This document shows positions 1-64,000 of a stretch of 64,000 bases of DNA, one piece after another. The notes beneath the pieces were generated by a model. That model was given only the letters and a program-made list of their open reading frames with translations. It did no database searches and had not been told where the DNA came from. The translations under genes were made by a program, and so were the position numbers. Position 1 is the first letter of the stretch. Each line of letters opens with the position of its first letter. Source of the stretch: Acinetobacter sp. ANC 7912 (lineage in GTDB: Bacteria > Pseudomonadota > Gammaproteobacteria > Pseudomonadales > Moraxellaceae); the NCBI RefSeq assembly GCF_039862785.1, contig NZ_CP156795.1:1-64000 (forward strand), in the 5' to 3' direction.

Positions 1-1377
1 ATGCTTTGGACAGACTGCTTAAATCGCTTGCGACAAGAGCTCTCTGGAAATGTCTTTACAATGTGGATACGCCCACTGGTTGCAGAAGAGCTGGACGATA
101 CCCTGCGTCTGTATGCACCCAACCCTTATTGGACGCGTTACATTCAGGAACATCATCTAGAGCTCATTACCATTCTAGCTGAGCAACTTTCTGAAGGTCG
201 TATCCGTAAAGTGGAAATTCTGGTCGATTCACGTCCAGGTGCAATTCTATCTGCGAGTGAGCAGCCAGCAACCACGACTGCTGCATTGGAAAGCACGCCT
301 GCACCAGCACCACGTCCGAAAAAAGAGAAAGAAGAAACCACGCGCAATAGTCGCAAGCGTCAACTGAATCCCTTGTTTACCTTTGCATTGTTTGTTGAAG
401 GCCGTTCCAACCAGATGGCGGCAGAAACCTGCCGTAAGGTACTGACTCAGCTCGGTGCGTCACAACATAACCCGCTGTTCCTGTATGGCCCGACTGGTCT
501 GGGTAAAACCCACTTGATGCAGGCCGTTGGTAATGCATTATTGCAGGCCAAGCCAAATGCCCGTGTGATGTATATGACCGCAGAAAGCTTTGTACAGGAC
601 TTTGTCAGTTCGCTGCAGCAGGGCAAAGTAGAGGAGTTCAAGAAAAATTGCCGTTCTCTGGATCTGTTGCTGGTCGATGATATTCACTTGTTGGCGGGTA
701 AAGAGGCCAGTCTGGTCGAGTTCTTCTATACCTTTAATGCGCTGCTGGATGAATCGAAGCAGATTATCCTGACTTCAGATCGTTATCCGAAAGAACTGAC
801 CGAACTGGATCCACGTCTGGTTTCACGTTTCTCTTGGGGCTTATCGGTTGGTGTGGAACCGCCCGATATTGAAACCCGTATTGAAATTTTACTTAAAAAA
901 GCCGAAAGCAATGGCGTCGATCTGCCACGTAACTGTGCGCTATTTATTGCCCAGCAGGTGGTGGCCAATGTGCGTGAGCTTGAAGGTGCACTGAATAAAG
1001 TGGTAGCAATTTCCCGCTTTAAAGGCACACCAATTGATCTCGATGTTGTGCGTGAGTCTTTGAAAGATGTGCTGGCAATTCGTGCCCGTACCATCAGTAC
1101 CGAAAATATCCAACGTGTGGTGAGTGAATATTTCCGTATTCCACTAAAAGAACTGGTGGGTCCAAAACGTACTCGTATCTATGCACGTCCGCGTCAGCTT
1201 GCAATGGGTCTGGCACGTGAACTGACCGGCGACAGTTTCCCTGAAATTGGCATGGCATTTGGTGGTCGTGACCACAGTACCGTGATGCATGCCTGTGAAA
1301 AAGTGCAGAGTCTGCGTGAGGAAGACCCAATCTTCAACGAAGACTACAAAAACTTGCAACGACTGCTGCAAAGCTGA
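1..1377 (+). CDS. dnaA: Chromosomal replication initiator DnaA
   Basis: DnaA binds DnaA boxes at oriC, melts the origin and recruits the helicase; it also acts as a transcription factor. The 458-residue protein has the N-terminal helicase-interaction domain (about 1-75), a low-complexity linker (about 80-120), an AAA+ core with Walker A GPTGLGKT at 163-170 and Walker B LLVDDI near 223-228, and the C-terminal box-binding domain with the DnaA signature GGRDHSTVMHAC near 421-432. Length is normal for the family. The gene begins on the first base of the window, so its promoter and the region upstream of dnaA are not visible. It heads the dnaA-dnaN-recF-gyrB cluster. Confidence 0.98.
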   Translation: MLWTDCLNRLRQELSGNVFTMWIRPLVAEELDDTLRLYAPNPYWTRYIQEHHLELITILAEQLSEGRIRKVEILVDSRPGAILSASEQPATTTAALESTPAPAPRPKKEKEETTRNSRKRQLNPLFTFALFVEGRSNQMAAETCRKVLTQLGASQHNPLFLYGPTGLGKTHLMQAVGNALLQAKPNARVMYMTAESFVQDFVSSLQQGKVEEFKKNCRSLDLLLVDDIHLLAGKEASLVEFFYTFNALLDESKQIILTSDRYPKELTELDPRLVSRFSWGLSVGVEPPDIETRIEILLKKAESNGVDLPRNCALFIAQQVVANVRELEGALNKVVAISRFKGTPIDLDVVRESLKDVLAIRARTISTENIQRVVSEYFRIPLKELVGPKRTRIYARPRQLAMGLARELTGDSFPEIGMAFGGRDHSTVMHACEKVQSLREEDPIFNEDYKNLQRLLQS

Positions 1378-1403
1378 CCCAAAACGCTCAAATTCTGCTC
1401 TTG

Positions 1404-1428
1404 CTATGCGGCATATTTTGCCGCATAG
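1404..1428. other. Perfect inverted repeat between dnaA and dnaN
   Basis: CTATGCGGCA (1404-1413) and TGCCGCATAG (1419-1428) form a perfect 10-bp stem with a 5-nt loop, 27 bp after the dnaA stop. No T-run follows (TACAATGC), so it is not a standard intrinsic terminator. It could be an attenuating or mRNA-stabilising hairpin in the dnaA-dnaN transcript, or a protein-binding dyad. Function unknown. Confidence 0.6.
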
Positions 1429-1488
1429 TACAATGCTAAAAAATTAACTTTTCCCTATATTAATCTTCAGTTTTCAGAGGAATGTACC

Positions 1489-2637
1489 GTGCGTTTAAAA
1501 ATCGCGAAAGAGAGCTTACTGAATGTTCTATCACATGTCGTAGGAGCGGTTGAACGTCGCCATACCTTAAACATTCTATCTAACCTGAAAATTCAAGTGA
1601 CAACTCAAGCATTAACGGTCACCGGTTCCGATTTGGAAGTTGAGCTGGTAGCCAGTACACCTTTGAATGAAGGTGCGTGCCTGCAAGCGGGTGAAACCAC
1701 TGTACCAGCGCGTAAGCTGATTGATATTTGTAAATCTCTGCCTTCTGCAGCATTGATTGACCTGCAAATCACTGAAGACCAGCGCTGTATTCTAAAGTCA
1801 GGTAACAGCCGTTTTGTGCTAGGGACTTTGCCAGCTGAAGATTATCCATTATTGTCGACTGAAAACAGCCAGGGCACACAAGTAACAGTCACTCAGCGTG
1901 AACTGAAACGCCTGTTTGAAAAGACAGCTTTCGCGATGGCAGTGCAGGATGTACGTTTCTACCTGACAGGGACTTTATTAGAAATTGATGCGAACCAATT
2001 GCGTGCCGTGACCACTGACGGTCACCGTCTGGCGCTTTGTGAAACAGCTGCACAATCGACTGCAACTCAGCCGATTCAGGCGATTGTTCCACGTAAAGCC
2101 GTGGGTGAATTACAGCGTCTGCTCAGTGTTGAAGATGACCAGTTATCTCTGCTTATTGGCCGTGAATTCCTGAATGTGACAATTACCGTACCAAGCCGTG
2201 ACAAAGAGCAGGGCGATACTACGGTTCGTTTCACCACTAAGCTGATTGACGGTAAATTCCCTGATTATCGCCGTGTAATTCCGCGTGGTGGAGACAAGCA
2301 TGTACGCATCGCGCATGATGTGTTCAAGCAATCGCTGCAACGTGTAGCGATCCTGAGTAATGAAAAGCTGCGTGGCGTATTCCTGAACTTTAATGCGGAT
2401 TCTTTGCAACTTCGTGCGAATAACCCAGAGCAGGATGAAGCGATTGAAGATTTAGCGATCCAGTATTCTGATGCGCCAATGGAAATGTCATTCAATGCGC
2501 AGTATTTGCTGGATGTACTGTCTGTACTGGACGGTGAAGATGTATCGATGAGCATGACTGAAGCGAACCAGTCAGTATTGGTACAGGATCCTGCACATCC
2601 TGAACAGGTTTATGTTGTGATGCCAATGCGTGTCTAA
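1489..2637 (+). CDS. dnaN: DNA polymerase III beta sliding clamp
   Basis: The beta clamp encircles DNA as a dimer and tethers Pol III and other clamp-binding proteins. The 382-residue product has the usual three-domain clamp length and the typical start [20 protein letters not shown] and C-terminal end VMPMRV. Translation starts at GTG 1489; an AGAGGA ribosome-binding site at 1476-1481 supports this over any later ATG. It follows dnaA after a 111-bp gap with an inverted repeat and precedes recF by 23 bp, so dnaN-recF are probably co-transcribed. Confidence 0.97.
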
Positions 2638-2660
2638 GCAGCGGCATACAGGCGCTTTCT

Positions 2661-3743
2661 ATGCATATCACGCGTTTACATATTGAACGTGTACGAAACT
2701 TGAAAACGGTTGCACTCCATGGATTGCAACCGTTTAATGTTTTCTATGGACAGAATGGTTCAGGCAAGACTTCAGTCTTGGAGGCAATTCATTTGCTGGC
2801 AACCGGCCGTTCCTTCCGTACTCATATTCCAAAAAATTACATCCAAAATGGTGCATCGGACGCCATCGTATTTGCTCAATCCGAGACTGAAAAAGTTGGT
2901 ATGCAGAAGCTTGCTAGTGGTGAGCAGGTCATTAAGGTCAATGGTGATCTGGTCGCGACGCAGGGGCAATTAGCCAAGCTACTCCCTCTGCAACTGATTG
3001 ACCCACAAAGTACCGATATTATCGATCATGGAGCCAAACCACGCCGACAGTTACTGGACTGGTTGATGTTCCACGTGGAACCAGAATTTTATCATGCCTG
3101 GCAATATTATTCGCGTGCGCTGAAACAGCGGAACAGTCTGCTTAAATCCAAACGTTATTTGACTCTGTCCGAGCTGGAACCGTGGAACCAGATGTTGAGC
3201 CAATATGGCGAAATTCTACATTCACAGCGCATGGGTATCGTGGAACAGTGGCAACCATTTTTTGCTGAAGATTTAAAGTATTTACTGCCAGATTTGGACA
3301 TTAGCTTGGAATACAGTCCGGGGTTTCATAGTGACACAGGCCTCTTAAATGACCTGACCAATCATCATGAGCGAGACTGTGAGCGGCGTTATACCGAGTA
3401 TGGTCCACACCGTGCCGATCTGCGCCTGAAAACCCTTTTAGGGGATGCTGATGTAATCCTGTCACGCGGTCAGAAAAAGCTGTTGCTGACCGCATTAAAA
3501 CTGTCGCAAATTGCAATGCTACATTCTTGTAATAAGGAAACTGTGGTATTATTAGATGATCTGACAGCAGAATTAGATTTAACCGCACAACAACGTTTAA
3601 TTGAGCGATTGAGCCAACTTGGTAGTCAAGTTTTTATTACCACTTTAGACCACGAATCAGTACAAAAGCACTTACATGATTTGTCTATCTCATATCAGTT
3701 ATTCAATGTTGAAAACGGTACTGTTCAAGTTGTCGTGCAATAA
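2661..3743 (+). CDS. recF: DNA replication/repair protein RecF
   Basis: RecF is an SMC-like ATPase that helps load RecA at single-strand gaps. The 360-residue protein has Walker A GQNGSGKT at 30-37, an ABC-type signature region around LSRGQKKLL (near 268) and Walker [13 protein letters not shown] (near 292-303), all expected for RecF. It follows dnaN by 23 bp and precedes gyrB by 43 bp. A palindrome matching pseudomonad-type parS (3067-3082) lies inside its coding sequence. Confidence 0.96.
3067..3082. other. parS: parS-like ParB-binding site (in recF)
   Basis: TGTTCCACGTGGAACC has a perfect 14-bp palindromic core, GTTCCACGTGGAAC, as in Pseudomonas parS sites, and differs from the classical TGTTTCACGTGAAACA by the symmetric T/C and A/G changes plus the last base. 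It is inside recF, about 3 kb from dnaA, where ParB nucleation sites are expected. A coincidental coding match is possible, but a 14-bp palindrome with this exact core is unlikely by chance. Confidence 0.65.
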
Positions 3744-3777
3744 TTTTCCATCTTTGGATAGACCTATTTTTCACTAG

Positions 3778-6255
<2,478 letters not shown>

Positions 6256-6273
6256 CTGATACATAACCTATTT

Positions 6274-6302
6274 AAAAAAGCACCTTTCGGGGTGCTTTTT
6301 TT
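6274..6302 (+). terminator. Intrinsic terminator after gyrB
   Basis: AAGCACC and GGGTGCTT form a stem with a short loop (TTTCG) followed by a run of T. It ends the replication-gene cluster. Confidence 0.85.
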
Positions 6303-6445
6303 GTACAAATTTTATGCTAATGTCATATGAACTATTTAGCATAATTCTAAATCAGCACAGGATTTTGGGTGTCTGATCAGTTGAGTTTAAACTCAGGAAA
6401 TCTGCCTGCAGTGCAGGGCCAAACCGACCTAAAAGAGGTTTATCC

Positions 6446-6793
6446 ATGGACAGCCAACTTGAAGAAATACGTGAGATTTGGGCCAATGCCTTCTATCGTG
6501 GCGACTATGATGTGCTGCGCCATTATGAGCATGAAGACTTTAAGGTGGTGTTTGAACAGGAAGGCCGTGTGGAAAGTAGTTATTTGCGTTATGACCGGAT
6601 TGCCCATGCAGTTGAGAATGGGGTGTGGAAACCGCATAAACCTGAAGTGGAATACGAAGAATTTGAATACAATGAAGACCAGACCGAATGTCGTATCCTG
6701 ATTGAGATAGAAGGCAACAAGCAGCGTATTCAGGAAATCTGGCGTTTGGGTGATGAATGGAAGATTGTCGAACTGAGATTTCTCAAATCCTGA
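6446..6793 (+). CDS. Small NTF2-like (SnoaL-fold) protein
   Basis: A 115-residue soluble protein without signal peptide or membrane segment. Its opening (helix with IREIWANAFYRGDYDVLRHY), the strand-rich second half and the ending GDEWKIVELRFLKS resemble the NTF2-like/DUF4440 cone fold. The catalytic role cannot be inferred. The start ATG 6446 is preceded by AGAGG about 10 nt upstream. It has its own region downstream of the gyrB terminator and precedes the DnaA-box cluster. Fold assignment is from overall pattern only; the existence of the gene is more certain than its family. Confidence 0.7.
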   Translation: MDSQLEEIREIWANAFYRGDYDVLRHYEHEDFKVVFEQEGRVESSYLRYDRIAHAVENGVWKPHKPEVEYEEFEYNEDQTECRILIEIEGNKQRIQEIWRLGDEWKIVELRFLKS

Positions 6794-7483
6794 TCATTCA
6801 AAGGCTTAATAAATGGAAGCTGAATAATTAAAATAATATGTGAATAGTAAGGTTTGTGTATTCGTTTGAATCCTGATCAATAGTGTGGATAACTACAAAG
6901 TTATCCATATTTATTTATGTGAATAAGATAATATTTATCCACAACCTCTTCGGTAGCTAAGTTTTTTGTACTTTCTAAATTCAAATTTAATTTTCTGTAT
7001 TGTGGATAAGTATTTTTAAATTTAAAATACTATTTTGAATTTAAAAGATGCGCTGGAGTTCTATTTCTGCTGCGATTAGGAAATTGCCAGCAACAGTCAG
7101 TTTTTCACCATTTACTGGGTGTTTTACAGAAGAAACAAAAGAAATATTTATAAAAACAGTGACTTATATTGCTATTGTAGTTTTATTAAATAATCTGCGT
7201 GGAACATATTTAAGCTTGAAAAATTAATATGTAGCCAAACTACATAATTTATTTAATAATCAAGTGAACTTTCATTTTTATTCTAAAATCATGGAATTCG
7301 TGTTTTTTTACTTTTGATTTCTATTTTTTACTCACTGATTCATTTCTTGATTTCATTCCCAATGTGAAGATTTAGAGGGTTGAGAGGGATAGAGAGCAGG
7401 GGATTTAATTTTTTTTCTTCTAATAAACAGTAAAAATGATTTATGAAATGATCTAAATAAAAAAAGCGCCTAACGGCGCTTTT
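6794..7483. other. oriC: Gene-free AT-rich region with DnaA boxes (oriC candidate)
   Basis: About 690 bp with no convincing gene. Four exact matches to the DnaA box TTATNCACA or its complement lie at 6884-6892, 6918-6926, 6935-6943 and 7001-7009, plus a one-mismatch copy at 6901-6909. Very AT-rich tracts, suitable as a DNA-unwinding element, flank the last box (about 6960-7050), and more AT-rich DNA extends to 7330. A 59-codon open frame at 7048-7227 has no recognisable features and is probably not a gene. Cluster density and closeness to dnaA and gyrB support an origin or a DnaA-titration site. In many gammaproteobacteria the main oriC is upstream of dnaA, which is outside this window. Confidence 0.6.
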
Positions 7484-7486
7484 TTG
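7462..7486 (-). terminator. Bidirectional intrinsic terminator
   Basis: AGCGCC (7465-7470) and GGCGCT (7475-7480) form a stem with A-runs on the left and T-runs on the right, so it can work in both directions. It lies just beyond the stop of the minus-strand alcohol dehydrogenase. Confidence 0.8.
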
Positions 7487-7498
7487 TTTAAAAATCAT

Positions 7499-8662
7499 TT
7501 AGGGAGTCAAAATCACCTTGCGGCAATCTTCTTCACGCTTATCAAAAATCCGGTAGCCTTCGGCAGCATCAGACAGGTTCATACGGTGGGTAATGATCAC
7601 TTCAGGAGAAAGGTTGCCATTTTCCACATGTTCCAGCAATTCTGGCAGGAATTTGTGTACATGGGTTTGGCCCATTTTAAAAGTCAGGCCTTTATCAAAG
7701 GCATCGCCAAACAGGAAGCCATGGATCGGACCGGCATAGACACCTGGTACGCTAACGACACCACCTCGGCGTACCGCTGCGATACATTGACGCAGGGCAT
7801 AACCGCTGGAACCCTCAATTTTCAGGTTGGTCATCACCGTTTCCAGCATACTGCCTTTGGCTTCGAAACCAATCGCATCAATCACCGCATCCACACCGCG
7901 ATGTCCAGGAGTATGTTCAATAATGTATTCTGCGGCATCAACTTCATCAAAATTCACCGGAATCACACCATAGGTCTGATAGGCAAAACGCAGACGGTAA
8001 GGGTGATGATCAACCATAAAAATCTGTTCAGCACCAAGCATACGTGCACAGGCAGTTGACAATAAACCCACTGGGCCGGCTCCATAAATGGCGACAGTTG
8101 AGCCACGAGTGACCTGAGCATTGGTTACCGCTTGCCAGGCAGTCGGCAGGATATCGGTCAGGAACAGTACTTTTTCATCGGGTAGAGAACCTGGCACCTT
8201 AAATGGACCGATATTGCCTTTGGGAACACGCACATATTCAGCCTGGCCACCTGGCACGCCGCCATAAAGATGGCTATAGCCGAATAGGGCAGCACCCGGC
8301 GGAATCTGTTTTTTGTTGATAATAGCGCCACGTCCGGTGTTGGTATTTTCACAAGCAGCGGTGAGCTGATGTTCGCAGAAGAAGCAGTGACCGCAGGCAA
8401 TCACAAAGGGAATAATTACCCGGTCGCCTTTTTTTACTTCTGTGACGGCCGGCCCGACTTCTTCAACAATACCCATGAATTCATGACCAAAAATATCACC
8501 TTCCTCAGTAGCGGGAATTTTGCCACGATATAGGTGTAGATCTGAGCCACAGATGGCCGTGGCGGTCACGCGTAAAATAACATCATCTGCTTCCTGAATT
8601 ACGGGATCGGGAACAGTTTCAACTCGTACATCTCGGGCACCATGATAGGTTAGAGCACGCAT
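7499..8662 (-). CDS. Zinc-dependent alcohol dehydrogenase family protein
   Basis: A 387-residue medium-chain dehydrogenase/reductase. The catalytic-zinc residues are visible as C38, H60 and E61 (ICGSDLH and GHEF), and the structural-zinc lobe as C90, C93, C96 and C104. The Rossmann segment [10 protein letters not shown] lies near 191-200. The sequence resembles the formaldehyde-dehydrogenase-like/threonine-dehydrogenase-like subgroup, oxidising alcohols or aldehyde adducts with NAD(P), but the substrate cannot be told. The start is supported by AGAGGAAA about 8 nt upstream on the minus strand. It stands alone between two terminators. Confidence 0.9.
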
Positions 8663-8885
8663 GTGGATTTCCTCTCTAGTTCACCATTTACACAGACTCG
8701 TCAAAGGCTGCTGAAAAATAAAAATGCCCTTTTATTAGAGCCGCAGCCCGCTGCATAGCGCTGTAAATTAATGTATGAAATAAGGAACCCAACTGTTTAA
8801 AAAATAAACTTATATAAGCGTTACGTAATTAAGGATGATGTATCTGTTGAACCCGCTATTTAAAAAAAGAGAAAAACGGAGAAGT

Positions 8886-8919
8886 AAAAAAAAAGATCAG
8901 TGGCGAAAACCACTGATCT
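8886..8919 (-). terminator. Intrinsic terminator of the ABC-F gene
   Basis: Read on the minus strand, AGATCAGTGG pairs with CCACTGATCT around a 6-nt loop and is followed by a long T-run. It lies 26 bp past the stop of the ABC-F gene. Confidence 0.85.
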
Positions 8920-8945
8920 CTATAGATTCAAACTTATATGAAGTA

Positions 8946-10886
8946 TTAGCTGTTCTGGAAAGACTGTTCCATTTCTTCCAATTGCATCATCAGTTCTAGC
9001 ATCTGTTCTTCTGCGGCTTCCAGCTTGGCTTTTAGTTCAGTCTGCTCATTCATGAGTTTCAATAACTCATCCTTACGTGAAGCATCATATAGGGAACTGT
9101 CAGCGAGCAGTTCTTCAATTTCTGCCAGCCGTGGTTGCAGCTTTTCAATCTGACTTTCACATTTTTCAATGTTTTTGCGGATTGGACGGGTCTGCTCACG
9201 CTGACGCGCAGCTTCCTTACGTTGCGCTTCCTTATCCACTTTCGCTGGTGCAGGTTTGGTTTCCACTTGTGGTTTGGCTGTTTCTACAGTTTTCTGGATA
9301 CTTTTAAATAACTCAGCACGCGCCTGACGCAGCCAGTCAGCATAAGCAGCCAAATCACCATCAAATTCAGTACATTTGCCGTTATGAACTAGTAAAAGTT
9401 CATCACAAACACTGGAAATCAGCTGACGTTCGTGCGACACCAGCACCACTGCACCTTCAAAGTCTTGCAGTGCCATAGTCAAGGCATGACGCATATCCAA
9501 GTCCAAGTGGTTGGTTGGTTCGTCTAGAATCAGAACATTTGGACGCTGCCATACAATCAGTGCCAGTGCCAGTCGGGCACGTTCACCACCGGAGAAACTT
9601 TCACTTGGTGTATCCATGCGCTCGCCGCTAAAGCCGAAACTGCCCAAGAATGAACGTAAAGTGGCTTCACTAATTTTCGGATCAGCAATCCGGCTCAGTT
9701 GCAACATCGGGCTGGCATTGCCATCCAAGGCATCCATCTGATGCTGGGCGAAATAACCGATATTCAGCAGTTCTGATTCTTTACGCACACCATTCAGCAG
9801 TGGCAAATCTCGGACCAGAGATTTAATTAACGTGGATTTACCCGCACCATTCATCCCCAGCAGACCAATACGGCTGTTTGGGGTGATTTGCAGGGTGACA
9901 TTCTTCACAATGGCCTTGTCCCCATAACCAACATCTGCATGTTCAAGTCGCAGCAGTGGTGAACTCATTTTGGTCGGTTCACGGAAGCTGAAGGTAAATG
10001 GGGTATCGACATGTGCGACTGAGAGTTCCTGCATGCGTTCCAGTTGCTTGATCCGGCTTTGTGCCTGTTTAGCCTTGGTCGCTTTGGCTTTAAAGCGGTC
10101 AATGAATTTTTGCAGATGGGCACGGACTTCTAGCTGTTTTTCATAAGCCTGTTGCTGTTGCGCCAGACGTTCACTGCGGGTGCGTTCAAAAGTCGAATAG
10201 TTGCCGGTATATAGGGTCAGTTCCTGATTCTCGATATGCAGGATATGGTCGGTAATGGCATCAAGGAAATCACGGTCATGTGAAATCAGCACCAGTGTGC
10301 CTTCATAGGCTTTGAGCCAGTCCTCCAGCCACAGGATGGCATCCAAGTCCAAGTGGTTGGTCGGTTCATCTAGCAGCAATAGATCAGAACGACTCATTAG
10401 GGTACGGGCCAGATTCAGGCGCATCCGCCAGCCACCAGAAAAGCTCGCGACATCCAACTCATTCTGGTGTTCCATAAAGCCGAGGCCAGCCATCAGTTGA
10501 GCAGCTTTAGACGGAGCAGCATAACCGGAAATTTCATCAAAACGGCCATACAGGCGTGCCAGTTCTGTATCCTCGAGTTGTTCCGGATGCTCAAGTTTAT
10601 GCTGAATATCCCAGTATTCCTCATCACCAGACAGTACAAAATCAATCGCTTTCATGTTTAGCGCTTTGATTTCCTGTGCCATATGTGCCACGGTCCAGAC
10701 GGCTGGCCGGGTCAGCGTACCGCTATCGGATTCTATGCCACCCAACAGCGCTGCGAATAATGTAGATTTACCGGCACCATTGACACCGGTCAGGCCAATC
10801 TTCCATCCCGGATGCAATTGCATGGTGGCTTTCTGAAAAAGGATGCGTCCACCGCGACGTATGGTTAACTGGTCTAACTGAATCAT
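8946..10886 (-). CDS. yheS: ABC-F family ATP-binding protein (YheS type)
   Basis: A 646-residue protein with two ABC ATPase domains and no membrane segments, as in ABC-F factors acting on the ribosome. Walker A motifs are GVNGAGKST (near 34) and GMNGAGKST (near 346); signatures FSGGWRMRLNLA and FSGGERARLALA each precede LLDEPTNHLDLD. The inter-domain linker carries the charged FRAKATKAKQAQSRIKQLERM segment typical of YheS. The C-terminus (about 540-640) is a charged coiled coil. Similarity to E. coli YheS is evident along the whole length. It is probably monocistronic. Confidence 0.92.
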   Translation of the reverse strand: MIQLDQLTIRRGGRILFQKATMQLHPGWKIGLTGVNGAGKSTLFAALLGGIESDSGTLTRPAVWTVAHMAQEIKALNMKAIDFVLSGDEEYWDIQHKLEHPEQLEDTELARLYGRFDEISGYAAPSKAAQLMAGLGFMEHQNELDVASFSGGWRMRLNLARTLMSRSDLLLLDEPTNHLDLDAILWLEDWLKAYEGTLVLISHDRDFLDAITDHILHIENQELTLYTGNYSTFERTRSERLAQQQQAYEKQLEVRAHLQKFIDRFKAKATKAKQAQSRIKQLERMQELSVAHVDTPFTFSFREPTKMSSPLLRLEHADVGYGDKAIVKNVTLQITPNSRIGLLGMNGAGKSTLIKSLVRDLPLLNGVRKESELLNIGYFAQHQMDALDGNASPMLQLSRIADPKISEATLRSFLGSFGFSGERMDTPSESFSGGERARLALALIVWQRPNVLILDEPTNHLDLDMRHALTMALQDFEGAVVLVSHERQLISSVCDELLLVHNGKCTEFDGDLAAYADWLRQARAELFKSIQKTVETAKPQVETKPAPAKVDKEAQRKEAARQREQTRPIRKNIEKCESQIEKLQPRLAEIEELLADSSLYDASRKDELLKLMNEQTELKAKLEAAEEQMLELMMQLEEMEQSFQNS

Positions 10887-11113
10887 GGAAACTACTGAGA
10901 TCTGACAAATGAGAATGGCGCTATTCTAAAGGAATCAGCCGAAAAATAGAAAAATCTTGCACGAGAATTCCTGCGAATCTGCACTTCATCAGGTTATGTG
11001 ATTTATCTGCAGTAATTTGTGTTTAAATAGAAATGACTTCAAGGACTTACCAAGCTTATTTGTAAAAATAAGCACAAGATTAAGAATGAAAAAAATAAAT
11101 TGGGTAAAGCAAA

Positions 11114-12118
11114 ATGAAAAAAGGAACTTTATTCTGCGCTGCATTGACCATGCTGGCGTCCAGCTTGAGTCAGGCCAAAGTCGATATTTGTGTGTTTGAT
11201 CTGCTGGGAAAATCTGGGGAATCTTATAAGTTGCTGGAAGAATGGCAGCTGGCCAGCAAGCAGTGGGGCACTGATGTTCAACTGATCGCCTATCAGGATG
11301 AAGCCAAGGTCGATCAGGATTTTAAGGCGGGTAAATGTGACGGGCTGTTTATGACTTCAATGCGCGCCCGTGCCTACAATAAATTTGCCGGTTCAGTGGA
11401 TGCCATAGGCGGGGTGCCGAATAATGATATTGCCCAGAAAGCGATTAGTTATGTGCTGCATCCACGTAATGCCAAACGCCTGGTGACTGAAATCGGCAAA
11501 GATAAATATGAAGTGGCTGGAATTGTACAAATTGGTACTGCTTACATTTTTGTACGCGACCGCGCCATGAACAAGCTGGAACATGCGAAAAACAAGAAAT
11601 TTGCCATTCTGCATTATGATCTTGCCCAGAAAATTATGGTGGATCGTATTGAAGCGGTACCGGTGATGTCTGAAATTTCCAATTTTATCCGCCGTTTTAA
11701 TCAGGGTGAGGTGGATATCGTGGCATCGCCTGCCTATGCCTTTAAACCGCTGGAAATCTATAAAGGACTCGGAAGTAAAGGGGCTATGATCAAGTTTCCG
11801 GTGGTGAATGTCACTGCCGACCTGATTATTCGGCCGAATAAATTCCCGGCTAAATTTGCCGAGCAGTCACGTAGCTGGTTTGTGAAACAATTGCCGAAAA
11901 CCATTGCTAATGTAAAACGCATGGAAGCTGAAATTCCAGCCAAATATCTGATGCATCTGAATAAGGATGACTATAAGGATTATCAGAGTATTTTGCGTGA
12001 TGGCCGCATTGATCTGACCAATCAGGGTATCTATGATCCTGAAATGATGCGGGTATTAAAACGCGCACGTTGTACCGTAGAACGAACCAATTTCGAGTGT
12101 TCTTTAGGTGGGGAATAA
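11114..12118 (+). CDS. AdeT-like periplasmic protein, copy 1
   Basis: A 334-residue protein with a signal peptide (MKKGTLFCAALTMLASSLSQA, cleaved near 21-22) followed by the conserved VDICVFDLLGKSGESY opening. It belongs to the family called AdeT in A. baumannii, described as linked to efflux or aminoglycoside resistance but resembling periplasmic solute-binding proteins rather than RND pumps. Conserved cysteines occur in the opening, in GKCDG and in the C-terminal ARC...FEC pair, consistent with disulfides. It is the first of three tandem paralogues, each with its own spacer. Ligand unknown. Confidence 0.85.
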   Translation: MKKGTLFCAALTMLASSLSQAKVDICVFDLLGKSGESYKLLEEWQLASKQWGTDVQLIAYQDEAKVDQDFKAGKCDGLFMTSMRARAYNKFAGSVDAIGGVPNNDIAQKAISYVLHPRNAKRLVTEIGKDKYEVAGIVQIGTAYIFVRDRAMNKLEHAKNKKFAILHYDLAQKIMVDRIEAVPVMSEISNFIRRFNQGEVDIVASPAYAFKPLEIYKGLGSKGAMIKFPVVNVTADLIIRPNKFPAKFAEQSRSWFVKQLPKTIANVKRMEAEIPAKYLMHLNKDDYKDYQSILRDGRIDLTNQGIYDPEMMRVLKRARCTVERTNFECSLGGE

Positions 12119-12374
12119 GCCGAGTTGTATTGCTTTGTAATTTCCATTTAAAAAAATGTAAGTTTTTTACTCAGTAGATATATCCTTAAAAAATTGATAA
12201 ATAAATACTTTTTAAAGGTGTGGATGTGAATAAGGGACATATTTTGGTAATAAGGGCCAACTGATCTGATTCAATTTGAGTAAAAGCTCTATTTTTTTTA
12301 AATAAACTTGCTAATATTTGTCACACAAGTATGGAAACTCCATCGAAAAACAAGAGATTGCAAGGATTATTACA

Positions 12375-13385
12375 ATGAAAAAAACACTTCTCAGCTTGGC
12401 CGCATTTTCTGCTTTGGGTTTTGCCAGCACCGCACAGGCACAAAAGGTCGATGTCTGTGTTTTTGACCTGCTGGGCAAATCCGGTGAGTCGTATCAAATG
12501 GCGCAGGAATGGGCTCTGGCGGCAAAATCCTGGGGCGCAGAGGTCAATCTGATTGCCCGCCAGGATGAAGCAGTAGCGGATAATGACTTCAAAGCCGGTA
12601 AATGTGACGGCGTGTTTATGACCGCGATGCGTGCACGTCAGTACAACAAGTTTGCCGGTTCAATTGATGCTCTCGGTGGTGCTCCAAGCAATGCGATTGC
12701 CCAGCGTGCGATTACTTTTGCCCTAGACAAACGTAATGCGAACAAAATGGTATCTACGCTCGGTGGCAAGAAATATGAAGTCGCAGGCATTTCACCACTC
12801 GGTTCAGCCTATATTTTTGTTCGTGACAAAAACATCAATTCCATTGAAAAAGCAGCGGGTAAGAAGTTCGCAGTATTGGGTTATGACGATGCCCAGAAAA
12901 TCATGGTGCAGCGCGTAGGTGCGCAAGCGGTGATTTCGGACGTGTCTAACTTCGTGGCGAAGTTTAACAATGGCCAGGTCGATATGGTTGGTGCACCAGC
13001 CTATGCTTACAAGCCGCTGGAAATCTATAAAGGCTTGGGTAGCAATGGTGCCATGTTTAACTTCCCGGTGCTGTATGTGACTTCAGACTTTGTGATCCGT
13101 CCTGAAAGTTTCCCGGCTGGTTTTGGCCAGAAATCGCGTGACTGGTTTGTGAAGAACCTGCCAAAAGCCATCAGTATGATTAACCGTCTGGAGGCAGGGA
13201 TTCCGGGTAAATACCGTCTGAATCTAGATGCTGAAGACAAGCTGAAGTATCAGAAGATGCTACGTGACGGTCGTATGGATATGACCAAGCGCGGGATCTA
13301 CGATGCTTCGATGATGAGCGTCCTGAAACGTGCCCGCTGTTCGGTCGACAAGGCAAACTTTGAGTGTTCGCTATCTGGTGAATAA
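12375..13385 (+). CDS. AdeT-like periplasmic protein, copy 2
   Basis: The second tandem copy, 336 residues from the chosen ATG at 12375. That start gives a normal signal peptide (MKKTLLSLAAFSALGFASTAQA) and has AAGGA about 10 nt upstream; an in-frame ATG at 12318 would add 19 residues before the signal peptide. The mature part repeats the family pattern: VCVFDLLGKSGESYQ, KAGKCDGVFMTAMRARQYNKFAGS, and the C-terminal RARCSVDKANFECSLSGE. It is closer to copy 1 than to copy 3. An intrinsic terminator follows directly. Confidence 0.88.
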   Translation: MKKTLLSLAAFSALGFASTAQAQKVDVCVFDLLGKSGESYQMAQEWALAAKSWGAEVNLIARQDEAVADNDFKAGKCDGVFMTAMRARQYNKFAGSIDALGGAPSNAIAQRAITFALDKRNANKMVSTLGGKKYEVAGISPLGSAYIFVRDKNINSIEKAAGKKFAVLGYDDAQKIMVQRVGAQAVISDVSNFVAKFNNGQVDMVGAPAYAYKPLEIYKGLGSNGAMFNFPVLYVTSDFVIRPESFPAGFGQKSRDWFVKNLPKAISMINRLEAGIPGKYRLNLDAEDKLKYQKMLRDGRMDMTKRGIYDASMMSVLKRARCSVDKANFECSLSGE

Positions 13386-13400
13386 CCTGATTTTTAAAAG

Positions 13401-13433
13401 AAAAAAGCCTGGAAAAACTCTAGGCTTTTTTTT
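13401..13433 (+). terminator. Intrinsic terminator after AdeT copy 2
   Basis: AAAAGCCT and AGGCTTTT pair around a loop and are followed by a T-run. It separates copies 2 and 3 into independent units. Confidence 0.8.
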
Positions 13434-13577
13434 CTGTATGTGCAGGCAGTTGAGTCATTGTCTGGATCTGGAAAAGGCTTAGAATAAAATTCAATTCTGC
13501 TATCGTCTTTCTCATAAAAACAATGATATGCAGCAATTATGGGAAGAACAAAAACAATGCTTGAAAGGAATAAGGGT

Positions 13578-14591
13578 ATGAAAACTTGGTTAAAGGCACT
13601 GGCACTCGGTGCAGGTATTACAGCTGCTTCAGGGGCAGCACAAGCCAAACAGGTCATTTGTGTGTTTGACCTGGTCGGTAAAAATGGTGATGTTTATGCC
13701 GTCATGAAGGATTACCAGCTGGCTGCAAAAAACTGGGGTGCCGACATTGAATTACGTGTCAATACCAACGAAGCAGTGGTTGCGGAAGATTTTAAAGCCG
13801 GTAAATGTGATGGGATCAGCGTCACCGGAATGCGTGGTCGCCAGTTTAATAACTTCACCGGTTCACTGGATGCGATCGGGGCTATTCCTGACCTGAACCT
13901 GGCTGTCAAAGTCATGCAAGGCCTGGCAAGTCCAACTTTTGCCAAGCACATGGTGCAAGGCAAATATGAAGTGGTAGGTGTGATTCCAGTCGGTGATGCA
14001 TTCCTTTTGGTCAATGACCGTAGCATCAATACGGTAGCCAAAGCAGCCGGTAAGAAAATTGCTGTTCTAGACTATGATGAAGCGCAGAAAATCATGGTAC
14101 AGCAGGTCGGTGCTCAGGCAGTCAGTGCAGATGTGACTAACTTTGGTGCCAAGTTTAACAATGGTCAGGTGGATATCATTGGCGCACCCGCAGCGGTATT
14201 TAAGCCACTGGAACTGCATAAAGGTTTGGGTACCAAAGGTGCCATTGTGAACTATCCGATCCTGCAGGTGACGGGCAATATTATTATCCGTCCAGACAAG
14301 TTCCCGGCAGGTTTCGGCCAGAAATCACGGGAATGGGTGAAAGGTGAACTGCCACGTGCCTTTGGTATTCTGGGCAAGATGAAAGCGGATATTCCGAAGA
14401 AATACTGGATGGATATTCCTGCTGCAGACAAACCGGGCTATCAGAAGATGATGCGTGAGGCTCGTATCGACCTGACCAAGCGCGGCATTTATGACAAACG
14501 CATGATGAAGCTGCTGTGGCAGTTCCGTTGTAAACAGGATCCGAAAAACTTCGAGTGCGCACTGCAGGATGAAAATTATAAGCAATCCTGA
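13578..14591 (+). CDS. AdeT-like periplasmic protein, copy 3
   Basis: The third and most diverged tandem copy, 337 residues from ATG 13578, chosen because AAGGAATAAGG lies just upstream and the signal peptide (MKTWLKALALGAGITAASGAAQA) then begins properly; an upstream in-frame ATG at 13539 is less likely. It keeps ICVFDLVGKNGDVY, KAGKCDGISVTGMRGRQFNNFTGS and the C-terminal FRCKQDPKNFECAL cysteine pair. Several positions in the mid-region differ from copies 1 and 2 (for example IPVGDAFLLVND where copy 2 has ISPLGSAYIFVRD), suggesting a different ligand. Confidence 0.87.
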   Translation: MKTWLKALALGAGITAASGAAQAKQVICVFDLVGKNGDVYAVMKDYQLAAKNWGADIELRVNTNEAVVAEDFKAGKCDGISVTGMRGRQFNNFTGSLDAIGAIPDLNLAVKVMQGLASPTFAKHMVQGKYEVVGVIPVGDAFLLVNDRSINTVAKAAGKKIAVLDYDEAQKIMVQQVGAQAVSADVTNFGAKFNNGQVDIIGAPAAVFKPLELHKGLGTKGAIVNYPILQVTGNIIIRPDKFPAGFGQKSREWVKGELPRAFGILGKMKADIPKKYWMDIPAADKPGYQKMMREARIDLTKRGIYDKRMMKLLWQFRCKQDPKNFECALQDENYKQS

Positions 14592-14628
14592 TAAATTTAC
14601 TCTGATTAAGCTTTAATTTACAAAGACT

Positions 14629-14665
14629 GACCATATATTGAGTATGCTATACTTGAAATATGGTC
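14629..14665 (+). promoter_or_regulatory. Dyad and extended -10 promoter upstream of erpA
   Basis: GACCATAT (14629-14636) and ATATGGTC (14658-14665) are the ends of a 37-bp imperfect palindrome. At its centre is TGCTATACT (14645-14653), an extended -10 box. A repressor bound to the dyad would cover the promoter. In E. coli erpA is controlled by IscR, but this dyad does not match the IscR consensus well enough for me to name the regulator. The T-rich sequence after it means it could alternatively act as a weak terminator for AdeT copy 3. Confidence 0.5.
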
Positions 14666-14707
14666 TTTTCTTTTTAAAGATGCCCGAACCGAACAGAGGA
14701 ATCCATC

Positions 14708-15043
14708 ATGAATGCTCAAGCACTTGTGCTGACTGACAATGCTGCCAATAAAGTACGCCAATTGCGTGAAAGTGAAGGCAATCAAGATCTTATGCTGCGT
14801 GTCTATGTGACTGGGGGCGGCTGTTCAGGTTTCTCTTATGGCTTTAATTTTGCAGAAAGCCAGAATGAAGATGATGCAGAATTCGTCAACGGTGACGTGA
14901 AGATGCTGGTGGATTCACTGAGCTATCAGTATCTGGTTGGCTCTACCGTGGATTATGTTGAAGGTCTGGAAGGCTCTCGATTCGTGGTGCAAAACCCGAA
15001 TGCAACCACCACTTGTGGATGTGGTTCTTCCTTCTCGATCTAA
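14708..15043 (+). CDS. erpA: Iron-sulfur cluster insertion protein ErpA
   Basis: A-type carrier that passes Fe-S clusters to apo-proteins. The 111-residue product has the three conserved cysteines of the HesB/IscA family: C39 in [11 protein letters not shown] and C103/C105 in [12 protein letters not shown] at the C-terminus. Its size is typical of ErpA. A ribosome-binding site (AGAGGA) precedes the ATG. It stands alone, with its own dyad-type promoter upstream and an intrinsic terminator downstream. Confidence 0.95.
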
Positions 15044-15072
15044 GATGGTCTGAGTAACAAGACCATAAACAG

Positions 15073-15102
15073 AAAAAAGTCCTCATTTGAGGACTTTTTT
15101 AT
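15073..15102 (+). terminator. Intrinsic terminator after erpA
   Basis: AAAAAGTCCTC and GAGGACTTTTTT form a long stem with an ATTT loop and T-run. Its symmetry suggests it may also stop minus-strand transcription from the next gene. Confidence 0.9.
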
Positions 15103-15120
15103 TTGCAGGTATTTTTTGCT

Positions 15121-15486
15121 TTAAGCTTCGAGCTTGATTGCTTCCAGCAGGTCAAAAATCACAGTGGTGACATCCTGGCTGAGCTCCCGGTTATTGAAGA
15201 TCTCATACGCAGTGATGGTGATATCGGTATCGCTTGGCAGCAGTTTCTGTTCTTCGTCAATTAGGTCATTGATCGGTAACAGGGTCTGTTTCACTTCCAG
15301 ATGCAGAATATCCTCAAAGGCGATATTTTCATCTTCCAGTTCAATCAGCTGCTCATTGAAATACGGAATCAGGATGGAGTGTAGATAAGGCTGAAGTTCC
15401 ACAATATCAAAGATTTCAATATCACGAGTTTCATCAATCGTGCTGATATGGTCGTTTACTTCAATCAGGATATGGTAATAACTCAT
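15121..15486 (-). CDS. Hypothetical acidic protein
   Basis: A 121-residue acidic protein, rich in Asp, Glu and Ile, without signal peptide or membrane segment. The start at 15486 (MSYYHILIEVNDHIS) is preferred because GGAGA lies just upstream on the minus strand; a start at 15498 adds four residues. Opening and ending look like alternating strands and helices, but no known motif is visible. It converges on erpA, sharing the terminator region. Confidence 0.7.
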   Translation of the reverse strand: MSYYHILIEVNDHISTIDETRDIEIFDIVELQPYLHSILIPYFNEQLIELEDENIAFEDILHLEVKQTLLPINDLIDEEQKLLPSDTDITITAYEIFNNRELSQDVTTVIFDLLEAIKLEA

Positions 15487-15605
15487 GCCGATCTCCATAC
15501 GGGGTTCAGGTGGATGTTGAGCCCATCACAATAACATGAAATACGCTGGTGTGGACGATTTACAGACAATAAAGTCGTAAAAATTATAGGGGTTTAAAGC
15601 TATCT

Positions 15606-16517
15606 TTACTTGCGTGTATACAGCAAGGTTTTATCTGCTGGGCGCAATTCAAAATTTTTCAGTTTCTGTTGGCCAAGTACCGGATACATCAGCGCTTCCG
15701 GGTCATTATGATGCAGTAATCCTAGGGCGTGCCCCAGCTCATGTGCCAGGGTCAGACGCAAATCATCCTTGGCATCAAACTGATAGACATGGATTTCATC
15801 GCCCTTGAACACACCTTTATGGAATTCACGTGGCGGGAAACGCTGTTGAGCCAGGGTAATATTGTTCTCATGCTGTTTCACATTGCTCTGATAGCTCGAG
15901 ACCTGATTGTTGAAAGCCAGCTGCTGCTGTTGCAAATAGTTCGCCTCATGCTGGAACTGCTCCGCGCGTTGTTGAAATGCTTCAAACTGCTGGTGTAGCT
16001 GCTGCTGTTCATAAGCCGATAATCCTGGCTGATTACGCTGTTGCAGTAACTGCTGTAATTCTGCTTCTAGCTGGATGCGCTGCTGGGCTAAACGCTGATG
16101 TTGCTGATCAATATACTGTTTAGAGCTACTTAGGTTTTCTGCCTGACGTTGATATTGTGCCTCGTCCTGTAGCAGTTTTTGCGTGGTTTGCTTGAGCGCA
16201 TTGTATTCCTGCTGACGCTGGTCATAGATCAGCTTGATCGCCAGTTTGGCATTTTCATCATAAACCATCAGGTCTTTACGACCGGTGCCATGATGCCAGA
16301 TCTCGACTGCTTCTTTAGATAGTTGGATCACTTCTTCACGACTGAGATCAAAACCAGGATCCACCTGATCGACCCGAAAGCGCAGGCGGGAATCGAAAGG
16401 GTGGGTAAGACGATCGGTCAGGGAATTAAATTTTAGCTGCGGATGAGACTGGGTCTGCAGATGCAGAAAACCTGCCACCAACAGTATGAGTCCCATCAGC
16501 AGATAAAGAAGTCGCAT
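15606..16517 (-). CDS. Matrixin-like zinc metalloprotease with coiled-coil insert
   Basis: A 303-residue protein with an N-terminal signal anchor or signal peptide (about 5-20). The zinc site HELGHALGLLH at 259-269 and the Met-turn ALMYPV (Met277) place it with the metzincins, matrixin (M10)-like. The first part of the catalytic fold (about 45-105, LRFRVDQVDPGF and LAIKLIYD) is separated from the zinc site by a Gln-rich heptad coiled coil at about 108-225. No pro-domain cysteine switch is seen. It probably acts in the periplasm or outside the cell; the substrate is unknown. Confidence 0.82.
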   Translation of the reverse strand: MRLLYLLMGLILLVAGFLHLQTQSHPQLKFNSLTDRLTHPFDSRLRFRVDQVDPGFDLSREEVIQLSKEAVEIWHHGTGRKDLMVYDENAKLAIKLIYDQRQQEYNALKQTTQKLLQDEAQYQRQAENLSSSKQYIDQQHQRLAQQRIQLEAELQQLLQQRNQPGLSAYEQQQLHQQFEAFQQRAEQFQHEANYLQQQQLAFNNQVSSYQSNVKQHENNITLAQQRFPPREFHKGVFKGDEIHVYQFDAKDDLRLTLAHELGHALGLLHHNDPEALMYPVLGQQKLKNFELRPADKTLLYTRK

Positions 16518-16594
16518 AGCGTATTGTTTTAAATATTGTTAGGTTCAATGTAGCGAAAAAACAGGCAAAATCCTAGTCTTGCAAAAATTGGATA

Positions 16595-16620
16595 TAAAAA
16601 ACCGTGCGTTTGCACGGTTC
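16595..16620 (-). terminator. Intrinsic terminator
   Basis: AACCGTGC pairs with GCACGGTT around GTTT; on the minus strand a T-run follows. It lies after the stop of the minus-strand membrane-protein gene. Confidence 0.8.
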
Positions 16621-16635
16621 TATTATTCGTTTCGG

Positions 16636-17082
16636 CTAGGATTTTTTACCTTTCCACTGTTCAATTTGCTTTGGCATATTGGAATGGTAGATAAAAGCTA
16701 GGCCCACACCATTCAGCAGGAAAATGATAAATTCAATGAGATATTTCAGATTGTAGGAATGCTTGGTTTGGTGATTGAAGGCATACAGGGTGATTTCAGA
16801 CTTAAAGATCTGGAAAACAATATAGCTCAGTAAACCGATCCCCAAAATGATAAAGCCTTTTCCGTAAGGGTAGCGCTGTGGTATGGCTAAAATCAGTAGC
16901 ATAATCATGGCAATCAGGAAGCCGAGAGAGAAAGGGGCTTCAATCCCCAAGCTCTGCAGGTAATTAAAAGGCGCCAGTACCACATTCGGTGGGATGATCA
17001 GCAACAAGTTACCCATCGGGTAGAGCAGCATGATGGCAAGCCCGGAAGCTAAAAGAAAAAGCTTGATAAAATTCTGCATCAT
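16636..17082 (-). CDS. Hypothetical membrane protein
   Basis: A 148-residue hydrophobic protein with about four predicted membrane spans (about 5-30, 50-68, 74-93 and 110-130) and a short charged tail (IEQWKGKKS). No family motif is recognised. It lies between dnaK and the metalloprotease on the same strand, with its own terminator downstream and the dnaK terminator upstream. Confidence 0.65.
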   Translation of the reverse strand: MMQNFIKLFLLASGLAIMLLYPMGNLLLIIPPNVVLAPFNYLQSLGIEAPFSLGFLIAMIMLLILAIPQRYPYGKGFIILGIGLLSYIVFQIFKSEITLYAFNHQTKHSYNLKYLIEFIIFLLNGVGLAFIYHSNMPKQIEQWKGKKS

Positions 17083-17154
17083 TTCTTATTTTTAAGTGAT
17101 TTATTTCATTATAGTTTAATTAAAAATCCGTCTATTGCCTATGAAGTGAGCAAA

Positions 17155-17185
17155 AAAAAGACCGCATCAAATGCGGTCTTTTTCT
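17155..17185 (-). terminator. Intrinsic terminator after dnaK
   Basis: AAAAAGACCGCAT and ATGCGGTCTTTTT pair around a 3-nt loop, with T-runs in both directions. It ends the grpE-dnaK block. Confidence 0.88.
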
Positions 17186-17197
17186 CAAAGTGACAAA

Positions 17198-19144
17198 TTA
17201 TTTTTTGTCATCTTTTACTTCAGTGAACTCGGCATCTACAACGCCGTCGTCCGCTTTTTGTTGTTGACCAGCAGCATCACCCCCTTGGAATGCGTTTGGA
17301 TCAAAACCTTGCGCACCGCCTTGGCCTTGAGCTGCTTCGTAAGCACGTTGAGTGATCGGCATAATCACGTTTTGCAGTGCTTCAGTTTTCGCTTTGATTG
17401 CTTCAACATCATTTTCTTTAGTTGCAGCTTCAAGCTCGCTTACCGCAGTTTCTACGGCAGTTTTTTCGTCAGCAGTCACTTGCTCGCCCAGATCTTTTAC
17501 TGCTTTGTTTGCAGAAGCGATCAACGCATCAGCTTCGTTACGTGCTTTAGCCAGTTCTTCGAACTTACGGTCTTCTTCAGCATTTGCTTCAGCATCACGG
17601 ATCATGGCTTCGATTTCAGCATCGCTCAAACCAGAGTTTGCTTTGATCTGGATTGATTGCTCTTTACCAGTGCTCTTGTCTTTTGCAGATACTTTCAGGA
17701 TACCGTCAGCGTTGATGTCGAAAGATACTTCAATTTGTGGCACACCACGTGGAGCAGGTGGGATGTCACCTAACTGGAAGTTACCCAACAGTTTGTTTTG
17801 TTGAGCGATCTTACGTTCACCTTGGTACACTGAAATGTCTACTGCAGGCTGGTTATCCGCAGCTGTAGAGAACACCTGAGATTTTTTCGCAGGGATGGTA
17901 GTGTTTTTCTCGATGATTGGAGTCAACACACCGCCCATAGTTTCAATACCCAGAGTCAGCGGAGTTACGTCAAGCAGAAGAACGTCGTTCTTGTCACCAG
18001 ACAGTACTGCACCTTGGATCGCAGCACCCATTGCCACAGCTTCGTCAGGGTTCACGTCTTTACGTGGCTCTTTACCGAAGAATTCTTGTACTTTTTGTTG
18101 TACAAGTGGCATACGAGTCTGACCACCCACCAGGATTACGTCAGAAATATCAGAAGTCGACAGGCCAGCATCTTTCAGCGCAACTTTACATGGCTCTATG
18201 GTACGAGCAACCAGGTCAGCTACTAGACCTTCTAGTTTTGCACGAGTCACGTTGATCACTAGGTGTTTAGGACCAGTCGCATCTGCGGTGATGTATGGCA
18301 GGTTGATTTCAGTTGCGTTAGAAGAAGAAAGCTCGATTTTCGCTTTTTCTGCTGCTTCTTTCAGACGTTGTAACGCTAGTGGATCGTTTTTCAGGTTAAC
18401 GTTCTGTTCTTTTTTGAACTCTTCAACCAGGTAATCGATCAGTGCGTTATCGAAATCTTCACCACCCAGGAAGGTGTCACCGTTAGTAGACAGTACTTCG
18501 ATCTGTTGGTCACCATCAAGGTCAGCAATCTCGATGATAGACACGTCGAAAGTACCACCACCCAGGTCATATACCGCAACTTTACGGTCGCCTTCTTTCT
18601 TGTCCATACCGAACGCAAGTGCCGCAGCAGTTGGTTCGTTGATGATACGTTTAACGTCCAGACCGGCAATTTTACCAGCGTCTTTGGTTGCTTGACGTTG
18701 CGCATCGTTGAAGTATGCAGGAACGGTTACAACAGCTTCAGTGACTGTTTCGCCTAGGTAGTCTTCTGCAGTTTTCTTCATTTTTTTCAGAACTTCTGCA
18801 GAGATTTGTTGTGGAGCCAGTTTTTTGTCGTTGACTTCAACCCAAGCATCACCATTGTCAGCTTTGATGATTTTGAATGGTGCGATACCGATATCTTTTT
18901 GTACCGCTTGGTCTTCGTAACGACGGCCGATCAGACGTTTGATCGCGAATAATGTGTTTTTAGGGTTAGTTACCGCTTGGCGTTTTGCTGATTGACCAAC
19001 AAGAATCTCGCCATCTTTGTATGCAATGATTGATGGAGTTGTACGAGCGCCTTCAGCGTTTTCGATTACTTTTACTTTGTCGCCTTCAAGTACTGCAACA
19101 CATGAGTTTGTAGTACCTAAGTCAATACCAATGATTTTAGCCAT
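17198..19144 (-). CDS. dnaK: Molecular chaperone DnaK (Hsp70)
   Basis: Hsp70 chaperone working with DnaJ and GrpE on unfolded proteins. The 648-residue product starts [21 protein letters not shown], has the phosphate-binding segments [14 protein letters not shown] and [11 protein letters not shown] of the ATPase domain, the linker [14 protein letters not shown] near 388-401, the substrate-binding domain, and a C-terminal tail ending [10 protein letters not shown]. Length is normal. grpE lies 119 bp upstream on the same strand, so both are likely read from the grpE heat-shock promoter. dnaJ is not in the window. Confidence 0.98.
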
Positions 19145-19263
19145 TTGGACGTTTCCTCAAAAATTTTGTTGTGCTTTACACTTGTTATCCGATATGAGAG
19201 CCGTTCAATTTTTTTCAAGTAAATTTTTTGAAAAAATTTCACAAACTCCCGAATTTATTAGGC

Positions 19264-19827
19264 TTAAGCGCCAACCATCACCATTGCAGGGCGAAGTAAA
19301 CGGCCATTTAAGCTGTAACCTTTTTGCAATACATTGCCAATTTCATTGGCTTTGGCATTGGGATCAATACCAACGGCCTGATGCAGGTCTGCATTGAAAC
19401 CACTTGCTGTATCCACCGCTACCACACCGAACTTTTCTAAAGTAGTAAGCAGGCCTTTCAGGGTCAGTTCCACACCTTCAGAAAATGGAGTTTTTTCTTC
19501 ACCTACAGCTGCCAGCGCACGCTCGAGGTTATCCACGGTGTCCAGCAGCTCTTTGGCAAACTTTTCTAGAACAGCTTCTTTGTGTTTTTCAGCTTCACGT
19601 TGAATGCGTTCTACACTTTTTTGTGCTTCGTACACCGCATTGGCAGTACGGGCTTTTTCCAGTTTTAGATCCGCTTCAAGTTTTTCGATCTGTGCCTGTA
19701 AAGATTCAACGGTAACTTCGGCTTGTTCAGTTTCAGTTTGCTCAGTTTCGGCTTGAGTTTGCGCTGTTTCTGGGTTCGCTTGCTCTTGCTCAAGTTCTTG
19801 AGCTTTTTCGTTCTGCTCAGTTGCCAT
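19264..19827 (-). CDS. grpE: Nucleotide exchange factor GrpE
   Basis: GrpE releases ADP from DnaK. From the ATG at 19827 ([14 protein letters not shown]) the protein is 187 residues: an acidic Gln/Glu-rich N-terminus, a long coiled coil (about 35-90, [21 protein letters not shown]) and the beta domain ending in [15 protein letters not shown] about 8 nt upstream on the minus strand supports this start; the frame is open to 19887, which would add 20 residues not usual for GrpE. Upstream is a sigma-32-like promoter. Confidence 0.93.
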
Positions 19828-19937
19828 TGATTTACTCCGTTTAAATGGGTTCTTAAACATGTACAGTCCTTGGGCGTCAGAGTTCACTGCGTTACTGCTG
19901 AACTGCCATGGTTGTAAAATTCTAAATTACTTAAAGA

Positions 19938-19964
19938 AGTCGGGGCGGGGTCGCAAAATTCAAG
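19938..19964 (-). promoter_or_regulatory. Sigma-32-type heat-shock promoter for grpE-dnaK
   Basis: On the minus strand CTTGAA (19964-19959) is followed after 13 bp by CCCCGA (19945-19940). This matches the sigma-32 pattern CTTGAAA-N13/14-CCCCAT well. It lies about 110-140 bp upstream of the chosen grpE start. Confidence 0.65.
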
Positions 19965-20346
19965 CGCAATTCCATATAAATTTTAAGAATTGCTGAAAAA
20001 GTTAGGGCTATTTTTGTTTAGACTTTCATTTATATAGATAAAACAGCAATGTAATAAGGAATAAAAAGCCTGTTTTTCACAATGAAGAGCTATAACGAGT
20101 TTAACAGACTGAACAGAAAGAGCTTTTTCTTCTTCTAAAAGCCCTAATTTTAAAAACAATATTTTTATTAAATAGAATGATTTCAATCATATAATGAATA
20201 AATCGTATTTTTAGATCAAAACAATAAAATTTATCCGTTTTAAATATTTAAATAAAAGTCGCATCATAGCGTCATCAACAGTGACCTGATTCAGTGGAGA
20301 GAGTCGGATTAGGTGACTGTTACAGATTTTTTGCTTTACCCTTCTT

Positions 20347-20376
20347 GCTGAGTTCCCAAGGCTCAGCTTTTTTTTT
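20347..20376 (+). terminator. Orphan intrinsic terminator 1
   Basis: GCTGAG (20347-20352) pairs with CTCAGC (20362-20367), followed by nine T. No plus-strand protein gene lies upstream within more than 4 kb, so it probably ends a small RNA. Confidence 0.7.
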
Positions 20377-20523
20377 GCCCAAAATTTTATGCTGTTTATT
20401 TTTTAGACATAAAAACGATTAATGACTGAGCAATAAAGTATTTCACAAAAAATCGCCAACTGCTTAATATTCACTTCAGATTCTATCGCTGTAGTTTCTT
20501 CTTTTTTTGAAATGTGTTTTTCC

Positions 20524-20554
20524 GGCTTATCCTCTCTAGATAAGCCTTTTTTTT
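20524..20554 (+). terminator. Orphan intrinsic terminator 2
   Basis: GGCTTATC (20524-20531) pairs with GATAAGCC (20539-20546), followed by eight T. Again there is no plus-strand ORF before it. Confidence 0.75.
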
Positions 20555-20613
20555 GCCTAAAATTTACTGAAATTTAATATGAATATTTATATTCAATCAT
20601 TTAGCACTCTTGC

Positions 20614-20631
20614 TGTAAGCAAAATCCTACA
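20614..20631 (+). promoter_or_regulatory. GacA-type upstream activating box of sRNA 1
   Basis: TGTAAG-CAAAAT-CCTACA matches the GacA box of pseudomonads (TGTAAG-N6-CTTACA) with one mismatch. Its centre is about 65 bp before the predicted start of the small RNA at about 20688, the usual distance for rsmX/Y/Z genes. Confidence 0.65.
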
Positions 20632-20652
20632 CACAGACCTGGCAATCGCGAC

Positions 20653-20681
20653 TTGGTTACAACTTAAAAATTTTCTACTAT
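20653..20681 (+). promoter_or_regulatory. Predicted sigma-70 promoter of sRNA 1
   Basis: TTGGTT (20653-20658) and TACTAT (20676-20681) are separated by 17 bp. Both boxes are imperfect, as expected for an activator-dependent promoter. Confidence 0.5.
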
Positions 20682-20687
20682 GAACCT

Positions 20688-20800
20688 ATCGAGAACAGGA
20701 TGTTCTTAAAACTTGCTGGGAAGCACATAAACGTCAGGATGTACGTTTAAACACAACCCCCTATAAAACCCTTGAGGATAAATACTTCAAGGGTTTTATT
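20688..20800 (+). ncRNA. Predicted Rsm/CsrB-type CsrA-binding small RNA 1
   Basis: An ORF-free transcript of about 113 nt. Hairpin 1 is AGAACA-GGA-TGTTCT (20692-20706), with GGA as the whole loop inside ACAGGATGT, close to the CsrA consensus. Hairpin 2 is TGCT-GGGA-AGCA (20714-20725). Hairpin 3 pairs AAACGT with ACGTTT (20729-20748) around CAGGATGT. The terminator has a perfect 13-bp stem (20763-20775 with 20787-20799) and a loop starting GGA. Four GGA motifs in loops plus a GacA box upstream is the RsmX/Y/Z layout, so I infer sequestration of CsrA/RsmA. The 5' end is estimated from the promoter. Confidence 0.68.
20763..20799 (+). terminator. Terminator of sRNA 1
   Basis: A perfect 13-bp stem with an 11-nt loop that begins with GGA; the 3' arm carries the T-rich tail (TTTTATT). 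Confidence 0.75.
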
Positions 20801-20841
20801 CCGTTTATAGCTTTAAAAACTATTTCCTGAAATTTCACCCA

Positions 20842-20867
20842 TAAAAAAAAGCCCGCGGACGGGCTTG
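20842..20867 (-). terminator. Intrinsic terminator of the lipoprotein gene
   Basis: AAGCCCG and CGGGCTT pair around a 4-nt loop (CGGA); on the minus strand eight T follow. Confidence 0.85.
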
Positions 20868-20904
20868 GGAAAGTATGGGACAAGTTCATTTCAACTGAAC
20901 TGCA

Positions 20905-21414
20905 TTATTTATCATTTTTCCGGCGCTGTTCCTCCCAGCGTTTGTTCGGCTGCTTCCGGTTTTGATCTGCTTTGCGGCGCTGTTGTTCGGCAGTCGCGCG
21001 ACGACGGGCATCAGCCTGCTGTTGGGCACGTTTTTTACGCTCCGCTTCAGCCCGGTTGAGCTGTGTCTGTCTGTTTAGCTGCTGTTTGCGTTGCTGTTCC
21101 AGGCGTTGACGTTCCAGCTGGCGTTTCCGGTCTAATTCTGCCTGTTTGCGACGCTGGTTATTCAGTTGGCGACGCTGTTGCTCCAGACGCTGACGTTCCA
21201 GTTCGGTACGACGACGTTCTAACTGTAAACGCCGTTGCTGTTCTTCCCAGCGCTGTCGTTCATAACGGTTGTTATAACGAGGGTCACGATCATAGCGGTA
21301 ATCATAGCCCCGCTGATCATAACGTCCGTCATAATAGCCATCATCAGGGAATGCGACACAACCTACAGCTAGTAAGCTTGTCGCAATGGATACGAAGATC
21401 AGTTTTCCAGCCAT
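20905..21414 (-). CDS. Arg/Gln-rich putative lipoprotein
   Basis: A 169-residue protein. The N-terminus MAGKLIFVSIATSLLAVGC is a signal peptide with lipobox LAVGC, so Cys19 is the probable lipidation site. Then comes a Tyr/Asp/Arg-rich stretch (about 24-50), and from about 52 to the end an almost uninterrupted Arg/Gln/Glu helix with repeated ERQRLEQQRRQ units, predicted as a long basic coiled coil. Such a cationic rod could bind peptidoglycan or nucleic acid, but no function is known. Its own terminator follows. Confidence 0.75.
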   Translation of the reverse strand: MAGKLIFVSIATSLLAVGCVAFPDDGYYDGRYDQRGYDYRYDRDPRYNNRYERQRWEEQQRRLQLERRRTELERQRLEQQRRQLNNQRRKQAELDRKRQLERQRLEQQRKQQLNRQTQLNRAEAERKKRAQQQADARRRATAEQQRRKADQNRKQPNKRWEEQRRKNDK

Positions 21415-21621
21415 AGCTCAGCACTCCTTGATTCAGACTTACTCTGCAAAACATGACAGCACCGCAGGGGAAATGGTCAATGACAGCAGGGTTAAAATAA
21501 GATTAGCTTATTGATCTCACTCACTTTGTATGCCGACATAGGCACTTATATGTGAATATGGTCAAAATACCGTCTGATCATGTAGAAAGTATGAAGAATT
21601 AAGCGAAAAGGGAGTAAAGCG

Positions 21622-22689
21622 ATGGCAGGAAAGCAGCATTTAAAAAAACTGGCAGAGAAAAGCCAAGGTTCTGCAGCACGGTTGCTGGACCGATTACCGA
21701 AAATGGTTCAAGAGAGCATCGTCAGAAGTTTGAATTATCCTTATGACTATCCTGAGCTGGACTCATTTGTAAAATGTCTGATGGCGATTCAGCTGAAACA
21801 AGGCAGAACAGGACTGGTGGGGGATGATATTCCGCAATCTCGGATTGAATTTGACCATAACATGCGCCTGTTACAAGCTAAACCCACCAAGATCGCTCAG
21901 GTGGAGGACATCCATCTACCCTTGCAAAGTGGAATGACACCTGCGCGTCACTACCATCCGGCACCCAAGAAAAAGTTACCCCTAATTATTTTCTATCATG
22001 GTGGTGGTTTTCTAATTGGAAGTCTGGATACGCATGATGAGTATTGTCGTCTGCTGGCCAAGCATGCCCATGCGCAGGTATTAAGTGTAGATTATCCACT
22101 AGCGCCGGAACATCATCCATCACATATGGTGCAGGTGTGTGAAGATGCCTTGGCCTGGTCACATCAGCATGCCAAACAGTTGGGTATTTTGAAGAAACGT
22201 ATCGCGGTGGCAGGGGATAGTGCAGGAGGGAATCTGGCAACCGTTGTGGCGCAGCGCAGTCGAGATAAGGTCTATGCGCCACAGGCACAGTTACTGATCT
22301 ATCCAGCGTTGGACTTCAAGAGCCGTCATCCTTCTTATTATAGTTATAAGGATGGCCTGGTGTTGACAGATGATGATATCCAGCGTGTGACCTATCATTA
22401 TGCTGAACGCCATCAGGTTGATTTAGAGGATCCTTTGATTTCACCGATCTATGGAAATCTTAAAAATCTGCCGTCAACTTATCTGATTACGGCCAAACAT
22501 GATGTACTGCATGATGAAGGGAAGATCTATGCCCATCAGCTGCGCCAGCATGGGGTAAAGCTACATTATGATAATTATGAGGAACAGACCCATGGCTTCA
22601 TTAATCTGACTGTTATTTCCAAACGTGCGAAAAAGCAGGTGATTGAGATGAGTAAGAAGTTTCGCAAGTTTTGGGACAAACACAGTTAA
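21622..22689 (+). CDS. Alpha/beta hydrolase (HSL-type esterase)
   Basis: A 355-residue carboxylesterase-like protein of the hormone-sensitive-lipase group. The oxyanion-hole motif HGGG is at 126-129 (FYHGGGFLIGS), the nucleophile elbow GDSAGGN has Ser200, and VDYPLAPEHHPS follows the family pattern; an Asp near 290 and the His in EQTHGFINL complete the triad. No signal peptide, so it is cytoplasmic. A GGGAG ribosome-binding site precedes the ATG. The physiological ester substrate is unknown. It ends at a terminator whose stem is a parS site. Confidence 0.9.
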   Translation: MAGKQHLKKLAEKSQGSAARLLDRLPKMVQESIVRSLNYPYDYPELDSFVKCLMAIQLKQGRTGLVGDDIPQSRIEFDHNMRLLQAKPTKIAQVEDIHLPLQSGMTPARHYHPAPKKKLPLIIFYHGGGFLIGSLDTHDEYCRLLAKHAHAQVLSVDYPLAPEHHPSHMVQVCEDALAWSHQHAKQLGILKKRIAVAGDSAGGNLATVVAQRSRDKVYAPQAQLLIYPALDFKSRHPSYYSYKDGLVLTDDDIQRVTYHYAERHQVDLEDPLISPIYGNLKNLPSTYLITAKHDVLHDEGKIYAHQLRQHGVKLHYDNYEEQTHGFINLTVISKRAKKQVIEMSKKFRKFWDKHS

Positions 22690-22719
22690 TCAGACTTATA
22701 TAAAGACAAATATTCTTCA

Positions 22720-22747
22720 GGGTGTTTCACGTGAAACACCTTTTTAT
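22720..22747 (+). terminator. Terminator after the esterase gene, overlapping parS
   Basis: The perfect palindrome GGTGTTTCACGTGAAACACC (22721-22740) is followed by TTTTTATTTTTT, the form of an intrinsic terminator. Confidence 0.7.
22723..22738. other. parS: parS ParB-binding site
   Basis: TGTTTCACGTGAAACA is identical to the 16-bp consensus parS recognised by chromosomal ParB/Spo0J proteins. It is about 22.7 kb from dnaA. It also forms the stem of the terminator described here, so one sequence probably serves two roles. Confidence 0.88.
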
Positions 22748-23415
22748 TTTTTATCGATTTTGGCTTCAGGCAGGATCAGGCTGAATTGAGAGACATAAAA
22801 GCTTTGCAAGTTTTTGGCTTGGGAGAAGTCGGGGAAGATTCCCTGAGTATTTTGCCATTCGACATGCACGAGCTTGGACAAGTAGCCGCGAAACTGCGGA
22901 CTGAACTGATAATGTCGGGCATTCCAGCTCTGCTGAATCTTCAGCATCGAAGCAGGAATATGGTGACTATTAATATAGAAAAAACGGGTGGATTTGGATT
23001 TCTTCAGCCGGATGGTCATGGTTTGGGATTGATAGGTGATATGACACATCACTTCCTGACCCTGCTGTTGCCATTCAAATTGGGCATATTCTTTGGGAAT
23101 CCCCCATAACTGTTGTCCATGGATCAGCGATTCTTCGGTAGAGACATAGATTTTAGGAATACTAGAAAGACGCCGCTTACTTATTAAGGGATGATCCATA
23201 ATCAGCAGTTCATCATATGGGCCGACCGGAGATTCTTGATAACGTACCAGCATGACCTGAACTACACGACCCAATGGGGAAGGAGCAATATGAAAGGCAA
23301 AATTTTCACGAATGAACTGGGGCGTGATCCAGTAATTCAAAATAAATCCTTCACCCTGAAGCTGCCAAGGTGGAAACTGATGGACACTTTTTTCCTGCAC
23401 ATGCTGCATGTTCAT
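22744..23415 (-). CDS. Acetoacetate decarboxylase-like protein
   Basis: A 223-residue protein from the ATG at 23415 (MNMQHVQEKS); the frame continues upstream only to a TTG, which is less likely. The segments VGPYDELLIMDHP, IYVSTEESLIHGQQLWGIPKEYAQFEW and the strand-rich body match the acetoacetate decarboxylase-like superfamily. The catalytic lysine of true decarboxylases cannot be placed with confidence, so enzymatic activity is unproven. It converges on the esterase gene, the two stops being separated by the parS terminator. Confidence 0.7.
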   Translation of the reverse strand: MNMQHVQEKSVHQFPPWQLQGEGFILNYWITPQFIRENFAFHIAPSPLGRVVQVMLVRYQESPVGPYDELLIMDHPLISKRRLSSIPKIYVSTEESLIHGQQLWGIPKEYAQFEWQQQGQEVMCHITYQSQTMTIRLKKSKSTRFFYINSHHIPASMLKIQQSWNARHYQFSPQFRGYLSKLVHVEWQNTQGIFPDFSQAKNLQSFYVSQFSLILPEAKIDKK

Positions 23416-23519
23416 TCTTATTCTCTTGTATTTGGTCGGTTCAGATAATGCATTTATGGGTATCAAAGATTAATATAGCTTGATTCTCAACCATTACTTC
23501 TCAGTAGATGAGTTAAAAA

Positions 23520-24092
23520 ATGTTAAAAAAATCATTATATGCATTCACCCTGACGGCAATGGCATTACCGGCAATGGCTGCCAATACTGTGGTGGAAATG
23601 AGTACTTCCATGGGGAACATTGAGATTGAGCTTTATAATGACAAAGCACCGATCTCTGCCAAAAATTTTGAAGACTATGTTAAAGCCAACTTTTATAAAG
23701 GCACCATCTTTCACCGGGTAATTCCTGAGTTCATGATTCAAGGTGGCGGCTTTGATGCCAACATGGAAGAAAAAGCCAATAATAAGGCGCCCATCAAAAA
23801 TGAATCTTACAATGGCTTAAGTAACCAGCGCGGTACACTGGCGATGGCACGTACTAATGATCCAGATTCAGCACGTTCCCAGTTCTTTATTAACCTAGTG
23901 AATAATGACTTCCTGAACCGTTCTGCACGTAATGCCGGTTATGCGGTCTTTGGTAAAGTAACCAAAGGTATGGATGTTGTCGATAAAATCGCCAAAGTGC
24001 CAACCCGCACCTATGCCATGCATCAGAATGTACCGGTAAAACCCGTCATGATTCATAGTGTGAGTATTAAAACAACAAACCCAACAAAATAA
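23520..24092 (+). CDS. ppiA: Periplasmic peptidyl-prolyl isomerase (cyclophilin)
   Basis: A 190-residue cyclophilin. The signal peptide [20 protein letters not shown] is cleaved before ANTVVEMS, so the enzyme acts in the periplasm. Conserved features are [29 protein letters not shown], with the catalytic Arg in FHRV, and [10 protein letters not shown] with [10 protein letters not shown]. It catalyses proline cis-trans isomerisation in exported proteins. It is monocistronic and lies just before the rRNA operon. Confidence 0.9.
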
Positions 24093-24225
24093 GTCGAAAA
24101 TAATGCATTAATATTTTATGTTATTTTTATTTTATAATCATGTATTTATGTTAAATATGAAATAAAAATGATCTATATTGGTGCGTAAAAATGATACACT
24201 CGTGATTTGTGTCCGTTAAAAGCGC

Positions 24226-24253
24226 TTGCTTGTGTAAGAAATTGCCCTATAAT
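24226..24253 (+). promoter_or_regulatory. rRNA operon promoter
   Basis: TTGCTT (24226-24231) and a perfect TATAAT (24248-24253) are separated by 16 bp, with A-rich sequence upstream. The transcript would start near 24260, about 265 nt before 16S rRNA. The leader holds a 9-bp hairpin (24326-24334 with 24342-24350). Confidence 0.75.
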
Positions 24254-24525
24254 GCACACATACCGACGCGATACAGCGAAACGAACGAAGCCGATGGCTG
24301 AGTTGTTGAGTGTATTGAGTCCAGCTTCTAACACTGACGAGGTGTTAGAAAGATCATTAAGAGATTATGAAGAACAACTTGTGTGGATTTTTACCGGTTG
24401 ATCGATTGAATATATTTTCATTGATTAATGGTAGAAATTACTCGAAGTTTATTTGAGCGAATTTTTGTCAGTAATTGATGAGCCAGAATTAAGTACTTTG
24501 TCTTAACTAAAGTACAAAATGATTT

Positions 24526-26063
<1,538 letters not shown>

Positions 26064-26124
26064 ACGAAAGATTGACGATCGGTAAGAATCCACAACAAGT
26101 TGTTCTTCATGACGATGTATCTGA

Positions 26125-26201
<77 letters not shown>

Positions 26202-26258
26202 CTACTGACGAAGCGATTCATACAGAAACGGAAAGATACATTGACTTATTGATAAGCT

Positions 26259-26334
26259 GGGGACTTAGCTTAGTTGGTAGAGCGCCTGCTTTGCACGCAG
26301 GAGGTCAGGAGTTCGACTCTCCTAGTCTCCACCA
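26259..26334 (+). tRNA. alaT: tRNA-Ala (TGC)
   Basis: A 76-nt cloverleaf with acceptor GGGGACT/AGTCTCC, encoded CCA, and anticodon TGC at 26292-26294. It follows tRNA-Ile in the spacer. Confidence 0.97.
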
Positions 26335-26730
26335 CGTATTCGTTCGAATACGTAATAAGCAAACAGTTTGATAGCTTATAGAGATTAGTGAAATGGAAGC
26401 GTATACTACGCACCACTTACTAATCTCTGTGATTTATCACAGTTTCTCGGTCTGACGAAGACGAGAAAAATCATTAACAGAATATATTTGAGTTGAAATA
26501 ATTTGTTCAATCTCATAAGAGAGCGGAAACGACACAACTTTGGTTGTGAAGTTGAAGTGATTGAATGAGAACTAGCGAAATTAACTGAATCAAGCGTTTT
26601 GGTACGTGAATCTAATTGAAGCTGTACGGTGCTTAAGTGCACAGAACAACAAACTGTAAGAGAAGCCAGTTTACTGGTAGATCTTGTTGCTACACTGACT
26701 TGTAGGTGTAACGACTGTTTGGGGTTGTAT
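26335..26730 (+). other. tRNA-Ala to 23S spacer with processing-stem arm
   Basis: 396 bp without a gene. Its last part (from 26715) into the first bases of 23S (to 26737) is complementary, with few mismatches, to 29613-29636 just after 23S. This is the long stem cut by RNase III during 23S maturation. Confidence 0.75.
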
Positions 26731-29621
<2,891 letters not shown>

Positions 29622-29822
29622 ACAACGCCCAAGCAGTTGTATACAAAGCAACAATTGATTCATAACTGATCGAAAGATCAGACGAAGCCTTGATTTAGTG
29701 AACGCTAAAGAACAGAATACAGCAACTCAGATAGACCTGTTAATGAAACCTATTTGGTAGAAAGCAAGGCAAGCGAAGCAAAAGCAACGCAGATAAGACC
29801 AAGCGAGTATCCATCCCAGTTG

Positions 29823-29938
29823 TGCTGGCGACCATAGCAAGAGTGAACCACCTGATCCCTTCCCGAACTCAGAAGTGAAACCTCTTCGCGCTGATGGTAG
29901 TGTGGCGTTTGCCATGTGAGAGTAAGTCATCGCCAGCT
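29823..29938 (+). rRNA. rrf: 5S ribosomal RNA
   Basis: About 116 nt. The terminal stem GCTGGCG/CGCCAGC is seen, with the conserved CCGAACTCAGAAGTGAAAC and GATGGTAGTGTGG segments. The ends may be off by one or two bases. Confidence 0.93.
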
Positions 29939-29949
29939 CATTATTCCAG

Positions 29950-29983
29950 ACACCCCCAACTAAAGAGTTGGGGGTGTTTTTTT
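29950..29983 (+). terminator. rRNA operon terminator
   Basis: A perfect 12-bp stem (ACACCCCCAACT with AGTTGGGGGTGT), AAAG loop and T-run right after 5S. Confidence 0.93.
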
Positions 29984-30272
29984 GTGCCTATATTATTTAT
30001 TTCCCTATTTTTAATATTTCCCTATTTTTAATTTAAACCATTCGGTAAATAACTTATTTTGAAAGAAAAATATTGATTAAAAAATGGACTCAAGGGTCCA
30101 GTTTTCTGCACTATTTTGCGACCTTTGTATAGTATTTGATCATATTCAGCCATGCTCAACTATAGTGGTTGCGAAGACATGGCAGCATAGACCTATAAAA
30201 ATAAGACCAAAGAGAAAAAGTCATGTGTCGCGGTTCAAAACAATGAAATTGAAAACTCACAGGAGGTGAGAC

Positions 30273-31631
30273 GTGACAGTGAATATAGTCAATGTAAATG
30301 AGGTCATCGACAAGGCAAAATTTACGCCATTTCACTTTAATATTGTGTTCTGGTGTCTACTGATTATTCTTTTTGATGGCTACGACCTGGCAATTAATGG
30401 TGTAGCTTTACCGCTGTTAATGCAGGAATGGTCTTTATCTGCGGTTCAGGCTGGTATGCTGGCCAGTACGGCACTTGCTGGCATGATGTTCGGTGCCATG
30501 CTGTTTGGTACGTTGGCAGACAAGATTGGCCGTAAGAAAGTTATCATGATTTGTGTGCTGCTGTTTAGTGGCTTTACCTTTGCGGGTGGCTTTGCTTCAA
30601 ACCCGACTGAATTCGGTGTATTGCGTTTCCTGGCTGGTTTAGGCATAGGCGGTGTTATGCCAAACCTGGTGGCCTTAACCTCTGAATACGCGCCTGCACG
30701 CTTACGTGCGACACTGGTCACCACCATGTTTAGTGGTTATGCCGTAGGTGGTGTGATGGCTGCTTTATTTGGTGCCTGGTTTACGCCTAATTTTGGTTGG
30801 GAAATCATGTTCTTTATCGCAGGAGTACCGTTACTGTTATTACCTGTGATCTGGAAATTCCTGCCTGAATCCCTGACCTTTTTGGTAAAAGCACAAAAGC
30901 ATGAAAATGCGCGTCATATCATGCAGCGTCTGAATGATCAGTTGAACCTTTCAGAACAATCTCAACTAATTCTTAGTGAAGTCAAAGTGACTGAACCCGC
31001 ATTTGTCAGCAGCCTGTTTAAGCAGGGGCGTGCAGGCAGCACCTTGCTGTTCTGGCTAGCGTTCTTTATGTGTCTATTAACGCTGTATGCATTGGGTAGC
31101 TGGTTGCCAAAACTGATGATGGCTGCAGGCTATTCACTCGGTAACAGCTTGATGTTCCTGCTGGCAATGAATATCGGTGCGGTCATCGGTACAGTGGGCG
31201 GTGGCATATTGGCGGACAAGTTCCACTTGAAACCGGTGATCATTACCCTGTGTTTGTCAGGTGCGGTCGCGCTTTCTTTACTTGGTTTTAACTCTCCACA
31301 GCCAGTCATTTACCTGTTGGTGGCAGTTGCAGGTGCAGCAGCGATTGGTGGCCAGATTCTGCTGTATAGCTATGTTGCGCAATACTATCCATTGACTGTA
31401 CGTTCGACCGGTATTGGCTGGGCATCGGCAGTAGGGCGTAGTGGTGCGATTGTTGGTCCAATCCTGATTGGTATGCTGCTAGGCATGGAATTACCGCACC
31501 AGATTAATTTCATGGCTGTTGGCTTGCCAATCGTGATCGTAGCAATTGCGGTAGCGCTAATTGTGCGTAAAGACCGCGTGGTTGATGCCCATCCGGTGGC
31601 TGAAGCGAAGCTCAAAGCGGTTAAAGCCTAG
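30273..31631 (+). CDS. MFS transporter, aromatic acid:H+ symporter type (copy 1)
   Basis: A 452-residue major-facilitator protein with 12 predicted spans. The AAHS hallmarks are LFDGYDLAINGVALPLL in the first span, LADKIGRKKVI in loop 2-3 and LRFLAGLGIGGVMPNLVAL in span 4, as in PcaK/BenK-like carriers of aromatic acids; the exact substrate is unknown. Translation starts at GTG 30273, with a perfect AGGAGGTGAG at 30261-30270. A near-twin lies at 33066, beyond an IS30 element. A terminator follows. Confidence 0.88.
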   Translation: MTVNIVNVNEVIDKAKFTPFHFNIVFWCLLIILFDGYDLAINGVALPLLMQEWSLSAVQAGMLASTALAGMMFGAMLFGTLADKIGRKKVIMICVLLFSGFTFAGGFASNPTEFGVLRFLAGLGIGGVMPNLVALTSEYAPARLRATLVTTMFSGYAVGGVMAALFGAWFTPNFGWEIMFFIAGVPLLLLPVIWKFLPESLTFLVKAQKHENARHIMQRLNDQLNLSEQSQLILSEVKVTEPAFVSSLFKQGRAGSTLLFWLAFFMCLLTLYALGSWLPKLMMAAGYSLGNSLMFLLAMNIGAVIGTVGGGILADKFHLKPVIITLCLSGAVALSLLGFNSPQPVIYLLVAVAGAAAIGGQILLYSYVAQYYPLTVRSTGIGWASAVGRSGAIVGPILIGMLLGMELPHQINFMAVGLPIVIVAIAVALIVRKDRVVDAHPVAEAKLKAVKA

Positions 31632-31676
31632 TGACCCATAGGTTCAGTTTTTTATCCCACTGCATTAAAATAGAGC

Positions 31677-31702
31677 AAACCCCTGCAAATGCAGGGGTTT
31701 TT
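31677..31702 (+). terminator. Terminator after MFS copy 1
   Basis: AAACCCCTGC and GCAGGGGTTT pair around AAAT, followed by T. Confidence 0.9.
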
Positions 31703-31816
31703 CTATGGAATTTCATACTTTCCAAAAGAAATCAAAGAATTTTTTAATATGGTAAAAATCACATAAAAAAACGTAATTAAAATCTATAAATATATATTCA
31801 TCAATGTTTTATATAA

Positions 31817-32890
31817 GGCGGATTCAAGCGGCAAGTGCAACAGTATAAAAACCAGCCATAACTTCACTCGGTGTATACCAACCTAGCGTTTTTCTAGGAC
31901 GATGGTTGAGTGCAAATTCTATCTGCTCTATTTGTTCGTTTGACACGTCATCAAACGATGATGATTTTGGCAGATATTGACGGATTAAACCATTCGTATT
32001 TTCATTTCTAGCTCGCTGAATAGACTTGTAAGGATCAGCAAAATACGTCTCTATCCCGGCATCAGTAATTCTTTTGTGTTCGGAAAATTCTTTACCATTA
32101 TCAAATGTCACACTATAAGCATGGCTCATTCGTAAACGATCTAACGCACAAGTAATCGTTTGAGAGGATGCTCTCGTTGATCCTAAATGAACAATATGTA
32201 CATACAGGCTCTTTCGATCAACAAGGGTTAATAAAGCACCTTTATGATGTTTACCAATCACCGTGTCACCTTCGAAATCTCCTAAACGTTGTCGTTGATC
32301 AATGACCTGGTCTCGACAGTGAATACTTGTTTTATCAATGATTTGCCCCCTACGATCCGTGTTTTTGTAACCTCGTTTTCGATATTTCTTCTGATGCCTT
32401 AAGTGTAGATGGAGTTTACCGCCTTTTGATTTATCTTGATAAATGTACTGGTAAATCCACTCATGTGAAGGTACATCCAGCCAACCGCGTTGTGTTAAAG
32501 CACCTGAAATTTGTTCTGGTGACCAGTCCAAGCCAATTAAATAATCAATATAGGCGAAGGCAAATGCTGTCATTGATGAGGAAGGACGGTACCGTCTTTG
32601 ACTTGCAAATTTAGCTGCCTGTTGAGCCCTATATCCACGTTGCCCAGTATTTCTTTTTAATTCACGGTAGATGGTTGAGCGTGAACGCCCTAACTCCCGA
32701 GCAAGGTTAGCGATTGAGCTTTTACTTTTCAAAGTAGCATAAATTTCGTATCTTTCATCTTGAGAAAGTTGGGTGTATTTCTTCATTGTGTGCTTTCCAA
32801 TTGCGAGTTGAAAAAGTCTAATGATTCTATGAATACACCTAACTTTTTCAACTAACTACAAATGTGTCGCACTTGGGATTTGAATCTGCG
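31817..32890 (-). mobile_element. IS30-family insertion sequence
   Basis: About 1074 bp. The inverted repeats are imperfect: the left end at 31817-31842 and the right end at 32863-32890 share GCNGATTCAA and CAAGTGC separated by a variable block. TAA on both sides (31814-31816 and 32891-32893) may be a 3-bp target duplication. One complete transposase is encoded, so the element looks intact. It lies in the spacer between two MFS paralogues. It may be related to ISAba125, but identity cannot be settled by eye. Confidence 0.82.
31824..32786 (-). CDS. IS30-family transposase
   Basis: 320 residues. The N-terminal helix-turn-helix (IANLARELGRSRSTIYRELKRN, about 26-47) binds the ends. The DDE core shows DFEGDTVIG (first Asp), VTFDNGKEFSEHK (second Asp) and the C-terminal RARNENTNGLIRQYLPK with the catalytic Glu, all IS30 signatures. 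The frame is intact, so transposition competence is plausible. Confidence 0.93.
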   Translation of the reverse strand: MKKYTQLSQDERYEIYATLKSKSSIANLARELGRSRSTIYRELKRNTGQRGYRAQQAAKFASQRRYRPSSSMTAFAFAYIDYLIGLDWSPEQISGALTQRGWLDVPSHEWIYQYIYQDKSKGGKLHLHLRHQKKYRKRGYKNTDRRGQIIDKTSIHCRDQVIDQRQRLGDFEGDTVIGKHHKGALLTLVDRKSLYVHIVHLGSTRASSQTITCALDRLRMSHAYSVTFDNGKEFSEHKRITDAGIETYFADPYKSIQRARNENTNGLIRQYLPKSSSFDDVSNEQIEQIEFALNHRPRKTLGWYTPSEVMAGFYTVALAA

Positions 32891-33065
32891 TAATTTTAAA
32901 AACGTGAAAAAATCACATAATAATACTGCTTTATATAGACCATGGTTGCATAACAAATAGTCTTATTGTAGCGAAAAAACAGCTTCCGTATATTCGCTCG
33001 TCCTGACGCTTTTTTCTTGGTGTCGGAATGGATTTATGGACAAGTACTCATGGGAGATGAGAACG

Positions 33066-34415
33066 ATGACAACGGATACTGTAGATGTTAATTCTGTAGT
33101 CGATAATGCGAAATTTACGCCTTTTCACTTCAATGTAGTTGCTTGGTGTTTACTCATTATCTTGTTTGATGGCTACGATTTAGCAATCAATGGTGTAACT
33201 TTACCATTACTCATGCAGGACTGGGGCTTATCAGCCGTACAAGCGGGAATGCTTGCCAGTACAGCACTTGCTGGCATGATGTTTGGTGCAATGATTTTTG
33301 GTTCACTGGCAGACAAAATTGGCCGTAAAAAAGTGATCATGATCTGTATCGTGCTATTCAGTGGCCTGACTTTTGCGGGTGGCTTTGCTTCTAACCCGAC
33401 TGAATTTGGTATTTTGCGTTTCCTTGCCGGTCTGGGCATTGGTGGTGTAATGCCAAACCTGGTGGCGCTGACCTCTGAATACGCACCGCAAAAAATGCGC
33501 AGTACCTTGGTAACCACCATGTTCAGTGGTTATGCCGTGGGTGGTGTGATGGCTGCTTTACTCGGCTCATGGTTTACCTCAGATTTTGGCTGGCAAATCA
33601 TGTTCTTTATCGCAGGTATTCCTTTATTTTTACTGCCGGTGATCTGGAAGTTCCTGCCTGAATCTCTATCTTTTATTGTGAAAGTGAACAAGCAGGCTGA
33701 AGCACGTCGTATCGTTCGTCATCTGGCGCCAAACGTAAAAGTAACCGACAACACAACCTTTACTTTACCTGAAGAAAACGTACCTGAAGCGGCAAACGTG
33801 GTAAGCCTGTTCCGTCGCGGACGTGCGGTAAATACGTTACTGTTCTGGGTGGCTTTCTTTACCTGCTTGCTTACTATGTATGCGCTGAGCAGCTGGTTGC
33901 CGAAGCTAATGATGGCTGCGGGCTTCTCGATGGACAACAGCCTGATGTTTATGATGGCAATGAACGTGGGTGCTGTAGTGGGTATCGTGGGCGGTGGTAT
34001 TCTGGCTGACCGTTACCACCTGAAACCGGTATTGATGTTCCTCGGTATTATGGGTGCGATCGTGATGAGCCTGATGGGCTTCCAGTCAAACCAGTTCCTG
34101 CTTTACATCCTGGTGTTCCTGGCAGGTGCGGCTTCGATTGGTTCACAAATGTTGCTATACAGCTATGTTGCGCAATATTACCCACTGGCAGTGCGTTCTA
34201 CGGGTATTGGCTGGTCTTCTGCGATCGGTCGTATGGGTGCGATTGTTGGCCCGATCCTGATTGGTGGCTTACTGGGCATGAACCTGCCTGCACACTTCAA
34301 CTTTATTGCAGTGGGTTTACCGGTATTGATTACAGCGATTGCGGTTGCGTTGATCATGCATGAAGATGAATCTGAAAAGATTGGTTCAGCAGATACGATT
34401 CCTGCAAAAGCTTAA
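33066..34415 (+). CDS. MFS transporter, aromatic acid:H+ symporter type (copy 2)
   Basis: A 449-residue AAHS-type carrier, highly similar to the one at 30273: LFDGYDLAINGVTLPLLMQDW, LADKIGRKKVI, LRFLAGLGIGGVMPNLVAL and VAQYYPLAVRSTGIGWSSAIGR. The ATG at 33066 is chosen because GGGAGATGAG lies just upstream, matching the start of copy 1; an ATG at 33036 would add ten residues. Differences concentrate in the central loop (about 205-240) and in the C-terminal tail. The pair probably arose by tandem duplication and may differ in substrate. Confidence 0.88.
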   Translation: MTTDTVDVNSVVDNAKFTPFHFNVVAWCLLIILFDGYDLAINGVTLPLLMQDWGLSAVQAGMLASTALAGMMFGAMIFGSLADKIGRKKVIMICIVLFSGLTFAGGFASNPTEFGILRFLAGLGIGGVMPNLVALTSEYAPQKMRSTLVTTMFSGYAVGGVMAALLGSWFTSDFGWQIMFFIAGIPLFLLPVIWKFLPESLSFIVKVNKQAEARRIVRHLAPNVKVTDNTTFTLPEENVPEAANVVSLFRRGRAVNTLLFWVAFFTCLLTMYALSSWLPKLMMAAGFSMDNSLMFMMAMNVGAVVGIVGGGILADRYHLKPVLMFLGIMGAIVMSLMGFQSNQFLLYILVFLAGAASIGSQMLLYSYVAQYYPLAVRSTGIGWSSAIGRMGAIVGPILIGGLLGMNLPAHFNFIAVGLPVLITAIAVALIMHEDESEKIGSADTIPAKA

Positions 34416-34432
34416 AACTCTGTTTGAAAAAG

Positions 34433-34456
34433 AAGCCTCCGAAAGGGGGCTTTTTT
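34433..34456 (+). terminator. Terminator after MFS copy 2
   Basis: AAGCCTCC pairs with GGGGGCTT (one G-T pair) around GAAA, followed by T. Confidence 0.88.
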
Positions 34457-34964
34457 GATTCTTATAGTTATGATAAAAGTATGATAATTATAATGATTTA
34501 TGGTGGTTTTATTGAATAGACTAATTAAAAAATATTATCAAGAATTTGAGTCATATCACACAGTATGGACTTTTAAAAATATACTATTTGTGTGCTTATT
34601 TATTTCTGTACTAATATTTTTCTCAAGTATTATTGGCTTTTTTTATTTTACAAATGCTAAGAATAAAGCACTGCAAGATATTCTGACTTATTGTATGTTG
34701 TTGGCAGAAGTTTTCGCTTTATATTTATTTTATGCCGTAGAAAAGCAGCGGAATGAAATTGTGAAACAGAAATTTCGTCACTTATATAAAAATGATCAAC
34801 TAACTTTATTACAGATTAAGAAAAGATGGTTTCGTGAAGCCTTAGCTATACCTAACCACGAGTATATAAATTTAATCGAGAAAATTGAAAAATATTATTT
34901 GATTCAATCTAAATATAAAGGAGGAAAAGTTAATAGAGAAAAAATAGACCTCTTGCGAAAGTCG

Positions 34965-35345
34965 TTATTGCAAGTTCATCCGGTTTACCAGTGCAGCGAT
35001 TAAGTTAATGCGTAAACCGAATCTTTTTCGTCTATTTCGATAGCGTTCACTTAGTATTCTAAATCTTTTCAATTGACTATTAATATGTTCGATTACAACT
35101 CGTATTTTTCCAATCATTTTATTGTAATTTTTCTCAGCATCAAATAAGGGGAAATTCTTCTTTTTCTTTATTGGCATCAATAACTTAAAGCCATCTTGCT
35201 CTAACCCATAGTACCCTAAATCGGTCATAACATAGTCACAATGTTTGAATTTCTTAACTGTTTTTCTTGCCAATTTAATATCATGCTGACTGCCAGACGA
35301 TATATCTACTCCTATGATTTGTTTGCTCTTCGGATGATAGATCAC
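34965..35345 (-). CDS. IS5-family transposase, C-terminal part (orfB)
   Basis: 126 residues from the first ATG, but probably made only as a fusion with the upstream frame. It has the second catalytic Asp in YVMTDLGYYG and the catalytic Glu in RVVIEHINSQLKRFR. Open sequence continues upstream of the ATG to the slippery run at 35398-35406, as expected for a frameshift product. Confidence 0.85.
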   Translation of the reverse strand: MIYHPKSKQIIGVDISSGSQHDIKLARKTVKKFKHCDYVMTDLGYYGLEQDGFKLLMPIKKKKNFPLFDAEKNYNKMIGKIRVVIEHINSQLKRFRILSERYRNRRKRFGLRINLIAALVNRMNLQ

Positions 35346-35388
35346 TTGGGCTTTTAACGTATGTTTCTTCTTTTTACCACTGTAAAAC

Positions 35389-35787
35389 TTACTCTGATTT
35401 TTTTTTCGGGCGTTCTATTGAACATTCTGTCGCATCAATAATTACCCAGTTAAATTGTTCGTCTGCTGTGGTAATGCTTCGTTTTGGCAGGGTAAAACGT
35501 CTTGATTTCATTAATGCATCTTCAACCTTTTTAATAGTTCGATTCACATTACTTTCAGCGATATGGTAATTTGCAGCCAATTCCAATTGAGTGCTGTAAT
35601 TCCGTAAGTAATTGAGTGTTAATAATAATTGATCCTCTATAGCTAAAGTATGAGGACGCCCAGATTTCTTTTTAAGTGATTCTGCTTCTTTTAAAACTTC
35701 GACCATTTCACTAAAAACTGGTCGAGGTACACCAACCAAGCGCTTGAATTCAGAATCTGAAAAACGGTTTAATTTCTGATATTTCAT
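35389..35787 (-). CDS. IS5-family transposase, N-terminal part (orfA)
   Basis: 132 residues with a helix-turn-helix region (QLELAANYHIAESNVNRTIKKVED) and the first catalytic Asp in WVIIDATECSIERP. It ends in KKKSE, encoded over nine A (35398-35406, minus strand). A -1 slip there joins it to the downstream frame to give a full DDE transposase. Confidence 0.85.
   Translation of the reverse strand: MKYQKLNRFSDSEFKRLVGVPRPVFSEMVEVLKEAESLKKKSGRPHTLAIEDQLLLTLNYLRNYSTQLELAANYHIAESNVNRTIKKVEDALMKSRRFTLPKRSITTADEQFNWVIIDATECSIERPKKKSE
35398..35406 (-). promoter_or_regulatory. Slippery A9 run for -1 frameshift in the IS5 transposase
   Basis: Nine A on the minus strand lie at the end of orfA. A -1 slip continues into the frame encoding NQSKFYSGKKKKHTLKAQVI and then orfB. 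Confidence 0.7.
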
Positions 35788-36280
35788 GAAATCTATATTG
35801 AGGTAGTTTTTACTTTCGCAAGAGGTCTAATTTATAACTTTATTTTCTCAACTGATTCTAAAAATCGTGTGATAGCAATGTTTATGGGATTAGTTGCATT
35901 ATTCACAGCCTTAATGATTTCAGCTGGTGTGAATGTAGATTATATTTTTGAAATTTTTCAATAAATTCATATTTTCAAATCTTTAGTAATAATATTTTTT
36001 ATTAGTCTTTTTCTGTTTGGACTGTTTTATATTGCAAAACATACATTCTTTATGGTGGTAAGCTTTTGTGACTTCGTTTTTGATAACTCTTTTAATAAAG
36101 ATAACGTGAGTAAAAGAAAAAGAGAGCTTTTTATTGCACAGCTTTTACAATTTGCCGAACTTCCTAAACATAAGCAAAGAATGTATGCGTGTTTACAAGT
36201 ATCAAAAAATTTAGATAGTGATACAGTCGAATAAAGAATTTGATTTTATAATCCCAATAAATATTAGGGCTATGTAATCT

Positions 36281-36610
36281 ATGGAAATTAACTCACTCTC
36301 CCCAATCCCTGAAGATGATGAAGAACTCCATCTTCCTGAACTGGTGTACTGGGCCTCAGTTGGTGATGTTGAACAGGTTGAGAACGGCCTGCAAGAAGGT
36401 CTGGACGTTAACTCTGCCGATGAAGAAGGCTATAGCGCTTTGCAGGCTGCGGCTGAAAATGACCATCTCGAAGTTGTGAAACTGCTGGTGAGTAAAGGCG
36501 CGGATGTCGATCATCGCAGTACTTATACCGCTTTGGAGCTGGCGGAAATGGCAGGCAACAAAGATGTGGTCGAATATTTAAAAAGCCTGAAAGGTAATAT
36601 CCCGAAATAA
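36281..36610 (+). CDS. Ankyrin-repeat protein
   Basis: A 109-residue soluble protein made almost wholly of ankyrin repeats: a degenerate first one (LVYWASVGDVEQVENGLQEGLDVNSAD), a canonical second (GYSALQAAAENDHLEVVKLLVSKGADVDHR) and a third (TYTALELAEMAGNKDVVEYLKSLKG). No signal peptide. Such proteins mediate protein contacts; the partner is unknown. A terminator follows directly. Confidence 0.88.
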   Translation: MEINSLSPIPEDDEELHLPELVYWASVGDVEQVENGLQEGLDVNSADEEGYSALQAAAENDHLEVVKLLVSKGADVDHRSTYTALELAEMAGNKDVVEYLKSLKGNIPK

Positions 36611-36643
36611 AAAGAAACCCCACACAAGTTGGGGTTTCTTTTT
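36611..36643 (+). terminator. Terminator after the ankyrin gene
   Basis: AAAGAAACCCCA and TGGGGTTTCTTT pair around a 7-nt loop, with T-runs on both strands. It lies between convergent genes and can serve both. Confidence 0.88.
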
Positions 36644-36658
36644 AAATATAGTTGGGAA

Positions 36659-37219
36659 CTAGGGGATAATATCCATGTCCTCTTCCAGCTCTTCAACAAT
36701 TGCCGTATTAAAGGCGGGTAAATCATCCGGATTACGCGAAGTAATCAGCACCCAGTCATGGGTATTGCAGCGATGCACTTCTTCATCGACCCATTTGGCA
36801 CCGGCATTTTCCAGATCCAGCTTGATACTTTTATAAGAGGTCAGCGTTTTACCTTTGACCCGGCCGGCATTGATCAATGCCCAAGGGCCATGACAGATCG
36901 CGGCAATGGTTTTCTTGTTATCAGTAAAGTATTGAATGATGCGCTGGGCATCTTCATTAATTCTAAGCTTGTCAGCATTCACTGTACCGCCAGGAATCAC
37001 CAGCAAGTCATAGTCTTCTACACTGACTTCACTTAAAGTCGTGTCCGGAGTATAGGTGGCACTTTTCTTTTCATCATTTTCGACGGTTTGGACGTCTTCA
37101 TTTTTTTCTGCAGCATGAATGACCACGAAACCTTTTTCTTGCAAGAAGTTCAGTGGTTCAGCCAGCTCATCGTGTTCAATGCCCGTGTTTGACGTAATAA
37201 TCAGAACTTTTTTGACCAT
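36659..37219 (-). CDS. DJ-1/PfpI family protein
   Basis: A 186-residue protein of the DJ-1/PfpI (type-1 glutamine amidotransferase-like) group. The start MVKKVLIITSNTG at 37219 is an ATG; the frame extends upstream only to a TTG. The nucleophile elbow AAICHGPWALINAG holds the catalytic Cys, preceded by YDLLVIPGGTVNADKLR; a His and acidic residue near HRCNTHDWVLITSRNPDDLPAF complete the site. Members act as stress-related glyoxalases, deglycases or proteases; which applies here is not known. Confidence 0.87.
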   Translation of the reverse strand: MVKKVLIITSNTGIEHDELAEPLNFLQEKGFVVIHAAEKNEDVQTVENDEKKSATYTPDTTLSEVSVEDYDLLVIPGGTVNADKLRINEDAQRIIQYFTDNKKTIAAICHGPWALINAGRVKGKTLTSYKSIKLDLENAGAKWVDEEVHRCNTHDWVLITSRNPDDLPAFNTAIVEELEEDMDIIP

Positions 37220-37354
37220 GACGGAGTATCTCAATATCTGCAGGGTCTTTTAGCTTAGCAACAGGCATTTTTGAAAATGTTGCTTTTTTAGCCTTCGACT
37301 GTAAGCGTGGATACAAGGAAAGAAACGAATACGTAACTGAAAAAACCGCAGACA

Positions 37355-37387
37355 GAAAAAAGCCCGAACATCCTGTCCGGGCTTTTT
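37355..37387 (-). terminator. Terminator of sRNA 2, with GGA loop
   Basis: On the minus strand AAAAAGCCCG pairs with CGGGCTTTTT, and the inner GACA-GGA-TGTT extends the stem so that GGA forms the loop. Six T end the RNA. Confidence 0.82.
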
Positions 37388-37482
37388 GTATTCCGTGATT
37401 TAGGTATAACTCCTGTCGTACCTCACATCCTGGTGCATGTGCTTATTCTTGTTTTTATGATTCGGAGCATCCTGCTCTCTAT
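37355..37482 (-). ncRNA. Predicted Rsm/CsrB-type CsrA-binding small RNA 2
   Basis: A minus-strand, ORF-free transcript of about 128 nt with four GGA motifs. The first hairpin is GAGCA-GGA-TGCTC (37477-37465). The second pairs CACAT with ATGTG (37441-37424) around GCACCAGG. A third GGA sits at 37413-37411 between GGTA and TACC. The terminator stem GCCCGGACA-GGA-TGTTCGGGC has GGA as its loop, inside ACAGGATGT, followed by six T. A GacA-type box and promoter lie upstream. The architecture repeats that of the RNA at 20688-20800. The 5' end is estimated. Confidence 0.68.
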
Positions 37483-37488
37483 GTCTCT

Positions 37489-37517
37489 AAGATACTGCAG
37501 CCATCCTTTCATCAAAA
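37489..37517 (-). promoter_or_regulatory. Predicted promoter of sRNA 2
   Basis: TATCTT (37494-37489) is a -10-like box on the minus strand. TTTTGA (37517-37512) lies 17 bp upstream; TTGATG at 37515-37510 is an alternative -35 with a short spacer. A start near 37482 follows. Confidence 0.45.
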
Positions 37518-37538
37518 GACGCAGATGACGGCGATTGC

Positions 37539-37556
37539 TGTACGCTCAGGCTTACA
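37539..37556 (-). promoter_or_regulatory. GacA-type upstream activating box of sRNA 2
   Basis: On the minus strand TGTAAG-CCTGAG-CGTACA matches TGTAAG-N6-CTTACA with one mismatch. Its centre is about 65 bp upstream of the predicted start, the same geometry as sRNA 1. The left half also pairs with CTGTAAGCC at 37573-37581 as a 9-bp inverted repeat just past the neighbouring gene. Confidence 0.6.
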
Positions 37557-37591
37557 GTATCAAGGCTGATTTCTGTAAGCCATTATTTTCA

Positions 37592-38284
37592 TTAGAAGTG
37601 GATATCTAGACCGATATAAGGGCCTTTAAATTCCAGTTCCAGATCGGCTACGTTTTTTTGTTCAGCATCAATGTTCATGATGCGATAGCCGACTTTGGCA
37701 CCGACATCCACCAGCAGGTTATCAACAAAGTCATATTGCAGTTCAGCCTGGACATCGGTCTTTTTGGTGTCACTGCCATGGCTATACACCGCTTCAGCTT
37801 TGGCACTCATGCCGGTAAATGGCAGTTTTACACCAGCAGTGGCATAGACTAGGGGACTGTATTCATCCAGATCGTACTGGGTAAGCGCACCAGCATTCAG
37901 GTTTTTCACGGTACCATCCAGATTGGTTACACCCACACCGACATCTGCATGCACTACAGTATCCAGCAGTTCGTAATACAGAATGTAGTCGATGTTGTTC
38001 AGCTCGATATCGGCAGCGTTGGTTAGCGTGCGCTGTTCGCTGTTGCTGTCCAGATTGACATATTTGATTTTGGCATTTGGCAATAATGGTACTGGATGTT
38101 CAAATGCGACAGACAGTTGTGCTGTACCTTGGCGATCCAGGTCATGCTTGCTGGCATTGGCAGACTGGCTAGAACCATCAAAATTCCAGTAGCTGGCATC
38201 GGCTTTAAAGCCGATTACATCAGCATGGCTGGCAGTGGTCATGAATAAACCAAACGTGAAAGCGGTTGCGATTTTTGCGCGCAT
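37592..38284 (-). CDS. Outer-membrane beta-barrel protein (TIGR04219-like)
   Basis: A 230-residue protein with a signal peptide (MRAKIATAFTFGLFMTTASHA) and alternating amphipathic strands ending GPYIGLDIHF, with the C-terminal Phe typical of outer-membrane barrels. The length, the ADASYWNFDGSS opening and the ending resemble the TIGR04219 family. Role unknown; perhaps eight to ten strands. Single gene; the small-RNA gene lies downstream on the same strand. Confidence 0.8.
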   Translation of the reverse strand: MRAKIATAFTFGLFMTTASHADVIGFKADASYWNFDGSSQSANASKHDLDRQGTAQLSVAFEHPVPLLPNAKIKYVNLDSNSEQRTLTNAADIELNNIDYILYYELLDTVVHADVGVGVTNLDGTVKNLNAGALTQYDLDEYSPLVYATAGVKLPFTGMSAKAEAVYSHGSDTKKTDVQAELQYDFVDNLLVDVGAKVGYRIMNIDAEQKNVADLELEFKGPYIGLDIHF

Positions 38285-38587
38285 AAAATGTGTTTCCTGA
38301 AACCTTACCCAGAGCTTGTGTGCTGTTGTTCTGTAAAAATAGCTTTTGTATTTCTCACCCGCTGCATCATATAGATAAATTTCAGAATGTATATGGCAGG
38401 ATATCGGAAAAGAAAAAGCCGATTTTTCACAAGATGATGATTTTGAAAAATGTTGAGGCAGATGCCGCGGGTTTTATAGCAATTTTTATGGCCTAAAAAC
38501 TGATCTACATTTTAAAAACGCAACAGGCTGTTTTTGGGCATATAATCAATATTATCTACATATTGCATGACCCTGAAAGGACGTGAC

Positions 38588-40033
38588 ATGACTCAGAAAT
38601 CCCGCGCAGTAATCGACTATCCCCTATATCTGGCAGGTAAGGCGGTGGAAACCTCTGACTGGCTGGAGGTGAATGATAAATATACGGGTAAGGTCTTTGC
38701 ACGCGTGTCACTGGCAGATGCCAAGATTATGGAAAAAGCCATCAAAGCGGCGGTTAAAGCCGAAGCAGAAATGGCCGCGTTGGAGCCACATCAGAAACAG
38801 AAAATCCTGCTGCACTGTGTGAAACGCTTTAATGAAATTCGTGGCCAGCTGACCGAGATCCTGATTGCGGAAGGCGGCAAGCCACGCAAGGCAGCTGCGG
38901 CCGAAGTGGAACGTCTGATCAATACCTTCCAGCTGGCAGCAGATGCGGTGACTCAGCTGGATACAGGCCGGATGATTCCACTGGCAGTGACGGCTGCTGC
39001 TTCGGGTTATCAGGGTATTGTGAAGCATGTACCGGTTGGTGCCGTGTCCTTGATCAGCCCATTTAATTTCCCTTTGAATCTGACTGCACATAAGATTGCC
39101 CCCGCGATTGCGGCAGGCTGTCCATTTGTACTAAAACCCGCTAGCCTGACCCCGACTTCGGCATTGAAAGTGGCAGAAATTCTGGCAGAAACCGATTTGC
39201 CGCCAAATGCCTTCTCGGTGCTGCCATGTCCACGTGAGCTGGCGGATGTTCTGGTGACCGATGACCGCTTTAAAATGCTGAGCTTTACCGGTTCCGATGT
39301 CGTGGGCTGGGACATGAAAGCGCGGGCAGGGCGCAAGAAAGTCACTTTGGAACTTGGTGGCAATGCTGCGGTGATGATCGAGCCGGATACTGAAATTAGC
39401 GATGCTTTTATTGACCGTCTGATTGGCGGGGCTTTTGGTCATGCCGGACAGGTCTGTATCAGCGTACAGCGTATTCTGGTGCATGAAGCGATTTATGCCG
39501 ATGTGAAGAAAAAGCTGGTAGACAAGCTGAAGAAAATCAAGGCGGCTGATCCTGATCTGGAAAGCACACTGATTGGTCCAATGATCAAGGAAACTGAAGC
39601 GAAACGCCTGAAAAAATGGCTAGATAAGGCGGTGAAAAAAGGCGCCAAAGTGCTGAGTGGCGGCAAATTAAAAGGTGTGCTGTTTGACCCAACCCTGCTG
39701 GAGGATGTCGATCACAGTCTGGAAGTCTATAAAGATGAAGTCTTTGGCCCGCTGGCGATTCTGGAAAAATATAGCGATTTTGAGGCTGGAATTGACTGCA
39801 TCAACAACAGCCGTTTTGGTCTGCAGGCAGGGGTTTATACTCAGAGCCTGAAAAAGATGATGTATGCCTGGGATCATCTGCATGTCGGTGGCGTAATCAT
39901 TAATGATATTCCATCTTTCCGCGTGGATAACATGCCGTATGGTGGGGTCAAGGATTCTGGTCTAGGCCGTGAAGGCATCCAGTCTGCGATTCGTGACATG
40001 CAGGAAGAACGGATTCTGGTGATTAAAGGTTAA
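38588..40033 (+). CDS. NAD(P)-dependent aldehyde dehydrogenase family protein
   Basis: A 481-residue aldehyde dehydrogenase. The start ATG 38588 is preceded by AAGGACG; an ATG at 38567 would add seven residues. Motifs: VPVGAVSLISPFNFPLNL (cofactor domain), FTGSDVVGWDMK, TLELGGNAAVMIE with the general-base Glu, and GHAGQVCISVQRI with the catalytic Cys. It oxidises an aldehyde to the acid; the substrate is unknown. A long imperfect hairpin follows (40050-40092). Confidence 0.9.
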   Translation: MTQKSRAVIDYPLYLAGKAVETSDWLEVNDKYTGKVFARVSLADAKIMEKAIKAAVKAEAEMAALEPHQKQKILLHCVKRFNEIRGQLTEILIAEGGKPRKAAAAEVERLINTFQLAADAVTQLDTGRMIPLAVTAAASGYQGIVKHVPVGAVSLISPFNFPLNLTAHKIAPAIAAGCPFVLKPASLTPTSALKVAEILAETDLPPNAFSVLPCPRELADVLVTDDRFKMLSFTGSDVVGWDMKARAGRKKVTLELGGNAAVMIEPDTEISDAFIDRLIGGAFGHAGQVCISVQRILVHEAIYADVKKKLVDKLKKIKAADPDLESTLIGPMIKETEAKRLKKWLDKAVKKGAKVLSGGKLKGVLFDPTLLEDVDHSLEVYKDEVFGPLAILEKYSDFEAGIDCINNSRFGLQAGVYTQSLKKMMYAWDHLHVGGVIINDIPSFRVDNMPYGGVKDSGLGREGIQSAIRDMQEERILVIKG

Positions 40034-40049
40034 ATTGGGGTGTATTAGG

Positions 40050-40096
40050 AACAGCTGGATCAGGCAGTTTTACTGGTCATGATCCGGCTGTTTCTA
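40050..40096 (+). terminator. Probable terminator after the aldehyde dehydrogenase
   Basis: A 13-bp stem (40050-40062 with 40080-40092, one wobble) with a 17-nt loop and a short TTTC tail. The weak T-run lowers confidence. Confidence 0.55.
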
Positions 40097-40510
40097 AAGC
40101 CAAACTATGCAATCTGAACCGAACGGGAGGGTTTTTCTAAAATCATCAAGAAATACTTAAAAAACAATATATTCCAAAAAGTTAATACAGTTATAACTTT
40201 ACAAATCAAGCTAAATTTGGAGAAATATTGAACGGTTGAGCCCGATAGATTATAAAAACTGAATATTAGGAGCCAGAATTTACAGAAATTATTGTTAAAA
40301 CTCAGTATTGTTGAATCCATATACAGGAACAGTATGTGCAAGATGCTTATCCAGGATTTGACATGCTAGACCGTTGGCTGATTTAGAGACAGATGCTCAC
40401 AAGGCAACGCTCTGATTGAAGCACCCGAAATTATTTAGATTGGTACTTTTTTTGCTCGCACGATAACCACAATAAGCAGCATCTAAAGAGACCTAAGGTT
40501 TAGGTGTTCT
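40097..40510. other. Gene-free interval upstream of the NSS transporter
   Basis: About 410 bp, AT-rich, with no convincing gene. A minus-strand open frame of 78 codons (40105-40341) has no ribosome-binding site or motif and is not called. The promoter of the transporter should lie near the end of this stretch, but no strong -35/-10 pair is clear. No riboswitch could be recognised. Confidence 0.5.
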
Positions 40511-41986
40511 ATGACAGATACTCGAGAGAATTGGTCGGCACGATCAGGATTTATTATCGCAGCCATTGGTTCTGCAGTGGGTTTGGGTAATATTTGGCGT
40601 TTCCCTTATGTTGCTTATGAAAATGGCGGCGGTGCGTTCTTAATTCCTTATCTGATTGCGATTTTCGCAGCCGGTTTACCTTTATTATTTTTAGATTATG
40701 CAGTTGGTCACAAGTTTCGCAAAGCGCCACCGATGGCCTATAAAAAACTCATGAATGCAGAATCTCTGGGTTGGTGGCAGGTGATGGTGACCCTGGTCAT
40801 CGGGATTTATTATGCCAGTGTCCTGTCCTGGGCCGGCAGCTATATGCTGTATTCCTTTGGCCAGCAGTGGGGCTCAGATACACAAGCTTTCTTCTTTAAT
40901 ACCTACCTGCAAAATGGTGAAGGCCTGACCTTTGGTTTTGTGCCGGTGCTGTTCTTTGGTCTGGTGATTGTCTGGGCAGCCGTAATGCTGATTCTCTACG
41001 GTGGCGTACGCCGTGGGGTGGAACTGGCGAATAAAATCTTCATGCCATTGCTGGTGATTCTATTTACCATTCTGGTGATTCAAGCCGTGCGCTTGCCTGG
41101 AGCAGTGGATGGCTTAAATGCCTTCTTTACTCCAAACTGGGAAGCCATGACCAATTATAAAGTCTGGCTGGCAGCCTTTGGTCACATCTTCTTCTCCCTG
41201 TCCGTGGGCTTCGGGATTATGTTGACCTATGCTTCTTATCTGAAACGTAAAACCAACCTGACCGGTTCAGGTGTTGTAGTCGCACTGGCTAACTCTTCTT
41301 TTGAAATTCTGGCGGGTATTGGTGTCTTTGCTGCGTTGGGTTTTATGGCATTCAGTTCAGGTGCCAAAGTTGAAGATGTAGTATCTGGTGGCATCGGTCT
41401 GGCCTTTATTGCCTTCCCGAAAATCATTTCCAGTTTAGGTGCGGGTGGCGACCTGTTTGGCTTCCTGTTCTTTGCATCATTAACTGTGGCGGGTATTACT
41501 TCCATGGTGAGTATCCTGCAGGTGCCAATTGCGGCATTCCAGGACAAGCTGGGCTGGTCAAAGAACAAGTCCGTGACCATTATTGCCGGTGGTTCGGCAG
41601 TGGTATCGATCCTGATGTTCTCGACTCATAGCGCGATTACCTTTGTCGATATCATTGACTACTTTGCCAATAACATTGGTATCGTGGGTGGTGGTCTGTT
41701 ATCGATTATTCTGCTGTCCTGGTTCCGCCGTCCATTAATGAAAGAGCTGGAAATGCATGTCAACGAGTTTGCCAGCCTGAAACTGGGTGGCAGCTGGAAG
41801 TTTATGCTGACTGTGATCACACCATTATCTTTATTATCGGCATTAGGTTTAACCCTAAAATCAATCATGGCAGAAGGTTATGGCGGTTATCCGGCCAGTA
41901 CCTTATGGATGATCGGTGGGGGCACCATCGCATTTTTTGTGCTGGGCGCCATCCTGTTCAGTTTAGTCAAAGACCGTCATAGCTAG
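40511..41986 (+). CDS. Sodium-dependent (NSS/SNF) amino-acid transporter
   Basis: A 491-residue neurotransmitter:sodium-symporter protein with about 12 spans. The family signature is at the N-terminus: SGFIIAAIGSAVGLGNIWRFPYVAYENGGGAF, the unwound first span that binds Na+ and substrate. It drives amino-acid uptake with Na+. A 36-residue MetS-like gene starts 10 bp after its stop, as in methionine/alanine (MetPS-type) importers, which suggests methionine or alanine as substrate. Confidence 0.93.
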   Translation: MTDTRENWSARSGFIIAAIGSAVGLGNIWRFPYVAYENGGGAFLIPYLIAIFAAGLPLLFLDYAVGHKFRKAPPMAYKKLMNAESLGWWQVMVTLVIGIYYASVLSWAGSYMLYSFGQQWGSDTQAFFFNTYLQNGEGLTFGFVPVLFFGLVIVWAAVMLILYGGVRRGVELANKIFMPLLVILFTILVIQAVRLPGAVDGLNAFFTPNWEAMTNYKVWLAAFGHIFFSLSVGFGIMLTYASYLKRKTNLTGSGVVVALANSSFEILAGIGVFAALGFMAFSSGAKVEDVVSGGIGLAFIAFPKIISSLGAGGDLFGFLFFASLTVAGITSMVSILQVPIAAFQDKLGWSKNKSVTIIAGGSAVVSILMFSTHSAITFVDIIDYFANNIGIVGGGLLSIILLSWFRRPLMKELEMHVNEFASLKLGGSWKFMLTVITPLSLLSALGLTLKSIMAEGYGGYPASTLWMIGGGTIAFFVLGAILFSLVKDRHS

Positions 41987-41996
41987 GAGAAACAAT

Positions 41997-42107
41997 ATGA
42001 ATACATCTGCATTGATCATGATGATTTTCTCCATCGTTTTACTATGGGGTGGTCTGGTACTGGCAGTCGTTCATCTGGCGAAAAACCCGGAAGAACCAGA
42101 AGACTAA
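41997..42107 (+). CDS. MetS-family NSS transporter small subunit
   Basis: A 36-residue membrane microprotein (MNTSALIMMIFSIVLLWGGL, then a short tail ending NPEEPED). One transmembrane helix contains the LWGGL pattern of MetS, the small subunit needed by the large NSS subunit for methionine/alanine uptake in Corynebacterium and relatives. AGGAGA precedes the ATG, and the gene lies 10 bp after the large-subunit gene, so the two are translated together. Confidence 0.88.
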   Translation: MNTSALIMMIFSIVLLWGGLVLAVVHLAKNPEEPED

Positions 42108-42141
42108 CAATCGTCAAATAAACTGACTGTTGCACAAAAAG

Positions 42142-42176
42142 GAAGCCATTATTATCTTTGATAATAATGGCTTTTT
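42142..42176 (+). terminator. Terminator after the NSS operon
   Basis: A perfect 14-bp stem (AAGCCATTATTATC with GATAATAATGGCTT), TTT loop and T-run. Confidence 0.9.
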
Positions 42177-42190
42177 TCATGGGCTGAGTA

Positions 42191-43006
42191 ATGGATATTG
42201 CGCCTGTTAGCGATGCACAAGTCTATACGGCCTTTGCACTGACGATCTTTGCTGGACTGGCCACTTTGCTGGGTGGAGGACTGGTACTGTTTTTTAACAA
42301 GCCGAACCTTCGCATGATGTCTTTTGGCCTGGCCTTCGCCGCCGGTGCCATGATCTATGTCTCCCTGACCGAAATCCTGAATAAATCGATTGATTCTTTT
42401 AGCCTGTCCTTTGGCGAACAGCTTGGTTATGCCTGGGGGACTGTGGCGTTACTGCTGGGCATGGTGGCGGTGTTGCTGCTGGACAAACTGATTCCAAACC
42501 CGCATGAAACCATCGAGAAAAAGCAGATTGGAGAAATGGGACAGGAACAGTTATTACGTACCGGGATGCTGACCTTACTGGCGATCAGCGCGCATAACCT
42601 GCCAGAAGGCATGGCGACGTTCTTTGCCACCCTGGAAAGTGTGATGCTGGGGGCACCACTTGCCGTTGCTATTGCGATTCATAATATTCCGGAAGGGGTG
42701 GCGATTGCGCTACCGGTCTATATGGCGACGCACCGAAAGTCTTATGCCTTGCTGGCCAGTCTGGTGTCCGGGCTGGCTGAGCCACTGGGCGCAGCGCTGG
42801 GCTATTTCATTCTGGCGCCGTTTTTAAACACCACTGTCTATGGTGTGATCTTTGGCCTGATGGGTGGGGTGATGATCTATCTGGCACTGGATGAGTTGCT
42901 ACCTACCGCCAAGCGTTATTCCAAGGGCCATGAAACCGTGTATGGCTTGATCAGTGGCATGGCGGCACTGGCCAGCAGTCTGGTGCTGTTTAAATTTGTG
43001 CAGTAA
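42191..43006 (+). CDS. zupT: Zinc transporter ZupT (ZIP family)
   Basis: A 271-residue ZIP transporter importing Zn2+ and other divalent ions. About eight spans; the metal-binding motifs in spans 4 and 5 are SAHNLPEGMATF and AIHNIPEGVAIALP. The second and third spans read FGLAFAAGAMIYVSLTEIL. Size is typical. A terminator follows. No Zur box was recognised upstream, where only 15 bp separate it from the previous terminator. Confidence 0.93.
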   Translation: MDIAPVSDAQVYTAFALTIFAGLATLLGGGLVLFFNKPNLRMMSFGLAFAAGAMIYVSLTEILNKSIDSFSLSFGEQLGYAWGTVALLLGMVAVLLLDKLIPNPHETIEKKQIGEMGQEQLLRTGMLTLLAISAHNLPEGMATFFATLESVMLGAPLAVAIAIHNIPEGVAIALPVYMATHRKSYALLASLVSGLAEPLGAALGYFILAPFLNTTVYGVIFGLMGGVMIYLALDELLPTAKRYSKGHETVYGLISGMAALASSLVLFKFVQ

Positions 43007-43030
43007 GTAATATCAAATGAAAAGCATGAA

Positions 43031-43060
43031 AAAAGGCAGCCAAAGCTGCCTTTTCTTTTA
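43031..43060. terminator. Bidirectional terminator between zupT and rsmB
   Basis: AAAAGGCAGC and GCTGCCTTTT pair around CAAA between convergent genes. Confidence 0.88.
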
Positions 43061-43070
43061 TCAAAATAAT

Positions 43071-44375
43071 TTACGCAGTTTTTTCAATCCGGCAATAGAA
43101 GAAACCGTCGCCTTGACCCGCTTTCGGTAACAGCTGGCGCCCATGAATCTGCTCGATGCCCCAGTCGGCTTCGATTTTGATCTCTTTGGCGTCTGGATGC
43201 TGAGTGAAGAACTCCACCATCTGCTGTTCATTTTCTGCTTTCAGGATCGAACAGGTGATGTAGAGCAGGGTGCCACCCACTTTCAGCTGTGACCACATAT
43301 TTTCCAGAATCTGTTTTTGTAATTCGACCGTCTGGGCAATGTCAGAAGATTGGCGCAGCAGGCGAATATCCGGGTGACGGCGAATCACGCCAATGGCCGA
43401 ACATGGGGCATCCAGTACGATACAGTCCGGCTGTTCCGGGGCTTTCCAGCTAATCGCATCGGCAGCGACAATTTCGACATGCTGGCCTTCCAGTAACAGG
43501 CGTTCCAGATTCTCCTGAACACGGAGCAGTCGTTTGCCATCCTGATCCAGTGCGATCAGTTTTTTGGGACTGTATTTTTCCAGAATATGTGCGGTTTTTC
43601 CGCCCGGTGCCGCACAGGCATCCACAACATACTTGTCATTCAGATTTGGCAATAAGGTCGCGCAAAGCTGGGCATGTTCATCCTGTACCGAGAAACCGCC
43701 GACATCAAAGCCTGGCAGGTGCGGTACATTCACACCTTCATCCAGTACAATCCCGACTTTAGAAATACTGCAGGCATGTGCAGCAATGTCATGCTCTTGC
43801 AGAATTTCCAGATATTCATCTCGGCTGACCTGACGTGTATTAACACGCAAAGTGAGTGGTGCCACCTGTTTCAGCTCATGGCTCAGTTCAGACAGCTGTT
43901 CCGGCCAGTCTTTTTTTAGACGCTTGTACAACCAGCTTGGCAGGCCATGTGCCTGTTTTAACGCAGTTTGAAATTCAGGTGTTTCACGTGAAACACGGCG
44001 CAGAATCGCATTCACCACACCACTTAAAGCCTGATAACCTAGCTGTTTCACCGCGGTGACGGTTTCTGAAATCGCGGCATGTGGGGCAATCCGGGTTTCC
44101 AGCAGCTGGTACAGACCGACATATAGGCAGGTTTCTACCGTGTCATTGTTTATCGGCTTGACCAGCAATGGCAGGGTCACACTTTTCAGCGCATACCACT
44201 GACGCAGGGTACCGAGAACCAGTTCATGGAATAGGGCACGGTCGCGTTCTGCCACTTTGCCAAGATGCTGCGGCAGAACACTGGCCAGAGATTGCCCTTG
44301 CTGGACTGCGAGCAAAGTGCGAATCACCTGGGCACGCAGGTTCAGGTGTGAAGTGCCGGCTTGGGAATGACTCAT
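43071..44375 (-). CDS. rsmB: 16S rRNA m5C967 methyltransferase RsmB
   Basis: A 434-residue protein: N-terminal NusB-like RNA-binding domain (about 12-140) and C-terminal SAM-dependent methyltransferase with VVDACAAPGGKTAHILE, VLDAPCSAIGVIRRHPDIR and the catalytic Cys in LLYITCSI. It methylates C967 of 16S rRNA. Its start overlaps the fmt stop by 4 bp (44372-44375), so the pair is translationally coupled. A perfect parS site lies in its coding sequence at 43980-43995. Confidence 0.94.
   Translation of the reverse strand: MSHSQAGTSHLNLRAQVIRTLLAVQQGQSLASVLPQHLGKVAERDRALFHELVLGTLRQWYALKSVTLPLLVKPINNDTVETCLYVGLYQLLETRIAPHAAISETVTAVKQLGYQALSGVVNAILRRVSRETPEFQTALKQAHGLPSWLYKRLKKDWPEQLSELSHELKQVAPLTLRVNTRQVSRDEYLEILQEHDIAAHACSISKVGIVLDEGVNVPHLPGFDVGGFSVQDEHAQLCATLLPNLNDKYVVDACAAPGGKTAHILEKYSPKKLIALDQDGKRLLRVQENLERLLLEGQHVEIVAADAISWKAPEQPDCIVLDAPCSAIGVIRRHPDIRLLRQSSDIAQTVELQKQILENMWSQLKVGGTLLYITCSILKAENEQQMVEFFTQHPDAKEIKIEADWGIEQIHGRQLLPKAGQGDGFFYCRIEKTA
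43980..43995. other. parS: parS ParB-binding site (in rsmB)
   Basis: TGTTTCACGTGAAACA, identical to the consensus, embedded in rsmB about 44 kb from dnaA. Confidence 0.85.
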
Positions 44376-45334
44376 GCCAGTATTTGTCCTACATGTAATT
44401 TCTGGGTTTGATTAATTTGTACCGGATTTAGTGCCTTACCGCCTGGCCATTGCAGTGAAGTCAGGCAGATGGCCTTCTGGTCACCACAGGCCACATGCAC
44501 ACCGTGTTTATCCAGTGCCAGAATGGTGCCTGGTGCCTTGCCTGCAGCATTTTCATCGGAAATTAGTGAACCCCAGACCCGCAGGTTGTTGTTCTCATCA
44601 ATCGGGGTAAAGGCGACTGGCCAAGGGTTAAAGGCACGGATGTTACGGTCAATCGACGCTGCATCCTGGGTCCAATCAATTTTAGCTTCTGCTTTAGAGA
44701 GTTTATGTGCATAAACCGTAAGTGCTTCATCCTGGACTTCTCGGGTTTCCAGATAATGTTGCAGCTTTTCTTCGGATTCTAGTACTGCCACGATGGCTTC
44801 GGCACCTTGCGCCGCCAGTTTGTCATGCAGGCTGGCAGAAGTATCCTGTGGTTCGATCGGGCAGAGGGTCTTATACATCATGTCACCGGTATCCAGACCC
44901 GCCGCCATTTTCATAATGGTCACACCAGTCTCTTGATCACCTGTTGCAATTGCACGCTGGATTGGGGCAGCCCCACGCCAGCGTGGCAGTAGCGAACCAT
45001 GAATGTTCAGGCAGCCATATTTTGGCGTATCTAAAACCACTTGTGGCAGGATCAGACCATAAGCTGCCACCACCATCACATCGGCATTCAGAGCTTTCAG
45101 TTCAGCCTGGGCTGCCAGACCCTCTTCAGTGGATGATTTGAAATGTAACGGTTGATAGACTGGAATATTGTGTTCTAGCGCCAGCTGTTTAACTGCTGAT
45201 GCAGTGAGTTTTTGTCCGCGACCGGCTTTACGGTCTGGCTGGGTATAGACCGCCACAATTTCGTGGTCGGTTTTAAGCAGCGCAGCCAATGCAGTGGCTG
45301 CAAATTCTGGTGTGCCTGCAAAAATGATTTTCAC
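44372..45334 (-). CDS. fmt: Methionyl-tRNA formyltransferase
   Basis: A 320-residue enzyme that formylates initiator Met-tRNA using 10-formyl-THF. Motifs: FAGTPEFAATALAALL at the start, and CLNIHGSLLPRWRGAAPIQRA with the catalytic Asn/His followed by GVTIMKMAAGLDTGDMM containing the conserved Asp. The C-terminal tRNA-binding OB domain is present. It is coupled to rsmB by a 4-bp overlap; def is not in the window. Confidence 0.95.
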   Translation of the reverse strand: MKIIFAGTPEFAATALAALLKTDHEIVAVYTQPDRKAGRGQKLTASAVKQLALEHNIPVYQPLHFKSSTEEGLAAQAELKALNADVMVVAAYGLILPQVVLDTPKYGCLNIHGSLLPRWRGAAPIQRAIATGDQETGVTIMKMAAGLDTGDMMYKTLCPIEPQDTSASLHDKLAAQGAEAIVAVLESEEKLQHYLETREVQDEALTVYAHKLSKAEAKIDWTQDAASIDRNIRAFNPWPVAFTPIDENNNLRVWGSLISDENAAGKAPGTILALDKHGVHVACGDQKAICLTSLQWPGGKALNPVQINQTQKLHVGQILA

Positions 45335-45734
45335 GGATGAAATTCCAAATAAACTTAGATGTCATTATAAGGCATAAGTAAGGTGTGACCTAATCAGCGC
45401 AGCCTGCTGCATAAAGCTATAAATTCATTACAGGAATTGTTTAATTTTTATATAAAAAAACTCATGCAAAATTTAAAAAATATTCATGAAAGTTTTGTAT
45501 TTAAAAAGAGGCGATAGCGGTATAGTAGTTTTTAGTAAAAGATTTTTTCATCGTGCATGTATTGAAATTTACTCCTGAACATTTCCCTGCCGCGATTTAA
45601 GAAGTTGCCTAACTCATGGGTAACTTGGTGTAGAATATGTTCAATTTTCAACTGATTTCGTACTCTCGATCAGACAGATTTCGCCAGAGTGAATGATGAC
45701 ATTCACTCAGCACAAACTTTGTTGGAATAACACA
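45335..45734. other. Divergent intergenic region and ilvD leader
   Basis: 400 bp between fmt (minus) and ilvD (plus). A perfect 9-bp hairpin with an ATGA loop lies at 45687-45708, 26 bp before the chosen ilvD ATG: GAGTGAATG and CATTCACTC. Its loop contains the upstream ATG at 45696; another upstream ATG (45693) is in frame with ilvD. A -10-like TAGAAT occurs near 45632. No leader peptide rich in branched-chain amino-acid codons was found. Confidence 0.5.
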
Positions 45735-47564
45735 ATGCCTGACTATCGTTCAAAAACATCGACACACGGAAGAAACATGGCCGGTGCGCGTGGCTTATGG
45801 CGCGCAACTGGTATGAAGGATGAAGACTTCGGCAAGCCAATTATCGCAGTGGTGAACTCATTCACCCAGTTCGTTCCAGGTCACGTGCACCTGAAAGACC
45901 TTGGCCAGCTGGTGGCTCGTCAGATTGAAGCGTCAGGCGGTGTAGCAAAAGAGTTCAATACCATTGCTGTGGATGACGGGATCGCGATGGGTCATGACGG
46001 TATGTTGTATTCACTACCTTCACGCGACCTGATTGCTGACTCGGTAGAATATATGGTCAGCGCACACTGTGCCGATGCCATGGTGTGTATCTCGAACTGT
46101 GACAAGATCACGCCGGGGATGCTGATGGCGGCAATGCGCCTGAACATTCCAGTGGTGTTCGTGTCTGGCGGCCCGATGGAAGCGGGTAAAGTCAAAATCC
46201 GTGGTAACGACAAAGCGATTGACCTGATTGATGCCATGATCGTGGCGGCTGATGACAACTATACTGATGAAGAAGTGGCAGAATATGAACGTTCTGCATG
46301 TCCAACCTGTGGTTCATGTTCAGGGATGTTCACTGCGAACTCAATGAACTGTCTGACTGAAGCATTGGGTCTATCTTTACCAGGTAACGGTTCAACTTTG
46401 GCAACGCATGCTAACCGTAAAAAACTGTTCGAACGTGCAGGTTCTCTAATTGTTGAACTAGCGAAACGTCATTATGAACAAGATGATTACAGCGTATTGC
46501 CACGTTCAATGGTGACCAAAGCATCGTATGAAAATGCCATGACTTTGGATATCGCGATGGGTGGTTCAACTAACACAGTACTTCACCTGTTAGCTGCTGC
46601 AAATGAAGCAGGTGTAGACTTTACGATGGATGATATCGACCGTTTGTCTCGTAAAGTACCAGTACTATGTAAAGTGGCTCCTGCGAAAAACGACGTGCAC
46701 ATGGAAGACGTCCACCGTGCCGGCGGTATCATGTCGATTCTGGGTGAATTAGACCGTGCAGGCCTGCTGGATACCTCTGTAGGGACTGTTCACGAAGCAA
46801 CATTGAAAGATGCCTTGGATAAATGGGACATCATGCGTACTGAAAATGAAGAAGTGTATAACTTCTACCGTTCAGCACCAGGTGGCGTACCAACTCAAAC
46901 TGCATTCTCACAAGACCGTTATTATTCACGTCTGGATGGCGATCGTGAAAAAGGTGTGATCCGTGACGCTGAACATGCCTTCTCTAAAGATGGCGGTCTG
47001 GCCGTGCTTTACGGTAACATCGCGCTGGACGGTTGTATCGTAAAAACTGCAGGTGTTGATGATTCGATTCTGAAATTTACTGGTACTGCACGTGTATTTG
47101 AAAGCCAGGATTCTGCAGTTGATGCGATTCTGGGTGACAAGATCAAAGCCGGTGATGTAGTGGTGATCCGTTACGAAGGCCCACGTGGTGGTCCTGGTAT
47201 GCAGGAAATGCTATACCCAACCAGCTACCTGAAATCTAAAGGTTTAGGTAAAGCGTGTGCGCTGGTAACAGACGGCCGTTTCTCTGGCGGTTCATCAGGT
47301 CTGTCAATCGGTCACGTATCTCCAGAAGCTGCTGAAGGTGGTGCGATTGGTCTGGTTGAAGATGGTGACCGTATCGAAATCGATATTCCAAACCGTACTA
47401 TTCACCTGGCAGTAGATGAAGCGACGATGGCCGCTCGTCGTGCAGCGCAGGATGAAAAAGGCTGGCAGCCTGCTGAACAGCGCGCCCGCAAGATTTCTAA
47501 AGCCCTGAAAGCGTATGCAATGCACACCACAAGTGCAGCAAAAGGTGCAGTACGTGAAATCTAA
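45735..47564 (+). CDS. ilvD: Dihydroxy-acid dehydratase IlvD (long form)
   Basis: A 609-residue enzyme of isoleucine/valine synthesis that dehydrates 2,3-dihydroxy acids with an Fe-S cluster. The ATG at 45735 gives [20 protein letters not shown], the usual IlvD start; the frame extends 14 codons upstream from 45693. Cluster and metal residues are in [13 protein letters not shown] and [19 protein letters not shown]; the C-terminal [24 protein letters not shown] is conserved. A second, shorter family member is at 48264. Confidence 0.95.
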
Positions 47565-47586
47565 GCTGTAATTTTTATAGCACTAG

Positions 47587-47617
47587 AAAAAGCACTCCAA
47601 ATGGGGGTGCTTTTTTT
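47587..47617 (+). terminator. Terminator after ilvD
   Basis: AGCACTCC pairs with GGGGTGCT (one G-T pair) around an AAATG loop, followed by seven T. Confidence 0.85.
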
Positions 47618-47765
47618 ATTTCTTAAGCTTTAAAGGTTAAGTTAATTATGTGAACTTTCAATAAAATCAATCATGGCAGCGCTATACATGTTTAAAAACG
47701 ATAGAGCCTTAATAAAAGTAGGTGTATAGTAAAAATACAGTATTGATGCAAAAGTGATGACGTAC

Positions 47766-47969
47766 ATGTCCATGAAATTTATTGGCCGTTTTCTGGCAAT
47801 TTTAGTCTCTGTAATGGTTTTAGCTGCGCTCAGCATTCATTTTTTCTTCGATCCACATTACAGCATTGTCTTCTGGATTTTAGCTGTGCCGGTGATTTTG
47901 GGGACACCAATCTTGGCGTCTGTGATCTTAGCATCTAATGAAGAACTTGATCTTCATCAGGTGCACTAA
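47766..47969 (+). CDS. Small two-span membrane protein
   Basis: About 67 residues from the ATG at 47766 (MSMKFIGRFLAILVSVMV); ATG 47757 and GTG 47754 are also possible and no strong ribosome-binding site decides. Two hydrophobic helices (about 4-24 and 32-54) are joined by a short FFFDPHY loop, with an acidic tail ending EELDLHQVH. Function unknown. A terminator-like hairpin lies about 100 bp downstream. Confidence 0.55.
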   Translation: MSMKFIGRFLAILVSVMVLAALSIHFFFDPHYSIVFWILAVPVILGTPILASVILASNEELDLHQVH

Positions 47970-48068
47970 GCAAGAAGACACAAAAAGTGTAAATTATTGA
48001 TTTCCATAAGTATGAAGATGAGTATTACTAACAAATCATCCAAGGTTTGATTGATCATCTTAGTAAAA

Positions 48069-48098
48069 GGCTCGGCTTAAAAAGACCGAGTCGTTTTT
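48069..48098 (+). terminator. Probable terminator
   Basis: GGCTCGG and CCGAGTC pair (with a G-T) around an A-rich loop, followed by GTTTTT. Confidence 0.65.
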
Positions 48099-48263
48099 AT
48101 GACAATCATTTGATGACGCGCTTCGAATACCATCTTAGAAATTAAACAAATCACTGAATCGGATAAACAGAGTTTTACTATTCAGTGCCCTTGGCTTTCA
48201 GTACAATCGAATAACATCTAGCCAGCTTTTGGTTTTACAACAATTACAGCAGGGACAACAACA

Positions 48264-49949
48264 ATGAGTAAAGACAATATCCGTGAACATTCTGCGCCAG
48301 TTTATGACGGAATTGAAAATGCACCGGCACGTTCCATGATGCGTGCCACCGGTTTTAAGGATGAAGACTTTACTCGTCCCTTTATTGGCATTGCCTCTAC
48401 ATGGGCCAATGTAACGCCCTGCAATATGCATATTGAGGGCTTGGCAAAAACTGTGGAGCAGGGCGTCAATGCGGCCGGTGGCAAGGGCATTATCTTTAAT
48501 ACCATCACCATTTCTGACGGGATCTCCAACGGCACTGAAGGCATGAAATATTCGTTGCTGTCGCGGGAAATCATTGCCGATTCGATTGAAGCCGTGGTTG
48601 GTTGTCAGGCCTATGATGGCGTGATTGCGATTGGTGGCTGTGACAAGAATATGCCTGGCTGCATTATGGGACTGGCTCGTCTGAACCGTCCCGGGCTGTT
48701 TATTTATGGCGGTACCATCAAGCCGGGTGAAGGCCATACTGACATGATTTCCGTGTTTGAAGCGGTCGGTCAGCATGCTAAGGGTGAGATCAACGCGATT
48801 CAGGTCAAGCACATTGAAGAGGTCGCTCTGCCAGGACCGGGTTCTTGTGGTGGCATGTATACCGCGAACTCCATGGCATCTGCGATTGAAGCACTGGGCA
48901 TGAGCCTGCCAGGTTCTTCTGCGCAGGAAGCAGTGTCTAAAGACAAGCAGCTGGACTGCGCCCGTGCCGGTGAGGCAGTCATGAATTTGCTGCGTTTGGA
49001 CATCAAGCCGCGTGACATTATGACTAAATCGGCATTTGAAAACGCCATCAAGGTGCTGATAGCGCTGGGCGGTTCGACCAATGGTGTGCTGCATCTGCTG
49101 GCGATGGCACATACAGTCGGTGTTGATCTGAGTCTGGATGATTTCGTGCGGATCGGGAAGGACATTCCAGTAGTAGCCGATGTACGTCCTTCAGGTAAAT
49201 ATCTGATGTCGGAACTGATCGCGATTGGCGGGATTCAGCCACTGATGAAACGCATGCTGGATGCCGGTATGCTGGATGGTTCCTGCCTGACGGTAACGGG
49301 TAAAACCCTGGCAGAAAACCTGGCCGATGTGCAGGACTATCCGGAAGGGCAGCAGATTATCCTGCCATTCGACAAGCCTGTGAAAAAAGATTCCCATTTG
49401 GTGATTCTGAAAGGCAACCTGTCACCAAATGGTGCTGTCGCCAAAATTACTGGTAAGGAAGGTCTGTACTTTAAAGGTCCGGCACGTGTGTTTGAAGGTG
49501 AACAGGGTGCGATGCGCGGCATTCTGGATGGCGAAGTACAGCCGGGTGAAGTGGTCGTGATTCGTGGTGTCGGTCCGAAAGGCGGACCGGGGATGCCGGA
49601 AATGCTGAAACCCACCTCAGCCATTATCGGCAAGGGCCTGGGGGCTTCCGTAGCACTGATTACCGATGGCCGTTTCTCCGGTGGTAGCCATGGTTTTGTG
49701 ATTGGACATGTGACGCCAGAAGCCTATGAAGGTGGCCCGATTGGTCTGGTACAAAATGGCGATGAAATTGCCATTAATGCTGAAACCCGTGAGATGACCT
49801 GGCATGTGTCGGAACAAGAAATTGCCGCTCGTCGGGCAGCCTGGGTCAAGCCAAAGCCAAATTATACCCATGGCGCACTGGCCAAGTTTGCCAAGCTGGC
49901 ATCTGGGGCAGATACCGGGGCGGTGACTGACCTAAATCTCAAAATCTAA
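48264..49949 (+). CDS. IlvD/Edd-family dehydratase (short form)
   Basis: A 561-residue protein of the same family as IlvD, of the shorter 560-residue type. Cys residues for the cluster are in [17 protein letters not shown] and [24 protein letters not shown], and [24 protein letters not shown] is conserved. The Cys spacing of the second motif differs from the gene at 45735 (GSCGGM instead of [10 protein letters not shown]). It could be a second dihydroxy-acid dehydratase or act on sugar acids; context does not decide. Confidence 0.88.
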
Positions 49950-50106
49950 AGTCTCGGAAATCATTGATCATTTTGTCTTGAGTTGATATAAGTTTTTCAC
50001 TGAGAGCAGACCTGAACGGTCTGCTATTCTGGTGAAAAAGATAGTATCCTGTAGCAGTTTAGACGCTGTCATCTGCTGCGTCGTCATACCTGTCGAGGCT
50101 AAATCC

Positions 50107-51432
50107 ATGTCCCTGTTACGCCGTTGGTTCGATCCCATCCGATCGAGTTGGTTTTATCAAAAGCCAACCCGCCAGGCGGTGCTATCTGCTGAAGGTGGCT
50201 TAAGTATCTATCTGCGTCTGGATGACGTTTACAGCTATTTGGCTGTACAGCTATTACCTCAATTAGAAGAAATTTTGAGTCCAGAACTCAAACCACTCAA
50301 AGTCATTATTTCCCATCAGCGCGGTGAAGTGCCGAACCAGATGACCTTTGAGGAATGGCAAAATTACTGTATTAACGATGCCAAAATTCTCTCCCGCCAG
50401 CATCGTTTTAGTTTTCATGAAACCCCGGAACTGCCGACTGAAGAAGCCCTGCAGCAGGCGGAAACCATCCTGCGCCGAACGCCGTTACGTGGACAAGATT
50501 TCCTGTATTTGCTGGAAGATATCTTTCATATGCTGTGGCAGAAGCAGTATGGAAAATTGCGTACCTTGCATACCATGGCCAGTCGCCATCATCAGCCACA
50601 GAATTTTCCAGAACGGGTTTTTGATGACAGTACACCCGTTCTAGCCAGCTTCTTTCAGTTTGGCGGTCGTCAGTACCATGCGGTCGATGACCTGCTGCGT
50701 TTAACCCGCCGCCTGAAACAGCAGAAACTGCTGACTGGTAATCCGATCTTCCTGATCAATCATATTGAATGGCGTGAGCATCTGATCAGTGATGCCGAAG
50801 AGCTGAATGAAATTCAGGGACTGGATCCGGAACTAGATTTGTATATTGCCCTAGAAGATCCAATTTCCTGGCTGTTGCTGGCTTACATAAAAGAAGAATT
50901 GGCAGATTTTTATAATATTCATTTAAATATTTATCCATTGTCCTATCGGGGTCGCGATGACTTCGACTGGGGACTGGCAACACGGCTATCCAAACGAACG
51001 GAAGTGGCCTTTATTCCATTTTGCCGACCGACGGCACAAAGTGTCCTGCCGATGGCACGTTTGTTCTATAGCTGCCCGGAAGAGCAACGGCTGGATACCA
51101 TGTACGGGATTTTACAGGCGGTATGGACGCGCGGCCGTGACCTGAGTTATACCCCGCATCTCAATGCTTTAGCCAATGAACTGGGCATTACCAAGCTCAC
51201 CGAAGAAGACATTCAGGCCAAGCTGAATGAAAATGACATGCACTGTGAAATGAAGTCGCAACCGAATCTACCGGTGCTAGAACTTCGAATTGATAATCAA
51301 AGTTTTGTATTTAATAGCTTATATCGCGTTTGGATGATTGAAAGTATTTTCAGTAATGTGTTAGAAGAAAAGTATAAGAGTGATAATCAAACTGAAAGTG
51401 AACTGAAAAAACATGAACAAAGTAAAAGCTGA
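50107..51432 (+). CDS. Thioredoxin-fold (DsbA/HCCA-isomerase-like) protein
   Basis: A 441-residue soluble protein. The ATG at 50107 (MSLLRRWFDPIRSS) has GAGG about 8 nt upstream; the frame is open upstream to 50032. Two similar halves start with a strand and an Asp-Pro or Asp-Asp turn (LSIYLRLDDVYSYLAVQLLP near 57-76 and LDLYIALEDPISWLLLAYIKEEL near 247-269), like the HCCA-isomerase/DsbA thioredoxin fold. No CxxC is seen. Its end overlaps the chorismate mutase gene by 20 bp. Function unknown. Confidence 0.7.
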   Translation: MSLLRRWFDPIRSSWFYQKPTRQAVLSAEGGLSIYLRLDDVYSYLAVQLLPQLEEILSPELKPLKVIISHQRGEVPNQMTFEEWQNYCINDAKILSRQHRFSFHETPELPTEEALQQAETILRRTPLRGQDFLYLLEDIFHMLWQKQYGKLRTLHTMASRHHQPQNFPERVFDDSTPVLASFFQFGGRQYHAVDDLLRLTRRLKQQKLLTGNPIFLINHIEWREHLISDAEELNEIQGLDPELDLYIALEDPISWLLLAYIKEELADFYNIHLNIYPLSYRGRDDFDWGLATRLSKRTEVAFIPFCRPTAQSVLPMARLFYSCPEEQRLDTMYGILQAVWTRGRDLSYTPHLNALANELGITKLTEEDIQAKLNENDMHCEMKSQPNLPVLELRIDNQSFVFNSLYRVWMIESIFSNVLEEKYKSDNQTESELKKHEQSKS

Positions 51433-51700
51433 ATCATTACAACATGCCCGTGAACAGATTGATGCAATTGATACAGCTTTGGTAGAGCTGATTGCTGCGC
51501 GCCAGTTTTATGTAGATCAGACCACACGATTTAAAAAAACTGAAACGGATCTACAGTCTCCAGACCGTATGGAACAGGTGGTTGAGAATGTCCGCGCTGA
51601 AGCGACCAAGCAGGGGATTGATGCAGATTTTGTGGAACATCTATATCGTGAAATGTTCAAGCATTTCATTCAGCGTGAACTGAAAGAATTTCGTCCTTAA
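51413..51700 (+). CDS. Chorismate mutase (AroQ type)
   Basis: A 95-residue all-helical protein converting chorismate to prephenate (phenylalanine/tyrosine route). The first helix has REQIDAIDTALVELIAARQFYVDQTTRFK with the catalytic Arg and Lys, and the last helix ends in YREMFKHFIQRELKEF. No signal peptide, so it is cytoplasmic. It starts inside the previous gene, overlapping by 20 bp, so translation is probably coupled. The AroQ family also includes isochorismate-pyruvate lyases, which cannot be excluded. Confidence 0.85.
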   Translation: MNKVKAESLQHAREQIDAIDTALVELIAARQFYVDQTTRFKKTETDLQSPDRMEQVVENVRAEATKQGIDADFVEHLYREMFKHFIQRELKEFRP

Positions 51701-51856
51701 TTCATTTAAACATTCTATTCTTGCTGGGGCATTGTTTGCTTGCCAGCAATGTGCATTTTCAGCCTCAAGCTTTGCTTGAGGCTATATCCTTAAAACCCTG
51801 ATTTTTCTTTATCCGCAATTTTTATAGCATGGGCGAAACAGATGTAGGTCCATCAG

Positions 51857-52594
51857 ATGATTGCTTTCGTTATTGCCATCTTTGCCCTGGCCGGGCTGAT
51901 TAAAGGCACCATTGGTTTAGGCTTGCCCGCAGTATCTATGGGTTTGCTGACCATTTTTATGAGTCCTTTTCAGGCCGCAACTTTGCTGATTGTACCTTCG
52001 ATCCTCACCAATTTCTGGCAGCTGTTTGCCGAAGGTCATGTTCTCAAATTAATGCGCCGTTTCTGGCTATTATTACTAGGCATTGCTGTGGGTTCAATGT
52101 GGAGCATTTTCCCGACACTGGGTCATTCGGAGTTTCATAGTGAAGCTTTGCTCGGTGGCATGCTGGCGCTTTATGGCCTATATGGTTTATGTGCGAAAAA
52201 AATGCCGGATTTAAGCCGACATGAAAACTGGCTGTCTCCGATTATGGGTTATCTGGGTGGTGCCTTGACGGTAGCGACTGGTGTGGTGGTGATTCCGGTG
52301 GTACCGTATTTACAGACCCTGCATTTAAAGCGTGATGATCTGGTTCAGGCTTTGGGGTTGGCGTTTACGACTTCTACCTTATGTCTGGCGATTTTCCTGC
52401 ACCGCAATCTAGTGGACAATATGCCGATTGATTATGCCATGTCCACGATTGCCCTGATTCCGGCGCTGATTGGCATGTGGTGTGGCAAGAAAATCCGTTA
52501 TCGCATTCCTGAACAGAAATTCCGGACTGTATTTTTTATCGGTCTGATTGCTTTAGGCAGCTATATGATGCTGCATCAATTCGGCTGGATTTAA
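51857..52594 (+). CDS. TSUP (TauE/SafE) family exporter
   Basis: A 245-residue membrane protein with about eight spans. The TSUP repeats are visible as AGLIKGTIGLGLPAVSMGLLTIF in the first half and MGYLGGALTVATGVVVIPVVPYLQ in the second. Members export or import sulfite, sulfoacetate or related anions; this one's substrate is unknown. Its stop overlaps the LysR gene stop by 4 bp (convergent). A perfect 10-bp hairpin without T-run (51761-51783) lies upstream. Confidence 0.85.
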   Translation: MIAFVIAIFALAGLIKGTIGLGLPAVSMGLLTIFMSPFQAATLLIVPSILTNFWQLFAEGHVLKLMRRFWLLLLGIAVGSMWSIFPTLGHSEFHSEALLGGMLALYGLYGLCAKKMPDLSRHENWLSPIMGYLGGALTVATGVVVIPVVPYLQTLHLKRDDLVQALGLAFTTSTLCLAIFLHRNLVDNMPIDYAMSTIALIPALIGMWCGKKIRYRIPEQKFRTVFFIGLIALGSYMMLHQFGWI

Positions 52595-53496
52595 TGCAGC
52601 AGCTTTTGTGCATCTGTGGACAGCAAGAATTGACTGAAATGCTGATAGGCCGTACTCAGTTCATCAAAATTCTTTGCTGCGAGTAATAATTTTCGGTTGG
52701 CCCAGTTTCCGGTCAGTTTAATTTGCTTGAAGGCATACAGTCGAGACAGACGTTGTGCAGCACGTTGCGGCATGATGGCGATACCGACACCATTGGCCAC
52801 CACCTGGGCAATTGCGGCAAAATTAGGTAAGCGTAGGCGGTACTGAATCTCGCAGTTCAGTAATCTGGCCTGGGTTTCAATCGACTGTTGTAGCGAGTGA
52901 TATTGCATCAAACCGACAAAGGGATAATTCAGACAGTCCGCCAGCTTTAATTTTGACTCCTGGTTTAATTCATGCTGCTGTGGGCAAATCAGTACCAAGG
53001 GATCATCGGAAAATTCCAGAGTCTGCAGTTCGGGTGCAGGGAAAAAACTCGAGATCAGTCCCAGTTTGGCAGTGCCACTGGTGATCGCCTGAATGATGTC
53101 ATTGCTTTCCGCTTCTTTGAGATCGATCTGAATATTCGGATTATTCACCAGATATTGTGGCAGCAGCAGGGGCAGGTACTCGCTTTGTGCGGAGGAATTG
53201 CACCATAAGCTGATATTGGAATGTGATCCTTCACTAAACGCAGCCATGGCCTGTGCCAGTTGCTGTCCCTGTTGTAGCATCGCTTGGGCATGCTCGGCAA
53301 AGACCTGTCCGGCAAAGGTCAGTTTGACTCCGCCAGCATGTCGGGTAAACAGGCTGACCTGATAGTGCTGTTCCAGTTTTTTAATCCGCTCACTGGCCGC
53401 CTGCAGGGAAATGGCAGAGCTTTCGGCTCCTTTGGTCAGACTGCCGCTATCGACAATATTTAAAAACAGGCGTAAATCAAAAAAATCCAGACGCAT
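52591..53496 (-). CDS. LysR-family transcriptional regulator
   Basis: A 301-residue regulator. The N-terminal winged helix-turn-helix reads LRLFLNIVDSGSLTKGAESSAISLQAASERIKKLEQHYQVSLFTR, followed by a periplasmic-binding-type effector domain (about 90-300). The start at 53496 is typical of LysR proteins; an ATG at 53511 adds five residues, and neither has a clear ribosome-binding site. It converges with the TSUP exporter gene, so it may not regulate it by the usual divergent layout. Confidence 0.88.
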   Translation of the reverse strand: MRLDFFDLRLFLNIVDSGSLTKGAESSAISLQAASERIKKLEQHYQVSLFTRHAGGVKLTFAGQVFAEHAQAMLQQGQQLAQAMAAFSEGSHSNISLWCNSSAQSEYLPLLLPQYLVNNPNIQIDLKEAESNDIIQAITSGTAKLGLISSFFPAPELQTLEFSDDPLVLICPQQHELNQESKLKLADCLNYPFVGLMQYHSLQQSIETQARLLNCEIQYRLRLPNFAAIAQVVANGVGIAIMPQRAAQRLSRLYAFKQIKLTGNWANRKLLLAAKNFDELSTAYQHFSQFLLSTDAQKLLH

Positions 53497-53562
53497 CGGC
53501 AGGATGCCCATTACAAAGAATTAGTCTATCTTAACCAATTCCTCAACCAAATAAAAAAGCAG

Positions 53563-53572
53563 CCTTGGTGGC
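53563..53572. repeat. IS4 target-site duplication, left copy
   Basis: CCTTGGTGGC, repeated exactly at 54842-54851 on the other side of the element. Confidence 0.85.
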
Positions 53573-54841
53573 CATTGCTGTCCCACAATTTTTCACAAGA
53601 GGAAGCTCATTTGAGCTTCCTCTTGTTTTATGGGTATTTTATCGGGTGAAAATAAAGCTTTTAAAGTTCTTCTTTCAAACAAATTCACTTGAATTATTCT
53701 GAGTAAACGTTGAACTGTCCAACCTGTTTTCCCTAAATGTTGAGCGAAACTCACCAATAAATAGGCGATCATCGCAATCCAGATTTGTGTCTGAATTGCG
53801 TTCCTGCTGCGGCCTAGAAACGCTTTTAATTTGAGATTCTGCTTAATCGCCTTAAAGAACAGCTCAACTTTCCAACGATCTTTATAAATCGCCGCAATGG
53901 TGGAGGCGGCTAAATGAAAGTTATTGCTGAGAAAGCTAAAGTGCTTGCCACTTTGCTGATCTCTATATTCAATTCTTCTTAACACTGGGGCTTTTCTTTT
54001 TAGAGCATGTGCGCTATTCAGCTGAATGGTTTCATCTTTTAGAATACCTTTGGATTCAAGCACTGGATGTTGCTGGATTACCTGATACACAGATTTAGGC
54101 CTAAAACGTGTGACAAATCCAATGTTTTGAGCAGTCAGATTTGCATACCATTGGTAATCGACATAGCCTTTATCAAAAACTACAATGCTGCCAGCAGGAA
54201 ACTGGAATTTGCGGCCTTGTACCATGTCATTTTCTTTGCCATTTTCAACTGCAACAAACTCAGGAATATCATTGCTGTGATTCAATCCTATGCTGAGTTT
54301 CATGCTGGCTTTTGAGTCGTGAACTTTGGCCCATTCACATAAGGAAAGCGACAGGTTAATATGACTGGCATCCAAGGAATACAAGGGATTCTTAAAGCGA
54401 AATTTATGAGCTACTTTTGAGTGTTCATAGTATTTAAGCAACTTGTAAAATAGCTGTTGATACAAGGCAGCAGGCTGCTGCTCATTGATTCGTGCCAGCG
54501 TGCTTCGGGGAATAGACTTTGCTCCGAGATGACTTAGCTTTTCCTGTTGGCACTCCAAATTGGACTGAATATCTCTCAGACTTTGCCTACAAGAGAATTG
54601 AGACATCAATATGGCAATAAACTGATCCCACCGGGAAGCCGCTCTAAATTTCTGTCCAACATGGTGTACTTTAGCAAGTTGTTCAAAATCCTGTCGCACA
54701 ACAGGTTTAATTAGCTCATGAAATACGGTATTCTGATGTGACAAAACCTGAATCCTGGTCGTTAAAGTGTTTGTTTGCACTCATATTTTAACTGTTAGGA
54801 CTCAGGTTTTTTTATTTAAAGCAAACTATGGGACAGCAGTG
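53573..54841 (-). mobile_element. IS4-family insertion sequence
   Basis: 1269 bp with terminal inverted repeats (CATTGCTGTCCCACA left; CACTGCTGTCCCATA read inward from the right) and a perfect 10-bp target duplication CCTTGGTGGC. It carries one intact transposase. Removing it and one duplication restores AAGCAGCC-TTGGT-GGCTGCTT, a terminator hairpin between the LysR and permease genes. Confidence 0.9.
53593..54780 (-). CDS. IS4-family transposase
   Basis: 395 residues. The N-terminal part (about 15-110) resembles the DUF4372 domain of this IS4 branch. The DDE core shows LYSLDASHINL (first Asp), VVFDKGYVDYQW (second Asp) and the Y-(2)-R-(3)-E-(6)-K signature in YKDRWKVELFFKAIKQNLK with the catalytic Glu. 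The frame is intact. Confidence 0.93.
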   Translation of the reverse strand: MQTNTLTTRIQVLSHQNTVFHELIKPVVRQDFEQLAKVHHVGQKFRAASRWDQFIAILMSQFSCRQSLRDIQSNLECQQEKLSHLGAKSIPRSTLARINEQQPAALYQQLFYKLLKYYEHSKVAHKFRFKNPLYSLDASHINLSLSLCEWAKVHDSKASMKLSIGLNHSNDIPEFVAVENGKENDMVQGRKFQFPAGSIVVFDKGYVDYQWYANLTAQNIGFVTRFRPKSVYQVIQQHPVLESKGILKDETIQLNSAHALKRKAPVLRRIEYRDQQSGKHFSFLSNNFHLAASTIAAIYKDRWKVELFFKAIKQNLKLKAFLGRSRNAIQTQIWIAMIAYLLVSFAQHLGKTGWTVQRLLRIIQVNLFERRTLKALFSPDKIPIKQEEAQMSFLL

Positions 54842-54851
54842 CCTTGGTGGC
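54842..54851. repeat. IS4 target-site duplication, right copy
   Basis: CCTTGGTGGC, matching 53563-53572. Confidence 0.85.
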
Positions 54852-54874
54852 TGCTTTCTCATGATTTTTAAAAA

Positions 54875-56170
54875 TTATTTTTTATCGACCAGTCCAAAGA
54901 ACCAGTTCAGAAACAGGGCAGCAAACGTTGCAGTTCCGATCCCGCCAAGGTTAAAGTCACCAAAGGTCAGGGCGAAGTCACCAGTTCCGAGAATAATAGT
55001 TACTGCTGCGACCATCAGGTTTTTGTTTTGCGAGAAGTCGACCTTGTTTTCAATCCAGATTTTTGCGCCGGCAATGGTAATTAGACCAAAGACTACAATC
55101 GAAGCACCGGTCAGGATCGCGGTTGGAATGGTATGAATAATCGCACCAAATTTTGGAGATAATCCTAAGAAAATTGCAAATACACCGGCAATGGCAAAGA
55201 TAATGGTGGAATAGACACGAGTCACGGCCATAACCCCAATGTTTTCACCATAAGTGGTCATGCCCGGAGCACCGACACCACCTGCCAAGGTTGTTGCAAC
55301 ACCATCTGCGAAGAAGGCTTTACCAATCTGTGGATCTAGGTTTTCACCGGTCATCGCACCGACGGCTTTGATATGGCCCAGGTTTTCTGCCAGCAAGATC
55401 AGCGCAATCGGGGCAATGATCAGCATGGCATTCACTTCAAACACCGGTGCATGGAAATGCGGTACCCCAAACCAGGCAGCTTCCTGAACTGGAGCAAAGT
55501 TGATGGGTGTTCCATGGCCCAGTACATTACTGAGTATGTAATACACGATATAGGACAGCAGCAGGCCGACTAGCAGTAACAGGCGTTGCAGCAGGCCACG
55601 GGTGAACACAGCAATCGAACCCATACACAGTACGGTCACCAGTGACATCCACATATTAAAGGTATTGCCCATCACATTTTTCACGGTTACTGGTGCCAGG
55701 TTCAGACCAATGATCATGACCACGGCACCCGTCACTACTGGGGGCATCAGCTTTTCAATCCAGCGGGTTCCGGTCGCCATGACCAGCAGACCAAAAATGG
55801 CATAGATCACGCCACAGGCCATGATCCCGCCTGCAGCTACTGCGATATTTGGATTCACACCATTGGTTCCGGCATAACCTGTTGCTGCAATCACCACACC
55901 AATAAAGGCAAAGCTTGAACCCAGGTAACTTGGGACACGACCACCGGTCATCAGGAAGAACAGGATGGTACATACCCCTGACATTAAAATCGCCAGGTTC
56001 GGGTCAAAACCCATCAGGAACGGTGCCAGTACAGTTGCACCAAACATGGCAAACGCGTGTTGTACACCCAGGATTAATGATTGTGCAGGTGGTAAATATT
56101 CTGCGGTGCCTACTGGTCGTGCATCGATACTGCCTTCATAAGGGCGCCATTTGGGGAACCAATTGGACAT
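54875..56170 (-). CDS. NCS2-family nucleobase permease (UraA/RutG-like)
   Basis: A 431-residue membrane protein with about 14 spans. Family marks are ILGVQHAFAMFGATVLAPFLMG near the start, the LLAENLGHIKAVGAMTG segment with the conserved Glu, and GGVGAPGMTTYGENIGVMAVTRVYS. Members import uracil or xanthine with H+; the sequence is closer to the uracil/pyrimidine (UraA/RutG) side. Its downstream terminator was split by the IS4 element, so read-through toward LysR may now differ. Confidence 0.9.
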   Translation of the reverse strand: MSNWFPKWRPYEGSIDARPVGTAEYLPPAQSLILGVQHAFAMFGATVLAPFLMGFDPNLAILMSGVCTILFFLMTGGRVPSYLGSSFAFIGVVIAATGYAGTNGVNPNIAVAAGGIMACGVIYAIFGLLVMATGTRWIEKLMPPVVTGAVVMIIGLNLAPVTVKNVMGNTFNMWMSLVTVLCMGSIAVFTRGLLQRLLLLVGLLLSYIVYYILSNVLGHGTPINFAPVQEAAWFGVPHFHAPVFEVNAMLIIAPIALILLAENLGHIKAVGAMTGENLDPQIGKAFFADGVATTLAGGVGAPGMTTYGENIGVMAVTRVYSTIIFAIAGVFAIFLGLSPKFGAIIHTIPTAILTGASIVVFGLITIAGAKIWIENKVDFSQNKNLMVAAVTIILGTGDFALTFGDFNLGGIGTATFAALFLNWFFGLVDKK

Positions 56171-56420
56171 AAAATGAGCACTCTAAAGATAAATTGTGCA
56201 CATCATACTCTTGTTTTTTAGAAGATTTAATTGCTGATACAAATTTTTTGTTCAAACTAATTTCATGACTTTATTTAAATTTACTGAACGGTAAAAGTTT
56301 TTTGAATTAAAAGTAAAAACAAATCAGTGTATTAATTCTGTAAACAGTCTATGTGTGAACCTATAAATAAATCTGATGGGCTATATAAGTAAAGCATTTT
56401 GGAATAGTTGACTGATCAAT

Positions 56421-56452
56421 AAAAAAGCACATCGCGAAGGATGTGCTTTTTT
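56421..56452 (-). terminator. Terminator after ppc
   Basis: AAAAAAGCACATC and GATGTGCTTTTTT pair around a 6-nt loop with T-runs on both strands. Confidence 0.9.
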
Positions 56453-56467
56453 GTGACTTGTAAATTA

Positions 56468-59152
56468 TTAGCCTGTATTACGTAAACCGGCAGCAATCCC
56501 CGCGATACTCACCATCAGGGCATGGTCAACCGGGGTATTTTCGGCATTTTGCTGTGCCAGATACAGACGACGACGTTTCATCAGTTCAGCTTGGAGCAGA
56601 TGCAGCGGTAACAGGTAAGGCTTACGCACACGCATAGATTGATCCAAGACATCATTGCTGGTCAGCAGTTTTGATTCACCTTTCAGGGTGAGCAGGGTCT
56701 GTACGCCGTCTTTCAAACGTTGACGCAGTTCTTCACCGAGCAATTTCAGATCCGGATCATCAGTCAGATGCGATTCATAGTACAGCGCCACATCGGCATC
56801 TGCTTTCGACAGTACCATTTCCAGCATGTCGATCAGGGTCTGGAAGTATGGCCACTGCGCCAGCATTTCATCCAGGGTTGGGCGCTGACCTTGTTCCAGC
56901 ACTTCATTCAGCGCTGCACCAGTACCCAGCCAGGCTGGCAGCATCAGACGGATTTGGGTCCAGGCAAAGACCCAAGGAATGGCACGTAGTGACTCGATCC
57001 CGCCGCTGACTTTACGTTTCGCCGGGCGTGAACCGAGTGGCAGCATTTGCAGTTCCAGTTCCGGGGTTACGGTACGCAAATATTTCACAAAATGTGGATT
57101 TTCACGCACGGTCTGGCGATACACATTCACCGACAGATCGGTCATTTTGTGCATCAGCTCACGCCATTCCGGTTTAGGATTTGGCGGTGGCAGCAGAGTC
57201 GCTTCCAGAGTCGCCGCGGTATAGATTTCCAGGTTTTGTAGCGCAATGGTTTCCAGACCGAACTTGAAGCGGATCATTTCCCCCTGTTCAGTCACGCGGA
57301 TCGCACCCGAAATCGAACCAGGTGGCTGTGAGAACAGTGCCTGTTGCGTTGGTGCACCACCACGGCTGATGGAACCGCCACGGCCGTGGAATAGGGTCAG
57401 TTTCACGTCATGCTGTTTGGCAACGGCAGTCAGCTCTTCCTGCGCACGGTACTGTGCCCAGTTGGCAGACATAAAGCCGGCATCTTTAGCCGAGTCTGAA
57501 TAACCAATCATGACTTCATGTTTACCCTGAATATGCTGCTTGTACCAGTGCATATTGAACAGGGTCGACATGGTGTCCGCTGCACCATCGAGGTCTTTTA
57601 GCGTTTCGAATAAAGGCACCACACGGAGTGGATGTTTGATTCCAGCTTCTTTTTGTAATAGGAGCACAGCCAGCACGTCACTTGGGTATTCCGCCATCGA
57701 GATGATATAGGCACCGAGCGACTCACTTGGCTGCTGTGCCAGTGTACGCATGGTGGCAAAGACTTCCTGCACATCCGGATGTTCAATCAGGCTGCCGGCC
57801 GGTTCGTTCAGGTATTTCGGTAATAATGGACGTTTGCTTTGCAGTTCCTGTAGCAGGAAGTTCTGACGTGCCTGTTCCGTCCAGGTTTCAAAATTACCTA
57901 AGCCTAAGTATTCAGTAATTGCGGAAATCGCCTGACGGTGACGGCCAGATTCCTGACGGATATCCAGTTTTAGCAGTTCAATCCCGAAACTGTTGACGCG
58001 ATAGATGAAGTCGAGCAGCTTGCCATTGGCAATTTCCGGCAGGTTGCAGTCCATCAGCGAGCGGTAGCACAGTAATAAAGGCTGTAATAGCTCATCTTTC
58101 GTTTTGATCACTCGGCTATCATCGGCATCTTTACCATGCAGTTTTTCTGCCAGCCAGTTACGGGTGGCTTTCAGGCGTTCACGAGTATCGCGCAGATATT
58201 CACGGTACGGTTCCGGATGCGATTTGCCCAGTGCCTGTTGCAGTTCTTCGCTGCATTGCTGGATCGACAGTTCCCAGCGCAAGTCTTCGATATCACGTAA
58301 ATACAGATCCGCGGCTTTCCAGCGAGACAGCCACAGCACTTCCTGAGTCACATGATGAGTCACATTCGGGTTGCCGTCACGGTCACCACCCATCCAGGAA
58401 GCAAAACGGACTGGCGCAACACTCAGCGGTAGAGGCTGACCACATTGGTCCTGTACCATTTCATTCAGTTCACGGATGAATTTGGGTACCGCATTCCACA
58501 AAGTTTGCTCAATGGTGGTAAAGCCCCATTTGGCTTCATCCACCGGAGTCGGGCGGTGTTGGCGGATTTCATCGGTCTGCCAGGCAGAAGTAATCAGCTG
58601 TTTCAGATCAGCCAATACTTCCTGACGTTCACGCGGTGTCAGTTTTTGCTGGTCACATTTGGACAGGCAGTTATTGATGCCATCATATTTCTGAATCAGG
58701 GTCCGGCGGCTGACTTCGGTCGGATGCGCGGTCAGCACCAGTTCAATTTTCAGTTCACAGATCTGTTGATACAGGGTTTCAGAGGAAATTTCTTTCTGTT
58801 TGAATTTTTCAAACAACGGCACTAGTGGATTTGGTGATTCAGCTGTTTCATCAAACTCGCTTTGGCGGCGGCGGCGTACCACATGATATTGCTCGGCAAT
58901 ATTGGCAAAGTTCAGGAAGTGGGTAAAGGCACGCGCCAGAGGGAGAATTTCATGATCTTCCAGACTCAGGAACAGTTGCTCAAGTTGCTTTTCTGCTTCA
59001 ACCTGACCATCACGTGCGCCTTTGGACAATGCACGGATCTGTTCGACCTGATTAAACAAATCTTGTCCTGCATGCAGCTTTAAGGTTTCACCCAGCAGGT
59101 TACCCAGTAAGCGAACGTCATCACGCAGTGGTGCATCAATCTGTTGAGCCAT
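56468..59152 (-). CDS. ppc: Phosphoenolpyruvate carboxylase
   Basis: An 894-residue enzyme fixing bicarbonate on PEP to give oxaloacetate, replenishing the TCA cycle. The start at 59152 (MAQQIDAPLRDDVRLLG) has GAGGGGAT upstream; the frame is open to 59203. Motifs: ELVLTAHPTEVSRR with the catalytic His, ASWMGGDRDGNPNVT, FHGRGGSISRGGAPT, and the C-terminal end MVSIAGIAAGLRNTG with the conserved terminal Gly. Monocistronic, with its own terminator. Confidence 0.97.
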   Translation of the reverse strand: MAQQIDAPLRDDVRLLGNLLGETLKLHAGQDLFNQVEQIRALSKGARDGQVEAEKQLEQLFLSLEDHEILPLARAFTHFLNFANIAEQYHVVRRRRQSEFDETAESPNPLVPLFEKFKQKEISSETLYQQICELKIELVLTAHPTEVSRRTLIQKYDGINNCLSKCDQQKLTPRERQEVLADLKQLITSAWQTDEIRQHRPTPVDEAKWGFTTIEQTLWNAVPKFIRELNEMVQDQCGQPLPLSVAPVRFASWMGGDRDGNPNVTHHVTQEVLWLSRWKAADLYLRDIEDLRWELSIQQCSEELQQALGKSHPEPYREYLRDTRERLKATRNWLAEKLHGKDADDSRVIKTKDELLQPLLLCYRSLMDCNLPEIANGKLLDFIYRVNSFGIELLKLDIRQESGRHRQAISAITEYLGLGNFETWTEQARQNFLLQELQSKRPLLPKYLNEPAGSLIEHPDVQEVFATMRTLAQQPSESLGAYIISMAEYPSDVLAVLLLQKEAGIKHPLRVVPLFETLKDLDGAADTMSTLFNMHWYKQHIQGKHEVMIGYSDSAKDAGFMSANWAQYRAQEELTAVAKQHDVKLTLFHGRGGSISRGGAPTQQALFSQPPGSISGAIRVTEQGEMIRFKFGLETIALQNLEIYTAATLEATLLPPPNPKPEWRELMHKMTDLSVNVYRQTVRENPHFVKYLRTVTPELELQMLPLGSRPAKRKVSGGIESLRAIPWVFAWTQIRLMLPAWLGTGAALNEVLEQGQRPTLDEMLAQWPYFQTLIDMLEMVLSKADADVALYYESHLTDDPDLKLLGEELRQRLKDGVQTLLTLKGESKLLTSNDVLDQSMRVRKPYLLPLHLLQAELMKRRRLYLAQQNAENTPVDHALMVSIAGIAAGLRNTG

Positions 59153-59297
59153 TTTTATATCCCCTCTGTTATATGCTTTGACTATACCGCTCCTGTCCGA
59201 CATTCCAAGCCTGTTACAGACAAAAGTCGGACATGGTCTGCTTATAAATTAACAGTTGTCAGACCAATTTATGTGAATTTGGTTATAAATTGGCAGC

Positions 59298-59915
59298 TTA
59301 GTGGGCGTAGCGCAATAAGAAAATCTGAATAGCGTCCTGAATGATTATTTGCTGCTGTGCGGCATCGGGGATGGGCAGGACGCCGAGCATGACTTGTTGA
59401 TGCCGGTTACCAAACAGTAAGGACATCATCAGCTCCGTCTGTTTGATAGGGTCATCGGGCTGAATAAATTGATATTGCTGAGCAAGACTGAAGAAATTTC
59501 CCCAGAGCTGATCCAGAAAGCCATGTGAGGCGCGAAAGAACTGGGTGAGCAATGGGCTTTGTTCGGCAGCCAGTTCCATCAATAACAAATCTAATTTAAT
59601 GGCTTCTGGCAAATTGACGATGTTCATCGACAGGGCGCAGGTCTCGTAAAACACCGTTTTAAAGTCACTCTCAGCTTTGAGCTCGATTGGACGGGCCTGA
59701 ATGATGTGCTCGCAGGTATCTTCAATGGCGCAGGTAAAAAGATTAGCCTTGTCCTGAAAATGGTTATACACCGTCAGTTTGGTCACGCCCGCTGCCTGGG
59801 CAATCTGGTTCATGCTGGAACCATGATAGCCATGCTGCAAAAACAGCTGTGTCGCGGCATCCAGGATACGTTGACGCTTTTCTAAATCCTTGGGACGTCC
59901 TACCGAAATTTGCAC
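59298..59915 (-). CDS. TetR-family repressor
   Basis: A 205-residue regulator. The N-terminal helix-turn-helix reads RILDAATQLFLQHGYHGSSMNQIAQAAGVTKLTVYNHFQDKANLF (about 15-60), followed by a helical ligand domain. It is divergent from an RND adaptor-pump operon, with a palindromic operator between them, so it very likely represses that operon and itself. The ligand is unknown. Confidence 0.9.
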   Translation of the reverse strand: MQISVGRPKDLEKRQRILDAATQLFLQHGYHGSSMNQIAQAAGVTKLTVYNHFQDKANLFTCAIEDTCEHIIQARPIELKAESDFKTVFYETCALSMNIVNLPEAIKLDLLLMELAAEQSPLLTQFFRASHGFLDQLWGNFFSLAQQYQFIQPDDPIKQTELMMSLLFGNRHQQVMLGVLPIPDAAQQQIIIQDAIQIFLLRYAH

Positions 59916-59962
59916 TATCTCATCCAGAAAAAATAAATATGGTCATTGATTTATCTTGATTA

Positions 59963-59998
59963 TTTTAATTAGTGTACCGCATGGTATATTAATTAAAA
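59963..59998. promoter_or_regulatory. TetR-type operator dyad
   Basis: TTTTAATTAGTGTACC (59963-59978) and GGTATATTAATTAAAA (59983-59998) are inverted repeats matching at 14 of 16 positions, separated by GCAT. The dyad lies in the divergent promoter region between the TetR gene and the RND operon. Confidence 0.65.
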
Positions 59999-60064
59999 AA
60001 TCACCAATTCAATATATCGCAGTCTATTCAGTAGAAAAACCATTATTAGATAAGAGCGGATAAC

Positions 60065-61171
60065 ATGAGCATGATGCAGCACTTCCTGACGGGCATGGTT
60101 ATCGCCTGCAGTGTGACTCTGTGGGGATGTAGCAACAATAATGCAGCAGGAACAGAACAGGAAGTTCCTTTTGTGATGGTGACCCAGCCAAACACCTCCT
60201 ATACCGAACAGAAAAGCTATGCCGGAGATGTGCAGGCACGCCAGCAAACACCACTAGCCTTCCGGGTCGGTGGCCAGATTACCCAGCGTTTTGTCGATGT
60301 GGGTGATCAGGTCAGAGTAGGGCAGGTACTGGCAACGCTAGATATCCGGGATGCGGAATTGCAACTGAATGCAGCACGTGCCCAGCTGGAAAGTGCCCAG
60401 TCTGCTGCCCAGATTGCTGAAGATGAGCTGAACCGCTTTAAACAGTTGCTGCCAACCAATGCGGTGAGCCGTTCACAATATGATGCCGTGGAAAACCAGT
60501 ACAAGGCTGCCATGTCGAACCTGAAACAGGCACAGTCCAATTATGATGTCAGCCGGAATCAGACCGGCTATAACCGTTTGGTAGCGAATAAAAATGGGGT
60601 GGTGACTGCACGGCATATCGAAGTGGGGCAGGTCGTGGCGGCAGGGCAGGCCGCTTATGAAATTGCCTTGAATGGCGACCGTGAAGTTGTGATTGGGGTG
60701 CCGGAACAGGCAATCGGCGAGATCAAGGTCGGCCAACCCGCTTGGGTCACCCTGTGGTCTAAAAATGGTGAAAAATTCAGTGCTTATGTTCGTGAAATTT
60801 CTCCGGCTGCGGACCAATCCCGTACCTTTACTGTTCGTGTGGCCTTACGTGAAGGCCAGCAGTCGATTCAGCTTGGTCAAAGTGCTCGGGTATTCTTTAT
60901 TAAAAATCAGGACAATGCTTTAAGTGTGCCACTGTCCAGTATTTCTGCCATCGATGGCCAAGCCTATGTCATGGTGGTGCAGCCAGATTCAACCGTACGT
61001 AAAGTTTCAGTACAGATTGGCGCCTATGACCGTGATTCAGTACCGGTGTTGAGTGGACTGAAAGCGAATGATTATGTGGTGATTGGCGGGATTCACTTGT
61101 TACGTGACCAGCAGAAAATCCGACCGATTGACCGCCAGAACCGTAGCGTTACTATCCAGGCTGGAGGTTAA
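60065..61171 (+). CDS. RND efflux periplasmic adaptor (membrane fusion) lipoprotein
   Basis: A 368-residue membrane-fusion protein. The N-terminus MSMMQHFLTGMVIACSVTLWGC is a lipoprotein signal with Cys22. The typical order follows: barrel start (FVMVTQPNTSYTEQKSYAGDV), lipoyl half-motif (LAFRVGGQITQRFVDVGDQVRVGQVLATLD), alpha-hairpin (about 95-170), second lipoyl half (LVANKNGVVTARHIEVGQVVAAGQ) and beta-barrel. It links the inner-membrane pump to an outer-membrane channel, whose gene is not visible. The pump gene follows after 2 bp. Confidence 0.92.
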   Translation: MSMMQHFLTGMVIACSVTLWGCSNNNAAGTEQEVPFVMVTQPNTSYTEQKSYAGDVQARQQTPLAFRVGGQITQRFVDVGDQVRVGQVLATLDIRDAELQLNAARAQLESAQSAAQIAEDELNRFKQLLPTNAVSRSQYDAVENQYKAAMSNLKQAQSNYDVSRNQTGYNRLVANKNGVVTARHIEVGQVVAAGQAAYEIALNGDREVVIGVPEQAIGEIKVGQPAWVTLWSKNGEKFSAYVREISPAADQSRTFTVRVALREGQQSIQLGQSARVFFIKNQDNALSVPLSSISAIDGQAYVMVVQPDSTVRKVSVQIGAYDRDSVPVLSGLKANDYVVIGGIHLLRDQQKIRPIDRQNRSVTIQAGG

Positions 61172-61173
61172 GT

Positions 61174-64000
61174 ATGGGCTTTAACCTCTCGGAATGGGCC
61201 TTAAAAAACAAGGGCCTGGTACTGTATTTCATGATTCTGCTGGGACTAGTCGGGATTATGTCTTATTCCAAACTGTCCCAGAGTGAAGATCCGCCGTTTA
61301 CCTTTAAAGTCATGGTGGTGCAAACCTACTGGCCAGGAGCCAGTGCCCAGGAAGTCTCGCTGCAGGTCACTGACCGGATCGAAAAGGAATTGATGACCAC
61401 CGGCAATTACGAGCGCATCATGGCCTATTCCCGTCCCGGTGAATCGCTGGTGACCTTTGTGGCCAAGGACTCGCTCAAATCCAAAGATGTTCCCGATGTC
61501 TGGTATAACGTCCGCAAGAAAGTCAACGATATTCGCCATGAACTGCCCCAAGGCGTACAGGGGCCATTTTTTAATGATGAATTTGGCGATACCTTCGGCA
61601 ATATTTATGTCTTAAAAGGTAAAGACTTCGATTATGCGACCTTAAAAGAATACGCGGATCGTCTGCAGCTGCAGTTACAGCGGGTCAAAGACGTTGCCAA
61701 AGTTGAATTGATCGGCCTGCAAGACCAGAAAATCTGGATAGAAATTTCCAACACCAAAGCGGCGCAGCTTGGTATTCCGGTCACTGCGATTCAGCAGTCC
61801 CTGCAACAGCAGAATGCGATGAGCAATTCTGGTTTCTTTGAAACTGAATCGGACCGGATTCAGGTACGTGTCAGTGGTGCCCTGAAAAGCGTGGAAGAGC
61901 TGCAACAGATGCCGCTATATGTGAACGGCAAGACGGTTCAGCTAGGCGATGTTGCAGAAGTCTATCGCGGTTTTACCGATCCAGCCCAGCCACGCATGCG
62001 CTTTATGGGTGAAAATGGCATTGGACTTGCGGTATCAATGCGTAAGGGCGGGGACATTATTGCTCTTGGTAAAAGTCTGGAGCAGGAATTTGCCCGTCTG
62101 CAAAAGACTTTACCTTTAGGCATGGAATTAAAGAAAGTCTCTGACCAGCCGGTAGCCGTGAAACGCAGCATTAACGAATTTATGAAGGTGCTGGCGGAAG
62201 CGGTAATTATCGTGTTGCTGGTCAGCTTTTTTTCACTGGGTTTCCGTCCGGGGCTGGTGGTGGCTTTTTCCATTCCCCTGGTACTGGCGATGACCTTTGC
62301 CGGCATGAATTTCTTTGATGTTGGCCTGCACAAGATTTCCCTTGGAGCGCTGATTCTGGCCTTAGGCCTGCTGGTCGATGATGCCATTATCGCGATTGAA
62401 ATGATGGCGATTAAAATGGAGCAGGGTTTTAGCCGGCTGGAAGCTGCTGGGCATGCCTGGCGCACCACTGCTTTTCCAATGTTGACCGGAACCCTGATTA
62501 CCGCTGCCGGCTTTCTGCCGATTGCCACGGCGGCCTCGAGTACCGGGGAATATACCCGCTCGATTTTCCAGGTGGTGACGCTCGCTTTGCTTGTTTCCTG
62601 GATTGCTGCAGTTGTGTTTGTTCCTTATCTGGGTGATAAGCTGCTTCCAGACTTTAACCAGGATCTGGTACAGAAAGCGCCGTGGTATCAACGCCTCTGG
62701 GCACGTTTATGCAAGCAGCCTGAACCTGCACCACTGGTGCATCATGCCGGTGAGCAGCATGACCCGTATCAGACCCGCTTCTACCAAGGTTTCCGTCGTT
62801 GGGTTGATGCCTGTGTCACCTATCGCAAAACTGTGATTGCAGCCACTGTCGGTATTTTTGTCCTGTCGATAGCGATGTTTAAGCTGGTGCCACAGCAGTT
62901 CTTCCCGCCATCCAATCGTGCTGAAATTCTGGTCGATCTGAAACTGGAAGAAGGCGCTTCGCTGAAAGCCACTGAAGCTGCGGTGAAAAAAGTTGAAGCC
63001 TTCCTGTCCAAACAGGAGGGGATCGACAACTATGTGGCTTATGTTGGTACTGGTTCTCCGCGTTTCTATCTGCCGCTAGACCAGCAGTTACCACAGACCA
63101 GCTTTGCCCAGTTTGTGGTACTGGCTTCTTCACTGGAAGACCGTAATGAAATTCGTGAATCCTTGAGTAAGCAGATTCGTCTGTTACTGCCAGAAGTGCG
63201 TACTCGTGTATCGCTGTTAGAAAATGGTCCGCCGGTTGGTTATCCATTGCAGTTTCGTGTTTCTGGTGAAGATCTAGGTTTAGTACGTAGCTGGGCGCAA
63301 CAAGTGGCAGCGAAAGTGGCCGAAAACCAGAACACTACCAATGTGCATTTGGACTGGGGTGAGCCAAGCAAGGTAATTAGGCTGGATATCGATCAGGACC
63401 GTGCCCGTCAGCTGGGTGTGAACAGTCATGATCTGGCCAGTTTCCTCAATAGTTCTATTGCTGGTGCAACGATTGACCAGTTCCGGGAAAAGCGTGAGCT
63501 AATTGAAATCCGTTTACGCGGTGATCAGGCAGAACGTGTGGATGTAGGCTCTTTAAGCAGTCTCGCGGTACCAACTTCAAGTGGCAAATTTGTCTCACTG
63601 GCGCAGATTGCCAAAATTGAATACGGCTTTGAAGAAGGCCTGATCTGGCATCGGAACCGTCTGCCGACCATTACTGTACGTGCTGACATCCGCACCAGCT
63701 TACAGCCTGCTACGGTGGTCAATGAGCTGAAACCTGAGCTGGATCAATTACATGCGAAGATGCCAAATGGATACCTGATTGAAGTCGGTGGAACGGTGGA
63801 AGAGTCGGCACGTGGTCAGACTTCAGTGAATGCAGGTATGCCGCTATTCCTGGCCGTGGTATTGACCCTGCTGATGATCCAGCTAAAAAGCATCTCGCGG
63901 ACTTTTATTGTGTTCCTGACCGCACCGCTGGGCATCATTGGTGTGGTGCTGTTTCTGCTGTTGTTTAACAAGCCATTCGGCTTTGTGGCAATGCTTGGAA
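61174..64000 (+). CDS. RND efflux pump permease (partial, cut by window end)
   Basis: Inner-membrane RND pump, 942 codons visible and open at the window edge. The ATG at 61174 follows the adaptor stop by 2 bp, with GGAGG upstream. First span: LKNKGLVLYFMILLGLVGIMSYSKL; then the porter region with QTYWPGASAQEVSLQVTDRIEKEL. The proton-relay span shows LALGLLVDDAIIAIE with two Asp. A second repeat starts near residue 550 (TYRKTVIAATVGIFVLSIAM). The pattern fits the VexF/MexF-like multidrug branch or related AcrB homologues; substrates unknown. Confidence 0.92.
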   Translation, partial: MGFNLSEWALKNKGLVLYFMILLGLVGIMSYSKLSQSEDPPFTFKVMVVQTYWPGASAQEVSLQVTDRIEKELMTTGNYERIMAYSRPGESLVTFVAKDSLKSKDVPDVWYNVRKKVNDIRHELPQGVQGPFFNDEFGDTFGNIYVLKGKDFDYATLKEYADRLQLQLQRVKDVAKVELIGLQDQKIWIEISNTKAAQLGIPVTAIQQSLQQQNAMSNSGFFETESDRIQVRVSGALKSVEELQQMPLYVNGKTVQLGDVAEVYRGFTDPAQPRMRFMGENGIGLAVSMRKGGDIIALGKSLEQEFARLQKTLPLGMELKKVSDQPVAVKRSINEFMKVLAEAVIIVLLVSFFSLGFRPGLVVAFSIPLVLAMTFAGMNFFDVGLHKISLGALILALGLLVDDAIIAIEMMAIKMEQGFSRLEAAGHAWRTTAFPMLTGTLITAAGFLPIATAASSTGEYTRSIFQVVTLALLVSWIAAVVFVPYLGDKLLPDFNQDLVQKAPWYQRLWARLCKQPEPAPLVHHAGEQHDPYQTRFYQGFRRWVDACVTYRKTVIAATVGIFVLSIAMFKLVPQQFFPPSNRAEILVDLKLEEGASLKATEAAVKKVEAFLSKQEGIDNYVAYVGTGSPRFYLPLDQQLPQTSFAQFVVLASSLEDRNEIRESLSKQIRLLLPEVRTRVSLLENGPPVGYPLQFRVSGEDLGLVRSWAQQVAAKVAENQNTTNVHLDWGEPSKVIRLDIDQDRARQLGVNSHDLASFLNSSIAGATIDQFREKRELIEIRLRGDQAERVDVGSLSSLAVPTSSGKFVSLAQIAKIEYGFEEGLIWHRNRLPTITVRADIRTSLQPATVVNELKPELDQLHAKMPNGYLIEVGGTVEESARGQTSVNAGMPLFLAVVLTLLMIQLKSISRTFIVFLTAPLGIIGVVLFLLLFNKPFGFVAMLG

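Follow-up and report, generated by a model that had tools for sequence, protein, structure and literature searches.

In Pseudomonas, the small RNAs RsmX, RsmY and RsmZ are about 115 nt long, have GGA in their loops, end in an intrinsic terminator and are preceded by a GacA box that lies some 65 nt upstream of the transcription start. In E. coli, CsrB and CsrC sequester CsrA downstream of a GacA/UvrY-type regulator. These RNAs are among the closest known relatives in kind of the locus examined here.

In Acinetobacter, the accessible parts of the literature ascribe a global regulatory role to GacSA in A. baumannii (PMC5295007) and to CsrA in A. baylyi (PMC12442408), and describe CsrA as essential in A. 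baumannii on rich medium (PMC12802169). In A. baylyi ADP1, what follows from losing gacA appears to be csrA-dependent, and the authors model sequestering RNAs that the accessible text does not name (PMC12455638). RsmA-regulating small RNAs are predicted in ADP1 at ACIAD0018/0019 and ACIAD2750/2751 in the available text of PMC5568370, which cites Kulkarni 2006 for an earlier ADP1 prediction. A CsrB-like RNA is also drawn in A. baylyi, citing Kulkarni, in the accessible part of PMC12442408, and the sections available of an A. johnsonii genome paper list CsrC, RsmZ and RsmY among covariance-model matches with significant E-values (PMC4993456). The available portion of PMC11426457 describes, for A. 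baylyi, two small RNAs of unknown function that were mutated repeatedly. The accessible parts of PMC12802169, PMC12070743 and PMC9810633 mention CsrA and no sponge RNA. The first-pass annotation of our locus knew of no such RNA characterised in Acinetobacter; a lack of precedent does not hold, since CsrA/RsmA-regulating RNAs are already predicted in A. baylyi ADP1 in the available text of PMC5568370.

The window analysed is a stretch of 64,000 nucleotides from Acinetobacter sp. ANC 7912. The locus of interest, which we call sRNA1, comprises the following features.

20614–20631, plus strand: GacA-type box TGTAAG-CAAAAT-CCTACA, read from the sequence, one mismatch away from the palindrome
20653–20681, plus strand: predicted sRNA1 promoter TTGGTT-17-TACTAT, inferred from the sequence
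20688–20802, plus strand: predicted small RNA sRNA1, about 115 nt, from the fold, ORF absence and matches to model R1
20692–20706, plus strand: hairpin 1, AGAACA-GGA-TGTTCT, a candidate CsrA site, its GGA kept in 11/11 sequences
20714–20725, plus strand: hairpin 2, TGCT-GGGA-AGCA, its stem conserved and its GGA not, with one compensatory pair
20728–20749, plus strand: hairpin 3, TAAACGT-CAGGATGT-ACGTTTA, a candidate CsrA site with loop GGA in 11/11 sequences
20763–20799, plus strand: terminator stem, from the fold, its GGA partly paired

The palindrome meant here is the GacA-box consensus. sRNA1 thus resembles RsmX, RsmY and RsmZ in its box near -65, GGA hairpin loops, length of about 115 nt and intrinsic terminator, and differs from them in having fewer GGA sites, two of which are conserved. 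With CsrB and CsrC it shares the proposed sequestration of CsrA downstream of a GacA/UvrY-type regulator, whereas it is much shorter and has far fewer sites. At the sRNA1 locus no Rfam family reached threshold, including RsmY, RsmZ, RsmX, CsrB and CsrC. The locus combines these features of the class of sequestering RNAs: a box some 65 nt upstream of the start as predicted, GGA in loops, short length, no ORF and a terminator. The RNAs predicted in ADP1 belong to the same genus and have the same proposed role, as far as the available text of PMC5568370 describes them.

The box reported in the first-pass annotation, TGTAAG-N6-CCTACA, is present at 20614–20631. Its centre lies near -65 relative to the predicted start at about 20688, as read from the sequence. 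The minus-35 element (TTGGTT, 20653–20658) is separated by 17 nt from TACTAT on the minus-10 side (20676–20681), so that the spacer and box position claimed earlier stand; as a promoter the site is less convincing, agreeing with consensus at 8/12 bases with a poor minus-35, and it is missing from the promoter-scan output for the locus. Such a poor minus-35 would fit an activator-dependent promoter. Across the genome, sites with at most one mismatch to the box number eight, against seven for a reversed control pattern; in other words, the box alone occurs at chance frequency. Four of those eight sites precede a GGA-bearing RNA, namely sRNA1, a second predicted RNA of the window, sRNA2 (L019), and two copies of a family that we call R3 (L017 and L023). 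Within the window the strict box (8/8 core letters) is found in two places, and both are followed by at least three AGGA in the next 118 nt on one strand, a density reached by 0.47% of 118-mers.

The predicted transcript folds at -33.3 kcal/mol, compared with -20.6 kcal/mol for shuffles (z -3.9; 1/200 shuffles as good). An intrinsic terminator is visible in the fold and unlisted by the terminator pattern scan. As the earlier reading of an ORF-free RNA had it, no plus-strand ORF of at least 20 aa overlaps the transcript of about 115 nt; a 34-aa ORF at 20579–20683 covers the box and stops before the sRNA1 start. The same reading placed GGA in four loops. Four GGA are indeed present; three lie in loops, the terminator GGA being partly inside the stem, and conservation extends to two, one in hairpin 1 and one in hairpin 3. 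Three AGGAT in the 118 nt of sRNA1 are reached by 0/2000 shuffles, and four GGA by 238/2000.

Conservation was followed in an alignment of 11 sequences, the window included, that represent 10 distinct transcripts. In hairpin 3 the loop GGA sits on a stem of 5–8 pairs in 11/11 sequences. The GGGA of hairpin 2 occurs solely in the window, the 10 other aligned sequences having GAGA, and a GGA in the terminator region is found in 3/11. Mean GGA content of the sRNA1 clade equals that of shuffles (2.36 for each), CAGGA is enriched (1.09 versus 0.12) and the A.GGA motif is absent from the clade. Covariation inside the clade is not significant (53/500 shuffles as good), the changes being too sparse to count.

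To follow sRNA1 through the genus we used model R1, built from five sequences of the transcript only, with the box excluded. At E <=0.001 it matched 35/149 Acinetobacter genomes, 14 of them at 108 bits or more, one at 67.5 bits and the others at 52 bits or less; all genus-wide searches with models applied strict filters and scored 20–24 candidates per genome, so absences may reflect missed weak matches. Box positions were counted from 25 of 45 rows, three of the 25 being removed as duplicates. Among 11 strong loci that are distinct in promoter and transcript, the box lies at -64 or -65 in 10 and at -76 in one, and hairpins 1 and 3 keep their GGA in 11/11; the expectation that box and GGA loops would recur in relatives was borne out. 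The 67.5-bit match has a 7-of-8 box at -89. Ten weaker matches (L049–L058, 36–52 bits) were excluded as members of sRNA1 because they have no box at the expected place. A direct DNA search with sRNA1, which found 15/149 genomes, proved to mix sRNA1 relatives with relatives of a second family, R2, which have the 5' hairpin in common with sRNA1; models R1 and R2 split the two. Three matches of that search (L009, L014 and L016), near which no box is seen, appear to be due to chance.

Their coordinates put all 14 strong sRNA1 matches upstream of grpE, at a distance of about 0.9 kb. Inspection of the 30 best-scoring grpE loci found 13 with sRNA1 and the box in the same place and 17 without; the fourteenth sRNA1 genome, G033, is outside these 30. 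Given the spread over 14/149 genomes and the box and spacing kept at grpE loci, sRNA1 looks real but lineage-limited, predicted in 14, perhaps 15, of 149 genomes. Between grpE and sRNA1 the window contains two more intrinsic terminators (20347–20367 and 20524–20546, plus strand), with no annotated genes there, and extra small transcripts are possible. A GATAAGC stem resembling that of the 20524–20546 terminator occurs 72–76 nt before the box in 13/13 sRNA1 loci, and GATAAGC is also found in 6/17 grpE loci without sRNA1.

The second predicted RNA of the window belongs to the R2 family and is probably the second locus of the first-pass annotation.

37539–37556, minus strand: GacA-type box of sRNA2, TGTAAGCCTGAGCGTACA as read on the minus strand
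37351–37483, minus strand: predicted sRNA2, a member of R2; its terminator loop contains one of its four CAGGA; R2 score 122.4 bits

Against the Rfam RsmY family (RF00195) sRNA2 scores 20.9 bits, the gathering score being 57. Model R2 was built from seven sequences of the transcript only, without the box. It matched 147/149 Acinetobacter genomes at E 0.001, with 1–15 matches each and weak matches only in a few genomes. The source genome has five strong copies: C2:1810-1938, C1:37351-37483 (sRNA2), C1:2829465-2829592 and a tandem pair at C1:3091782 and C1:3092050. The box stands at -64 for sRNA1 and these five copies, except for one at -63.

At -63 to -65, 117/122 distinct R2 copies have a box core with 7 or all of its 8 letters, and no such core occurs elsewhere within 150 bp upstream of these 122. 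Copies counted as members scored 47–137 bits; 137 matches entered the count, from which two were taken out because their upstream DNA was too short and another 13 because they were duplicates. Beforehand, ten rows below 37 bits had been dropped from 108 and, from 43, the duplicates L007 and L012 with two weak antisense rows. The five copies without a box are one each in L150, L113 (upstream masked) and L191, L015, and one with 5 of 8 letters.

R2 RNAs have 3.75 CAGGA each, compared with 0.34 in shuffles, and A.GGA is below shuffles (0.68 versus 1.28). The stems covary around the near-invariant CAGGA. In a set of 43 sequences, made up of L080, L094 and 41 picked to be diverse, 20 pairs named from one member are 96.6% paired, and 12 pairs have changed on both sides. 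Covariation was 0.353 versus 0.173, with 0/500 shuffles as good; the count of further pair types was weaker, at 30/500 shuffles.

A pattern scan of named genomes gave at least 118 stretches, and the 80 loci among the matches listed were all Acinetobacter. Across 199 genomes drawn from the Moraxellaceae, model R2 matched 99, of which 64 are Acinetobacter; the 35 other Moraxellaceae genomes have weak matches only (E 5e-6 to 1e-3). Six 'phage' records also match. In the window, sRNA1 itself matches model R2 at 29.1 bits (E 4.9e-5), mainly through the 5' hairpin and the terminator, and the similarity of these parts makes common descent of sRNA1 and R2 possible. At L113, L120, L144, L173, L179, L191 and L096, between two and five R2 copies are clustered in a few kb of DNA; their hosts are A. 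calcoaceticus, A. nosocomialis, A. pittii, A. baylyi, A. lactucae and the source genome. In two different species, an R2 copy breaks off at one shared position in the terminator loop and then continues as identical ATCTGACCC (L125 94–214, minus strand; L181 7118–7236, plus strand), perhaps the mark of one insertion element that targets the R2 terminator hairpin.

The R3 family is represented by two copies in the source genome.

C1:2814947-2815100 (L236), minus strand: R3 copy, about 150 nt, box in front
C1:1567408-1567559 (L023), plus strand: R3 copy, about 150 nt, box in front

Model R3, built from these two copies with the box excluded, matched 148/149 Acinetobacter genomes, mostly with a single match. 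From the 31 best-listed copies, 30 are distinct, and 30/30 have 3–4 GGA and a box located at -61 to -64. GGA occurs both in a hairpin loop and in the terminator loop; in a subset of 14 sequences, an AAGGAAA loop is present in 13 and a TTTTGGGAGAG terminator loop in 14. We regard a role of R3 toward CsrA as less certain. Downstream of R3, A-rich CrcZ-like matches were seen below threshold (L017 925–1019, minus strand, 16.4 bits; L264 1169–1247, minus strand, 21.5 bits; gathering score 95). Altogether, predicted RNA genes preceded by a box number eight in the source genome: sRNA1, five R2, one of them on the small contig C2, and two R3.

At least five R2 copies were found among the loci examined from A. 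baylyi DSM 14961 (L162, L179 three times, L189). Given these copies, the RNAs predicted in ADP1 may be members of R2 or R3. Unlike R2, the ADP1 RNAs are described in the accessible text of PMC5568370 without boxes, a multicopy family or plasmid copies.

The presumed partners are encoded in the same genome, where a gacA homologue and csrA co-occur. The GacA homologue (C1:274735-275367, 211 aa) scores 270 bits against the UvrY/GacA model, whose cut-off is 280; csrA is at C1:2037926, with the start MLILTRRVGETLMIG. A gacA homologue is found at E <=1e-50 in 148/149 genomes and above the curated cut-off in 0/149. A test of co-occurrence with gacA loss is therefore uninformative.

On this sequence-level evidence, we think it likely that 20614–20802 encodes a GacA-activated small RNA that would sequester CsrA. 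The first-pass annotation had proposed as much, and conserved box spacing, GGA hairpins 1 and 3, the position at grpE and the presence of gacA and csrA all support it. With the GacS/GacA system active, the box would be bound by phosphorylated GacA, which would turn on transcription from the promoter with the weak minus-35. Hairpins 1 and 3 could then occupy both RNA-binding faces of one CsrA dimer, and capture of CsrA by sRNA1 would relieve the repression of target mRNAs. By established CsrA biology, two conserved sites would suit one dimer. Counted against the case are a GGA content equal to that of shuffles, the chance-level box, the poor minus-35, the few genomes, the lack of an Rfam match and the sub-cut-off GacA.

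Alternatively, GacA could activate a base-pairing small RNA of the Hfq type in which the GGA hairpins are incidental. The sRNA1 clade has two conserved GGA and a total not above shuffles, and there are single-stranded segments between its hairpins, as this explanation would have it; yet the loop GGA of hairpins 1 and 3 is kept in 11/11 sequences, and the covariation of R2 stems around near-invariant CAGGA also argues against it, leaving it improbable in our judgement. We give marginally less credence to the idea that sRNA1 is an offshoot of R2 limited to one lineage, a sponge that is weak or in decay and whose sites are too few to have an effect in the cell. Its two conserved sites, its presence in 14/149 genomes and the ten weaker R1 matches with no box in place are consistent with such a fate. 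Decay would not be expected, however, to leave 11 distinct strong loci with the box, its spacing (one box shifted) and both GGA hairpins. Finally, there may be no RNA gene at all, the locus being a chance pairing of a box-like palindrome with an intergenic terminator. The chance frequency of the box alone across the genome is what this would predict, but the box-to-RNA spacing conserved in relatives and the fold z of -3.9 make it very improbable.

Compared with sRNA1 itself, its R2 sisters, which are multicopy, spread through the genus and found on plasmids, are the more unusual result. Multicopy and plasmid-borne occurrence also sets R2 apart from RsmX, RsmY and RsmZ. We queried PLSDB with the RNA part of the copy on C2 (L080, G000:C2:1810-1938, minus strand), leaving out the box. 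Matches occurred at 541 places in 433 records (429 Acinetobacter, 2 Klebsiella, 1 Citrobacter and 1 Escherichia), an upper figure because PLSDB includes chromosome-sized A. baumannii records; matches spanning at least 80% of the query were found in 232 records. The A. baumannii records H107–H110, of 1 to 4 Mb, resemble chromosomes and may slightly inflate the plasmid counts. Among 60 listed rows spread over the ranking, 59 are below 260 kb, and 58 have no annotation under the match; one has a hypothetical protein there and one record is unannotated. The sRNA1 query matched no PLSDB record and the R3 query seven, four of them of at least 1 Mb; the plasmid signal is thus particular to R2.

Four RepM plasmids (L230–L233) have six R2 copies, each with the box at -64, and in 3/4 of them RelE/NadS or VapBC toxin-antitoxin genes lie near an R2 copy. 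Further down the ranking, 10 of 12 plasmids (L305–L316) have the box at -63 or -64; the two boxless copies, near the bottom of the ranking, look like 3' fragments. In total, 16/18 plasmid copies checked keep the box. We consider it probable that Acinetobacter plasmids carry CsrA-sponge RNA genes plugged into the host GacA switch, that every plasmid would add further sponge copies driven by GacA, and that plasmid content and copy number would set the strength of the Gac/Csr response. The literature searched showed us no sponge RNA carried by a plasmid. The closest case is a protein, RsmQ, a CsrA homologue encoded on a plasmid in Pseudomonas according to the accessible part of PMC9928087. Both would be plasmid parts that enter the host Gac/Rsm circuit; RsmQ, as described there, is an RNA-binding protein, whereas plasmid R2 is a predicted opposing RNA.

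Together, sRNA1, R2 and R3 are concrete, testable candidates for the GacA–CsrA link modelled in A. baylyi. If the plasmid reading is true, R2 would match, on the RNA side and throughout the genus, the CsrA proteins that plasmids encode, and its plasmid copies raise the question of whether host metabolism and behaviour are tuned through sponge dosage. With related sequences found in almost all of the Acinetobacter genomes examined and in hundreds of plasmid records, plasmids could shift the CsrA regulation of their hosts.
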